Of a stretch of DNA of 50,891 bases, positions 1 to 50,891 are shown one piece after another. The position numbers and the translations under genes were made by a program. The stretch spans positions 1 to 50,891 of the forward strand of contig JAOAFA010000106.1 in the NCBI GenBank assembly GCA_026416535.1, read 5' to 3'. Below the pieces are notes generated by a model that had not been told where the DNA came from, made no database searches, and saw only the letters and a program-made list of their open reading frames with translations. This stretch comes from Deltaproteobacteria bacterium. Lineage in GTDB: Bacteria; Myxococcota; SpSt-1050. Numbering within the stretch: the first letter of the stretch is position 1; each line of letters begins with the position of its first letter.

Positions 1-948
1 AGAGACAGCCCTTAGAGAGAGATAGTGTCTCCCTTCATTACGATATGTTCCAAATGCCTCTGCAAGCCCATCTCCATCAATATCAAATAGTGTCCATTGG
101 AAATAGTATGCGCTATCATTACCCTTGTTTGTATTCAAATACCATAAAAGTGTCCCATCACTCCTGTGCATCTGTACATGTATGTCTTCACACCTATTTC
201 CGTCCTGGTCTAAAAGGTCTGTAGATAAAATATAATCCACTTTTAAATCTCCATCTACATCTCCAAACTTGATAAATCCTATTGTTTCCCCTATGCAATT
301 CCCATTTGGCTTTATAACCTTAGGTAGTATGGCGTAGCTTATAACATTGTCATCCCTCTCCTGATATTTTATTTGATGCTCTCTAGATTCCACTTCGTAG
401 ACGCAGTTATCCTCAATTAGATTTGCGGTTATTTTATATATATATGACTCCCCATTTTTAAGTTCCCCATCTATATAATTTGTAGAATCTGTAATTGGTT
501 CTGAATTAACTTTTATAAACGCTGAATCATGCTGAGATTTTCGATAAATGTTGTAAAATATCCTATCAGATTCTTTATTGAGACGCCAGCCTATATAAAT
601 TTTTCCATTGGTAAGAGGGTGAAGTAAGATAAAGTTAGGAATACTCAATTTCTTTTCGCAATTTTGAACTTGCTGAGTATCTGTTATAGGATGAGTGTCT
701 ATTAGGGTATCACTCACCACATAATCATCCCCTGCTTCCCTTATCACGATATCATCTACTTCAACATTTATGACTATATCCTCTACATCTTTTCTATCCC
801 AAATCTCTTGTATATCAAGAACAACCGCGGACCCACCCTCATCAGTTCCTTTATCGTTACACAGACAGTTTGTAAATATTACAAAGAAATTGAATAGAAA
901 AACTAAGACTATTCTTCCGACTAATAAAAATGGGTTTTTTGATTTCAT
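1..948 (-). CDS. Rhamnogalacturonan-lyase-like (PL11-type) lipoprotein, 3' end outside window
   Basis: The first 316 codons are visible; the stop lies beyond position 1. The start is the ATG at 948. The N-terminus is a hydrophobic signal of about 27 residues ending in FTNC (Cys28) with a second Cys at 30, so an exported lipoprotein is likely. A low-complexity acidic linker follows. Around residues 98-150 there is a fibronectin-like block (IYIGWRL, then FYNIYRK, then PITDSTNYID) that closely resembles the N-terminal domain of PL11 rhamnogalacturonan lyases (consensus vsWRlLGtD, FNiYR, TNfvD). Asp-rich segments GDVDGDLKVDY and FDIDGDGLAEAF look like the calcium-binding propeller blades of that family or of FG-GAP proteins. 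The family cleaves the pectin rhamnogalacturonan backbone, but the catalytic part cannot be checked here, so activity is inferred. Confidence 0.65.
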   Translation of the reverse strand, partial: MKSKNPFLLVGRIVLVFLFNFFVIFTNCLCNDKGTDEGGSAVVLDIQEIWDRKDVEDIVINVEVDDIVIREAGDDYVVSDTLIDTHPITDTQQVQNCEKKLSIPNFILLHPLTNGKIYIGWRLNKESDRIFYNIYRKSQHDSAFIKVNSEPITDSTNYIDGELKNGESYIYKITANLIEDNCVYEVESREHQIKYQERDDNVISYAILPKVIKPNGNCIGETIGFIKFGDVDGDLKVDYILSTDLLDQDGNRCEDIHVQMHRSDGTLLWYLNTNKGNDSAYYFQWTLFDIDGDGLAEAFGTYRNEGRHYLSLRAVS

Positions 949-983
949 AGACCTATGAAATCATAAAAATGAAAATTAGTCAA

Positions 984-1004
984 GTCCTTGTATAAGTCAA
1001 GGAC
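984..1004. promoter_or_regulatory. Inverted repeat upstream of the PL11-like gene
   Basis: GTCCTTG, a 7-nt spacer and CAAGGAC form a perfect 7-bp inverted repeat about 36 bases before the PL11-like start. Read on the minus strand, TTGACT with a 16-nt spacer and TAATTT could be a sigma-70 promoter overlapping this repeat, so it may be an operator. The promoter call is weak. Confidence 0.35.
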
Positions 1005-1029
1005 ATTTGCGACATTTCTCTTTTCTCAA

Positions 1030-1251
1030 TTACAAACTGCATCTATCTTTTAAAGCCTTATCAAATTCCCTGAGATCCTCTGAGCCATCATCTGACTGCC
1101 AAACCTTTATTCGAAGAGGATAAACTGAGTCTTTTTATATTTTTGTTATTTTTCTCTTATAGTTCAGTGTCAGTACAAATCTCCCTTTCACATCCATTGC
1201 ACTGTCAAAATACTTTCTAACCCCATGTGTTATCTTGAATGTTTTATTTTT
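1030..1251 (-). pseudogene. Degenerate protein-coding remnant, unidentified
   Basis: Two consecutive minus-strand frames read like protein but neither is a complete gene. The first (1251 to 1135, 38 codons plus stop) contains HGVRKYFDSAMDVKGRF. The second, shifted frame (about 1127 to 1030) contains RIKVWQSDDGSEDLREFDKA and then a stop. Their order and composition suggest the 3' end of one gene with a frameshift. No start codon or ribosome site is evident and I do not recognise the family. The rest of 949-1367 shows nothing else except the inverted repeat at 984. Confidence 0.35.
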
Positions 1252-1367
1252 CTAGATTTTATAGCGATGCAAAAGGCTCAGGGATGATCAAATTTTATTT
1301 TGTTTACTTTCATTTTAAAAATGTGTTATTATCAGCACGTTCATAACTTACATAAGAATATTAAGGT

Positions 1368-2957
1368 ATGCTTCTTTATCTCCACATCGCACTAACCTTC
1401 ATAAGCATGGTGGCAAATCTCATATTGTCTACAGTAATATTATCAGTAGACAGTAAAAATAGGCTAAATAGATTATATTCATTCTTTACTCTGGCTGTTG
1501 CTTATTGGTCTATCTTCAAGATCCTACAAATAACCGCTAATTCAGCGGAAACCGCAGGATTGTTCTATAAATTGAGCAGTTTGGGATGGACGCTTCTACC
1601 AGCGATTTACTTCAGCTTTGTTCTTGAATTTACCAAGACCCAAAGTAGAGTCTTAAAAACACTTGCTGTATTACTGTTCATTGTTGGCATATTGTTTACT
1701 TCAATAACTATAAGTACCGATCTTATGCTCAAAGGAATGACTTACGAAAAATGGGGATACTCTCATATACCGGGTAGGATCTATAAAATAGGTTTTACAC
1801 CATACTTCATTACCTCATTTGTGTGTGGTCTGATCCTGTTATTCTTATATGGGAGAAGAAATATTTCGAGACTAGAGAGAATAAAAACGTATTTTCTATT
1901 AATAGGGGTGAGTATTCCTTTGTTTGGCGGTGTAATAACAAACATGATAATGCCTGCCCTGGGCATTCATGTCTTTGAGCTAGCCCTAACTTTGACTACC
2001 ATAAACGTGATAATAATTGGCTATGCAATGTATAAATACAGATTACTAAACATAACGTTTGAATATGCCGCGAGTACTATCATTAACACAATGGGGGATG
2101 TCTTAATTGTTTTAGATAAAGAGCTTAAGGTTAATCTCATTAATCCCGCAGCGATTCACCTATTCGGATATGCAGCACAAGAGTTAATAAAAAATAACAT
2201 CAAAAATTTTTTGCTAAAGGACTACTTTGTGCCTGACATGATTCTATCTCTTGAAAAAGAAGGTTTCATTAAACTTGAGATGGAATTTTTAGACAAAAAG
2301 AGGAATGCGATAGTAACAGATACATCCATTTCAACGCTAAAAGATGAAAGCGGAGATACTGTTGGATATGTGCTCGTTTCTAAGGATATCCGAGAGAGAA
2401 AGAGACTAATAGCTGAAATAGAGAAGGCAAAGAAGGAACTCGAGGAACTTGCAGTAACTGATCCACTGACAGGTCTTTACAACAGAAGATATCTAATGTT
2501 TAGGCTTAAAGAAGAGTTTTTTAGATCAACGAGATATAATAAACCATTCTCAATCATCATTCTCGATTTAGACAAATTTAAAGAGATAAATGATACCTTT
2601 GGACACGAGGAAGGCGATGAATTACTTAGATTGATTTCTAACAAGTTGAAGGGCTCTGTAAGGATTACTGATGTAGTCGCACGATTTGGTGGAGATGAAT
2701 TTGTGATTTTACTACCCGAAACCAACAAGACAGAGGCAGTAGCACTTGCGGATAGAATTAGAATGAATTCATTTAAAGAGAATCTTCCTTTTAAGTATAG
2801 AATTGTCAGTGGTAGTTTTGGAGTTACAACGTTTAGACCGGATAAGCCATTATCATCTGAAATAGATCTATTAAAATTAGCTGATTCAGCCTTATATAGA
2901 TCGAAGCGACTCGGAAGAGATAAGGTCTCACACTCAGACGAAGTGGGTGAGGAATAA
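1368..2957 (+). CDS. Membrane diguanylate cyclase (7TM - PAS - GGDEF)
   Basis: A 529-residue protein. Residues 1-225 form about seven hydrophobic helices, like the 7TM sensory region found on some histidine kinases. A PAS domain follows (about 235-350, ending with the typical DIRERKR connector), then a GGDEF domain (about 360-520) starting TDPLTGLYNRR. The active-site loop GGDEF is at 441-445, and an RxxD inhibitory site (RITD, 432-435) lies exactly five residues before it. It should therefore make c-di-GMP from two GTP with product feedback. The start ATG has AAGG only one base upstream, an unusually close spacing, so a slightly later start such as the ATG at 1408 is possible. The gene is monocistronic, with no terminator hairpin seen behind it. 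Confidence 0.9.
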   Translation: MLLYLHIALTFISMVANLILSTVILSVDSKNRLNRLYSFFTLAVAYWSIFKILQITANSAETAGLFYKLSSLGWTLLPAIYFSFVLEFTKTQSRVLKTLAVLLFIVGILFTSITISTDLMLKGMTYEKWGYSHIPGRIYKIGFTPYFITSFVCGLILLFLYGRRNISRLERIKTYFLLIGVSIPLFGGVITNMIMPALGIHVFELALTLTTINVIIIGYAMYKYRLLNITFEYAASTIINTMGDVLIVLDKELKVNLINPAAIHLFGYAAQELIKNNIKNFLLKDYFVPDMILSLEKEGFIKLEMEFLDKKRNAIVTDTSISTLKDESGDTVGYVLVSKDIRERKRLIAEIEKAKKELEELAVTDPLTGLYNRRYLMFRLKEEFFRSTRYNKPFSIIILDLDKFKEINDTFGHEEGDELLRLISNKLKGSVRITDVVARFGGDEFVILLPETNKTEAVALADRIRMNSFKENLPFKYRIVSGSFGVTTFRPDKPLSSEIDLLKLADSALYRSKRLGRDKVSHSDEVGEE

Positions 2958-3186
2958 TAACAAAATAATCCTCCTTTTCCACCTTTTCTCTGATTTCTAT
3001 TCTTTTAGGATATAAAATAGGGATAAGTAAAAGATAAACTATGCAAAACAGAACTTTGATTCAGAGATACACCTAGTTGACTTTTGAAGTTTCATCTATA
3101 TCCAGAGGATAAAGAACTCCGAATGGAGAGACTAATAATAACCAGCAGACTTACTATAACAAGTCAAACAATTTATTTTGTATTAA

Positions 3187-3618
3187 TTTATTTGGATATT
3201 GGGATTAATTCTCCTTCCCTTATTAGTCACAATTAAAACTTATAAAGAACTTGATCCGCAAGATATATTTACTGCCCAACAATCCATGTTTTCTGACATA
3301 GTGTTAAAAATAACCTTGAAAGGATCGCCGGTAGGATTTTGTATCGTAGGTTGGGCTAATTGACAATTGTTTTAAACAAATCTCAGTTATTTTGTATTAC
3401 TCACCTAATCTTGACATGGGAACATTTTGGTATTTGGTAGCAGACAAGGAATCTCCCTCTTAGTAGGGTTTGAATTTATGAAGGATTAAGATTTAGGAAG
3501 TCAAGTAACTGAAAGGATCGGTTTTAATCCACAAGATATAGGGAAATTCTCCGGAAGAAGGGTCCTTAAATGCCTTGTCTTATTTATACCCAGGTACATC
3601 ACAAAAAGCCTGGAGTAA
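3187..3618 (+). pseudogene. Decayed membrane-protein gene, unidentified
   Basis: The 741-bp gap before the next gene contains two plus-strand frames with protein-like composition. Frame A (3187-3363, 58 codons plus stop) starts with a hydrophobic helix (WILGLILLPLLVTI) and then a polar stretch (KTYKELDPQDIFTAQQ). Frame B (3415-3618) reads FGSRQGISLLVGFEFMKD, an in-frame TAA at 3487, then DLGSQVTERIGFNPQDIG and onward to a stop at 3616. The two frames differ, so at least one frameshift and one nonsense change are implied. There is no credible start. I do not recognise the family. Confidence 0.4.
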
Positions 3619-3698
3619 TGTAATGAAAATATTTCTTGTTTTTTGATAAAAAAGGAATTAATAAGAATGCGAAAAGTAGCATATTCTTAGGAGTATAT

Positions 3699-4979
3699 AT
3701 GTTTGATGATATCGTATCTAATAATTATCTTGAGTACATTATAAACAGTATCCCTGCTCAAGTCTACTTTAAGGATGTAGATCTGGTCTATAGATGGGTG
3801 AACGAAAGATTCTTACAATATAAAGGTATTACACGGGGAGATGTAATTGGAAAAAGGGATATTGATATTTATCCTAAAGAACAGGCAAACGAGATAATTC
3901 AGGAGGATAAGCATGTAATAGATAGTGGATTTGAGATTTTTTATGAGCATTACAGTAAAAGCACAGATAGGTACTTCGCGATTAGGAAGACCGCTATAAG
4001 AGACAAAAATGGTGATATTCAAGGTATACTTGCTGTAATAATGGATATAACAGAGGAGAAGAAAGCCGTTCTCCAGCTTGAGATTGCCAAAAAGGAGATT
4101 GAAGAATCACGGGAGAAATTTAAGGATATCCTCGAGAATGCAAATGACTTTATATTAAGTATTGAAACGGACGGTAAGATAATATATGCAAATAGATCAT
4201 TTTGTGAGGCACTCAGAATCACAGAAACAGATATCAGAGACAACAACTTTTTTAATTATGTAAGCTCTCAGTCAAAAGAACAGGTCTACACAGTCTTCGA
4301 TTCCATAATTAGAGGGATTAAAATTAGCCATTCTGAATTTGTGTTGACAACCCCTGAGGGTAGAGAAATAGTTGTAGAAGGTAGTTTTACTTATAGACAA
4401 TATCCAAGCGGTTCAAAATATATCTTGGCAGTATTCAGGGACATTACGCAGCGAAAAATAGATGAAGAGAGGATAAGATTCCTTGCATATCACGATGTGC
4501 TAACAGAACTCCCAAATAGACTATTGTTCTTCGATAGGGTCAATATGGAGATCAGTCGGTCCCTGAGAAATGGGACATTCGTCTCATTAATTATGATGGA
4601 TCTAGACAAATTTAAAAGTGTAAATGACATGTTCGGACACAATGTAGGCGACATCCTTTTGAAGGACGTATCCAATAGGTTACGACGTATCATAAGAAAG
4701 ATTGATACAATAGCGAGGATGGGAGGCGATGAGTTTGTTATAGTCCTTTCTGATCTCAAGAGTTTTGAGGACATCGAAGAGGTTGCTAAAAGAATTATAG
4801 AAGAGATATCACTACCCTACCTTATTGGTGAGAATAAGATAGAGATATCAGCAAGCTTGGGAATAAGTATATTCCCAAATGATGGCAACGAACCAGATAC
4901 TTTATTAAGAAAGGCTGATATCGCAATGTATAAGTCTAAGTCCAGGGGTGGCAGAAGCTTTTCTTATTATTGTAGGTAA
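3699..4979 (+). CDS. Diguanylate cyclase with two PAS domains (PAS - PAS - GGDEF)
   Basis: A 426-residue protein. The ATG at 3699 is chosen over an upstream ATG at 3636 because TTAGGAG sits five bases before it, and residue one then begins the first PAS helix. PAS1 (about 8-125) has the PAQVYFKD and GKRDIDIYP segments; PAS2 covers about 140-265, with a short coiled connector between them. The GGDEF domain (about 275-425) starts YHDVLTELPNR. Its active site GGDEF is at 342-346, with the RxxD inhibitory site RKID at 333-336. There is no transmembrane segment, so it is probably a cytoplasmic, ligand-sensing c-di-GMP synthase. Nothing in its own upstream region looks like a strong promoter. Confidence 0.9.
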   Translation: MFDDIVSNNYLEYIINSIPAQVYFKDVDLVYRWVNERFLQYKGITRGDVIGKRDIDIYPKEQANEIIQEDKHVIDSGFEIFYEHYSKSTDRYFAIRKTAIRDKNGDIQGILAVIMDITEEKKAVLQLEIAKKEIEESREKFKDILENANDFILSIETDGKIIYANRSFCEALRITETDIRDNNFFNYVSSQSKEQVYTVFDSIIRGIKISHSEFVLTTPEGREIVVEGSFTYRQYPSGSKYILAVFRDITQRKIDEERIRFLAYHDVLTELPNRLLFFDRVNMEISRSLRNGTFVSLIMMDLDKFKSVNDMFGHNVGDILLKDVSNRLRRIIRKIDTIARMGGDEFVIVLSDLKSFEDIEEVAKRIIEEISLPYLIGENKIEISASLGISIFPNDGNEPDTLLRKADIAMYKSKSRGGRSFSYYCR

Positions 4980-5157
4980 AATTACCACAAAAACCCCTAT
5001 AATCTTTTAAAATAGAAGCACATGTGGCAACCAAAGTAACATTATAAATATCAAGTATTACTGTTTATTTAGTAAAAATGACTTAGGATCAATGAGTTAA
5101 CTTTTGAAATAGAGAGTCGTATTTAGCACCGGGTGTATGTTTTGCACTGCGATATTA

Positions 5158-5175
5158 CTGGCACATAGTTTGCAA
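5158..5175 (+). promoter_or_regulatory. Sigma-54 (-24/-12) promoter
   Basis: C-TGGCAC-ATAGT-TTGCA-A matches the RpoN consensus TGGCAC-N5-TTGCA at every conserved position with the correct spacing (GG at 5160-5161, GC at 5172-5173). The predicted start is about 5185, the foot of the first hairpin of the candidate RNA below. rpoN itself is encoded in this window. Confidence 0.75.
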
Positions 5176-5184
5176 CTCTCAAAT

Positions 5185-5249
5185 TACGGTCAGAGGAAGG
5201 ACCGCCCTTTAGGCCCTGTCTCCGTGGTGGAGATAGGGCTTATTCTTTG
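5185..5249 (+). ncRNA. Candidate sigma-54-dependent small RNA, about 64 nt
   Basis: The segment starts about 12 bases after the -12 GC of the promoter and ends in an intrinsic terminator. Hairpin 1 (5187-5204) is CGGTC / GACCG with the loop AGAGGAAG. A short linker CCCTTTA follows, then hairpin 2 (5213-5239), an 11-bp stem with one G-T pair, then TTATTCTTT. The first loop exposes AGGA, the core recognised by CsrA/RsmA proteins, so a CsrA-sequestering or antisense role is possible; this is inference. It could instead be an attenuated leader of the lipoprotein gene at 5399. I see no match to 6S, SRP, RNase P or known riboswitch signatures. Confidence 0.5.
5213..5249 (+). terminator. Intrinsic terminator ending the candidate small RNA
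   Basis: GCCCTGTCTCC (5213-5223), loop GTGGT, GGAGATAGGGC (5229-5239), then TTATTCTTT. The stem is 11 bp with a single G-T wobble, far stronger than chance in this AT-rich sequence. Confidence 0.75.
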
Positions 5250-5310
5250 TTAACCACTTGGTAAAACTTACCACATCTGGGTAAAAATACCACATATGAC
5301 GCTGGTTACC
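5249..5310. repeat. Tandem inverted-repeat array (TGGTAA/TTACCA type)
   Basis: TGGTAA-AAC-TTACCA (5259-5273) is a perfect inverted repeat. GGTA-AAAA-TACC (5280-5291) repeats it exactly 20 bp further on, both followed by ACA. GGTTACC at 5304-5310 and TTAACCA just upstream look like extra half-sites. The 20-bp phase (two helical turns) suggests cooperative binding of a dimeric regulator. It lies between the candidate RNA terminator and the lipoprotein gene. Confidence 0.45.
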
Positions 5311-5398
5311 GGGAAAATATGGCAAGAATTCAACAGGATAAATACTGTGGTTTTTGGCACATTATATGAATTAAAGTTTAGAAGGAGGTGAGTGATTT

Positions 5399-5941
5399 AT
5401 GAGGACCATCGCCATTTTAATAATAGTTTCCTTTATTGGATGCGGTACATACGAAGGTAAAGAGATAAATGCCACTTCAAACCAGAGTATGCATTACTCT
5501 GGTAAATTTGATCTATTTAAAAGGCTATCTGCCCCCTTTATACCAAATTTCATTATGAAGGTGGAAGTGTCTATTACAGACGACCCTTCAACTCTTTTTT
5601 CAGAGGCGGTTAAATCTGAATTCTCTATTAATACTGTTATTGACCTGTATATTGCTAGCAGATTTTCATTTTATTCTGGTATTCACACTATAGAGATAAA
5701 GGTCTACCTGCCAGATGGAAATTTATACATAAATTCTCGGGTCGACGTAGATTTCGATGTTCAAGCTTCATACTCACTAGATAGTGTAATAATTGAAAAT
5801 GACAATTCAATACTAATTGCAAAATATATCATGCCTGTGGCAGGTACTGAGCTTGCCATTCTTATGATTACAGGCATATACAAAACCGAGATCTATCTTG
5901 ATGGAGTCAAAGTTGCAGAAAGGGAGTTCTTATTAAAATAG
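5399..5941 (+). CDS. Small lipoprotein of unknown function
   Basis: A 180-residue protein. The start is strongly supported by AGAAGGAGGTGAG a few bases upstream, one of the best ribosome sites in the window, so high expression is likely. Residues 1-15 are a lipoprotein signal ending FIGC, giving a lipidated Cys15. The mature part is rich in beta-forming, alternating residues and ends with a segment (EIYLDGVKVAEREF) typical of Ig-like strands, so a one- or two-domain beta-sandwich is likely. No family is recognised. It converges on the type III operon, 85 bp from the end of sctU, and lies downstream of the sigma-54 candidate RNA and the inverted-repeat array, which suggests regulated expression. 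Confidence 0.7.
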   Translation: MRTIAILIIVSFIGCGTYEGKEINATSNQSMHYSGKFDLFKRLSAPFIPNFIMKVEVSITDDPSTLFSEAVKSEFSINTVIDLYIASRFSFYSGIHTIEIKVYLPDGNLYINSRVDVDFDVQASYSLDSVIIENDNSILIAKYIMPVAGTELAILMITGIYKTEIYLDGVKVAEREFLLK

Positions 5942-5979
5942 CAAAGTTAGTCTTGTGCCTTTCTTGGTTAGACCTTTGC
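5941..5979. terminator. Possible bidirectional terminator between the lipoprotein gene and sctU
   Basis: GCAAAG (5941-5946) pairs with CTTTGC (5974-5979), and inside them GTCT can pair with AGAC. On the minus strand the stem is followed by TATTTTAAT. The hairpin is imperfect with a long loop, so the call is tentative. Confidence 0.3.
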
Positions 5980-6026
5980 TTCTAAAAGAACTTCATATAA
6001 AGAAATCCTCACACTTATTAACCAGA

Positions 6027-7076
6027 CTAGCTCTTATCCATATCGATGTAGTCTATTCTGTTTTCGAATGTGGAGATAAGCGAGATTATCGAAGCCATTA
6101 TTTCATAGTGTTCTTCATTAATCTCGTCCCCAGGCTCATAAATCCTGTAAAACTCTCTTGCCAGGCTAACATTTTTGACTACAGGTATTAAATTGACTGC
6201 TGCAAAATTTATCATTTCGGTTGCCTCTTTGTCAACACCGATATAACCTATCAAAGGGGCAAAATCAGATTCAGAATATATTATTGGAATAGCTATATGA
6301 GTTGGATTCACTAGTACAAACTTCGCCCTTTTCACATCTCTTTTCATGTCAGAAAATAATATGGCCTGTCTCAACTTTTTCTGCTTATACTTAATTTCTG
6401 GATCTCCTTCTTGATTCTTAAACTCCTCTTTGATTTCTTGTTTTGTCATATATAGACTTTTTACATATTTGTGTCTCTCAATCATCATATCAATCACCCC
6501 CATAATCAACCCAAATAATAGAGAGAATAAAAGCGTATTGTAGATAGACTTTAATAAAATCATCGGGATGTTCTCATGATTCAGCATATATCTGTCTGGT
6601 ATAAACAAGTCTGATTTTATATAGAAAAGAGTTAGTGCCCCAAAGAGTAACATATACACCATGTCCTGTCCCAGCCTTATGAATTTTTCCTTTGAGAATA
6701 TGGTTGATAGGCAGATACTTTTAAAATAGTTGGAGATATTGCGTTCAAGGATATTTCGAGAGGCAAGGTTCGGTCTATAAAATATTGCAATTAAGATCGC
6801 CACGAATGGAAGAATCATCAATACAATGATAAGGCTAAAGCTACCTCCTAAAAATTTTTTATGGCATCCCCATAAACAGATATCGCTCTTCATATAAATA
6901 TACTTATTATTAAGGTACTCCTTGAAACCTAATAAAAAGGCCTCTGATGTGTAGGATATAACGACAAAGACTAGAAGAATTTTGACAAAAGATTCAAAAG
7001 GTTTAGAAGAGAATGTCTGACCCTCTTCTCTTGCCTTTTTTAATCTATTTTGTGTAGGCTTCTCTGTCTTTTCCAT
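6027..7076 (-). CDS. sctU: Type III secretion export gate switch protein SctU (FlhB/YscU family)
   Basis: A 349-residue inner-membrane protein with four hydrophobic helices in residues 25-200 and a cytoplasmic C-terminal domain. The family autocleaves between Asn and Pro of NPTH to switch substrate class; NPTH is present at 257-260 (VLVNPTHIAIP). The conserved EGDPEIK linker precedes it and the GVDKEA...PVVKNVSLAREFY block follows. The start is taken as the ATG at 7076; a TTG one codon earlier is possible. It follows sctT directly and is the last gene of the operon. The N-terminal KTEKPTQNRLKKAREEGQ segment is classic for the family. Confidence 0.93.
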   Translation of the reverse strand: MEKTEKPTQNRLKKAREEGQTFSSKPFESFVKILLVFVVISYTSEAFLLGFKEYLNNKYIYMKSDICLWGCHKKFLGGSFSLIIVLMILPFVAILIAIFYRPNLASRNILERNISNYFKSICLSTIFSKEKFIRLGQDMVYMLLFGALTLFYIKSDLFIPDRYMLNHENIPMILLKSIYNTLLFSLLFGLIMGVIDMMIERHKYVKSLYMTKQEIKEEFKNQEGDPEIKYKQKKLRQAILFSDMKRDVKRAKFVLVNPTHIAIPIIYSESDFAPLIGYIGVDKEATEMINFAAVNLIPVVKNVSLAREFYRIYEPGDEINEEHYEIMASIISLISTFENRIDYIDMDKS

Positions 7077-7079
7077 CAA

Positions 7080-7838
7080 TTAATAATTAGAAAGAACACT
7101 CGATAACTTTATTATATTCAAAATATCCCAATAGAAGTATGAGCATATTTTATCAAGTAGTATTGAAACCCCCATAACAATTACAATAGAGTTGAAAATG
7201 ATGCTGTGCACCGAGAGGTTAAAGTTGGGTACTAAAAGGTCTGAAAGTCCCAGTATGAGAGTTATAGATAGTGAGATAAAAATCATTGTGACAAAATATC
7301 CAATGCTATTCTTTGATAGGAGATTGAAATTTCTAATTATTTCTAATGTCATTTGTTTGATTGTACTACCTGAGATATTTGTAATTTCAGGTGTTAGAAT
7401 CAACTTAAGCACTAAGAGATGTAAATCGGATGTAAACACTAAAAGTATTACAATCAGCTCGAACATCATCTCAATTGCAGAGTTCCTCTCGTCAATTATC
7501 CCTTGTGAATTTAATACTCCAATGCTACCGAAAAGATTCTCTACAATCGACGAAGAATTTATTAGAAATTTTAAGAGGATTATAAATGGGATTGCTACCA
7601 AATATCCAAAGAAAAATTCTGTCAGTAGAAAAAACAAATCAACACTGTCGTATATTTCTTCCTTGTTCATAGAAAAATACCTGAGGGCACCAAATATGGG
7701 AATAAGCGAGGCCTTAACAATAAAAGGAGAAAATCTGCCACCAAAGAGATCCGATAAAGCAATGATTGGTATAAATCTTATTCCCATAACAAATGATATG
7801 ATTATTGTACCAAGTATTTCGTTGTAAGTGATATTCAT
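7080..7838 (-). CDS. sctT: Type III export apparatus protein SctT (FliR/YscT family)
   Basis: A 252-residue, very hydrophobic protein with about six membrane helices. In the family, SctT assembles with SctR and SctS into the helical export gate in the inner membrane. Family-like features are the RFIPIIALSDLFGG start, a loop with EEIYDSVDLFFLLTEFFFGYL, and the final SLSITLILGLSDLLVPNFNLSV region. Its ATG overlaps the sctS stop by four bases (ATGA), which implies translational coupling. The order sctR-sctS-sctT-sctU is the universal one for injectisomes and flagella. Confidence 0.9.
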   Translation of the reverse strand: MNITYNEILGTIIISFVMGIRFIPIIALSDLFGGRFSPFIVKASLIPIFGALRYFSMNKEEIYDSVDLFFLLTEFFFGYLVAIPFIILLKFLINSSSIVENLFGSIGVLNSQGIIDERNSAIEMMFELIVILLVFTSDLHLLVLKLILTPEITNISGSTIKQMTLEIIRNFNLLSKNSIGYFVTMIFISLSITLILGLSDLLVPNFNLSVHSIIFNSIVIVMGVSILLDKICSYFYWDILNIIKLSSVLSNY

Positions 7839-8083
7839 TTACCTTCAAACAAGTGGATAATTAATGTCATAAAATTATTGTAAAAATCTTTACCAGCCGC
7901 GAATGTATAAATTAATGTCACAAAAAGTTTGGTTACATAAGATATGGCTACTTCATGGATTTGAAACATCGATTGAATAATGGATATGATAATACCTGCT
8001 ATTAATAGTATTGAGAATAAAGGAATTAAAAATTTTGCCAAGATTATAAGACTCTGCTGAATAAAGTAAAATGACTGTTCCAT
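7835..8083 (-). CDS. sctS: Type III export apparatus protein SctS (FliQ/YscS family)
   Basis: An 82-residue protein of two membrane helices (about 13-35 and 48-72), the usual size for FliQ/SctS. The segment LLIAGIIISIIQSMFQIHE in helix 1 corresponds to the conserved G-x3-SIxQaxTQI(Q/N)E region of the family. It forms part of the SctR-S-T export gate. It lies between sctR (three-base gap) and sctT (four-base overlap). Confidence 0.92.
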   Translation of the reverse strand: MEQSFYFIQQSLIILAKFLIPLFSILLIAGIIISIIQSMFQIHEVAISYVTKLFVTLIYTFAAGKDFYNNFMTLIIHLFEGK

Positions 8084-8086
8084 GTC

Positions 8087-8791
8087 TTAGCTATTTAGGA
8101 GTAGATTTTTAGTGATTAGGTACCAACCATCAGATAGTATAAATACCAATAGCTTCAGTGGTAGAGATATGGTCACCGGTGTAAGCATATTGAGCCCGAG
8201 TACCACGAGAAGGTTTGCTACAAGAAGATCAATCACTAAAAATGGTATGAACAACTTAAATCCCAATACAAATGCCTCTTTGAGCTGTGTAATAACAAAA
8301 GCAGGGGCAAGAATTAGGATAGAATCCTTACCTAAATTGGTCTTTCCAACTTCGTAAAAGAGTTGGTACTCCTTTTTCCCCGAGTGTTTTTTTAAATACT
8401 CAAAAAGGGGTGGTTTTGCTGCATCAAATGCCCTTATTATATCAGGTATATTATCAAGCTTCATTTGACGATTATCCTTTTCAAATACCTCTTTGACACT
8501 CTCATACATCTTTTGTGCGACAGGCTGCATTGTGAATATAGTCAGGACAATTGAAAGACCTGTGATCACAGAGGCCGGAGGTATTTGCTGAAGACCAATT
8601 GCGTTTTTGATAATTGTAAAGACTACAGAGTACTTTACAAAAGAGGTAAGCATCATAATGATAAAAGGCATGAAAGATAAAATAACAAGAAGAAAAAGAA
8701 AGATACCAGGCTTAAACCCGGATGAATAATCTATCGGAAGATTATTGGTAGCTGAATAGAGTATCAATAATAAATCATACGACTTATACAT
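8087..8791 (-). CDS. sctR: Type III export apparatus protein SctR (FliP/YscR family)
   Basis: A 234-residue protein with four hydrophobic helices. Conserved FliP/SctR features are LLVILSFMPFIIMMLTSF, the SVVFTIIKNAIGLQQIPPA segment (consensus RivivlsllRnAlGlqqiPpn), the FEYLKKH loop, LAPAFVITQLKEAFVLGF and the final FLVIDLLVANLLVVLGLNML. Five copies nucleate the export gate in the inner membrane. The gene overlaps the end of the FliO-like gene by eight bases. Unlike FliP it has no obvious cleaved signal peptide; the N-terminus is short and polar. Confidence 0.93.
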   Translation of the reverse strand: MYKSYDLLLILYSATNNLPIDYSSGFKPGIFLFLLVILSFMPFIIMMLTSFVKYSVVFTIIKNAIGLQQIPPASVITGLSIVLTIFTMQPVAQKMYESVKEVFEKDNRQMKLDNIPDIIRAFDAAKPPLFEYLKKHSGKKEYQLFYEVGKTNLGKDSILILAPAFVITQLKEAFVLGFKLFIPFLVIDLLVANLLVVLGLNMLTPVTISLPLKLLVFILSDGWYLITKNLLLNS

Positions 8792-9101
8792 CCCTTCTCT
8801 CCTCGTTTATCTTGATTGCATAGTTCTTGCTTAACAATAGCAGATATCTATATCCTGCATATTCAATGAGAATAATACTTGTCTGATTATCTATGCTCTT
8901 TCTTTCAATAATTGAAAGTAAACTGCTCATATCATATGTGGACCTTCTCCTTCTTATTAATAACACTAGTATGAGTCCTACAAATGATATCAATGACAGT
9001 TCAGGAGAAAATGACATCAAAGAGAGTATAACAATAAGTAATGCAACTACACCAAGGTTATTGTTAGAGAAATATCTTTGAAATCTTGACATGATTCTCA
9101 T
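8784..9101 (-). CDS. FliO-like small membrane protein of the type III operon
   Basis: A 105-residue protein: a basic N-terminus, a long hydrophobic hairpin or double helix (about 15-48), RRRRS, then a small cytoplasmic domain (SIIERKSIDNQTSIILIEY, then GYRYLLLL) whose pattern matches FliO/MopB (a polar turn, then strands with a conserved hydrophobic YLL). Its position between sctQ and sctR is exactly that of fliO between fliN and fliP in flagellar operons. FliO assists FliP assembly and is usually missing from injectisomes. The identity rests on position and a weak sequence pattern. It overlaps sctQ by 38 bases, or 29 if the internal ATG at 9092 is used. Confidence 0.55.
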   Translation of the reverse strand: MRIMSRFQRYFSNNNLGVVALLIVILSLMSFSPELSLISFVGLILVLLIRRRRSTYDMSSLLSIIERKSIDNQTSIILIEYAGYRYLLLLSKNYAIKINEERRDV

Positions 9102-9921
9102 CTATCTCTCCTTTAGCAATTACAACATTACCAATCGATATTCTAACCTCTTTTCCTTCGAGGATCTTAGAGACTTTACCCTGGTTTAAGATCTCCTTAA
9201 CCTCATTAAGACTAAATTTACCGAGTTCTGAGGTGAAAACAACAGGGAATAAAAGTTCGTCGAATTGTGTTGTAACAATCTCTCCTTCCATCTTTACCTC
9301 CTCAAGAAATATCTCTATATCACCAATCCTAATTGAGTTATTAGCGATAAGCTCCATCCTTGAAGGTATTTGCAGAATATCCCCCTCTTTTAGACTCCCA
9401 AGAATTTTTAAAGGGATTGATTTTTGACCTCTTATGATTAGATTTAATTCAAATGATTCATGAGGATCTAGACCGGCCATCAATATGAGTTTATAAAACA
9501 TGGCCGTGTTAATTCTCACTACCACAGGTGCCAAGACCCTCTGAAATCTTACATATGCTATAAGGTCCGTTTTAGGTTCCTGGTTAATAACTCTTGAAGG
9601 AGATATCTCAAGCCCGATTTGACATTCTACTTCAATTCTATTCAGCAAATCTGTCAGTAATAATACAGAACTAGCCTCTACAAACTCGGGTAGTAGTAAT
9701 ATGTTGTGTCTTTTGAGAATATATTGGGCATAGGCAATGGCTAGCCTCTTTGAAATTAGACAATCTGCAAAAAAAAGACCCTCCTCCCTTGTAACTATTG
9801 TGAAATTAAAACTCTCGAATTCAAATGGCTCCTTAAGAAATGAAAGGCTTTTGATCTCAAGATCATTCTCTAACCTTTCTGAAAATATAGGTCTATTAGT
9901 TAATGTGTCTAAAAGTTTCAT
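9064..9921 (-). CDS. sctQ: Type III secretion cytoplasmic ring (sorting platform) protein SctQ
   Basis: A 285-residue protein. The C-terminal half carries two SpoA-type (surface presentation of antigens) modules. The first (about 155-215) includes RGQKSIPLKILGSLKEGDIL. The second (about 225-285) includes FPVVFTSELGKFSLNEVKEI and ends VRISIGNVVIAKGEIDENHV, very like FliN/YscQ C-termini. The N-terminal half is divergent, as usual in SctQ. A single two-module SctQ, rather than separate FliM and FliN, argues for a non-flagellar system. SctQ builds the sorting platform under the export gate and receives substrate-chaperone complexes. The ATG directly follows the stop of the upstream gene. Confidence 0.85.
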   Translation of the reverse strand: MKLLDTLTNRPIFSERLENDLEIKSLSFLKEPFEFESFNFTIVTREEGLFFADCLISKRLAIAYAQYILKRHNILLLPEFVEASSVLLLTDLLNRIEVECQIGLEISPSRVINQEPKTDLIAYVRFQRVLAPVVVRINTAMFYKLILMAGLDPHESFELNLIIRGQKSIPLKILGSLKEGDILQIPSRMELIANNSIRIGDIEIFLEEVKMEGEIVTTQFDELLFPVVFTSELGKFSLNEVKEILNQGKVSKILEGKEVRISIGNVVIAKGEIDENHVKISKIFL

Positions 9922-10206
9922 TTAAATAACCTCAATGGAGAAATCCCTTAACAAAGGAAATTGGAAAAGATGTCTTACAACCTCATCCGAGAGCTGTTTA
10001 TCACCCCTCACCATTATTCTCTTTTCTTCTATCACTAAGGTAAGGGTCACCCTTCCATCAAAGAGACTAATTGTAAATGAAAAAGGTCTCTCAGATTGAA
10101 ATAATCTCTCAAGGTATCTATCAAGATAAAGATAGCGACCGGGGGAAAAGGTGTAGTACTTTGGATCATTAGTAGTTCTGTTTTGCGTTGCATAATTCTT
10201 CAACAT
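9922..10206 (-). CDS. Short type III operon protein, possible SctP/FliK C-terminal-like
   Basis: A 94-residue protein between sctO-like and sctQ, the usual slot of the needle-length ruler SctP (FliK/YscP family). The central segment LFDGRVTLTLVIEEKRIMVRG followed by a helix resembles the compact substrate-specificity (T3S4/Flg_hook) domain, in which two strands bracket a turn, but at 94 residues it lacks the long ruler region of normal SctP (usually several hundred residues). It overlaps the upstream gene by 38 bases. The assignment relies mainly on position; it may instead be a lineage-specific accessory protein. Confidence 0.45.
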   Translation of the reverse strand: MLKNYATQNRTTNDPKYYTFSPGRYLYLDRYLERLFQSERPFSFTISLFDGRVTLTLVIEEKRIMVRGDKQLSDEVVRHLFQFPLLRDFSIEVI

Positions 10207-10579
10207 CTTCTTCCTCCTTGATAATTTCTAATAATCTTTGTTGATTCCTTAATTTATTACTCAATTTGTTTACGGCCTTTTGTCTTACATCCTCTATCAC
10301 TCTTGCCGCCACGAGTTTACTTATAAGAGTTTTCTGCTCGGCAAATCTATGCATATAACTAAATAATTCATGATTGAGACTGTTCTTATAGTCAGATAAC
10401 CATCTTGCTGAGAGATCAACTTTTATATCGTTTTCGGCAGTAAAACGGGCATTGCTTAATTCTATTACTTTTTTGTACATTCTGTTTAATGTGTCTCTTG
10501 ATAAACTGATTTTGTAACTTATTTCATCTATCCTATATTGCAAGATTTGCTCGACCTTATCGAGAATACTCGGATTCAT
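10169..10579 (-). CDS. Coiled-coil type III stalk protein, SctO (FliJ/YscO)-like
   Basis: A 136-residue, charged, almost wholly helical protein with heptad-like spacing (LDKVEQILQYRIDEISYKI, later LRNQQRLLEIIKEEEDVEEL). Size, composition and first position before sctP/sctQ match SctO, the coiled-coil stalk that links the ATPase SctN to the export gate. SctO families share very little sequence, so this is structural and positional inference. It is the first gene of the operon. TGAGGT lies five bases before the ATG, and the -12 element of a sigma-54-like promoter is 28 bases before the start. No SctN ATPase gene is upstream. Confidence 0.55.
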   Translation of the reverse strand: MNPSILDKVEQILQYRIDEISYKISLSRDTLNRMYKKVIELSNARFTAENDIKVDLSARWLSDYKNSLNHELFSYMHRFAEQKTLISKLVAARVIEDVRQKAVNKLSNKLRNQQRLLEIIKEEEDVEELCNAKQNY

Positions 10580-10605
10580 AGAGACCTCAATATTTTATTC
10601 TTATA

Positions 10606-10622
10606 TGCAATTCTTGTTCCAA
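10606..10622 (-). promoter_or_regulatory. Sigma-54-like promoter of the type III secretion operon
   Basis: On the minus strand T-TGGAAC-AAGAA-TTGCA matches TGGCAC-N5-TTGCA with one mismatch in the -24 box and exact spacing. The -12 GC is at 10608-10607, so transcription would start near 10595, leaving a leader of about 16 bases that just contains the TGAGGT ribosome site of the first gene. Spacing to the operon makes a chance match unlikely. Confidence 0.65.
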
Positions 10623-10642
10623 TTTGGGCACAAATATATTAG

Positions 10643-10801
10643 ACAATATCTGAGAGACAAGATACTACATATGCTTATCAACATCCTGAAACTACATTAT
10701 TGCCGTTGGCCTTTCGAGATCAAACTAATGTATTCTTACCGATGACATATTCTGCTCTCGAAGAGTTTGATACATCAGGCAGTAAAAAAAACTCCAAGTA
10801 A
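10643..10801 (+). pseudogene. Short protein-like remnant, unidentified
   Basis: A plus-strand frame open for 52 codons without an ATG start, including TTLLPLAFRDQTNVFLPMTY and then ALEEFDTSG, ending at TAA 10799. Further on, around 10853-10915, a second frame reads DDALKIFKRAFCVENNL, which looks like part of a TPR helix. Both read like pieces of decayed genes and cannot be assigned. The remainder of the 10623-11104 gap shows nothing else. Confidence 0.3.
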
Positions 10802-11104
10802 ACTATTCCATATAAATGTTGATCCATAGCTCAACCGTGTAAATACAGTTAGGATGATGCACTAAAAATATTTAAAAGGGCTTTCTGTGTCGAAAACAAC
10901 TTGATTTGGAATTGATTGAGAAATACATTGCAATTGTTTTGTTGTCCATGTTTTTTCTTTCCTCAGAATAAGATTATGTAGGTGAGTTATTGAAGTGAGG
11001 GCGTGTATTTTCAAAAGATGTAGTGATCTCTTTTAATTAAGTCGATTGAGTAAAGCCTTACCTGACAATAACGTAAAGGACATTAGATAAATTTATAAAG
11101 GAGT

Positions 11105-11134
11105 TTGACATTTGAGATACAGGAAGTGTAAAAT
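11105..11134 (+). promoter_or_regulatory. Sigma-70-type promoter of the GH25 gene
   Basis: TTGACA (11105-11110), an 18-base spacer and TAAAAT (11129-11134), 26 bases before the ATG at 11161. The -35 box is perfect and the -10 box has one mismatch. Confidence 0.5.
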
Positions 11135-11160
11135 TTACTTACCTTTCATGGAGACATACT

Positions 11161-12816
11161 ATGTTGAGAAAGATGAGCTTTAATATTTTTATTTTATTCA
11201 TGCTGATCTTAATTGTAGCCTCTTGTGGGTATGAATCGCAGGAAGACAGGCTATTTGAGCAGTTACCCATGGAAGTGAAGTCTTGTATAACCGATAGAAA
11301 CAAAATCGTGCATGGTATAGATGTCTCATACTATCAAGGAAACATAGATTGGAACAAAGTCGCAGCCGAGGGACATAAATTCGCATTCATAAGAGTGAGT
11401 GATGGATTAAACTACATTGATAGCAAATTTACGCAAAACTGGAAAGGGGCAAAGAGCGCTGGTATAATAAGAGGGGCCTATCAGTTTTTCAGACCAAATC
11501 TTGACGCCGTGGCTCAAGCTCAGCTTTTAATTGATAAGATGGGGCCACTCGAAAAAGGAGATTTACCCCCAGTGATTGATGTAGAAAACACCGGGGGTCT
11601 CTCCCCCTCACAAGTAGCAGCTCAAATAGGCAAATGGATAAGTCATATTGAAACCAAACTCGGTGTTAAGCCTATAATATACACGGGATATTATTTTTGG
11701 AAGGACTATGTTAAAAGTACTGCTTTTGCGGAATACCTACTTTGGCTTGCCTGGTATCATGATTATCAAGATACAAGTTGGTGCCCAAGTACACCAGAGC
11801 CATGGACAAAATGGACCTTTTGGCAATGGACTAGTAGTGGGACTGTATCTGGTATAAGTGGAAATGTGGACAGAAATATTTTCGATGGTACTATCGACGA
11901 TCTTAAGAAACTAACATATCTTTATGAAGATATTTGTGGAGATTCATATTGCGGCGGTGAAGAGACCTATGCAACATGTCCATCAGATTGTCTGATGATG
12001 GATTTTGTTACTCCTAAAGACGGTGATGATATTAGAAACCCAGTCATTTTCAAGATCGAGGCCGATTCAAACATTACTAAGGTAACCTACTATGCAGATG
12101 GGTATTTATTGGGAACCTCCACAAAACCATCTACATATTTTGCCGTGGAATATACTTTCAATACACTTGGAATTAGAAAGATACTTGCAGAAGGTTTTAA
12201 CATTGGTGGTAAAAAGGTTAGTGCGGCATCAATTTCTATCAATGTTTTACCTGAGCCAAGATGTGGTGATGGAGAGTGTAATGGTGATGAAGAATTTTTA
12301 ACTTGTGATTCAGATTGTGTAGATATCTCTTTTATAACACCTAAGGACAATGAAAAGGTTTACAATCCTGTTACATTTAAAACTAAAGCTAATGAGAATA
12401 TTGAGACTGTTTTATATACGGCTGATATCCACAGGTTCGCAACATCTTCAGATAAAAGCACGAATTTTGAGGTTACATACAAATTCAATGTGATAGGGGA
12501 TAGAACCATTATAGCAGAGGGACTTAATAAGAATCAAAAAAAGATTGGCAGGACACAAATTCGTGTAACAATTCTTGAAGAAAAAGATGCTACCTCAGAG
12601 GATTATACATCAGAGGATTCAGGGCAGTCTGTGGAGGTAATCAATGATACATTGTTTAATGACGTAATTGAAGCACAGGAGGATATTTTAATAGAAGATA
12701 AGGTCGAGTCATCAGAGGATATCACCATTGATATAAGGGATACTAACAATTATGATTCAATAAAAAGCGAAGTGGATAACGAATCATCTGGTTGTGGATG
12801 TGTAATTATAGAGTAG
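11161..12816 (+). CDS. GH25 lysozyme lipoprotein with cysteine motifs and Ig-like repeats
   Basis: A 551-residue protein. Residues 1-22 are a lipoprotein signal ending IVASC. Residues 50-255 form a GH25 (Chalaropsis-type) muramidase barrel: HGIDVSYYQGNIDW contains Asp54, and PPVIDVENTGG contains the D140-x-E142 pair of the active site. It should cleave the MurNAc-GlcNAc bond of peptidoglycan. Then come two copies of a cysteine motif of the type CGD-x(2)-C-x(2)-E-E-x(3)-C-x(2)-DC, each followed by an Ig-like domain of about 90 residues (FVTPKDGDDIRNPV and FITPKDNEKVYNPV). The tail is long and acidic and ends SSGCGCVIIE, which resembles the Cys core of MYXO-CTERM signals but lacks the following helix. 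The gene diverges from the type III operon, so a role in letting the apparatus cross the wall is possible. Confidence 0.88.
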   Translation: MLRKMSFNIFILFMLILIVASCGYESQEDRLFEQLPMEVKSCITDRNKIVHGIDVSYYQGNIDWNKVAAEGHKFAFIRVSDGLNYIDSKFTQNWKGAKSAGIIRGAYQFFRPNLDAVAQAQLLIDKMGPLEKGDLPPVIDVENTGGLSPSQVAAQIGKWISHIETKLGVKPIIYTGYYFWKDYVKSTAFAEYLLWLAWYHDYQDTSWCPSTPEPWTKWTFWQWTSSGTVSGISGNVDRNIFDGTIDDLKKLTYLYEDICGDSYCGGEETYATCPSDCLMMDFVTPKDGDDIRNPVIFKIEADSNITKVTYYADGYLLGTSTKPSTYFAVEYTFNTLGIRKILAEGFNIGGKKVSAASISINVLPEPRCGDGECNGDEEFLTCDSDCVDISFITPKDNEKVYNPVTFKTKANENIETVLYTADIHRFATSSDKSTNFEVTYKFNVIGDRTIIAEGLNKNQKKIGRTQIRVTILEEKDATSEDYTSEDSGQSVEVINDTLFNDVIEAQEDILIEDKVESSEDITIDIRDTNNYDSIKSEVDNESSGCGCVIIE

Positions 12817-12917
12817 ATTTTAAATCCATAATTCATCGAGATTTGATTTGAAAATTAGGATATATTAGATAGTATTGTCTACATGAAAAGGAAAATCATT
12901 ATTTTTGTTTAAGCACT

Positions 12918-15900
12918 ATGGAGAGGGAAGTATTATTCTGTCTGACAGCACTTCAGATGGGATTGGCAAGTCCCGAACAGCTGAGAAGTATAGGGAAGGA
13001 CTTAAGGGAGAAGAAGATAGGTTCCCTCCGGGCAGAGTTGATTAAGCGTGCATTGATAACACCCGAGAATGTTAAAAATATAGAACATGCAGTTGATATA
13101 ACTGCTTCTTTCCATAATGGAAATTATAAGAAAATACTTTCTCTCAATATTTATCGCAAACTCGTTAAGGAGGCATTCGGGGATTCAATAAGCATAAGTC
13201 AAGAAGGCGACATAAGACCTTCCTATTCAAAGACTGGAGTTGGGGATGAAGAATCCAATCTTCATGTTGTTACCGAGGAATCACCGGGCAGGTACGTAGT
13301 ACTAAGAGAGATAGGTTCTGGTGGCATCGGCAGAGTCATTCTAGCATTTGATAGACACACTGGAAGGAACATCGCTATAAAAGAACTACTCCCAGAAATA
13401 GTGACACACTCGCCTCAAGATACTGCTATGATGCCTTTATTAGCGAGATTTCTAAGAGAGGCGAGATTAACAGCGCAATTAGAACATCCCTCTATTGTCC
13501 CCATATATGAGATAGGTAAGAGAGAGAACAACTTGATCTATTATACAATGAAATACGTCAAAGGTAGGACTTTGTCTGAATTGCTGAGAGAGTGTGGTTC
13601 TCTTAGTGAAAGGCTCAGATACTTAACTCACTTCATAAACCTATGTAATGCCATTGCTTATGCCCATTCGAAGGGGGTGATCCACAGAGATATCAAGCCT
13701 CACAATGTGATGATTGGAGAGTTCGGTGAGACTGTCGTCTTGGACTGGGGCCTTGCGAAGATAAAGGGATTGGATAAAGGTGAAAATGAAAAATTTATAA
13801 ATAAGATGCGACTACTAAAAGATGATGCCGCTGGAAGAACTATCGCTGGGGAGGTCATTGGCACACCACAATATATGCCACCAGAACAAGCATGGGGAGA
13901 TATCAACAATATAGATGAAAAGAGTGATATATATTCACTCGGTGCCGTTCTTTATGAGATTTTAACAGGATTTCCACCATTTGATGGTAACTCACCGATT
14001 GATATCGTCAAGGAGGTAAGGGCATATTCAAGAGGTGAGAGAAGACTTAAGCCGATAAAACTCGAAGAGCCAGAGTGCCCTGATGAATTAGCAGCCATAG
14101 CAGAAAAGGCTCTATCTGCTGATAAACAAAATAGGTATTCATCTGTTGTAGATCTAATCGACGATGTTGAGGCATACATGGCTGGAGAAAAGGTGAGTGG
14201 GCATAAATATTCCTTTTTTTCGCATATAAAATACATCTTCAAGCGCGGCAAAAGGTCAATAACATATCTTCTCATAGTTGCCATCATAATCGCCCTCTCT
14301 ATTTACTCAATTCTCCACATAAATAACATAAAGACGTGGACCCGACACAGACTCTATCTACAAAGGATGGTCGATCAACTGATCAACAAAGATTATATTT
14401 TGGCATCATACTACTCTTTCATTGCTCAATCTACTCATAGAAATTCATTAGATCTATCTAATATACAATTTAACCCTCTTACCACGTCGATTATAAACGC
14501 CATTTCTTTGAAAAATGAAATAATAACTACATTATCAGTCTCTAAAGACTCAAAATACCTTGTTGTTGGGACAGAAAATGGCACAATATATCTGTTTGAA
14601 TTACCTTCTCTAAGAGTTATGGGGAAAAAATCTTTTTCATCTGGAGTTACGAAAGTCAAATTCTTAGGGGAAGGCGAGAGATTTGCAATAGGGTTTCATG
14701 ATGGAAGCTTGAGGATATTCAATGTAAACCCATTCTCTCTTGTAAAGACGGCTAAAGATTTTACAACCCCTGTAAGGGCAATTGTACTATCTTTTGGCGG
14801 GAAATATCTCTTTACGGCAGCAGGGTCGCTCTCTAAAGATGAAAGACAATGCAATGATTGTTCAATTATGATTTATTCCTCCGAGTCCTATAAATTCTTA
14901 GATAGGCTAAGCGGTCACTCACTTGCCATAAGTAACCTCTATTTTACAGAGACAGGCTCATATCTTATTTCCTCATCCTTTGATGGAAATATCATATTCT
15001 GGGATGTCTTTGCCAAAAGAGAACACAAAAGATATAGCCTGCCTACTGCGGTATTGGACTTCTATGTTGATAATAATAATTCTTTGGCTGCAATTACAGA
15101 AGATGGCAAGATATCTTTATTTTCAGCCACTGGTTCTATTGTCAATGTTTTTTATAAATCATACAATCACCACCTAATTGAGAAAATTGGAGATATGATA
15201 ATCTCAGGAGGCGGGGCATATAACAATGATCAATGCAGGTTTTGTGATATAAAGGTGTATGATGAGAATCAAAATTTGAATATAATACAGGAATTTAAGT
15301 TTAGAATAACAGATTTTGAATCAACAAGAGATTCAAAATACATTGTCGTAGCGGATGAAAAAGGAAATATCTATGTCTTGGATTTTAAGATAATCAAAGC
15401 AAAGCCGTTTAGGACTACCTACAAACATCTTCTGTATGATGAACCCAAGGCACTGAGATGTCTAAAGAATGAGAATGTGTGTTTGGCTACTGATAGGGCT
15501 GGATATATTACAATCTTATCTAAGAATAAAGTAGAGTCTGAGGTAAAAGCAAGAAATCTGGCAAATTACAATATTAAATCAGTCCACATCATAGATAAAG
15601 AAAACTTTATAGTAAACACATTGGAGGATGAGGTCTACCACATAAATATTAGAAATCCCGAAGGTGTCAAGATATTAAATGAAAACATAAAGATTAAGTC
15701 TTTGAAGATCAGCAGCAACAATGAGTATATTGGTATAATTGATACAGATGAAAATTTCTATCTCTTAAAAAGAGTTGGTGGTAAAATTATTGATACTCAA
15801 TATAGGGAAAAGAATATATCAACATTTGCATTCTCATTGGATTCATTGTTAATGTATTTTTTAAAGGCTGAATTCAACATCGCAAATAAGAGGTATTATA

Positions 15901-16388
15901 TCCTGACTCAAAAAGAAGTGCTCACTGATGAACCTGAGAAGATAATCCTAAAAACCCCAAACGAATTTTACGACATAATGGCCTTTAACAACCCACTTAT
16001 CCTTGGACAACACAATGATGTCTTTTCCATAAGCGAGAGCAAACTCTTAAGAACATATAAGTTAGACGCACCATTTAAGATTAAAAAATTAATTCATCTC
16101 CCCCAAAGTGCCCTTCTGCTTACTCTTTTTGAAGAAAAAAATATACTAGCCATATACGATATTTCTAAAGGTAGACTAGTCTCTTATCTTATAGGTCATA
16201 GTGAGCAAGTCGTTGAGGCTGACGTATTAGATAATAGGATATTTACTGTAGGCAAGGATGGTACAATAATAGTTTACGATGTGCGTGTTGAACCATATGT
16301 CCAGACCTACGCAATCCCTAATATACAACAAGAAGTTAAGAGGTTGAGACTATTAATGGAAAAGCTAAATAAATTTTATGAGGAATAA
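12918..16388 (+). CDS. Membrane Ser/Thr protein kinase with WD40-like sensor domain
   Basis: A 1156-residue protein. Residues 1-60 are a short helical N-terminal domain. The kinase domain (about 125-415) has a glycine-rich loop (IGSGGIGRV), Lys155 in IAIKE, the catalytic HRDIKPHN (Asp258) and DWG (276-278) in place of DFG, a variant seen in myxobacterial and planctomycete kinases, plus the GTPQYMPPEQ activation segment. One membrane helix follows (about 437-455). The exported part (about 520-1130) is a beta-propeller of degenerate WD40-like blades (LIFWDV-type ends, e.g. SSSFDGNIIFWD). It probably senses an extracytoplasmic cue and phosphorylates cytoplasmic targets. No ribosome site is obvious at the ATG. 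It converges with the alpha-2-macroglobulin gene with one base between the stops. Confidence 0.88.
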   Translation: MEREVLFCLTALQMGLASPEQLRSIGKDLREKKIGSLRAELIKRALITPENVKNIEHAVDITASFHNGNYKKILSLNIYRKLVKEAFGDSISISQEGDIRPSYSKTGVGDEESNLHVVTEESPGRYVVLREIGSGGIGRVILAFDRHTGRNIAIKELLPEIVTHSPQDTAMMPLLARFLREARLTAQLEHPSIVPIYEIGKRENNLIYYTMKYVKGRTLSELLRECGSLSERLRYLTHFINLCNAIAYAHSKGVIHRDIKPHNVMIGEFGETVVLDWGLAKIKGLDKGENEKFINKMRLLKDDAAGRTIAGEVIGTPQYMPPEQAWGDINNIDEKSDIYSLGAVLYEILTGFPPFDGNSPIDIVKEVRAYSRGERRLKPIKLEEPECPDELAAIAEKALSADKQNRYSSVVDLIDDVEAYMAGEKVSGHKYSFFSHIKYIFKRGKRSITYLLIVAIIIALSIYSILHINNIKTWTRHRLYLQRMVDQLINKDYILASYYSFIAQSTHRNSLDLSNIQFNPLTTSIINAISLKNEIITTLSVSKDSKYLVVGTENGTIYLFELPSLRVMGKKSFSSGVTKVKFLGEGERFAIGFHDGSLRIFNVNPFSLVKTAKDFTTPVRAIVLSFGGKYLFTAAGSLSKDERQCNDCSIMIYSSESYKFLDRLSGHSLAISNLYFTETGSYLISSSFDGNIIFWDVFAKREHKRYSLPTAVLDFYVDNNNSLAAITEDGKISLFSATGSIVNVFYKSYNHHLIEKIGDMIISGGGAYNNDQCRFCDIKVYDENQNLNIIQEFKFRITDFESTRDSKYIVVADEKGNIYVLDFKIIKAKPFRTTYKHLLYDEPKALRCLKNENVCLATDRAGYITILSKNKVESEVKARNLANYNIKSVHIIDKENFIVNTLEDEVYHINIRNPEGVKILNENIKIKSLKISSNNEYIGIIDTDENFYLLKRVGGKIIDTQYREKNISTFAFSLDSLLMYFLKAEFNIANKRYYILTQKEVLTDEPEKIILKTPNEFYDIMAFNNPLILGQHNDVFSISESKLLRTYKLDAPFKIKKLIHLPQSALLLTLFEEKNILAIYDISKGRLVSYLIGHSEQVVEADVLDNRIFTVGKDGTIIVYDVRVEPYVQTYAIPNIQQEVKRLRLLMEKLNKFYEE

Positions 16389-16389
16389 A

Positions 16390-19300
16390 TTATTGTACTA
16401 CAACAGGATCATTTGGTAATTCTCCATACACATCGGGCATGTACATCAACTCAACTCGTGTTGGTGGTAAATTAAACCTTCCTCTTGTATTCAATCTGAT
16501 AGAATACTCGAATATGATCTTATTACCATAGACATATTCGTAATAGGTCCTGTTATACCCATCTCTAATATCCGAATAAGTATAGTCCCAGACAACATTC
16601 TCATATTGACCCCATTCTTTACTAATCCTTCCTAACACCTGAGCCCCTGTAACAATTGGATCGATAAGGACAACATTGTTATAGTATGAATCAAATTCAA
16701 TGGTAAGTCTAATTTTTACCAGATCTGACTGTTTGAATACGCCTTTAATTTGGTTATTCTCATCCAAATATTCCTTCTTAATCCTGAATCCTTTAAAGAC
16801 AGGCTCTGATAAATTGACTCTATTCATGATCGTGGTCTTAACCCAGTAGCTATTCTTTTTATCCTCAAGTGTTAACGTCCCTCTATTAGTAATGGGGCAA
16901 TCCGGCAAAATTTCTCCCCCTATGATATTACTCCCAACTATATCGAATAAAAATGTCTTTTCCCCAAATGATTCATCTACTGTCTCTGTAAAGTAGCTAC
17001 AATCAAGATGTACACTTAGAATACTCTTGTGAAACTCTGAATTGAATCTCTTAGCAAAAAGTCTGAGGGCCACTGATGCATAAGCATTTGCTGTGGTATT
17101 GAAGAGATACCCCCTCTTTTCAAATAGCCTAACCAATCCATTCGCCATCTTCCCAATAGTAGTATCATCAGTGTTTACTTGCATCAGGTATATAAGTGTT
17201 TTAGCAAAAGCCTCGTCATCTGAACGCATAAGCCACCAATATTCATTCTTTTTGTCTGACCTCAGAAAATATGACCCACTCTTTTCTGTAAAATATGACA
17301 TTATAGCATTATGTATCTCTGCCTTTTTTTCAACTACATACGAGAGATCTATCAAAGAAGATAAAGATAACAATGAGATATCTAAATTTAGCTGACCTAA
17401 AAGCTCTGACCTATTGCGATCATTATATTTGGCTAATACAGATAAAGCATAAATCTTCTCTACATTTAGAGTCGTATGGATATAGATATTCCTACGATAT
17501 ATCCTTCCAAGAACAAAATTTCTAAGTGCCTCAGTTGTTCTCAAAATAACATATTCTGGTAATTCAAAGTCGTTAAGCCTTGTGATATCTAGGATGTATG
17601 CCGTAAGGACAGGCGAACCCTCTGTTGATGTCGGATAGAACTTTAGAAGTCCATTATCATCCAGGTATAGATTTATCTCATCCATAAGTTTATTGAAGAA
17701 CCTCTTGTCATCAGCTACCACGGCATAAGATACTTTTTGCTCTAGGCAAGAGAGTTCAAAACCACCATAGCTGGTCAATTGGCGTCCAGTCAGACCCAGG
17801 TCACGCATAATAGATATACTTACTCGTTTATTATTGTCTCCATATGCAAATTCCTTAAATTGCTCCTTTAGTCTACCAGAAAATCTCTTAAATGACGATT
17901 GAATCACTCGTAAAGGAGACGCCTCAACAACTTTTTGTTTAATGGATATTTTATCAATTATTCTATTGTCTGAAAGAATATTAATCATATACTTCCCTTC
18001 GTCAGTCAATTCTGGTACCCTTACAGGGAGTGATACCTTTTGATTACCTCCAGGCTTTATTTCTGCTGTAATAGGACCTATTATTTGTCTGCTTACTTCT
18101 TTTCCTCTCCTTGTAAAGCTGATCTCGCCAGCGATCTGTAGATTAAAGTTTTTATTGGACGTATTTTTGATTACAAATTCTGCATCATAACTATCTCCCT
18201 CCCTGGCAAAGTAAGGTAGCGAGGAGCTGATGAATAGATCTTTGGTGCTTTGAATTTTATTGAATCCATGTCCAAATTTTTTTTCAGTGGAGGCTATAGC
18301 TATAATCCTAAAAGAAGTTATAGAGTCATTAAGCGTAAATTCAAAATCTGCCTTGTTATTTTTGACTTTGAGTGAGTCATTAAAATATATAAGCGTATCG
18401 AACATCTCCCTCGTTGCTATCCTTCCTCCACCACCACCTGTGGATATTGCTTTCTTCCCAAAATGCCTCTTGCCAACAACCTGTATGAGTCCAGTAGATG
18501 TATTGATACCTAATCCCTTCTCCCTAACCATACCATCAAGTATATTATATGTTGGATTATCAAGGAGTTCTAATAAACCTTCATCCACGACGATCAACAT
18601 TACATCTGGATCTTTCCCTTCCAAGCCTTTTATCTCAACTCTCCCTTTCACCCTTTCCCTTACATTGTACTTCTTCTTCTCAGTAAATACCTGTACTTCC
18701 AATCTGTACTTCGACTTATCCACTTTTAGTCTAGTAATACCCATCTTAAATGAGGGTTTTGCAAGATCAACTAGATATGTTGGAGGTGGTGAATCTACTC
18801 TTCCTCGCAATAAGACTACCGAGACAAATACATTTGGTGCGTATTCGGGTCTGATTTTAAGATCTATAAATGGTCTTTTTGCATCCACTTTTGTAACAAA
18901 ATAGTCCAAGATCCCTTCTCTCTCAACTGTAACAAGAGCTGTTGATTTCTCAAACGGTGTTACTACTCTTATTTTTGCAACTTCGTTTGATGTGTAGTCA
19001 GTCTTATCTGGGTATATATCTGTTCTGTCCGAGTCAGAATAATATTCAAACCACTCTTCACTCTCATAACCATAAAATGAAGCTCCGGCAAATGATTTAG
19101 AATTGTCATTTTTGGTGTCCGCCAATGCCACCTCCACTATATAGGCTCCTCCACTTTCTATGCTCTTCTTACAGGATGTCCTACCCTCATCATCTGTTGT
19201 TGAAATACAAAATTCACCTTGTGGTTTTATCTCATCTATATGTTCAAAGGAGTAATAACCACCCAAAACCTTCTTTCGGTGTACATAGTGTATCCTGCGA

Positions 19301-22182
19301 TATAGCCGTAAATTCACTTTTACATCTTTCACAGGTCTTCTCGCAGTATCAAGGACTACTACATCTGCTGTTATCATTTTATGTCTCTGGTCTGTCTTTA
19401 CTCTAATACCTGTTATAAACTGTGATTGGTATATTGTCTTGGTTTTTGTAACTGTGTTGAAATACCCGTTTGGATCAGTATATCCAGCTTCTAAATGAAG
19501 TATTAAAGGTCTACCATCTTTAGTTCTCTTAATAGGCAACTCAGTCTTGAATCTACCGAAATTATCCGTTCTTAGATTGAGGAGTTGCCAAAGATTTCTC
19601 CCATGCTCATCATATGAATCAACCACAGAATAATCGGACTCTACTTCATTAGTATCTTCATTATATCTTTCATATCTCTGAACACCCTCTTTTACACCCC
19701 CTGCCAAGAAATTGTAATCTGGATATCTTGAATCAGAGAAGTGAAAATCCTCAGAGAATCTATACCTTAAAGACACAGAGAGCTCATTTGCTGGGGCTCC
19801 CATAAGATAATTGAAAATTCCCTCTACAACTATCTTTCCGGCTCTCGAATCGCCAATTATCAAATCTCCTTTTATAAGTGGGACCTTGAACTCCTCTACA
19901 ATAAAACTATCGGATTCGTACCTACAATCTTCATGTGATTCATCATCAGGACAATCAAGATAATAGACCTTATAATGACCTGTATGGGCATCTTGTGGTA
20001 TATCCCACCTAAAGACCATATTTCCATTCTCATTCCACTTAATATCGTATTCCCAGAACTTTTGTGTACCAAGATGAACTATCCTAATTTTCCGTGGCAT
20101 TTCCCCTGCTCTTGCATAATAAAAATCCTTCATGTCCTTTCGCCTAAAAAATCCCTTGATATGTAGGGTTTCTCCAGCCCTCAATAGATTCCTACTAAAT
20201 ACAGTATGAAGAACTAGGTTTGACGAATAGTTGTATTCGTAGATATTGAACCTAAATAATTCAATCCCTTTATCCCATTTAGAGCTAACAAAAGTAAAAT
20301 CGTCATTGTAATGAGCAGTGACGATAAGACCACTGGATAAAAATTTATAACCAGAGTTATAATAATCCTCTGACTCAAAATCATAAGCACAGTGTGGAAG
20401 CCTATAGTCATCAGGCAAAATCTTATCTATGAGCAATATACCATTTTCATTTGTAAATCCTTCAAAATATATATTCCCTTTGCAATCATATACATGGATC
20501 TTGGCACCACTTACAGGTGATGCATCTGAAAGGCGAGTCACAAACACGAGTGATGTATCAATACCTCTCTTAAAAGTTATAGCCATATCAGTTACCAGAA
20601 CAACCGAATGGACATATGCCTTATTGGTTCCCCCCTGCTTATCCTTATTTGATATTAAAATGTCACCCAGTATTTCACTCTCAACCTCAAAAAAATACAA
20701 ACCATAACTTCTTATAGGTATACCGAGAACTGTAGCCTCTGCAAAATTAGATATATCTGGAAGCTTGTTTACTTCATAAGAGTAACTATTTCTATCAAAG
20801 ACTCCTTTGGAATGATCACTATAACTTATACTATTTATAAACTCGAACATCTTTGCAGGCGTAAAATCTGAAAGTCTTAGCCTCTTTAATTTGATATCGG
20901 ACAAGAGATATCTATCCTCATCCTTGTTCTTCTCAGATTTCACCCAAAGTTTTTTAAATAACGATTTAACAAACTCCCATATTCTTACAAAAATACTCTT
21001 TCTACCCTCAATTTCTTTTTTGTATACACCACTTTCTAATCCAAAGCCTTTTATCTTAAGATCACCTTTGAGTCCTCGCACAGTAAGTGGAAGTATACCT
21101 TCACCGTTAATCATCTCTACTATACCAAAATCAGCTGCAAACTTTGCAAGTGGCGGTATTCTATCAGTTTTAAAGCTCAACGGAAATTTGTTAATATTTT
21201 CCGGTGTCCGTTCATATATATCTTTTATATCCCCGGGTATGTAAAGCTTATACATGTGTTGAGGTAAAAAAGGTCCTACAAATCTCACATAACTTACCAC
21301 ATCTGAGTATTCATCTTCCTTTTTTGGGAAGATTCTATTACCATTCTCATCAGCTAAGTATATTTGTTTTACAAACTCCTGATTTACAGGCTCTGAGAAG
21401 TTTACCTCAATATTCGATATTGGAATGCATCCACGCTCCGCCTTTTCTCTCTCACAATTTAATTCAATTTTAAATCCATCCATCACTGTATAAGAGTATT
21501 TCTCCTCTACATCAGAGATTACACCTCCCTTAGATCTAATAAACTTAAAAACAAGGACCACATGTTCTTTGTCAGCAAATCTGACCTTTGGTCTAACCCC
21601 ATAAAACTCTCCGCCTTTCAAATATGGATACATATTTCTTAAGAGCATATCCAAATCCGAGGGCTCTATAAGAATGGCCTCAATAATCTCTCGCGTATGT
21701 GTCCTTACAAAAAAGATATTTTTTATATTTTTTTCAATATCAACATCGCCATTGAAAGAAAATACAAAGATTTGATCATTTCTAATGGTCTGATATGGGC
21801 TGGGTGCTATTTGCTTAACTGTGACTATGTCGGTGTCAAATTCAAACTCCTTTACACCACTGTATCTCTCTCCCTCGATTGATACTATGTCATCTCTAAG
21901 AGTCACTTTACATAAGAGACCGGCTTTGAGGGGTTGGTCAAACTTCATAATATAAAGATGAGGGTCTTCCCACACGCCTCTGGGAGGTTTATCTATGCAA
22001 CTAATCTTCTCAATTGGATTAAATTCGAATAAAGGATCTCCAATAGGAGCTACTGGCTTTGTAAATTTTATTCTGATCTCTGAAGCCTCTCTTGCCCTCT
22101 TTTGCGGGAAAAACTCTGCCTTAAATGCAGATAATTCTACTGAAAAAAGTAAAATGATAAAAAGGAGAACCGTTTTACTCAT
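16390..22182 (-). CDS. Bacterial alpha-2-macroglobulin family protein
   Basis: A 1930-residue protein with an N-terminal signal peptide (about residues 1-19, no lipobox Cys, unlike E. coli YfhM), so probably soluble periplasmic. N-terminal macroglobulin-like domains (about 20-700) are followed by MG domains with the family motif FSRNLLRAGETLHIKGFFR (about 690). The bait/link region has VGKRHFGKKA and a GGGGGR run. The thioester motif CLEQ (Cys1479, Gln1482, in GGFELSCLEQ) is intact, so it can form the reactive thioester that traps attacking proteases. The rest is an alpha/alpha thioester domain and a receptor-like C-terminal domain. It follows pbpC by 11 bases, the widespread pair thought to protect and repair the wall after protease or envelope damage. 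GGAGAGGG lies before the ATG. Confidence 0.93.
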   Translation of the reverse strand: MSKTVLLFIILLFSVELSAFKAEFFPQKRAREASEIRIKFTKPVAPIGDPLFEFNPIEKISCIDKPPRGVWEDPHLYIMKFDQPLKAGLLCKVTLRDDIVSIEGERYSGVKEFEFDTDIVTVKQIAPSPYQTIRNDQIFVFSFNGDVDIEKNIKNIFFVRTHTREIIEAILIEPSDLDMLLRNMYPYLKGGEFYGVRPKVRFADKEHVVLVFKFIRSKGGVISDVEEKYSYTVMDGFKIELNCEREKAERGCIPISNIEVNFSEPVNQEFVKQIYLADENGNRIFPKKEDEYSDVVSYVRFVGPFLPQHMYKLYIPGDIKDIYERTPENINKFPLSFKTDRIPPLAKFAADFGIVEMINGEGILPLTVRGLKGDLKIKGFGLESGVYKKEIEGRKSIFVRIWEFVKSLFKKLWVKSEKNKDEDRYLLSDIKLKRLRLSDFTPAKMFEFINSISYSDHSKGVFDRNSYSYEVNKLPDISNFAEATVLGIPIRSYGLYFFEVESEILGDILISNKDKQGGTNKAYVHSVVLVTDMAITFKRGIDTSLVFVTRLSDASPVSGAKIHVYDCKGNIYFEGFTNENGILLIDKILPDDYRLPHCAYDFESEDYYNSGYKFLSSGLIVTAHYNDDFTFVSSKWDKGIELFRFNIYEYNYSSNLVLHTVFSRNLLRAGETLHIKGFFRRKDMKDFYYARAGEMPRKIRIVHLGTQKFWEYDIKWNENGNMVFRWDIPQDAHTGHYKVYYLDCPDDESHEDCRYESDSFIVEEFKVPLIKGDLIIGDSRAGKIVVEGIFNYLMGAPANELSVSLRYRFSEDFHFSDSRYPDYNFLAGGVKEGVQRYERYNEDTNEVESDYSVVDSYDEHGRNLWQLLNLRTDNFGRFKTELPIKRTKDGRPLILHLEAGYTDPNGYFNTVTKTKTIYQSQFITGIRVKTDQRHKMITADVVVLDTARRPVKDVKVNLRLYRRIHYVHRKKVLGGYYSFEHIDEIKPQGEFCISTTDDEGRTSCKKSIESGGAYIVEVALADTKNDNSKSFAGASFYGYESEEWFEYYSDSDRTDIYPDKTDYTSNEVAKIRVVTPFEKSTALVTVEREGILDYFVTKVDAKRPFIDLKIRPEYAPNVFVSVVLLRGRVDSPPPTYLVDLAKPSFKMGITRLKVDKSKYRLEVQVFTEKKKYNVRERVKGRVEIKGLEGKDPDVMLIVVDEGLLELLDNPTYNILDGMVREKGLGINTSTGLIQVVGKRHFGKKAISTGGGGGRIATREMFDTLIYFNDSLKVKNNKADFEFTLNDSITSFRIIAIASTEKKFGHGFNKIQSTKDLFISSSLPYFAREGDSYDAEFVIKNTSNKNFNLQIAGEISFTRRGKEVSRQIIGPITAEIKPGGNQKVSLPVRVPELTDEGKYMINILSDNRIIDKISIKQKVVEASPLRVIQSSFKRFSGRLKEQFKEFAYGDNNKRVSISIMRDLGLTGRQLTSYGGFELSCLEQKVSYAVVADDKRFFNKLMDEINLYLDDNGLLKFYPTSTEGSPVLTAYILDITRLNDFELPEYVILRTTEALRNFVLGRIYRRNIYIHTTLNVEKIYALSVLAKYNDRNRSELLGQLNLDISLLSLSSLIDLSYVVEKKAEIHNAIMSYFTEKSGSYFLRSDKKNEYWWLMRSDDEAFAKTLIYLMQVNTDDTTIGKMANGLVRLFEKRGYLFNTTANAYASVALRLFAKRFNSEFHKSILSVHLDCSYFTETVDESFGEKTFLFDIVGSNIIGGEILPDCPITNRGTLTLEDKKNSYWVKTTIMNRVNLSEPVFKGFRIKKEYLDENNQIKGVFKQSDLVKIRLTIEFDSYYNNVVLIDPIVTGAQVLGRISKEWGQYENVVWDYTYSDIRDGYNRTYYEYVYGNKIIFEYSIRLNTRGRFNLPPTRVELMYMPDVYGELPNDPVVVQ

Positions 22183-22193
22183 AGATCCCTCTC

Positions 22194-24302
22194 CTATCTT
22201 ACCTCATACTTAATACTGTCCAGTGTATTGCCATATACATCAAGCAATACAAGACTATGATAACCTCTCTTAATATCGACGATATATACATTGTTTTTAC
22301 CTCTTACCTCCTGGTTATCGCACATAAGAGTGCAATCATTACAGTTTGTGTAGACATAAAGCTTTTGTTGCGAAGATGGCACCTCGGGATCAAGGGCAAA
22401 TATAGAGCCATTGGGAGGATAAATAATCTTGGGTATCTTATCATAGCTTATAAGTATCTCACCTGAGTCCGGCTCTGTGTCCTTAAGGAAGAGTTCATCT
22501 CTCTCAGGTTCAAGGGGAGGGACATACCTTATCCTCTTCTTGATAATACCCTCTGGTAATGGTGGAGGTCTTGATCCTGTTTTTTTGTGAAGTTCTTTAA
22601 TTAGGGCAAACCAGATCTGAGATGCCCCGTGTGAGCCAGATACATTATACATTGGCTCCCCCGAAAAATTCCCCGTCCATACCCCGACAGTGTATTTCTC
22701 AGAAAAACCTACGCACCAGTTATCCCTCATATCTTTACTTGTACCCGTCTTTACGGCAGAATAAAACGGAGTTGAGAGTGTATTCTCGAGATCGAAAGTA
22801 AGTGATCTCGCATCTCTATCGGAGAGAATATTTTGAATAATATAAACTGTTCTTCTATCCAGGACAGGCTTCCTCTCTTTGTTCTCTCTTACCAGTATTT
22901 TTAAGTCTTGAAATATACCACTATTGGCTAGGGTCACATAAGCCCTTACAAGTTCGTAAAGAGACACATCTAATGTCCCAAGCGCCAAGGACTCACCATA
23001 GTAATCATCTATCTCATTTGATCTATCAACATTGAACCCAAGATTCCTTAGGTGGTATGTGTAATTCTCAACACCTACCATTGCAATTACTCTCACAGCA
23101 GGTATATTTAGTGAGGATGCCAAGGCATTCCTCATCGACACAAGTCCCTTATAACTCCGATCATAATTTTTTGGTGAATAAATAGGACCTCCCTTCCCAA
23201 TAAAGAGAGGGGTATCTTCTATAATACTTGCCGGTGTGATAAGCCTTTGCCCAAGTGCAAATTCGTATAGAAAAGGTTTTAGCGTCGAGCCGGCTTGTCT
23301 CCTTGCTATTACACCATCCACATATCTGTTTGAAGACAGATGATACGAATTTGGGATATAAGCCAGTATCTCGCCTGTCTTATTCTCAACTACAATTAGT
23401 GCAGCATCGTTCAAATTCCTTTCTTTCATTTCAAGCACAAAAGATCTAACTATTTCGAAAGCCTTTTTTTGAATCCCTATGTCAATTGTTGTAACAATCG
23501 GCGATTTATGACGCCTTAGGAGTCTTTCAGAGAGGACAGGTAGGTAGTTGTAGTAATTAATGTTATGATATCCTTGCTGGGGGATTTCTAAAATCTTTTG
23601 TGTAATTTTAGACTCTTCAATACCGAGGTTTAAATTCTTATTTATCCTTTTTGCAATTCTCACTATCTCTTCTCCGCTTAGAGAAGGTCCACGAATAAGC
23701 GATAGCAAGATCAGCGACTCCACCTCATTTAAATACTCTGGCGATTTGTTAAATAGACCATATGAAGCAGTATATATACCGGAGATCTCACTTCTTATTG
23801 GGACAGTATTTATATATGCCTCCAATATCTCCTCCTTCTCCCATTTTAAATCTATGATTAGTGCATAGAGGATCTCTTTAATTTTTCTTATGAGCTTACC
23901 TTCCTTTCTCAACTTGAAATAATTCCTTGCAAATTGCATATTTATAGTGCTTGCCCCTCTCTGCCTTCCAGTTTCTATAAAATCTTTTATGGCAGATAGG
24001 ATGGATATAAAATCTACTCCAGAGTGATGATAAAACCTCTTATCCTCAGATTTAACTAAGAGCTCAAGAAAACGGCTATTCACATCACATAACTTTATAT
24101 ATGCAACTCGTCTTGTTTCAAAATCCTGTCTCACCACAGAGAGTGGATAGTTGTTTCTATCTAACACTACACCGTCAGATAGCTTAAGATACTCAAATTT
24201 GAATGTCTTATAGGAAGGAAAAGAAAAGAATGAATAGAGGAACCAGGTAATGACCCCTGCAATAGCAAGCAATAATATTACTCTCCAGAATTGCCCTTTC
24301 AT
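22194..24302 (-). CDS. pbpC: Penicillin-binding protein 1C
   Basis: A 702-residue bifunctional peptidoglycan synthase. After one membrane anchor (about 5-28), the glycosyltransferase domain (GT51) carries EDKRFYHHSGVDF with catalytic Glu86 and RGASTINMQFARN. The transpeptidase domain has SxxK as STLK (Ser339, Lys342; AGSTLKPF), an SLN motif and KTGT at 518-521. The C-terminal domain of about 90 residues (from about 610) is the PbpC-specific beta-domain. The ATG at 24302 is chosen; a TTG seven codons upstream is possible but has no better ribosome site. It is the first gene of an operon with the alpha-2-macroglobulin gene. Confidence 0.93.
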   Translation of the reverse strand: MKGQFWRVILLLAIAGVITWFLYSFFSFPSYKTFKFEYLKLSDGVVLDRNNYPLSVVRQDFETRRVAYIKLCDVNSRFLELLVKSEDKRFYHHSGVDFISILSAIKDFIETGRQRGASTINMQFARNYFKLRKEGKLIRKIKEILYALIIDLKWEKEEILEAYINTVPIRSEISGIYTASYGLFNKSPEYLNEVESLILLSLIRGPSLSGEEIVRIAKRINKNLNLGIEESKITQKILEIPQQGYHNINYYNYLPVLSERLLRRHKSPIVTTIDIGIQKKAFEIVRSFVLEMKERNLNDAALIVVENKTGEILAYIPNSYHLSSNRYVDGVIARRQAGSTLKPFLYEFALGQRLITPASIIEDTPLFIGKGGPIYSPKNYDRSYKGLVSMRNALASSLNIPAVRVIAMVGVENYTYHLRNLGFNVDRSNEIDDYYGESLALGTLDVSLYELVRAYVTLANSGIFQDLKILVRENKERKPVLDRRTVYIIQNILSDRDARSLTFDLENTLSTPFYSAVKTGTSKDMRDNWCVGFSEKYTVGVWTGNFSGEPMYNVSGSHGASQIWFALIKELHKKTGSRPPPLPEGIIKKRIRYVPPLEPERDELFLKDTEPDSGEILISYDKIPKIIYPPNGSIFALDPEVPSSQQKLYVYTNCNDCTLMCDNQEVRGKNNVYIVDIKRGYHSLVLLDVYGNTLDSIKYEVR

Positions 24303-24449
24303 AATACTACAATTATATCCCAAGTCCTAAGAGTCAAGAAGAAATAAATTACAAAAAATTCTCTTAGGAGTCCTTTGTGATGTTGTATTGACATAGAGAT
24401 AATTAATACTACCTACTTAGTAGCTAAAATTCGCTCACCTATTTGGGTA

Positions 24450-24593
24450 TCATATATAAGGTTGTTTACAGAGGATTATTACCCAATAAAATCTTCCATT
24501 TGCGGTACGTACAATACCTCTATATGTGAATATGAAGCCAACATCGGGACTACCAGATTCAATAAGGGTTGAGAGATCTGGATAAAAAACTTT
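24450..24593 (-). other. Open frame directly downstream of the stop of the cysteine-repeat lipoprotein
   Basis: After the TAA at 24594 the same frame stays open to a TGA at 24450 and reads like protein (VFYPDLSTLIESGSPDVGFI, then TYRGIVRTANGRFYWVII). There is no start codon. It may be a remnant of a longer C-terminus or of a separate lost gene. The rest of 24324-24449 holds only a short palindrome CTACT-T-AGTAG. Confidence 0.3.
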
Positions 24594-27155
24594 TTAGGGC
24601 AGATATTTTGCTAAAAAGAAGTCTTTCAGATTTAACTGTGGATACGGGAGATCACCGCCACCAAAGTCAACTGCCCCAGAGATCTCACCTGTGATATAGA
24701 TACTCCCAAACTCATCCGCTGTAATCCCTACACCATTATCAGATTTTGGAGAGCCAAAGGTATAGCTAAATACGTGTCTTAGGTCCTTTGTAAGTTTTAC
24801 GAGTATAATGTCAGAATCCCCTCTATTTGTTAGTTCTTCCTCACCAAATTTAATCAAGCCATACGAGCTACCTATCATTAGTATATTGTCGTTATTATCA
24901 AGAGCTATTACCGGCATATCATCCTGACTTGAACCAAATGATACTCCATCTATGAAGCTAAAACTCTTGTCCAGCTTCAATATCAGTATCTCCATCCCTC
25001 CTTTTGTGGTAAACTCTTTTGTGCCTATCTTTAATGTATCGGAAAAAATAGCTGATACCAACAACTCGTTTTCCGAATTCATCCTTATTGCAGTGCTCAA
25101 ATCTAACCCTTTAGAGCCAATACTGATACTTTTCTTATGGACTCCACTCTCATTAAATGAGGCGAGAAAGATATCATAATGGCCCTTTGATATAAGATCT
25201 GAACCTCCAAAATTTTCCATGTCAGTGAACGCACCAGTCATATAAATATTATTATCTTTGTCCGTTACTAGAGAGGAAACCATGTCTATGCCGTTTGTTG
25301 CAGCTGGTGCCCCAAAAGCCTTTGTCCATAAAAGCCTGCCATTGTTATTAAATTTTGCAAGAAAGATATCATCCTCTCCCTTACTAACAAGAGTAGAGCC
25401 ATCCATCACCATACTGTTTTGGAATTTACCGGCAAGGATAATATTGAGTTCTTTGTCAATTGCAAGGGTGTTTCCCTCGTCAAGACCCATGGAGCCATAC
25501 GCCTTTGCCCAGATTAAATCAAGATTACTGTTTAGCTTTGTAAGAAATATGTCTCTCCCCCCTAAACTACTCAATACACCACCACCAAAGTTGATCTCAT
25601 TCTCAAAATACCCCGTAATTATGATATCTCCATTCTGATTAACGGTGAGTCCTTTAACAGAATCATACCCTGTGGAGCCAAAGGATCTTGCGTTGAGTAT
25701 TGTTCCATTACTGGCAAATTTTATAACAAAAATATCACTCTGACCATTTGAAATTAGTGCCTTCCCGTTGAGGTTAATATACCCAGAAAACTCTCCAGCC
25801 ATTATTATGTTGCCATTTGGGTCAGTTGCAAGAAGTACACCCCTGTCATTCCCTGTTGAGCCGTATGAGAATGAAAACACATAACCCCCGGCACATTTGC
25901 TATTTATGCATGAACCTGAATAGTAATTACCTTTTATACAGGTAGATTTACATCCACCGCAGTTTAATCTATCATTCGAAATATCTATTTCACACCCATC
26001 ATCCCATAGGTTATTACAATTGGCAAAAGGTGGTATACACTGACATTTCTTGCTTGTACATTTTGCGTTTGGACCACAATTTATGTAGTTCTGGCAATTC
26101 GAACCACAAGTCTTATCAGAGTTGAAGTTTACCTCACAGCCATCTATCCAATTGTTATTACAGTTAGCATAATCCTGTTGGCAGGCACACTGTTTGTTAC
26201 TACATACAGAATTGTCTCTACAGTCCGTGGCACAGTCTCCACAGTGTCTAGGATCTGTGGAGAAGTTGGCTTCACACCCATTTGAGTTATATCCATCACA
26301 GTTACCAAACCCATATAGACAATCTATTATTACACAACTCCCTGAATCACATTTGACTGACTGGATATTTTGAAGCTTGGTACAGTCATTTTTGCAGTCT
26401 CCACAGTGATATTTATCCTCATATATCCTTGTCTCACATCCATCAGAATTCGAATTGTTGCAGTCTCCAAACCCCTCTGCACATATACATTTCTGATTAC
26501 TACAGTAGGCATTAGGGCCACATCTGTTTTTACAGGCGCCACAGTTGTCATTGTCACTGGCTATGTTCTGCTCACATCCGTCATCGAGGAGCAAGTTACA
26601 GTTTGCATATCCTATCTGACAGCCACATTTGCCTTGCGTACATACAGAATTTTGCCCGCAGTCAAAGTTACACATCGAACAATGTTTGGGGTCATCATTG
26701 AGATATACCTCACACCCATCATTACTCTTACCATTACAGTTTGCCCGCCCTTCTTTACACTTTGAGACCTCACAGACTCCATTTACACACACAAATTCTT
26801 CAACACCAAGCATAGGCACCGAACAGTCTGTATTACAGTCACCACAGGTTTTAAGACTTCTTAGATCTGCCTCGCATCCATCGCTCTTGTCGTTATTGCA
26901 GTTTTCGAAGTTTTTATCACACACGCACTGATTATTTTCGCAATGCATGTTCTGGGGACACTCAATATCACACAGCCCCGTATCAGCTAATATATCAGCG
27001 CTAAGAACAATATCTCCTGATTCAATATCTATTCTACCAATGTCCGATAGTATATCAGAGCCGCTCTTGATATCACCAGTAATTACCTTATCCTCACTGC
27101 ACCCAAAAAACAAAAATAGGACACACCATAGTTTCATCAATTCTCTTCTTCTCAT
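24594..27155 (-). CDS. Lipoprotein with cysteine-rich repeats and SBBP beta-propeller
   Basis: An 853-residue protein. GGAGGAG lies five bases before the ATG. Residues 1-19 form a lipoprotein signal ending LFFGC. From about residue 60 to 420 there are seven cysteine-rich repeats of the type A-N-C-N-x(4)-DGCE-x(10)-CG-x-C-x(3)-C, interleaved with C-x(2)-C-x-C EGF-like loops. The form is typical of Myxococcota surface proteins and probably disulphide-bonded. The C-terminal half (about 430-850) has eight or nine SBBP blades (FGSTGYDSVKGLTVNQNGDI, with ITGYF and DIFLTKLNSN between them) that form a beta-propeller. The role is likely surface binding or adhesion; no catalytic motif is seen. It stands alone, 102 bases downstream of the histidine-kinase operon on the same strand. 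Confidence 0.85.
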   Translation of the reverse strand: MRRRELMKLWCVLFLFFGCSEDKVITGDIKSGSDILSDIGRIDIESGDIVLSADILADTGLCDIECPQNMHCENNQCVCDKNFENCNNDKSDGCEADLRSLKTCGDCNTDCSVPMLGVEEFVCVNGVCEVSKCKEGRANCNGKSNDGCEVYLNDDPKHCSMCNFDCGQNSVCTQGKCGCQIGYANCNLLLDDGCEQNIASDNDNCGACKNRCGPNAYCSNQKCICAEGFGDCNNSNSDGCETRIYEDKYHCGDCKNDCTKLQNIQSVKCDSGSCVIIDCLYGFGNCDGYNSNGCEANFSTDPRHCGDCATDCRDNSVCSNKQCACQQDYANCNNNWIDGCEVNFNSDKTCGSNCQNYINCGPNAKCTSKKCQCIPPFANCNNLWDDGCEIDISNDRLNCGGCKSTCIKGNYYSGSCINSKCAGGYVFSFSYGSTGNDRGVLLATDPNGNIIMAGEFSGYINLNGKALISNGQSDIFVIKFASNGTILNARSFGSTGYDSVKGLTVNQNGDIIITGYFENEINFGGGVLSSLGGRDIFLTKLNSNLDLIWAKAYGSMGLDEGNTLAIDKELNIILAGKFQNSMVMDGSTLVSKGEDDIFLAKFNNNGRLLWTKAFGAPAATNGIDMVSSLVTDKDNNIYMTGAFTDMENFGGSDLISKGHYDIFLASFNESGVHKKSISIGSKGLDLSTAIRMNSENELLVSAIFSDTLKIGTKEFTTKGGMEILILKLDKSFSFIDGVSFGSSQDDMPVIALDNNDNILMIGSSYGLIKFGEEELTNRGDSDIILVKLTKDLRHVFSYTFGSPKSDNGVGITADEFGSIYITGEISGAVDFGGGDLPYPQLNLKDFFLAKYLP

Positions 27156-27257
27156 CCTACTCCTCCAAAAATTAGAACTCTATTTATCACAACATTTCCT
27201 GAATTCAACAAAAAGCTACATTATATTCCAAGGAGTAATAACGTCCATTACAACAAC

Positions 27258-28688
27258 TTATTCTGAATAGATGGGGAGTTCTATCACAAAGGCAGTGCCA
27301 TCTTTATATTGCTTATCCAGGTATATGTTCCCTCGATGCTCAAGGACTGCTTTTTTAGTAAGACTTAATCCCAACCCAGTTCCGTGGTCTTTGGTAGTAA
27401 AATAAGGCTCAAATATTACATCCTGAATCTTCTTATCAATCCCGCATCCGTCATCTTCAAACCTTAGGATATATAGATCTTCATTTATCCTTGAAGACAC
27501 CACAACTTTCTTTGCACCGGCCTCTACTGAGTTTAAAATGAGATTTTCAAATACCTTTTTCATTAAGAGTTTATCAATAGCCACAAGAGTATCTCCGCAT
27601 TTCAAATCTTGTATTATTGTTATGTGTTCACTCAAGTGTGGGTTAGAACTAATCGTATCGTTGACAAACTCATCCATCCGCATTGGTTCTCTAATAGCAA
27701 CAGGCATCTTAGCAAATTCCCTGAACTGATCTATTATTCTGTTTAGTGAGGAGATCTCTTCTTCTACAATCTCACGCGAATGTCTCAATAGGTCCTTGTA
27801 TTTCTGATCATCTCCATTGTATCTCGCCTCTATCTCCTGAAATGCCAATCTGATTGGCGTGAGTGGGTTTTTTATCTCGTGAGCAATCCTTCTAGCCACC
27901 TCTTGGTAAGAGCTAATTCTCTCGAGATAACTCTCCCGTTCTTTGGCAATCCTCAGTTCATTTGATAACCTATTTAACTCGCTGGCAAGCTCTCCCATCT
28001 CATCTTTTGAAGTTACACTAATAGGTTGGTCAAATATGTTATTTTTGATTCGGCGAATCCCTGCCTTTAGTTCATTTACTGGTGAAAGAAATGCGCCAAT
28101 AAATACATATCCAAGAATCATCACTGTTAGAAACGATATACCAAACAGAAAGATGTAGACCCTCAAGTAAAAGGTATTCAAATTGCTCCTCATGCTAGAC
28201 ATGCTATCATAGACAGATATGATATTTAGCAGACTTTTCTGATTAGCTAGAACGATTTCAGGTACAACAAAACGACATTTAAAATCTCTATCTTGATATG
28301 AATGATGAGAGTAGTAATAAGTTCTCTTCTCTTGTCCACCTCCTTTTAAAAGTTCGATCTCCTCTCCATCAATTAACAAAGCTTGAAGGTCCGTGTATTT
28401 AGATATATTTCTTAACACTACTTTCCGCACAGTGTCCTTATTATAGACGTCCACCTCTGATACAATCTCACCTAATACATCTTTGCATATATAGTCATAA
28501 AGCCTCTTTCGCGCTGCAACCTCCTCCTTTGAGGCATTATATATATTCTCAATGTCTGATTTGATATTTGGATTGAGCCCAATAGATAGTGCCTCGCCAA
28601 TGATATTATTTACGATGAATATAGAGACTGTCCCGAGCAATAGGTGAACTGTGAGAATGATGAAAAATATCTTTTTATGAAAGCTCAT
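27258..28688 (-). CDS. NtrY-like sensor histidine kinase
   Basis: A 476-residue protein: a membrane helix (about 8-30), a periplasmic region of about 140 residues, a second helix (about 175-198), HAMP (about 200-250), then the kinase. The H-box AHEIKNPLTPIRLA (His270) is of the NtrY type. The N-box (NLILNSVEAGA), G1 (DDGCGI) and G2 (GTGLGLS) are intact. No response regulator is adjacent, so the partner is elsewhere; NtrY-class kinases usually act on sigma-54 activators (inference). The start overlaps the preceding gene by four bases. Confidence 0.9.
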   Translation of the reverse strand: MSFHKKIFFIILTVHLLLGTVSIFIVNNIIGEALSIGLNPNIKSDIENIYNASKEEVAARKRLYDYICKDVLGEIVSEVDVYNKDTVRKVVLRNISKYTDLQALLIDGEEIELLKGGGQEKRTYYYSHHSYQDRDFKCRFVVPEIVLANQKSLLNIISVYDSMSSMRSNLNTFYLRVYIFLFGISFLTVMILGYVFIGAFLSPVNELKAGIRRIKNNIFDQPISVTSKDEMGELASELNRLSNELRIAKERESYLERISSYQEVARRIAHEIKNPLTPIRLAFQEIEARYNGDDQKYKDLLRHSREIVEEEISSLNRIIDQFREFAKMPVAIREPMRMDEFVNDTISSNPHLSEHITIIQDLKCGDTLVAIDKLLMKKVFENLILNSVEAGAKKVVVSSRINEDLYILRFEDDGCGIDKKIQDVIFEPYFTTKDHGTGLGLSLTKKAVLEHRGNIYLDKQYKDGTAFVIELPIYSE

Positions 28689-29317
28689 TTTTTAGTAGGT
28701 ATTTCATTTATATTCACTGACTTCAATTCATATTTATAAATATTTTCTGTATTTAATTCAGGGATAAATACATTTACGAATGAACCAAAGATCGTCCTTG
28801 GTGGAGAACCCTTACTTGTTGATTCTGGATCTGCAAGATATTCCTTTATCTTTTCAATAATCTCCTTAGAGACCGGGTTTATAATAACTTTTACCTTTAT
28901 GTTATACAGAGTATCGGCTGAAAGTGCTTTTACATCGCAGATCCTCAGATCTTCGATCTCTACAAATTTAGTGTATATCTCCTCTTTATTTGATGTCTCA
29001 AATCTCAGCTTTTTTGTTGGATCAAAAGTAAATAATCTGTATTTCTCATCCCACACATCGTATATAACCTCAAAGACATACTCCTTTTTGAAGGCAATGG
29101 TGCCTCCTCTCCTTTCTTTTATCTCGATTGATAAAATAAGCCTATTTGATAGACCTGAGGAGAGTCTTTTATACAGCTCTTTTGGATTTTTAACATTTAT
29201 CTTAAGCGAAACCCAGAGCGACTCATCATCTCTTGATATTCTCAAATTCTCATTACCAAAACAGATATTCACTACTAATATAAATGTGACAAATGTTAAG
29301 ATTATAGGTCTTTTCAT
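28685..29317 (-). CDS. Exported DUF4390-like protein
   Basis: A 210-residue protein with a signal peptide (about 1-21, ending ICFG). The mature part is a beta-rich domain with conserved-looking turns (SLWVSLKINV, KKEYVFEVIYDVWDEKYRL, and NVFIPELNTE near the end). Size, export signal and gene order immediately before an NtrY-like kinase fit DUF4390 proteins, which commonly precede such kinases. The function of that family is unknown; it may act with the kinase sensor. It starts two bases after the Omp85 stop and is translationally coupled to the kinase. Confidence 0.6.
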   Translation of the reverse strand: MKRPIILTFVTFILVVNICFGNENLRISRDDESLWVSLKINVKNPKELYKRLSSGLSNRLILSIEIKERRGGTIAFKKEYVFEVIYDVWDEKYRLFTFDPTKKLRFETSNKEEIYTKFVEIEDLRICDVKALSADTLYNIKVKVIINPVSKEIIEKIKEYLADPESTSKGSPPRTIFGSFVNVFIPELNTENIYKYELKSVNINEIPTKK

Positions 29318-29319
29318 TA

Positions 29320-30633
29320 TTAAAACTTATCTATAAAGACATCCAAGAAATATGCCGTAGAAAACTTGAGAATCCCATATTCAGTGTCAGCCTTAAAGCC
29401 AATATCAAAAGAAAGAGGTGTAATTATCTCCTCCGTGGCCTTAACCTCTTCTTCGCGCCTAAACTCTTCTATGGAGGCCGTGTGGCTCACCGCCAGAGTA
29501 AAATAGAAGTAACTTTTGTAGATGACATCCTTTATTACGAAAGATGGTATAGCATACGACAGCTCTCCCATCATCGCAACAGTTTTGTATTTAATGACAT
29601 CACTCGTATTTACACCCCAGATCCTCGGTAAAGTGGTCTTACCATATACAAAATAAAAATAATCACCTACGAAAAATTTCTTAAAAAACGGCGCATCTCC
29701 TTGGATAGAGCCTGCAAATAACCTAACCTTAAATGAGTGATCAGAAAACGAAGGGAGGAGATATTCTATTTCCGCATTTAACTTTGCATATTCGTAGTCA
29801 GAAAAAATGAGCCCATTTGCAATTTCATAGTACACAGATATCATATATCCCTTATTTGGCATAAACACATCATTCCTTTTATCCTTTGAGATCCCAACAG
29901 ACAGGCTTGAGAGATATGAGCGTCCAGGCTTTACATCAAGAGGGTCATTTTCCATCTTGTTCATAAACTTGGCATCTATCCCCTCGAAATTAAAGTAGAA
30001 GTAACCATAAATAAAATCTTCAAGCTTAAGTCCATGTATGAAAGTACCCGAGAGCCTCCTGTATTGTAGAAGTTCGATTACTTCATCTGTCTTATTGTCA
30101 ACTGTCCTCTCAGATACATCATTATATAGAATCTCAAAACCGATTCTGTGTTTGGAACCAAAAATTGAAGGATTTAAAAATTTAAGACGAGATGTCAGAA
30201 AGTGTTCTCCATAAACAGTCCCTATAGAAAGTCTATAACCTCTACCCCAAAAATTGGAGTCTGTAATTGAGAGACCTCCCCAATATGAATTGACAGAGCT
30301 AAGACCTAAATGTATCTCATCAAAAAATAGTGTCCCTCTTTCTTTTACCTCAAATACTAAGTTGACAAACCCCTTTTTAGAACCTTTTTCAATCCTTGCA
30401 AATACATCTGAGAAAAAGCCGGTAGATAACAATCTTAGGCGTGCAAATTCAACCTTCTCTTCATCAAGAGGTTCTTTCTCCCTTATTGGAATATGTTGCT
30501 TAATGATTGCTGTATCTGTCTTGCTATTCCCTTTTATAATTATCTTCTCAACTATTAAGATTTCATCGTTTGCATATATCGTTATACTAATGGAAAGAAA
30601 AAAAAGAAAATAAGCTACCCAATTCCTCAGCAT
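29320..30633 (-). CDS. Omp85-family outer membrane protein with one POTRA domain
   Basis: A 437-residue protein with a signal peptide (about 1-22). Residues 25-100 form one POTRA domain (LIVEKIIIKGNSKTDTAIIK, then LLSTGFFSDV). The rest is a 16-stranded-type beta-barrel (surface antigen/BamA C-terminal family), with GLSITDSNFWGRGYRL and a terminal aromatic-rich strand ending VFIDKF. It is much smaller than BamA (which has five POTRA domains), so it is more like the small Omp85/TamA-like proteins that insert or export specific partners. First gene of an operon with the DUF4390-like and histidine-kinase genes. Confidence 0.85.
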   Translation of the reverse strand: MLRNWVAYFLFFLSISITIYANDEILIVEKIIIKGNSKTDTAIIKQHIPIREKEPLDEEKVEFARLRLLSTGFFSDVFARIEKGSKKGFVNLVFEVKERGTLFFDEIHLGLSSVNSYWGGLSITDSNFWGRGYRLSIGTVYGEHFLTSRLKFLNPSIFGSKHRIGFEILYNDVSERTVDNKTDEVIELLQYRRLSGTFIHGLKLEDFIYGYFYFNFEGIDAKFMNKMENDPLDVKPGRSYLSSLSVGISKDKRNDVFMPNKGYMISVYYEIANGLIFSDYEYAKLNAEIEYLLPSFSDHSFKVRLFAGSIQGDAPFFKKFFVGDYFYFVYGKTTLPRIWGVNTSDVIKYKTVAMMGELSYAIPSFVIKDVIYKSYFYFTLAVSHTASIEEFRREEEVKATEEIITPLSFDIGFKADTEYGILKFSTAYFLDVFIDKF

Positions 30634-30634
30634 G

Positions 30635-30651
30635 GTAAAATAATATTTTAC
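30635..30651. promoter_or_regulatory. Inverted repeat immediately upstream of the Omp85 start
   Basis: GTAAAAT-AAT-ATTTTAC is a perfect 7-bp inverted repeat ending one base before the ATG at 30633. In RNA it would form a hairpin over the region where a ribosome site is expected, and no clear Shine-Dalgarno is present. It may be an operator or a translation control element. Confidence 0.35.
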
Positions 30652-30958
30652 ATTTATTTTAAGTCAAATCAAAAAGTTAACATCGCTTATGAGAGATAGA
30701 CTTTTTGTGTTGTTTTAACACTAATAAAATGAGACACCTAAAAGACCTACTCAAATAAGTTCCACTATATACTAAGTCCGAAAACCTACTCTCATTAGGT
30801 ACTCAGTTATCCACATCTCGTCTTACACCTGCACAAATAGGGATTCTATGCAGTTGCTACCTCTCTTAAACCATGTCTATCCTCTGAAATAAGTATTAAA
30901 CACAAATCCTGTACCTATAAATTTGAGCGCATTCAACAAATTGACATACTCAAAGTAA

Positions 30959-31141
30959 AAATTAGACTCCCCTCGATACAAGAGGCTTTCTGATAGATTC
31001 ACAGTTTGTCTAAGAAGAATACATTTAAGACTGGTGGATAATCCCCAGATAAAGGGAGTAATAGCTAATGTGGATTTTCAGCTTTTTGGTTCGAATTTTT
31101 GGTACATAAAGAGCCTACATAGTAGAGTATGTTTTCAGTAA
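30959..31141 (+). pseudogene. Protein-like remnant in the gap before the redox genes
   Basis: A 60-codon plus-strand frame without a start codon reads SPRYKRLSDRFTVCL, then LVDNPQIKGVIANVDFQLFG and SNFWYIKSLHS, ending at TAA 31139. Composition is protein-like but the family is not recognised. The rest of 30652-30958 shows nothing I can support. Confidence 0.3.
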
Positions 31142-31162
31142 GGAAAACCTCAAGTAAATAAT

Positions 31163-31684
31163 TTAAATAAATCTTTCAAATCTCTCTTTCCGAGCTTTAC
31201 ATATAGGGCAGACGTCAGGGGGACTGTCCCGTGCTGCGAGATAACCACAGACTGTACATCTCCACACAGGATATGGTAGTTGGGAGGGTAACTCCTTTTT
31301 AGTTTCTCTCAGCTTTTTTCTCTCTTCCTCAGGGGGCCTACGTTCTGGTATTGGTGTAATAGGTACTTTCTTGTCATATGCATCTTTTGAAACATATAGA
31401 CCACAATAACAAGTATTATACTCGTTGATGTCTACATCCCGATATATGCATGGACAAATAATATCTAAATCCTTCTCCTTTTCGCCCTCAGCAAGCCTGC
31501 AGGGACACGCCCAATAACCATATCTCTTTTCATTAATAAGTAGGGATTTCACGAGCAGTTTTGTAAATTCTTCGTCTGGATTTAAAAAATATCCGCCCGA
31601 CTCTGCCTCTTTCTTAAGTTTCTGGTAGACTCTATCTATCTCCTCATTCGATGGCTCATAGTCATATTTCCCTATCTTTTTCAT
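31163..31684 (-). CDS. Ferredoxin:thioredoxin reductase catalytic-domain / rubredoxin fusion
   Basis: A 173-residue protein. Residues 1-105 match the catalytic beta-subunit of ferredoxin:thioredoxin reductase: CPC (60, 62), CPC (77, 79) and C-Y-C (92, 94), which ligate a [4Fe-4S] cluster and supply the active disulphide; the family spacing is CPC-x16-CPC-x8-CHC and here it is 14 and 12. Tyr replaces the usual His between the last two Cys. A charged linker leads to a C-terminal rubredoxin-type iron site (WRCTVCGY ... VCPIC). It probably passes single electrons to a disulphide-exchange partner; the adjacent glutaredoxin, overlapping by four bases, is the obvious candidate. Confidence 0.88.
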
Positions 31685-31956
31685 CTTAACTCCTCCCTTA
31701 TCCTCTTTTCATCAAAACCTGCTATACATACCTCATCATCTATAACAATAGTTGGGAAAGACATCTGTGGATTAAACTTCCTCATTCTATTCCTTACCCT
31801 CTCCTTTTCTTCCCCTTCTAACAGATCCACATCTACAAAGTCATACTTTACTCCTAGCTCGTCTAATAATGCCTTGGTCTTCCTACACCAAATGCAAGTA
31901 CTTAGTGCAAATAAGAATACCTTTCTATTGCTTTTACGACTCTTCTTTTCCGGCAT
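31681..31956 (-). CDS. Glutaredoxin-like protein (CIWC)
   Basis: A 91-residue thioredoxin-fold protein. A lysine-rich start is followed by strand VFLFALST and the active site CIWC (about 21-24). Then come helix KTKALLDEL, strand YDFVDVDLL, the cis-Pro loop [10 protein letters not shown] and the final [11 protein letters not shown] helix, as in glutaredoxin/NrdH redoxins. There is no signal peptide, so it is cytoplasmic. GGAGG lies seven bases before the ATG. It overlaps the reductase-rubredoxin gene, which may re-reduce it from ferredoxin instead of glutathione or NADPH (inference). Confidence 0.88.
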
Positions 31957-32084
31957 AGAATCCTCCGGGACAAGTATATCTAGAGTTTTACATTAACCTC
32001 AATCCCTTTGTAAAGTATAAAATTACATTAAAATCTTACCACTTTGAGATATCTTACAATGACGATCTTCTACACAAATAACCG

Positions 32085-32107
32085 ATTACACCTGAGTGTA
32101 ATTTTTT
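32085..32107 (+). terminator. Terminator-like hairpin with no plus-strand gene before it
   Basis: ATTACAC-CTGA-GTGTAAT (perfect 7-bp stem) followed by TTTTT. In terminator orientation it faces plus-strand transcripts, yet no plus-strand gene lies within 1 kb upstream, so it may end antisense transcription or belong to an unrecognised RNA. The rest of 31957-32350 shows only this and the next hairpin. Confidence 0.4.
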
Positions 32108-32278
32108 AACCTGCAAAGTAGATCTTTCTCTTGTTTTAGAGTGGATTGATTAAATAATATAGATTGAATTAAGAACATTTGATGCAACTTAATAAATTGG
32201 CTAAGTAAAATTAGTGTGGATGTATGAATGTCGCTTTTTCAGAGAGAGTTTTGTATCTTTACGTAGAGTTTAAATGTC

Positions 32279-32300
32279 CAAAAAATAGGTAGTATCTACC
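32279..32300 (-). terminator. Likely intrinsic terminator of the M1-type peptidase gene
   Basis: On the minus strand GGTAG-ATA-CTACC is followed by TATTTTTTGG, about 50 bases after the peptidase stop. The stem is only 5 bp but the U-run is good. Confidence 0.45.
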
Positions 32301-32350
32301 GACGGGATTAATAAAATGGGTCCTAAAATGACTCTATTTCTTTCTCCCAA

Positions 32351-34030
32351 CTACCTATATTGCCTGAACATGTCAAATGTATCTTCAAGCCAATCTTTAA
32401 ATTTATTGAGATTTATATCAAAATCTTCTCCCTCGTTTAAAAGCTTCAGAAGTTCATTCAAAGAGCCTTTACCTATATCTTCGTCACCATAAGTGCCTTC
32501 AAACCATCTCTTATATAGAGACTCAATTTGATCTACCTTCTTTTGTTCACTTTTCTTTAGCATCGATATCAGATGCCTCATCTCGGAATCTTTGAATGCC
32601 CTCTCCCTTACCCAGCTTGAGAGTAGATGCATCATCCTGAGGTCCCCTAAAATCTCATTGAGTTTCACAAAAAATAGTGGAGCTTTACCGTAAATTATAC
32701 CAGCATATTGAAACATATTATCGTATTTATCAATAGGTGTAGAGATGGGTAAGTCTTTATATCCTAGAAGTCTCATTACTATATAATTAAGTCTGATATG
32801 ATTCTCCAAGAATTTCTTCCCTTCCTGTTCGCCATATTTATTCATAAAGTATAGGTATGCCGAAAAGCTCGCAAGTCCTTCGTCAAGGAACGGCTCCCTT
32901 CTAGAATCAGACGGAACAAGTGTACTGAACCATTGGTGAGCTACTTCATGTACAATCACGAATTCGAACATCTGTGAAAGCAAATCCTTTGTAGTAAATC
33001 TCCCTTCTGGTTGTGCAAATTGTACTCCTGAGTACAAGAAATTGCCCACAGTTATTAGAGCTGGGAATTCGACGCCTCCAGCTCCTCCCGTCATCGGTGC
33101 TGAGACGATCTTTAGGGTTGTATATGGATATTTTGCATAATACTTTGAAAAGTAATTTATTGCCTGAGATGCTATTTCAATTGAGAGCTCTGCAACACTA
33201 TACTCTATCTCTGAGGTATAATAGGAGGTATACAAAACATTATCGATCTCCTTACTTACAGATTTAAAGACATCTGATGCCTCTATGACAAAATCATTTA
33301 CAACCTCTGCTTCAAAATGAGATATTATTCTACCATCTGGTAATTTCTCAGATTTTTTTACTATCCCATTCGTAATCACTACCACGGATGGATCACTGAT
33401 TATACTTACATGATAGTCTGCAAAATCACCTCTTTGGTAATCGCCTAATCCATTAATTTCAGATATATTCCAATCATCCCCAGAGATCTTTGCCAAGGTT
33501 GGTATAGGAGATGCCATATTGCAAACAGTGGATGAGCAACCAAAAACCCCATAATTATTTTCTGACATTCTCTTTGTAGAAAGTCCGAGCAGCTGTTTTA
33601 AAGAGAGGAGGAATATATCTGCATCTTCGTCTGAGATCTCAGGAAGAGTCGCCTGAAACTCTATATCAATTGTGTATCTCTTCCTAGGCCTAAAATCACC
33701 CTTGATCTCAATTGTTGTATTATCTCTATAATCAAACCTTAGATCAGTCCCATCCATTTTCACGGAGACAATTGAGAGATTTTTACCATAATATGTCCCA
33801 CTATTTGCAAAGAGTCTAAGAAATACACCTTTATTGTTGGCAAATGGGTATTCAAATGATATCTTCTCCTCTCCCTTGAAAGAACGGTCCTCGAAGTCAA
33901 GACTTATCTTCGCCTGATATCTAGGTCTATTCTTTGGAACCAAGTTTTTATATTCTTTATTCAACAGTTGAGAATACAGGTTTTGAGAGAGAATAAAGAG
34001 AATAAATATGGCTTTTAATGTATTACACAT
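32351..34030 (-). CDS. M1-family zinc metallopeptidase, exported
   Basis: A 559-residue protein with a signal peptide (about 1-20). Residues 35-255 are the N-terminal beta-saddle. The catalytic domain has GGVEF (about 318-322), the equivalent of GAMEN, and the zinc site HEVAH (361-365) with the third ligand Glu384 (FLDEGLA) 18 residues on, exactly the gluzincin pattern. It ends soon after the catalytic domain with a short helical region, so it lacks the long C-terminal helical domain of classical aminopeptidase N. The signal implies periplasmic or secreted action on peptides. The ribosome site is poor; GAACTTAAT-like spacing is not seen and the start is fixed by the signal peptide. Monocistronic. 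Confidence 0.88.
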   Translation of the reverse strand: MCNTLKAIFILFILSQNLYSQLLNKEYKNLVPKNRPRYQAKISLDFEDRSFKGEEKISFEYPFANNKGVFLRLFANSGTYYGKNLSIVSVKMDGTDLRFDYRDNTTIEIKGDFRPRKRYTIDIEFQATLPEISDEDADIFLLSLKQLLGLSTKRMSENNYGVFGCSSTVCNMASPIPTLAKISGDDWNISEINGLGDYQRGDFADYHVSIISDPSVVVITNGIVKKSEKLPDGRIISHFEAEVVNDFVIEASDVFKSVSKEIDNVLYTSYYTSEIEYSVAELSIEIASQAINYFSKYYAKYPYTTLKIVSAPMTGGAGGVEFPALITVGNFLYSGVQFAQPEGRFTTKDLLSQMFEFVIVHEVAHQWFSTLVPSDSRREPFLDEGLASFSAYLYFMNKYGEQEGKKFLENHIRLNYIVMRLLGYKDLPISTPIDKYDNMFQYAGIIYGKAPLFFVKLNEILGDLRMMHLLSSWVRERAFKDSEMRHLISMLKKSEQKKVDQIESLYKRWFEGTYGDEDIGKGSLNELLKLLNEGEDFDINLNKFKDWLEDTFDMFRQYR

Positions 34031-34572
34031 GGGAGTGGTTACCTACCGCTTATTTTTTCCATACAAACTTCTCAAAAAACTTTAGACCTTTCCTAAAAAG
34101 CATATAAATCATTAAAACTATTTTTAAAGGCTCATTATAATCATGGCAGACATATTATAGTAAAGCATAAAGTGATTTTCAAGGGGAAGGGATAGTATAT
34201 GCATCCCTTAAAAAGTTCTTTTGCGATGTACTATGATGTAAAGTCATCTACAGTATTGTCTCAAAAAATTATTCATCTTTTGTGAAGACGATTCAAGTAT
34301 GTAATTTATTCAGTTGTAAAAAAAGCATATCCACTCTCGCTAATATAATAGAAATGTTACAATCTTTGCCAATCACCTATACCTTCTTTTGAAGATCATA
34401 AATAGACCTTTTTGTTTCTTTAACAGTAGAAATCTGGAAGTATTCTGATTTAAGATAGCTATCTGTTAAAGGAATATAATTGTTTTATTACTACCTTGCC
34501 GACTGGGTTTGTGAATGACCATCACCATAATTGGGATTTTTGTATTGTTTTGAGATATATGTAAACAAGGCA
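34031..34572. other. Non-coding stretch, nothing supported
   Basis: No open frame with credible start or composition on either strand, no strong hairpin and no promoter match. It is AT-rich and probably the end of the 2-kb zone of gene decay. Confidence 0.4.
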
Positions 34573-34992
34573 TCAGAGAAGCTTGTTTAATGAATTTCTG
34601 ATGTTATAAGAGTACAAAAAAGCACAGTTTATTGGATTGCCTACGGTAGGCCATAAATTAATAATAACGCGGTGCCCCAAAGAAGTTACGGGGTACAAAG
34701 AAGGAAGGTTTTTGTTAGACACAAGAGGGTATAATAAAAAACATATCAAACCACTATGGATAAAAATTGTGAGTTCACGTGATGTCAAGTTCTTGTGTAT
34801 GAAATTTTTATTCTGTGGGAGCCTTTTAACTCCATCCTCCCTATCTCTCTCATTATCTCCCTTAAATCTACCTATTGCCTCCTCAAAATCCATAAACCCT
34901 CCATCCGCATACCTCCTGCTTATCTCTCCACTCCCTAGATAAACAACCTCCCACATTGCATCCTCACCATGAAATATCTCTATTACTTTCAT
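34573..34992 (-). pseudogene. Hypothetical gene, probably truncated
   Basis: A 139-codon frame. The first 60 residues (MKVIEIFHGEDAMWEVVYLG, then GEISRRYADGGFMDFEEAIG) look like a real protein. After about residue 60 the composition changes to an uncharged, irregular stretch unlike the first part, as after a frameshift or deletion. The ATG overlaps the stop of the upstream remnant as ATGA, so the two were probably coupled genes of one operon. I do not recognise the family. Confidence 0.35.
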
Positions 34993-35216
34993 CCTACTCT
35001 TAACCCCTGAGAACTAATTCTGCTAGAATAATCTGACGACCATGAACATTGCTCTATTAATCCCCTCTTTGTTAGATCATTCAGAATCTTTTACAACTCA
35101 TCCATATGTTTACATAAAATAACCGCTTTTTTGCCATTGATACCTTTATGATATACACCTATAATATGAGTGGACAGAGAGAATTCCCGTTTAGTCTCCT
35201 GTTTAATCCTTTTATT
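34989..35216 (-). pseudogene. Remnant of an upstream coupled gene with an in-frame stop
   Basis: One frame reads IKQETKREFSLSTHIIGVYH, then KKAVILCKHMDEL, a TAA at 35091-35093, then KILNDLTKRGLIEQ and on to TGA at 34989. The helical, charged composition continues across the stop, so a single nonsense change in a real gene is likely. No intact start is visible. Family unknown. Confidence 0.4.
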
Positions 35217-35423
35217 TCATCTATGAATAGAGAATATGCTTTGAGCTGAGGAATGATATTATCTTATTGGGAGAACAACTCTCAAAAGCAAGGTTTAATA
35301 CAAAAGTTCTGAGAATCCTTATCTGTCTTCTTAAACTTGGTCAAACAGAATAGCTAGTCCAAGTCCCCTTTATATCCCTTGGAATTAAAAATCGGGCTAA
35401 CTGCCTGTTGTAATACTCATTAG

Positions 35424-35706
35424 CTATCTATACTGTCCTCCGAATAAGTCCTCGTCTCCTTTTTCATAAGCCTGTTTAATAACGAGGCTGTCATGAAGCT
35501 TGATACTTCAGTCAAGCATCTTTTCTGATTCTGGACCTACTTTTAACTCTTTCTTTAAAACCTAACATGTCTTTGTTGTAGACACAATTTATAATATGCC
35601 TTCTACATCTAAGAGGAGTAAATCTTTTTGTCAGCAAGGCTGAAGGATAAATAGGCAAGGAATGGAGTAAATAAGTCATGGGTAGTTTAAAGGTTAGACT
35701 TTCCAT
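35424..35706 (-). pseudogene. Remnant gene fragment, unidentified
   Basis: A 64-codon frame from the ATG at 35706 (contains LLTKRFTPLRCRRHIINCVY) ends at 35512; a shifted frame then reads KLHDSLVIKQAYEKGDEDLF to a TAG at 35424. Basic, short and broken. It could come from a mobile element, but no transposase motif (DDE, HUH, Tyr recombinase) or terminal repeat is visible. Confidence 0.3.
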
Positions 35707-35810
35707 TAGGTTTTTGTATATCAGATGTGGTTGAGAACATAATGGATGGGGCTAAGGAATTGATACTTATGTTGAGAGGTAATTTGGATAATTTAAGAAG
35801 AGTTTATTGA
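35691..35810 (+). other. Short protein-like open frame, unidentified
   Basis: A 39-codon plus-strand frame contains FCISDVVENIMDGAKELILM and ends LRRVY. The only ATGs are internal and lack a ribosome site. It is amphipathic and helical, and may be a remnant of a longer gene. The remaining 180 bases to the kinase gene at 36001 carry only its possible promoter. Confidence 0.25.
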
Positions 35811-36000
35811 GGTAATGCTGAGTGTTTTTTGTGTGTAGTATTTGAAAGCCTTGTAGATCATTGGGGTTGGGGAGTCCATTGTAGTATTTAATTAAAAATG
35901 GAGAAATGTTGCATAAAGAAAACATAGCTTTATACATACTATTGAAAAAATGCTTATACTCTGGTATTAATCAACTATAAACTCTGGGAGGAGTAATTAA

Positions 36001-37200
36001 ATGTCAGTAGAAAATAGCGCCGCTGTTTCCAAGGAAGTTTTGCTCCAGGATATTACGCAAATTTTAAAGCAGATAATGAGGGATCAGAGGGATGGCAGAA
36101 GTAGAACACTTGCAGACATGAAGGCCTTGTACTCTGGTAATCTTGCACTTGAGTTTCCGGAATACTTCAAATTCCTCAATAAGTACAATTATGTTTTACT
36201 AAAGGAAGGTAGATTAATATTGTCTGATAAAGGAATAGCAGCTGCGGCTGATGCAGCAGGCACAAGGATCATCGAAGAGATAGAACACTTCTTTGGCAAT
36301 GTAATAATTGATGCTCAGGAGGATATTGAAGAGATTAAAGAGGTTCCAACCCCTACACCAATAAGGCAAGACCCTAAGTATCTAAGGCTTGAACAGATTG
36401 GTTCAGGTGTAATAGGTAGTGTCTATAAAGGCAAACACACGATTACCTCCCACCTGGTTGCAATAAAAGAGATAAAGGATCTATTTTCATATTATAGTTT
36501 TATTCAACGTAGCGAGGTTGTGATAAGATTAAAGGATGAGCTCTCTTTGGCTGCCTCACTTTCGCATCCTTGCATTATAAACATCGTAGATGTGAATCTT
36601 GAGGCATCAGTCCCATATTTTATTATTGAATATGCTCCTCGAGGTAATCTTAGACAATACATAGGAGTAAAGAGTGAAGAAGAGATAAGGATGGCAATAA
36701 AAATATTTTTGCAGATATGTTACGCTCTACACTATGCGCATCGCCAGGGAATTGTTCATCAAAACTTGAAGCCTGAGAATATATTATTTACAGCTCAAAA
36801 CAATGTTAAGATATCTGATTTTGGAATGAATAGAATAATTAGAGCAAGACCAGGTACACAGATCCCGCATGTCTTTATAGGTGCCCAATCTATAGCATAT
36901 CAGCCTCCTGAGATATTGGCTGGGAATGAAGAGGTAATAAAACAGAGTGACATATACTCTCTTGGAATCATCTTCTACGAGATGCTTACCGGCTTCATCC
37001 CAGGAAGAAGGTCGCAACTCCCCTCTGAGGTTGTAAAAGGTCTACCAAGTGCGATAGACAAGATATTTGATAAGATGACGAGGGATAGGATTGAAGAGAG
37101 ATATGAAGACTTCGAACAAGTGCTCGATGATTTCTATAGTATGTTCAAAGATGAGTATGGTAAGATGGGCGAGATTGTTCTATCAGATCCAATAAGTTGA
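36001..37200 (+). CDS. Hanks-type kinase-fold protein, probable pseudokinase
   Basis: A 399-residue protein; GGGAGGAG lies before the ATG. Residues 1-100 are a helical domain with a winged-helix-like end (LLKEGRLILSDKGIAAAA). The kinase fold (about 128-385) keeps the Gly-loop (IGSGVIGSVYKG), Lys156 (VAIKEIK), a DFG motif (Asp273) and SDIYSLGIIFYEMLTG. The catalytic loop reads HQNLKPEN: Asn255 replaces the catalytic Asp and Gln254 the usual Arg. With metal-binding and lysine residues kept but the base lost, it probably binds ATP without normal phosphotransfer, acting as a scaffold or allosteric partner. No membrane helix. Followed by a broken acyl-CoA synthetase gene and galK on the same strand. 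Confidence 0.85.
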   Translation: MSVENSAAVSKEVLLQDITQILKQIMRDQRDGRSRTLADMKALYSGNLALEFPEYFKFLNKYNYVLLKEGRLILSDKGIAAAADAAGTRIIEEIEHFFGNVIIDAQEDIEEIKEVPTPTPIRQDPKYLRLEQIGSGVIGSVYKGKHTITSHLVAIKEIKDLFSYYSFIQRSEVVIRLKDELSLAASLSHPCIINIVDVNLEASVPYFIIEYAPRGNLRQYIGVKSEEEIRMAIKIFLQICYALHYAHRQGIVHQNLKPENILFTAQNNVKISDFGMNRIIRARPGTQIPHVFIGAQSIAYQPPEILAGNEEVIKQSDIYSLGIIFYEMLTGFIPGRRSQLPSEVVKGLPSAIDKIFDKMTRDRIEERYEDFEQVLDDFYSMFKDEYGKMGEIVLSDPIS

Positions 37201-37220
37201 GAAATGTAGGAGAACGTTTT

Positions 37221-38208
37221 ATGCCCTTTTTTAATGAAAAATCTGTACGAGAAATATCCTTTTCCAAGATAGTAGAAAAGGACAACAAGGCGTATGGGAC
37301 TCTTGAGAAAGTGGAGGGTACAACACATCTTAAAGGGGGATTTTTTATTTGCTGATATCTGTTGGCAATAAAACTGTTGATTATAATGTGGTAAATAAAC
37401 CTATCCACATCTCTTTATTGCTTCAATATCTTTTGGCAAAGAGACTTATTCTTGACAAGATCAAAGCTGCTATTGGGTATGAAAACATAGGGGTCTTTGT
37501 TCCTGGCTGCACTCTGTTTGCAGTAGAGATTAACAGATTCTTCCATGCAACAGATATAGCAGTCCATGGAGGGTATAGCATTACAGAGATACTCCTATGA
37601 CGTATGTAAATACATTGAGGGATTTTATGTTTGGAACAGTTGGCAAACCTGTTGTTGGTACAGAGCTCAGGATGGCAGAAGATGAAGAGATCTTGATTCG
37701 AGGTCCCCAAGTTGTGAAGGGATATTATAAAAATGAATCCACTACCAAGGAGGCATTTAATGAGGATGGGTTCTTTAAGATAGAGGATATAGGTGAAATT
37801 GTAAATGGTTTTCTCAAAATTACGAAGTGTAAGAAAAACATAATTATTACTTCTGGGAGAAAAATATTAGCCAAGCTAATATTGCAATGCTTATATAATA
37901 GGTTTGTTTCGCAGGCAATTATTATAGTGGATAAAAGACCGTACTTGACAATGCTTTTAGTTCCAGAGTTTGAAACACCCCGTTTATGGGCAAAGGAGAG
38001 TAAGGTCATCGGGCTTTTCGAAAATATAGTCGAAGAAGTAAATCAACACTTCGCCCATGTAGAGAGAGTAAGAAAGTTTAGACTTCTTCGGGGTAAATCT
38101 ATCTATGTGATGGGGGACCTAACACCCACTTTCAAGCTAAAAAGAAAAGAGGTACTTAGAAAGTATGCAGAGATTAGTAAAGAGATGTATAGATCATCAA
38201 AATTTTAG
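37221..38208 (+). pseudogene. Broken long-chain acyl-CoA synthetase (AMP-forming)
   Basis: An intact start (ATG 37221, AGGAG eight bases upstream) opens a short N-terminal piece (about 44 codons). A frame from 37349 matches the region before motif III of fatty acyl-CoA ligases (LDKIKAAIGYENIGVFVPG, EINRFFHATDIAVHGGYSITE), ending at TGA 37598. The reading shifts by one base at the end of YSITEILL into the frame that ends at 38208 (FGTVGKPVVGTEL, EEILIRGPQVVKGYYKNES, FFKIEDIGEI). Normal members have about 600 residues; here the AMP-binding P-loop region (T-S-G-T-T-G) and about 200 residues are missing. A deletion plus a frameshift make it non-functional. Confidence 0.85.
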
Positions 38209-38243
38209 GATACTAGGTTTTTTGTAAGTTTAAAGGGAGGTTT

Positions 38244-39401
38244 ATGCATTCAACACTTATAAGAAAATATAAAGAGATATTTAGCAAAGAACCACAGTTC
38301 TTTGTTTCATCATCTGGCAGGGTAAACTTAATAGGAGAACATGTGGATTATCACGATGGAATAGTGTTACCGTGTGCTATATCATTAAAAAATAATTTTG
38401 TTGGAGGTCCTTCTGAGGATTATGAAGCAATAGGGATTAATATATCCAACAGGAGCGAATTCAGAGCGGACATAAAAGGTTTGAATATATATGAAAAAGG
38501 CTCAAGTAGTTCATATCTCTACGGGGTATGTCGTTCGGTAATTGACGCGGGTCATTTCATAAAAGGTATTAATTTTGTTGTTGATGGTGATCTTCCTATC
38601 GGCTCTGGTCTTTCGAGCTCCGCCTCGTTTTGCTGTGGTCTCATAGAATTGCTATCCCAGATTTATAAATTGAATTTAGGAAAGATGGAGATTGCTAAGA
38701 TTGCTCGCATGGCTGAAAATAATTATGTTGGTGTGCCTTGTGGCATAATGGACCAAATGGCTATTGCCTTTGGAAAAGAGAAGAAGTTAGTTAAGATAGA
38801 TTGCAGAGACTTATCGGTTAATTATTGTTCTATGCCAAATAATATTTCAATCGTAATTGTAAATACCATGCTTAAAAGACAGCTTGCAAAGTCGGAGTAT
38901 GAAAATAGACAGAGAGAATGTAGTCTCCTTCTATCAATTTTAAGAAGATATTACCCATATATAAAATCGCTGAGAGATGTAAACTCGAACATGCTAAATA
39001 CGATAAAAAATGAGGTAGATGAGATAATCTTTAAAAGAGGTAAGTATGTCCTTGACGAGATTCAAAGAGTTGAGGCGGTATTTGAGATGATGAACTCAAA
39101 TAATATTAAAGATATTGGTAAGATCTTTTATGAAGGTCACATTGGCCTTAGGGATGAATATGAGGTCTCGTGTGACGAACTCGATTTTATTGTAGAAGAG
39201 ACGTATAAGTTTGAAGGGGCCATTGCTGCAAGGATGACAGGTGCTGGATTTGGGGGATGTGCTGTGACTTTGATTAGGAATGGTTTTGAGGAAAATTTCT
39301 CCAATTATATCAGGAGTAGATACATGTCTGCTTTCAAAAGAGACTGCGATGTCTATATAATAGGTCAGCCAGTCGACGGATTAATTTCAATCAGACTATG
39401 A
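38244..39401 (+). CDS. galK: Galactokinase
   Basis: A 385-residue GHMP kinase that phosphorylates galactose to galactose-1-phosphate with ATP. Signatures are the galactokinase N-terminal motif GRVNLIGEHVDYHDG, the GHMP ATP loop PIGSGLSSSAS, the catalytic-base region VGVPCGIMDQMA and the C-terminal RMTGAGFGGCAVTL. Length is typical. AAGGGAGG precedes the ATG. The next gene starts one base after its stop and encodes a UDP-sugar pyrophosphorylase, so the pair probably turns galactose into UDP-galactose without a GalT-type uridylyltransferase. Confidence 0.95.
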   Translation: MHSTLIRKYKEIFSKEPQFFVSSSGRVNLIGEHVDYHDGIVLPCAISLKNNFVGGPSEDYEAIGINISNRSEFRADIKGLNIYEKGSSSSYLYGVCRSVIDAGHFIKGINFVVDGDLPIGSGLSSSASFCCGLIELLSQIYKLNLGKMEIAKIARMAENNYVGVPCGIMDQMAIAFGKEKKLVKIDCRDLSVNYCSMPNNISIVIVNTMLKRQLAKSEYENRQRECSLLLSILRRYYPYIKSLRDVNSNMLNTIKNEVDEIIFKRGKYVLDEIQRVEAVFEMMNSNNIKDIGKIFYEGHIGLRDEYEVSCDELDFIVEETYKFEGAIAARMTGAGFGGCAVTLIRNGFEENFSNYIRSRYMSAFKRDCDVYIIGQPVDGLISIRL

Positions 39402-39402
39402 A

Positions 39403-41115
39403 ATGCCTATGAGTAGAGATTCACATCTTTTTGATATATTAAGGAGTAAATCACTTGACGGAGTACTATCTAAGTACGTGAATGTAGATGACGAGGGTGA
39501 GGTAAAGAAATTTCTGAGATCTCTTTCAATGATAAATCTTGATAACGTAATTTTGCTGAGGCACTTGTTGAGAAGTGAGATGAAGAGCATAGACCTTTCA
39601 AATCTGAAGGCAGTGCCTTTTAGTAGATCCTGCCCCTACGACGAGTGTAAGCAATTTCAGCTAATAGGAGCAGAGGCAATTAAGAATAGCAAGATTGCCT
39701 TCCTAGTATTTAGTGGTGGTGCTGCTACTAGACTAAAAGAACAGTATCCAGAGCTCAGAGAGTTATATATAAAAAAATTTGGTATGGATATCGGCAATGA
39801 CTCATCAATTCCTAAAGGTATATTGCCTATCTCGCCCTTGGGATATTATACATTTATTAGATTGTTTGCAGAACAGGTATTAAGGCTTCAATATGAGTAC
39901 AACTCAATAGTTAACCTGATTATAATGGTGAGCAGTCTAACTGAAAACTATGTAAGAAAGTACTTTGAAGAGAACAACTACTTTGGTCTTATGAGAAGGG
40001 CTGTATTTTTTCTTCTACAGCAGGAGAATCCTAGACTAGACCCTGATGGAGATATGATCTTTGATGGAGAAAAGATTGTGACTACGGGTGATGGTCATGG
40101 CGGAGTATATAGGGCTTTAATAGAGAGTCATCTTAGAGACGAGCTCATTATAAGGGGGGTCGAGGCAATAGCGATGTTTAATGTAGATAATCCACTGGCA
40201 AGATTCTTTGACCCTTGCAGAATAGGATATCACTTTTCAAAGGGATCTGATTTTACTATCTCCGTGGTTGAAAAAACTGAACCAGACGAAAAGATAGGTG
40301 TGGTCGTTGAGGATGTGTCCACTTATAGAGTAATAGAGTACAATATGCTAGATAGCAAAATGAGAAATGTGAGGAATGAAGAAGGTGAATTACTCTTTTC
40401 GTGTGGACATATCAACAATAATATTACAAATCTTGCAATCATAGATAAGAAATTTTCTCCTATTGTCTATAAAAACAAGAAAATTAGGATAAAAGATAGA
40501 GAAATATATACCAGCTCGCTTGAGTGGCTAAATCAAGACATTGTCACGGTTATTAATAAATCACGAGTTTCACTAATCGGTCTTAAGAGGGAAGAGTTCT
40601 TTCTGCCTACCAAGAATGTAACTGGAGTAGATTCCATAGAAACTACTGTTAGAGGTTTAAACCACTATTACAAGTCTATTGTTGATAATAGCTGTAAGTT
40701 TTATAATGGTTCGATATTAGATGTTTCGCCTTCTTTTATCCTAGACAGGAGAGATGATTATAGACTTAGAAATTTGATAATGGAAGAGGACTCTAGGCTT
40801 TTTATAGGGGCATGTGTTGATATAAATGACAACTTATTAGTTATAAATAAGGGGTTAATTTTGGAGAGGGGCGCAAGTCTGAGGATAAATTCAGAAAAAC
40901 CATTCGGGGACTTTGAGTACGACTATGTAACTAATACAGCGAGGCCCAATTTGAGATTTGCATCTAAGTTAAACATAAAGAAACCACTTAGGATAAAGGC
41001 AGGTTCTAATATCTCCATATTTATTAAAGGTGGGGGTGTGCTTATGATAAATTCAGGTGAACTCAGTGGCAATATTAGTCTGATCGTTGAAAAAGAGCAA
41101 AAGGTGGAGCTTTAG
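39403..41115 (+). CDS. UDP-sugar / UDP-N-acetylglucosamine pyrophosphorylase family protein
   Basis: A 570-residue protein of the eukaryote-like UDPGP family. The nucleotide-binding motif is AFLVFSGGAATRL (family GGxGTRLG, with Ala-Ala here). PKGILPISPLG is the PKG substrate loop, GDGHGGVYRAL is the GNGG-like sugar loop, and NVDNPLARFFDP is the metal/UTP site. The C-terminal part (about 440-570) is a left-handed beta-helix-like domain. It transfers UMP from UTP to a sugar-1-phosphate; the coupling with galK suggests galactose-1-phosphate as substrate. The altered loop (GAATRL instead of GxGTRLG) makes substrate range uncertain. It converges on the cyclase gene with three bases between stops. 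Confidence 0.82.
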   Translation: MPMSRDSHLFDILRSKSLDGVLSKYVNVDDEGEVKKFLRSLSMINLDNVILLRHLLRSEMKSIDLSNLKAVPFSRSCPYDECKQFQLIGAEAIKNSKIAFLVFSGGAATRLKEQYPELRELYIKKFGMDIGNDSSIPKGILPISPLGYYTFIRLFAEQVLRLQYEYNSIVNLIIMVSSLTENYVRKYFEENNYFGLMRRAVFFLLQQENPRLDPDGDMIFDGEKIVTTGDGHGGVYRALIESHLRDELIIRGVEAIAMFNVDNPLARFFDPCRIGYHFSKGSDFTISVVEKTEPDEKIGVVVEDVSTYRVIEYNMLDSKMRNVRNEEGELLFSCGHINNNITNLAIIDKKFSPIVYKNKKIRIKDREIYTSSLEWLNQDIVTVINKSRVSLIGLKREEFFLPTKNVTGVDSIETTVRGLNHYYKSIVDNSCKFYNGSILDVSPSFILDRRDDYRLRNLIMEEDSRLFIGACVDINDNLLVINKGLILERGASLRINSEKPFGDFEYDYVTNTARPNLRFASKLNIKKPLRIKAGSNISIFIKGGGVLMINSGELSGNISLIVEKEQKVEL

Positions 41116-41118
41116 GAA

Positions 41119-41748
41119 TTAGTTATAGATGATTTTGTATCCTTTGCCTATCTCACCAAAAATTTTATCATCTAACATTTCAGTCTTTACAAAATCCACA
41201 TTAATGTGTTTCACGAAATTTTCGGTAGCTAAAATCTCATAGGATTTTGCTATATCCTCACCCAGTTTACTTGCCAAGTTCACTTCATATCCAAAAATAT
41301 CTGAATCACCTATCTTTAGCACCTCTCCATACCCTAGACCTATGCAAAGAAGGACTTTCTCCTCATCGCTTTTGCCTTGATTATACTTCTTTACCTCCTT
41401 TTGCATATTAATAGCACATTCAAGGGCATTGTTAGGATTTTTGAATATTACAAGCATGCTATCCCCTTCTGTTTTTATGAGTATGCCATTGTGTCTTTCA
41501 ATAAGAGGTGTGAGTATTCTCTCTGATTCATAGATCGTTTGAAGAAAATGAGTAATTCCGAACTTCGCCGTATGCCTAGAAAAACCCGACAAGTCAGTTA
41601 GCATTATAGCCAATTTCTCTCCAAAGAGATCCCATATCTGTTTATCTATTTCCCTTTTCTCTTCTTCTGAGGCAGATATTCTCTTAACAATGAGCTTTTC
41701 TAATCTTTCCTCTGATGCACTTACAAATGCGGCTTTTTTACAAAGCAT
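41119..41748 (-). CDS. Class III nucleotidyl (adenylate) cyclase catalytic domain protein
   Basis: A 209-residue cytoplasmic protein that is little more than the CHD domain. Metal ligands Asp52 (LTDLSGFS) and Asp96 (KTEGDSML) are present. Lys92 is at the purine-specifying position and a D-x-x-G precedes EVNLAS, favouring ATP over GTP. The transition-state Asn157 is present, but the partner Arg of N-x(3)-R is Lys161. Activity is plausible yet possibly altered. It is the last gene of the rpoN/PTS operon, 17 bases after its upstream neighbour, so a link between PTS phosphorylation and cyclic-nucleotide synthesis is possible. Confidence 0.8.
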   Translation of the reverse strand: MLCKKAAFVSASEERLEKLIVKRISASEEEKREIDKQIWDLFGEKLAIMLTDLSGFSRHTAKFGITHFLQTIYESERILTPLIERHNGILIKTEGDSMLVIFKNPNNALECAINMQKEVKKYNQGKSDEEKVLLCIGLGYGEVLKIGDSDIFGYEVNLASKLGEDIAKSYEILATENFVKHINVDFVKTEMLDDKIFGEIGKGYKIIYN

Positions 41749-41765
41749 GATTATCTCCTTTTAAT

Positions 41766-42437
41766 CTATTCTACTTCGACTTCCTCTATATTCAAAATAA
41801 CATACTGTTTTTCAATTTGAAGTTCTATAACTGATGGGAACTTGATATTGGTAGAAAAGTTATAGTATTTCTTTGCTTCAATGTTAATGTTTTTATCTTT
41901 GATGAATAGCGCTGTTGGTAGAAAGCTTTCTTTATCTACCATATAGTAATTGCCACTTTCTCTTGACAGAAACTGGTAATTTATTGTGCCTGCAAGCCTT
42001 TTATATTTTACGTAACTACATTCGTTAACTATATGGCAGATCCTGTTTCTGAGATTTTCTGAGGATATTGGGAGGGGCAGGATGAGATCTCCATTTTCTG
42101 CTAAGTGGGATATAAATTTCGCAAAATATTTTCCTTTTGATTTGATCTGTTGAGAAAATAATTTTGAATCCTTAAATTTAAATTCAGAGATGAGGTTGTC
42201 ACAATCTAGCTTTGAATCAAATAACCTATCAATATTATTGATGGTGAAATCAGCTGTACACTTGATCACCATTTCTTGATCTCTATAAGTTAGATCAGCA
42301 CTAAAACTAAGTCTTTTTATCTTAAATTTGCTTCTTGAAGCTGCCGATTCCTTTATTATGAACCAATAAGGTAAAATATACGAAGGAAGAAGAATTATAG
42401 AAATCAATATAATACCCCAGACATTAGCTCTCTTCAT
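41766..42437 (-). CDS. Membrane-anchored protein of unknown function in the PTS operon
   Basis: A 223-residue protein with one N-terminal membrane helix (about 7-28) and an exported, beta-rich, charged remainder (e.g. SFSADLTYRDQEMVIKCTAD, AKKYYNFSTNIKFPSVIELQ). The pattern resembles outer-membrane-lipoprotein carrier-like or LolA-type folds, but no signature supports a family. Its start overlaps the end of ptsI by 14 bases, and the cyclase follows, so it is co-expressed with the phospho-relay. Function unknown. Confidence 0.7.
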   Translation of the reverse strand: MKRANVWGIILISIILLPSYILPYWFIIKESAASRSKFKIKRLSFSADLTYRDQEMVIKCTADFTINNIDRLFDSKLDCDNLISEFKFKDSKLFSQQIKSKGKYFAKFISHLAENGDLILPLPISSENLRNRICHIVNECSYVKYKRLAGTINYQFLSRESGNYYMVDKESFLPTALFIKDKNINIEAKKYYNFSTNIKFPSVIELQIEKQYVILNIEEVEVE

Positions 42438-44160
42438 TCAAAAACCTTTCCAAGATCATTTTAATTTCCTTTTCTGATTTCATCTTTATTATCTCATTGA
42501 CAAGCGATTCTGCTTTATGAATATGTATCTTTCTAATAAGATTTTCAAACAATGGAATATTTACTGGTGACATTGATAGATTTCTATATCCTAAACCTAA
42601 GAGGACTGTTATATTCTCATCCTCAGCAGCCATCTCTCCACATACATAGATTGGTTTATTTATTTTTTGAATTTTTTCAAAGATGATTTTCAATACTCGA
42701 ATCATAGCAGGATTGGTAGATGAAGCTGAATCAAATAACTCAATATTTCCTCTATCTACGGCCATGATAAACTGTACAAGGTCGTTTGTACCTAAGCTAA
42801 AGAAGTCTACATACTCGGCCATATCTTCAAGTGTAAAGATTACTGATGGAATTTCGAGCATTATTCCTAACTTTATATTAGGGTCAAACTTCTTATTTTC
42901 TTTTGTTAATATATCTTTTGCCTCCTGAATGATATTTATGGTCTCAGTCAACTCATCTATCTTAGATATCATGGGTATAAGGATCTTCACATTACCTCTG
43001 TGAGATGCCCTTAGAATTGCCTTTATCTGAGTAAGAAATAGATTCTTGTTTCTTAGACAAAATCTTATGGCTCTTATGCCGAGAGCTGGATTCTCTTCCT
43101 TGTGTTGTGATATGAATCCTGGAATCTTTTCTCCCCCAACGTCAAGTGTTCTAATTGTAACTTCTTTGGGATAAAACTTAGCTGCAATAGTATCATATGA
43201 CTTAAATTGCTCTTCTTCTGATGGTGCCCTAGGTCTTTCGATGAAGTAGAATTCGGTTCTTAAGAGACCTATTCCGTCTGCCCCTAAGGATAAAGCCGTT
43301 TCTACCTCTTCTGGGAAGTCGATATTGGCGTATATATTAATTCTTTGCCCATCTTTAGAGACAAACATGTGTTCTGTCTTGTCCACTTTTTTGTCGGAAA
43401 GTAGACAAAAGCTTACCTTTTTGCTTGAATAGTCCTGTATCTGTTTGTTGCTAGGATTGTGAATTAGGATACCATTATGTCCGTCGATAATAACATTATC
43501 CATAGTGTTGATAATCTGTGTAATATTCTGGATCCCTGATACGGCTGGAATATTCAATGACCTTGCTACTATTGATGTATGACTATTTCTTCCTCCTGTT
43601 TCCGTGGCAATGCCCACCACTTTCTGTTTAGAATAATAATATAATTCAGCGGGTGTAAGGTCATTTGTAATAAGTATGTGTTCTTCATTTAGAAGAGAGA
43701 TATCTTTTATTTTTCCAGAAAGGACTCGCAAGAGAAGAAACTCTATTGATTTCAGGTCTGTACTCTTGGCATTTAAAAGTGCCTTTTCTTTTGAGTGAAG
43801 AAGTTTCGAATATTTTTCAAACGCCTTACTAACAGCTGTTTCACAATTTACAAGGTCAGTTGATATTATTCTCTTGACATCTTCGATAAACCTCAGATCA
43901 GACAATATCATCTTCTGTACGTGTAGGTGAGGACCTATCTTTTTTAACTCTTTGGGATTCATCTGACCTATTAAGTAATCCGTCTGATCAATAATAAGCT
44001 TGATTGCCGAAATGAATCTATCTTTTTCTATATAAATTTCATCTGGCGATATAATTCGTCTAGTTATATCCCTCGATGTGTGTGAGAAGACAACAGCTTT
44101 ACCAATCGCAATACCGGCTGATATCTTAATACCTCTAAATGTCTTACTGTGCGTAGTCAT
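42424..44160 (-). CDS. ptsI: PTS phosphoenolpyruvate-protein phosphotransferase (Enzyme I)
   Basis: A 578-residue protein, the normal length of EI (about 575). It autophosphorylates from PEP and passes the phosphate to HPr. The N-terminal domain starts KISAGIAIGKAVVF; the phospho-histidine lies in GGRNSHTSIVARS (about His193). The PEP-binding barrel has LLRTEFYFIERP, ALGIRAIRFCL, the SLGTNDLVQF segment and the catalytic Cys in VCGEMAAED. There is no GAF domain, so it is EI rather than EI-Ntr (PtsP). The ATG overlaps the HPr stop as ATGA. With no EIIBC transporter near, its role here is probably regulatory. Confidence 0.95.
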   Translation of the reverse strand: MTTHSKTFRGIKISAGIAIGKAVVFSHTSRDITRRIISPDEIYIEKDRFISAIKLIIDQTDYLIGQMNPKELKKIGPHLHVQKMILSDLRFIEDVKRIISTDLVNCETAVSKAFEKYSKLLHSKEKALLNAKSTDLKSIEFLLLRVLSGKIKDISLLNEEHILITNDLTPAELYYYSKQKVVGIATETGGRNSHTSIVARSLNIPAVSGIQNITQIINTMDNVIIDGHNGILIHNPSNKQIQDYSSKKVSFCLLSDKKVDKTEHMFVSKDGQRINIYANIDFPEEVETALSLGADGIGLLRTEFYFIERPRAPSEEEQFKSYDTIAAKFYPKEVTIRTLDVGGEKIPGFISQHKEENPALGIRAIRFCLRNKNLFLTQIKAILRASHRGNVKILIPMISKIDELTETINIIQEAKDILTKENKKFDPNIKLGIMLEIPSVIFTLEDMAEYVDFFSLGTNDLVQFIMAVDRGNIELFDSASSTNPAMIRVLKIIFEKIQKINKPIYVCGEMAAEDENITVLLGLGYRNLSMSPVNIPLFENLIRKIHIHKAESLVNEIIKMKSEKEIKMILERFLNEES

Positions 44161-44471
44161 TCTGGTTCACCAAATTTGTTTTCTATTAATCTCTCTATTT
44201 CGTGTAGAGCTTGATGAGCATCCTCTCCTTCAATGACAAATTGTATTTCAGCACCTAATGGCGCTGATAGCATCAATATTCCCATAATTGATTTACAATT
44301 TGCCGTCTCATTGTTATAGTGAATTTGGATATCAGAGACGAACTTGTTAGCGGTATTAACGAGGGCGGCAGCAGCTCTTGCATGGAGACCTAGCTGGTTT
44401 TTTAGTGTGAGTGTCTTTATTAGCTTTTTGCTGCTACCGTCAGGTTTTGGGGAATCATCACATTCCAACAT
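44157..44471 (-). CDS. ptsH: HPr phosphocarrier protein
   Basis: A 104-residue protein, about 15 residues longer at the N-terminus than E. coli HPr. The phospho-acceptor is His30 in LGLHARAAA (His15 in E. coli numbering). Ser61 in CKSIMGILML corresponds to Ser46, the target of HPr kinase, and hprK is in the same operon, so both phosphorylation routes are available. AAGGAGT precedes the ATG. It links EI to EIIA proteins and probably to PtsN. Confidence 0.93.
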   Translation of the reverse strand: MLECDDSPKPDGSSKKLIKTLTLKNQLGLHARAAAALVNTANKFVSDIQIHYNNETANCKSIMGILMLSAPLGAEIQFVIEGEDAHQALHEIERLIENKFGEPE

Positions 44472-44498
44472 CTCTTACACTCCTTTTTGTTTTTAGTG

Positions 44499-44903
44499 TT
44501 AATTTTTTGCCATTGGATTTTCGGCATAAAAAATCTTTTTTTTGCCATACTCAACAATAAATCTTGCTAATTCGTTGATATTTTTGATTTCATTACGGGC
44601 AGTAACCAGTTTTAGTATCATCGCAAGGGTAAATCCGGCTACGACTTCAACTTTCTTATAGTTGAAAAATGTTATTGCAATGTTAAAAGGAGTTCCACCA
44701 AATATATCTGTAAGGATCAATACACCATCACCGTCATCTAATTCCTCCAATAGCATTCTTATTTTTTCTCTGTGTGCAGCTGGAGATTCACTGGTATTTA
44801 GATTTGCCGCTTTCATTTTTGGTATCTCTCCGTAGATAAACTCTGCTGTCCTAATCATCTCCTCACCCAACCTTCCGTGTGATGCAATAAGAATGCCTAT
44901 CAT
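44499..44903 (-). CDS. PTS EIIA component, mannose (EIIA-Man) family
   Basis: A 134-residue protein beginning with the EIIA-Man strand and active site GILIASHGRLGEEM; His9 corresponds to the phospho-His10 of the family. VLILTDIFGGTPFNIA and VEVVAGFTLAMILKL are also typical. Only the A domain is present; no IIB, IIC or IID gene accompanies it, so it is probably a phosphorylation-dependent regulator, as known for the single EIIA-Man genes in rapZ-hprK neighbourhoods of deltaproteobacteria. It sits 14 bases after rapZ. Confidence 0.9.
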   Translation of the reverse strand: MIGILIASHGRLGEEMIRTAEFIYGEIPKMKAANLNTSESPAAHREKIRMLLEELDDGDGVLILTDIFGGTPFNIAITFFNYKKVEVVAGFTLAMILKLVTARNEIKNINELARFIVEYGKKKIFYAENPMAKN

Positions 44904-44917
44904 ATAATCTCCTCAAT

Positions 44918-45781
44918 TTACCTGTTAATGTCCCTATGATATATGTTCACATAAAGTCTGTTGTTGGATATCATCTTTTTTGCAAGTTCTTCAGCAATTG
45001 TTACAGAACGATGCCTGCCCCCTGTGCACCCAATTGAAATATTAATAGTAGGCCGTTTTTCGTTTAAATAAAGGGGTAGTAATGTATTGAAAATATCATG
45101 GATCTTGTTCAGTAAGGAAGTAGTTACCTCACTCTTCATAACAAAGTTTCTAACATTCTCATCCAGACCGTTTAAATTTTTGAGCTCCGGCACAAAATAT
45201 GGATTGGGCAAAAATCTAACATCAAATACAAAGTCAGCCTGTAATGGAATACCATACTTAAATCCAAAAGATATTATATTGCATGTTATTTTGGGTGAAG
45301 AATTTATGGAGTTAATAAAGTTAATTATTTCAGATCTTAATGTATGGACATTCATGTTTGTGGTATCGATTATCTTTGTTGCTATGTCTTTTATGTTTTT
45401 CAAAAGTATCCTCTCCTCTTTGATTCCCTGTATTATATCGGTTCTAGATAATGGATGAGTCCTTTTTGTATCTTTATATCTATTTATAATGGCCCTGTCT
45501 TCACATTCGAGGAAGATAACCTCGCTTTTAAAACCCTCTTTTGTGAGAGCCTCTAAAGTATCAGGGAAATTTTTTAAGAGGGAACCTTCGCGGACATCAA
45601 TGACAAATGCTATCTTAGTGAACTCGACTCCGCCAAGCGATATCATCTCTAAAAATTTGGGTATAAGTACTGTGGGGAAGTTATCCATACAAAAGTACCC
45701 ATTATCTTCTAATGTCTTTAGCGCCGTCGATTTACCAGAGCCAGATATCCCTGATACAAATATTAGGCTTTCCAAGTTCAC
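44918..45781 (-). CDS. rapZ: RapZ (YvcJ/YhbJ) nucleotide-binding RNase adapter family protein
   Basis: A 287-residue protein with the usual length. The Walker A is GISGSGKST at residues 11-19; the strand GYFCMDNFP follows (family G-x-x-x-vDNLP). The C-terminal half has the conserved PYFVPELKNLNG and ISIGCTGGRHRSVTIAE segments. In E. coli the family binds a small RNA and recruits RNase E to control glmS mRNA, and it binds UDP-GlcNAc-pathway signals. It overlaps hprK by four bases. Confidence 0.94.
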   Translation of the reverse strand: MNLESLIFVSGISGSGKSTALKTLEDNGYFCMDNFPTVLIPKFLEMISLGGVEFTKIAFVIDVREGSLLKNFPDTLEALTKEGFKSEVIFLECEDRAIINRYKDTKRTHPLSRTDIIQGIKEERILLKNIKDIATKIIDTTNMNVHTLRSEIINFINSINSSPKITCNIISFGFKYGIPLQADFVFDVRFLPNPYFVPELKNLNGLDENVRNFVMKSEVTTSLLNKIHDIFNTLLPLYLNEKRPTINISIGCTGGRHRSVTIAEELAKKMISNNRLYVNIYHRDINR

Positions 45782-46743
45782 TCTTTCTTCTCCTTTATCT
45801 TTTCGATGTTACCCATCCTCGAGATAACCTCTAAGATATTCTTCTGAAAAGCCCTTGCTGAATGAAAACCCTTGACTTTTAAGAGTTGGTTTCTTGCTGC
45901 AACTTCTACAATAGTTGCAATATTTCGATTGGCTCTAACAGGTAAGAGAATATAGGGGATATTAACTCCTAATATATTGATATTTTTATCTTCAATGCCA
46001 AGTCTATCATATTGTTTGTTATCTTCCCATTCAATGAGCTCTACTATAAGTTCTATCTTTTTACTATCTCTTATTGTAGATATTCCAAAAAGGTCCTTAA
46101 CATTAATAATGCCTAAGCCCCTTATTTCCATATGATATTTAATTATATCTGATCCATAGCCTATCAATGAATTGTCGCTTCTCTTCGTTACAATTATCAT
46201 ATCATCACACACAAGACGATGACCACGAGTTATAAGCTCAAGTGCACATTCGCTTTTACCTATCCCACTCTTCCCTCGAATTATTACTCCAAGCCCATAT
46301 ATATCCATGAGTACACCGTGCATATTGATTTTTGGTCTTGATAGAATCTCTATTGATTCAATAAATCTTTTGTGAAAGGTTGCTGCTTCAAGATTGGTAA
46401 AAAGGATAGGTATACCTTTCATCTCCTCTGAGTTAATATGGACCGTAGATTCCGGCCTTTCCAATTCCAAGATTATTGCCGTAGGGTTTGATTTTAATGT
46501 TATGTTTCTCAGTAGTGTTGTTATGTCTTTATCTAGAATCTTCCTTGAGATAATTATTATAGCCTCATTTGAAGAAATTATCTCCTCTTCTTTTTCTGGT
46601 AGGTTTTCGTAAATGATAACTTTTGGATCCTTAATCCTTACCCCTAGGTCAAATTTATATCCTATAGGAAGTGTTAATCCTAGGTACTCTCCCTTGAATG
46701 ATAGTATATCGGAAAGCGATATTTCACCAATATCTTTGCTCAA
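45778..46743 (-). CDS. hprK: HPr kinase/phosphorylase
   Basis: A 321-residue protein. The N-terminal half resembles the sugar-binding-like domain of HprK. The catalytic domain has His142 in the HGVLM motif, Walker A GKSGIGKS (157-164), ALELITRGHRLVCDD (His175), and GIINVKDLFG. The family phosphorylates and dephosphorylates Ser46 of HPr with ATP/PPi, and HPr here keeps the target Ser. The gene overlaps both neighbours by four bases, in the order ptsN-hprK-rapZ. Confidence 0.94.
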   Translation of the reverse strand: MSKDIGEISLSDILSFKGEYLGLTLPIGYKFDLGVRIKDPKVIIYENLPEKEEEIISSNEAIIIISRKILDKDITTLLRNITLKSNPTAIILELERPESTVHINSEEMKGIPILFTNLEAATFHKRFIESIEILSRPKINMHGVLMDIYGLGVIIRGKSGIGKSECALELITRGHRLVCDDMIIVTKRSDNSLIGYGSDIIKYHMEIRGLGIINVKDLFGISTIRDSKKIELIVELIEWEDNKQYDRLGIEDKNINILGVNIPYILLPVRANRNIATIVEVAARNQLLKVKGFHSARAFQKNILEVISRMGNIEKIKEKKE

Positions 46744-47192
46744 TTTGTTATTCCTTTTACTAAAAGATTATCTTGGATTACTTTTTTAAGTTCTTCAGAA
46801 TTATGCACGTCTCGTATTTGTGAATATATAGACTCATTTTTAATCATTTTTACAATAGATGACACAAGCCGTAGATATTCGGTCTTTTTTTCAAGAGGAC
46901 TCATAATGAAAAACACAAAAGAGATATCAACTCCATCAGGGGATACATATTTTAATGGATTATCTAGTTTCAAAAAAAAGATATAGTCAGCCTCAATTTC
47001 ATCAACTCTTATATGGGGCAACATAACTCCTTTCCCAATAGCTGTAGATGAAAGCCTTTCCCTTTCTCGCAAGCTTGTGAGTATTTCGTCCTTGGGGTGC
47101 CCGGTTATACGTGATGCAACATCCGATAGTTTTTCAATTAGTTCGTCTGGAGACTCTACAGTAATATCTGTTAGGCAATGGATCTGCATCAA
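46740..47192 (-). CDS. ptsN: PTS-Ntr EIIA (PtsN)
   Basis: A 150-residue protein. The phospho-acceptor is His60 in GVMLPHIRV (family GvAlPHgR). Other family features are the KDEILTSLRERERLSSTAIG helix and the PDGVDISFVFFI strand. It is the output of the nitrogen PTS (EI, HPr, EIIA-Ntr) and controls K+ transport, sigma-54 functions and stress responses in proteobacteria. It overlaps hpf and hprK by four bases. Confidence 0.93.
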   Translation of the reverse strand: MMQIHCLTDITVESPDELIEKLSDVASRITGHPKDEILTSLRERERLSSTAIGKGVMLPHIRVDEIEADYIFFLKLDNPLKYVSPDGVDISFVFFIMSPLEKKTEYLRLVSSIVKMIKNESIYSQIRDVHNSEELKKVIQDNLLVKGITN

Positions 47193-47476
47193 CGGTTTTG
47201 GTGTCTTTCTTTATACTTCCTTATCTGCCTCTCAATTTTACTATATGCCAAATCAAAAGATGAATACATATCCTCCGATTTTTCAGATGCGTTGATAGTA
47301 ACTCCCCCAGCATTTATTGCAACATCTGCAATGTGGGAGTATTTTTCTACAGAAAAAGTAACCCTTGCATCTATGGGGGGTTTTAGTAATTTCTTTAGTT
47401 TTGCAATCTTATCTTCTGCATAGCGTTTGAGAGCATCACTATGTTCCATATGTCTAAATATGACATTGACTTGCAT
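47189..47476 (-). CDS. hpf: Short ribosome hibernation promoting factor
   Basis: A 95-residue protein, the short HPF/YhbH form. It starts MQVNVIFRHMEHSDALKRYA, then the conserved ADVAINAGG, DMYSSFDLAYSKIERQI and KERH end. It binds the 30S subunit and silences ribosomes in stationary phase or starvation. The gene lies 10 bases behind rpoN and is coupled to ptsN, the classic rpoN-hpf-ptsN order. The C-terminal dimerisation domain of long HPF is absent. Confidence 0.93.
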   Translation of the reverse strand: MQVNVIFRHMEHSDALKRYAEDKIAKLKKLLKPPIDARVTFSVEKYSHIADVAINAGGVTINASEKSEDMYSSFDLAYSKIERQIRKYKERHQNR

Positions 47477-47486
47477 AATTGCCTCC

Positions 47487-48998
47487 TTACTTTAGCAAGC
47501 CTTTCATATTTTTTCTTATATTATATGGTGGTATCCCCATCTTTTCTCTGTATTTTGCAATAGTCCTCCTTTTTAAGGTAATATTATGACTTTTATGAAG
47601 TCTCCTTGCAATCTCATCGTCTTTTAGCGGATACTTTGGATCCTCTTCTTCAATCATTTTTCTTACAATGTTCATTATTACGTCATTGGTCATATTCTCG
47701 CTCTCATTAGATATAACAGGTCTTTTGATAAAATATTTCAATGGATATACTCCAAATGGAGTTAAAATGTACTTGGAGCTAAATATTCTACTAACAGTAG
47801 ATACATTTAAGTTCAACTCATTTGCTATATCCTTCTCTTGCAATGGCTTTAGGTGACCTTCGCCTTTTTCAAAGAAATCTCTTTGTCTTTTTAAGATAAT
47901 TTCTGCTACTTGTTTGAGCTTGTTTTCCCGATCGTTTAATGCCGAAAGAAAGATCTTCGCGAGTCTGTACTTGTCTCTAACAAACCTGCTGTTTGGGTCC
48001 CTCCCTCTTTTGCGCATTATACTAAGATATTTTTGATTTATATCGATTTTGGGGATATCATCTTTTACAATCCTTATCTTGAATTCACCATTTTCTTTAT
48101 ATATCTCAATATCAGGCTTGATGTACTCGGCCGTTACTCCACTTATGGATGAGCCAGGCTTTGGATTAAGATTACTTATGGTTCTTTCTAGATCACGAAC
48201 CATATCTTCACTTATATTTAGCGCCTTAGCAATGATTTTATATCTTTTTTTTTCAAAATTTGGTAGGTGCTCTTCAATTGCCTTTATCAGTAACTCGTTG
48301 TCTATGTTTAAATGTTTTGCCTGAAGTATTAGGCATTCTTTTAAATTCCTAGCTGCGACACCTGGAGGGTCAAAGCCCTGAACAATCTTTAAAACCCTTA
48401 ATACATCATCATCAGATGCCCTCGCCTTAATGGCTATGAGATTAACTAGATTCTCCTCTTCCGTTTCCCCTTTGAGATATCCATTTTCGTCTAAGTTCAT
48501 TATTATGTGGTATGCTATCTCTTTGTCCTTTTCAGACAACTCTAATACAGCAAGCTGTTCTAAGAGATGTTCAGAGAGATTCTTTTCAATATTTAGAGAA
48601 GATAATCTCTTATCTCTATCTTCTTTTATTCTTTCAGGTGTGCCTACAAAAGAAGGACCTTCTATTCGTGCGTTTAAGTAGTCTTCATATTCCTGCTCAC
48701 TTCTCATTTGTTCCATTGTCTCGTCTTCGTAGGGAGCTGAGGAATAATCTCTTTCATAATTGCTGATGAGTGTATCACCCTCAGTAGGTTCATCATTTCT
48801 ATATGTTCTCTCGTCATCTAAAAGGCTACTTGCTATTACCTCTTTTTCTTCAAGTATAGGGTTTTGTTCTAACTCCTGTTGAATTAGCTGAATTAGTTCT
48901 ACTTTGCTAATCTGCAAAAGCTTCAATGTCTGTTGCATTTGAAGGGTAAGCCTCAGCTCCATTGAAAGCTTTTGCGTCTGTTTAAGTTCTGGACCCAT
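47487..48998 (-). CDS. rpoN: RNA polymerase sigma-54 factor
   Basis: A 503-residue protein. Residues 1-50 are the Gln-rich activator-response region I (LRLTLQMQQTLKLLQISKVE). An acidic linker (about 55-115) follows, then the core-binding domain (YLNARIEGPS onward) and the DNA-binding domain with a helix-turn-helix (NVSTVSRIFSSKYI). The RpoN box KRRTIAKYRE is at 476-485 and binds the -24 element. It directs RNA polymerase to -24/-12 promoters, two good examples of which are in this window. First gene of the PTS operon; TTGAAA and TTATAT upstream may be its own sigma-70 promoter, weakly supported. No lptB gene precedes it. Confidence 0.95.
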   Translation of the reverse strand: MGPELKQTQKLSMELRLTLQMQQTLKLLQISKVELIQLIQQELEQNPILEEKEVIASSLLDDERTYRNDEPTEGDTLISNYERDYSSAPYEDETMEQMRSEQEYEDYLNARIEGPSFVGTPERIKEDRDKRLSSLNIEKNLSEHLLEQLAVLELSEKDKEIAYHIIMNLDENGYLKGETEEENLVNLIAIKARASDDDVLRVLKIVQGFDPPGVAARNLKECLILQAKHLNIDNELLIKAIEEHLPNFEKKRYKIIAKALNISEDMVRDLERTISNLNPKPGSSISGVTAEYIKPDIEIYKENGEFKIRIVKDDIPKIDINQKYLSIMRKRGRDPNSRFVRDKYRLAKIFLSALNDRENKLKQVAEIILKRQRDFFEKGEGHLKPLQEKDIANELNLNVSTVSRIFSSKYILTPFGVYPLKYFIKRPVISNESENMTNDVIMNIVRKMIEEEDPKYPLKDDEIARRLHKSHNITLKRRTIAKYREKMGIPPYNIRKNMKGLLK

Positions 48999-49077
48999 AA
49001 TCTACCTAAAAATATAATATATTGGGGTGGTTTTTTCAAGAGCAAAAATCTGGACTTATTTTCGTATAGTGGGGGTG

Positions 49078-50475
49078 TTAACCAAATTTTTGAAATGTGG
49101 CACCATTGAACAACACCACCTGATTTCTTCCATGATTTTTTGCAAAGTAAAGGGCTCTATCTGCATCAGAAATTAGTTCTAAACCATTACTTGATTTGCT
49201 GCCCGGCCATGTGGCAACACCACAACTTACCGTTATTTTGAATTCTCTATCTCCTATTTTTATGTGTAATTTTTCAATATTTAGTCTAATTCTGTCTGCT
49301 ATTTTACCAGCCTCAGAGATGCCAGCCCCTGGCACAATTATCAAAAATTCTTCACCCCCATACCTACATACAACATCTGACGCTCTAAGTCCCTTTTCAA
49401 GATTTTTTGCAACACAAGTCAAGACTTCGTCGCCAGTCTCATGTCCAAAATTGTCATTTATCTGTTTGAAGTAATCAATATCTAGCATAATGACACTTAG
49501 TGGTATTCCATGTCTTATTGAACGTGAAAACTCTTCGTTCAATCTCTTTATGCCAAATCTTCTATTTAAAAGTTGCGTAAGTTCGTCTATAGCTGCTAAC
49601 ATCTTGATCCTATTGTGTAGGATAGCATTATTTAAATAGTGGGAGGTATTCAATCTTATTGACTCAATAAGTTGTTTGTTTATTTCGGATATCTGAACAT
49701 TTGGACTTGTAAGAAAAGCAACTGCAATCACCCTTGATTCAATAGAAAATGGAATAATTTTAATCCTCCCTGGTTTTAATGTTCCAAATGGAGTTGAAAA
49801 TTTGACCCAAGAAAAGCCACTCTCATCTATTGTAATATCAATTATTTGATTAGTATTTAATGCTAAATATACAGCTCCGTAAGATTTATCAATAGTAGAT
49901 GGTATCTCTTCTGATTTGTCTATTCCTATTATGGCAAGTAGATGCATTTTTTCACCTTGTAATCCATATAGAGCACCAATATTCGATTTTGATAAATGTA
50001 TAATATCCTCTAAGATAATTTTAGCCATTTCTGTGATTTCAATAGTCTTCGCAATTTTTGATGAAATATTTTTTAAGTGTGATTCAATATGAATCCTATT
50101 ACAAACAGCTGAACTCATTTCATTGAAATAGTTTGCAAGTCTACCAATATTGTCATCACTATCTATAGTTAGAGAAAAAGAATCGCATTCTGAAAAAATA
50201 GTAGATGTATCTTTACTTCTATTTATTATTTCCTGCATACCATTTGTGAGTCTACTGAGCTGTTTTGATACAACAATATTGAATAAAAAATAGTTGAATC
50301 CTCCAACAATTAGACCCGCACATATACATAAAATAAAAAAGCTAAAGCTTAATGCCTTTTCGGTTCCAAGCATAATTTTTGCGAAAGGCGGAAATATAAT
50401 ACCAATGAACATTCCAAATCCAAGCATGCTAAAAAATAGATTTTTGTAAATACTTTTTTTAAATATAAACTTCAT
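49078..50475 (-). CDS. Membrane diguanylate cyclase (2TM - HAMP - GAF-like - GGDEF)
   Basis: A 465-residue protein: two membrane helices (about 10-32 and 38-62), a HAMP-like helix (about 70-125), a GAF-like domain (about 140-300), and GGDEF (about 305-460) starting IDELTQLLNRRF. The active loop is GGEEF (373-377) and the RxxD inhibitory site is RASD (364-367), exactly five residues before. The ending KNHGRNQ is typical. It should make c-di-GMP with feedback inhibition, sensing through the GAF-like domain. It lies just upstream of rpoN on the same strand with a 79-bp gap. An inverted repeat AACAAT-N6-ATTGTT lies about 40 bases upstream of its start. Confidence 0.88.
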   Translation of the reverse strand: MKFIFKKSIYKNLFFSMLGFGMFIGIIFPPFAKIMLGTEKALSFSFFILCICAGLIVGGFNYFLFNIVVSKQLSRLTNGMQEIINRSKDTSTIFSECDSFSLTIDSDDNIGRLANYFNEMSSAVCNRIHIESHLKNISSKIAKTIEITEMAKIILEDIIHLSKSNIGALYGLQGEKMHLLAIIGIDKSEEIPSTIDKSYGAVYLALNTNQIIDITIDESGFSWVKFSTPFGTLKPGRIKIIPFSIESRVIAVAFLTSPNVQISEINKQLIESIRLNTSHYLNNAILHNRIKMLAAIDELTQLLNRRFGIKRLNEEFSRSIRHGIPLSVIMLDIDYFKQINDNFGHETGDEVLTCVAKNLEKGLRASDVVCRYGGEEFLIIVPGAGISEAGKIADRIRLNIEKLHIKIGDREFKITVSCGVATWPGSKSSNGLELISDADRALYFAKNHGRNQVVLFNGATFQKFG

Positions 50476-50642
50476 ATAGTGATACCTTGTAGCCCATCTT
50501 AAATGTTAAGTCAACGAACAATGTTTATATTGTTACTGAAAGAAAAATCTTTCTGATAATCTCTAAACTCTAATTGCGCATTTTTCGAGATTGATATGTC
50601 AACTTCTTATAGGTTGAGGTGTATTAGCATTTTGATTTATCG

Positions 50643-50683
50643 AAAATGTCTTAATCATTAAAAATGTCAAAGATTAAAATGTT
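50643..50683 (+). repeat. Three direct AAAATGT(C/T) repeats
   Basis: AAAATGTC at 50643 and 50661 and AAAATGTT at 50676, spaced 18 and 15 bases, in the intergenic stretch before the partial gene at 50735. Could be regulator sites; short AT-rich repeats are easily found by chance here. Confidence 0.25.
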
Positions 50684-50734
50684 GAAACTGAAGATAAAGT
50701 GTTGTAATTGGTAATTTTACTAAAGAGAAGTTTT

Positions 50735-50891
50735 ATGAGTAGATTGATGGCTATATTAATTTTGGTGACACCTTGTAAATTATTTGCTCAGTTTTATTTA
50801 GATATTAAATATTCAGCTTTCAAATACTTTTACTATTTTCTCTGCGATTTGAGCCTGGATATTATCTTTGGTAAGCACTATGCAGGTTTGA
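50735..50891 (+). CDS. Probable exported protein, 3' part outside window
   Basis: Fifty-two codons are visible from the ATG at 50735. AGAGAAG lies four bases upstream as a ribosome site. The start has a signal-peptide pattern (basic MSR, hydrophobic LMAILILVTPCKLFA with a likely cut before QFYLD) and the following residues are aromatic-rich. No family can be named from this length. Confidence 0.4.
   Translation, partial: MSRLMAILILVTPCKLFAQFYLDIKYSAFKYFYYFLCDLSLDIIFGKHYAGL

Follow-up and report, generated by a model that had tools for sequence, protein, structure and literature searches.

Within the 50,891 nucleotides analysed here (the window, from a deltaproteobacterium of the phylum Myxococcota), a perfect sigma-54 promoter is followed by two hairpins, the second of which is an intrinsic terminator, and this arrangement stands before a lipoprotein gene and a type III export operon. 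The question is what it produces: a small RNA of its own, a regulatory leader of the lipoprotein gene, or the end of an upstream transcript. An earlier inspection of the DNA, in the following called the sequence-only reading, had proposed a sigma-54-dependent small RNA with a loop for the regulator CsrA. The most likely answer is a new small RNA, of a known kind but confined to one genus, and we lean, with a little more than even weight, towards a free-standing, sigma-54-controlled RNA that base-pairs in trans. The features are collected in Table 1.

Table 1 Features of the locus and of the sigma-54 system. Positions are those of the window unless a locus is given
Feature	Position	Strand	Remarks
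Sigma-54 promoter	5159-5174	+	TGGCAC-ATAGT-TTGCA = TGGCACATAGTTTGCA
Predicted small RNA, ~65 nt	5185-5250	+	Block conserved in the relative, from predicted start to terminator
Hairpin 1	5187-5204	+	CGGUC-AGAGGAAG-GACCG; 5 bp; loop 5192-5199
Unpaired GC-rich linker	5205-5212	+	Candidate base-pairing seed, jointly with the 3' arm of hairpin 1 beside it
Intrinsic terminator	5213-5250	+	11-bp stem 5213-5223/5229-5239, U-rich tail
Palindromes GGTAAAACTTACC and GGTAAAAATACC	5260-5272; 5280-5291	+	Putative enhancer/operator pair
Sigma-54-like promoter of lipoprotein gene	5355-5370	+	TGGCAC-ATTAT-ATGAA; 10.5 bits
Putative lipoprotein gene, 180 aa	5399-5941	+	53% identical orthologue beside the RNA in the relative
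Type III export operon, SctR/S/U-like and associated genes	6027-10579	-	NCBIfam matches; same order in the relative
Sigma-54 promoter of type III operon	10606-10621	-	TGGAAC-AAGAA-TTGCA
rpoN (sigma-54)	47487-48998	-	TIGR02395, 2.8e-117, above cut-off
Sigma-54 promoter, glutamate dehydrogenase operon	L014 1501-1516; L097 ~2548-2563		Two species

Promoter and predicted start

The -24/-12 element matches the consensus perfectly, as the sequence-only reading had stated, and reaches 18.0 bits (p ~5e-7 per position) with a matrix made from sigma-54 sites of this genus. The type III and glutamate dehydrogenase control sites are part of this matrix, and the high scores of these two control promoters are therefore true by construction. 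The element outscores by far every other site within 200 bases upstream of the RNA, and a promoter and terminator scan found no sigma-70-like site in the region. The full consensus TGGCAYN5TTGCW occurs at 9 sites in the 2.96-Mb genome, several of them intragenic, versus 1 site for a reversed control pattern. With the usual spacing of 12 bases past the -12 position, transcription is predicted to start at about 5185.

The genes for such a system are present. rpoN is encoded in the same window, as had been noticed before, and the sigma-54 activator domain gave 17 matches in the window's genome and 16 in the only genome of the same genus in our comparison (G001, hereafter the relative), mostly over the full length. 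Conserved sigma-54 promoters at the type III and glutamate dehydrogenase operons indicate that the system is in use in the genus: the type III promoter reads TGGAAC-GAAAA-TTGCA in the relative (L009 14150-14165), and the second control pair, at the glutamate dehydrogenase operon, has TTGCA in both species. The latter promoter precedes a small cysteine-rich ORF and the glutamate dehydrogenase gene in both species, and a sigma-54 activator gene lies directly upstream.

In the relative, the best sigma-54-like site over the ~250 positions upstream of the RNA is CGGAAC-AATTA-TTGAG, which scores 6.7 bits versus 17-18 for good sites. It sits no more than 1 nt away from the corresponding position and its spacing is right, with 28 bases from promoter to ACGG compared to 27 in the window, but its -12 element is TTGAG, whereas the control promoters retain TTGCA in both species. 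The promoter has therefore kept its position but not its strength. The RNA may be weakly expressed in the relative or be under a different control. Directly before the RNA and at the correct distance, the promoter is thus perfect in one species and weak in the other. Transcription and its dependence on sigma-54 are inferred; the case for sigma-54 is good for the window's genome and weak for the relative.

Anatomy of the RNA

From about 5185 the strand reads UACGGUCAGAGGAAGGACCGCCCUUUAGGCCCUGUCUCCGUGGUGGAGAUAGGGCUUAUUCUUUG. The minimum free energy of 5185-5255 is -32.1 kcal/mol (z = -3.3), a value that 1 of 200 shuffles matched. The hairpin at the expected distance from the promoter and the 11-bp terminator with a U-rich tail, both described in the sequence-only reading, were recovered by the computed fold and by the terminator scan, whose single site in the region is the terminator of this RNA; the relative has an intrinsic terminator, too. 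The terminator hairpin (5213-5239) can be extended to 5210-5242 and is followed by TTATTCTTTG. It had also been claimed that no gene sits between promoter and terminator, and indeed there is no ORF of at least 80 aa.

The five pairs of hairpin 1 are identical in both genomes, and the loop differs by a single A>U change (AGAGGAAG in the window versus AGUGGAAG in the relative), so that only GGA of the AGGA is kept. The linker, read from the final base of hairpin 1 onwards, is GCCCUUUAG in the window and GCCCUUUA in the relative; 5205-5211 are identical and a 1-nt indel is found at 5212. Positions 5205-5209 are predicted to be unpaired in both folds, and 5210-5212 are paired within the extended terminator stem in the predicted fold of the window's RNA. 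In the terminator, two pairs are altered on one side with pairing maintained. All 16 pairs of the RNA hold in both genomes and these two vary one-sidedly, none on both sides; since only two sequences carry the RNA, covariation is uninformative.

Conservation and distribution

Between the two genomes, 48/53 bases of the RNA are identical, and the best ungapped match of the upstream intergenic DNA is at most 26/54. Hairpin 1 and the linker together span 26 bases, with a single change among them. The left edge of the conserved block coincides with the predicted start and its right end with the terminator, and a block that begins and ends at these two points makes the feature more than a chance match. 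The conservation is an argument independent of the promoter match, and a stronger one; we regard the element as a real conserved RNA element. The sequence-only reading had looked for promoter, loop and stem to be conserved in relatives, and this holds for the stems, fails for one base of the loop and holds for the promoter only weakly. The synteny is common to both genomes: the RNA stands upstream of the same lipoprotein gene and the same type III export operon, ~215 bases before the lipoprotein start codon and on the same strand.

A covariance search in related genomes, which had been proposed along with the candidate, was run together with DNA searches over 195 genomes of the phylum and recovered the conserved block in the relative; the RNA was absent from the other 193. 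In the covariance search, 27 of the 195 genomes reach E 0.1. The aligned matches beyond the genus turned out to be GC-rich terminators without the hairpin-1 loop or the linker. Two DNA matches were taken as chance, one that keeps the linker core alone (G003) and one without the two-hairpin unit with terminator (G054). An exact-pattern scan of GTDB r220, which holds one genome per species and may omit the window's own, gave the same relative (DYEF01000020.1) as its only match, and a scan of viral contigs gave none. Rfam had nothing above threshold for the RNA region; three sub-threshold matches, two of them on the wrong strand, were dismissed as chance.

The neighbouring genes

The lipoprotein belongs to no Pfam or NCBIfam family. 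Two distant homologues are encoded in a genome of the same order (G002), at whose loci the RNA was not found in the 3 kb examined and no type III gene was recognised nearby. The sigma-54-like promoter of the lipoprotein gene is TGGCAT-ATAAG-TTGAA in the relative (12.3 bits). Between this promoter and the terminator of the RNA sits a pair of palindromes, GGTAAAA..TACC, of which one copy is GGTAGAA..TACC in the relative. The pair has a step of 20 bp and lies 75-76 bp before the lipoprotein promoter, with identical geometry in both genomes, and 3 of the 10 genome-wide matches to GGTAAAAnnTACC fall within 320 bp around the RNA. A third copy near the RNA is found at 4975-4986. The geometry resembles that of an enhancer or operator pair, and the palindromes are likely a binding site for an enhancer-binding protein or for a repressor of the lipoprotein gene.

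Mode of action and alternative explanations

In the explanation that we prefer, sigma-54 RNA polymerase, activated by one of the enhancer-binding proteins of the cell, would start at ~5185 and stop at the intrinsic terminator near 5250. The product of ~65 nt would consist of a short 5' hairpin, the unpaired GC-rich linker and the terminator stem, and would pair with mRNAs via the linker together with the 3' arm and loop of the neighbouring hairpin 1 (GGAAGGACCGCCCUUU). The lipoprotein gene and the type III operon beside it would be driven by the same sigma-54 programme, and the RNA would act without a recognisable Hfq and without CsrA. Hfq gave no match in the window's genome or in the relative, both of which are ~97-98% complete. 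With neither Hfq nor CsrA matched, pairing by the exposed linker and the adjacent hairpin-1 sequence is the most likely mode.

The CsrA part of the sequence-only reading, which saw the recognition core of this protein in the AGGA of the loop, could not be upheld. A check for csrA had been suggested, and neither genome has a member of the CsrA family, which does score above cut-off in 4 other genomes of the phylum; the loop is, moreover, AGUGGAAG in the relative. A weak match in the window's genome is an LptC-like protein in the lpt locus and was rejected. If the RNA served to titrate a CsrA/RsmA-type protein that binds GGA, this would account for the GGA within an 8-nt hairpin loop in both genomes, but there is one loop GGA per RNA, the terminator loop has no unpaired GGA, and known CsrA-titrating RNAs carry several GGA loops. 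We consider such a function highly improbable.

Could the RNA instead act in cis, as a riboswitch or attenuator in the 5' UTR of the lipoprotein gene, with hairpin 1 and the linker as an aptamer that controls the terminator? The constant distance to the same gene on the same strand and a near-invariant 5' domain followed by a terminator are what such a leader would look like, the loop GAAG could form an H-type pseudoknot with CUUU of the linker, and an alternative fold of the nascent chain is present in each genome. These alternative folds differ between the genomes, however; the folds of both genomes contain no conserved, mutually exclusive antiterminator and the full terminator dominates. 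Past the terminator, the lipoprotein gene is preceded by the palindrome pair and by a conserved sigma-54-like promoter of its own, and Rfam, as stated, contains no match. Altogether, a cis-acting leader seems unlikely. We give slightly less credence to the notion that hairpin and terminator are simply the 3' end of upstream transcription and the sigma-54 match is fortuitous, so that there is no independent RNA. A GGDEF gene on the same strand does end ~205 bases upstream in the window, and the weak sigma-54 element of the relative would fit. But the GGDEF gene is not adjacent in the relative, for which 260 upstream bases are available, and the RNA is therefore not simply the terminator of that gene. 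Moreover, hairpin 1 and the linker are conserved beyond what a terminator needs, and the distance from promoter to conserved block is exact.

nikR as a candidate target

For the trans-acting RNA that we favour, base pairing and any target are hypothetical. A genome-wide search for complements of the linker gave a number of near-matches close to that of the control, with no clear enrichment. One of the matches, AAAGGGCGGUCCU, is a perfect 13-nt complement 22 nt upstream of the nikR AUG, and 12/13 bases are kept in the relative. Here the linker and the 3' arm of hairpin 1 would pair with the 5' arm of a hairpin in which the nikR ribosome-binding site is predicted to be hidden, and would thereby alter translation of nikR. 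In both predicted folds all of the Shine-Dalgarno sequence GGAGG is paired, and occupation of the site frees part of it. In the gene upstream of nikR, 7/7 conserved residues that overlap the site use identical codons, with a background of 13/47 for codons 38-98 from the end and 16/27 for codons 8-38. This codon conservation may, however, serve the hidden ribosome-binding site itself, and part of the seed lies within the stem of hairpin 1. The site was also picked post hoc among few matches, and a handful of the 31,514 background windows equal its duplex energy (-26); chance alone should therefore give about one site of this kind over all starts. nikR is a weak lead and the 13-nt complement could be chance; as a special case of the preferred explanation, an action on nikR is doubtful. 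Less probable still is a new family of small RNAs, limited to one genus without recognisable Hfq or CsrA, that opens the nikR hairpin and so connects a metal regulator with the sigma-54 signal common to the lipoprotein gene and the type III operon.

The hairpin over the nikR ribosome-binding site is predicted in both species (L056, L118). It extends into the end of a lipase-like gene, in whose last codons there is no synonymous change. It may itself serve translational coupling or be a regulatory element.

Comparison with known small RNAs

Small RNAs driven by sigma-54 are already known as a kind, as the sequence-only reading said, but its statement that this RNA matches nothing known was too strong: the closest known kind are sigma-54-dependent small RNAs such as Pxr of the myxobacteria. 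If transcribed as predicted, the RNA would define a new family in a little-studied lineage without recognisable Hfq and CsrA. With its place in a sigma-54 programme and beside a type III export operon, it would be an example of how RNA control is added to sigma-54 programmes in such bacteria.

Pxr has a predicted sigma-54 promoter with an upstream enhancer region and a 108-nt gene with three stem-loops; on one side of it is nla19, which encodes a sigma-54 response regulator, and on the other a gene for NADH dehydrogenase (PMC5684412, PMC5568312). Like Pxr, the RNA described here is short and intergenic, has a predicted sigma-54 promoter with an enhancer region upstream and folds into stem-loops, and it is chiefly the first part that is conserved. 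Unlike Pxr, it has two hairpins in ~65 nt, and it stands next to a GGDEF gene, a lipoprotein gene and the type III operon, with no activator gene adjacent. DNA and covariance-model searches gave no convincing match between Pxr and this RNA in the 195 genomes of the phylum, among which a carrier of pxr is not certain.

The Qrr RNAs of Vibrio have sigma-54 promoters, compact stem-loops and intrinsic terminators, act in trans and depend on Hfq and LuxO. The RNA shares with them the sigma-54 promoter, the stem-loops with an intrinsic terminator and, in the preferred explanation, the action in trans, but neither genome has an Hfq match and the RNA has no match in Rfam. With CsrB, RsmY and RsmZ it has in common a GGA in a hairpin loop, but there is a single such loop, in a genome without CsrA.

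CJnc230 (FlmE) of Campylobacter jejuni is linked to RpoN and arises by processing of the flgE mRNA; an additional RpoD promoter lies downstream of that gene (PMC11187230). Like the predicted RNA described here, it is an RpoN-linked small RNA beside type III-type export genes, those of the flagellum in C. jejuni, but in the window a promoter sits directly before the RNA. By analogy, and without claiming membership in the Pxr or CJnc230 family, we suggest that it works like the known sigma-54-dependent small RNAs.
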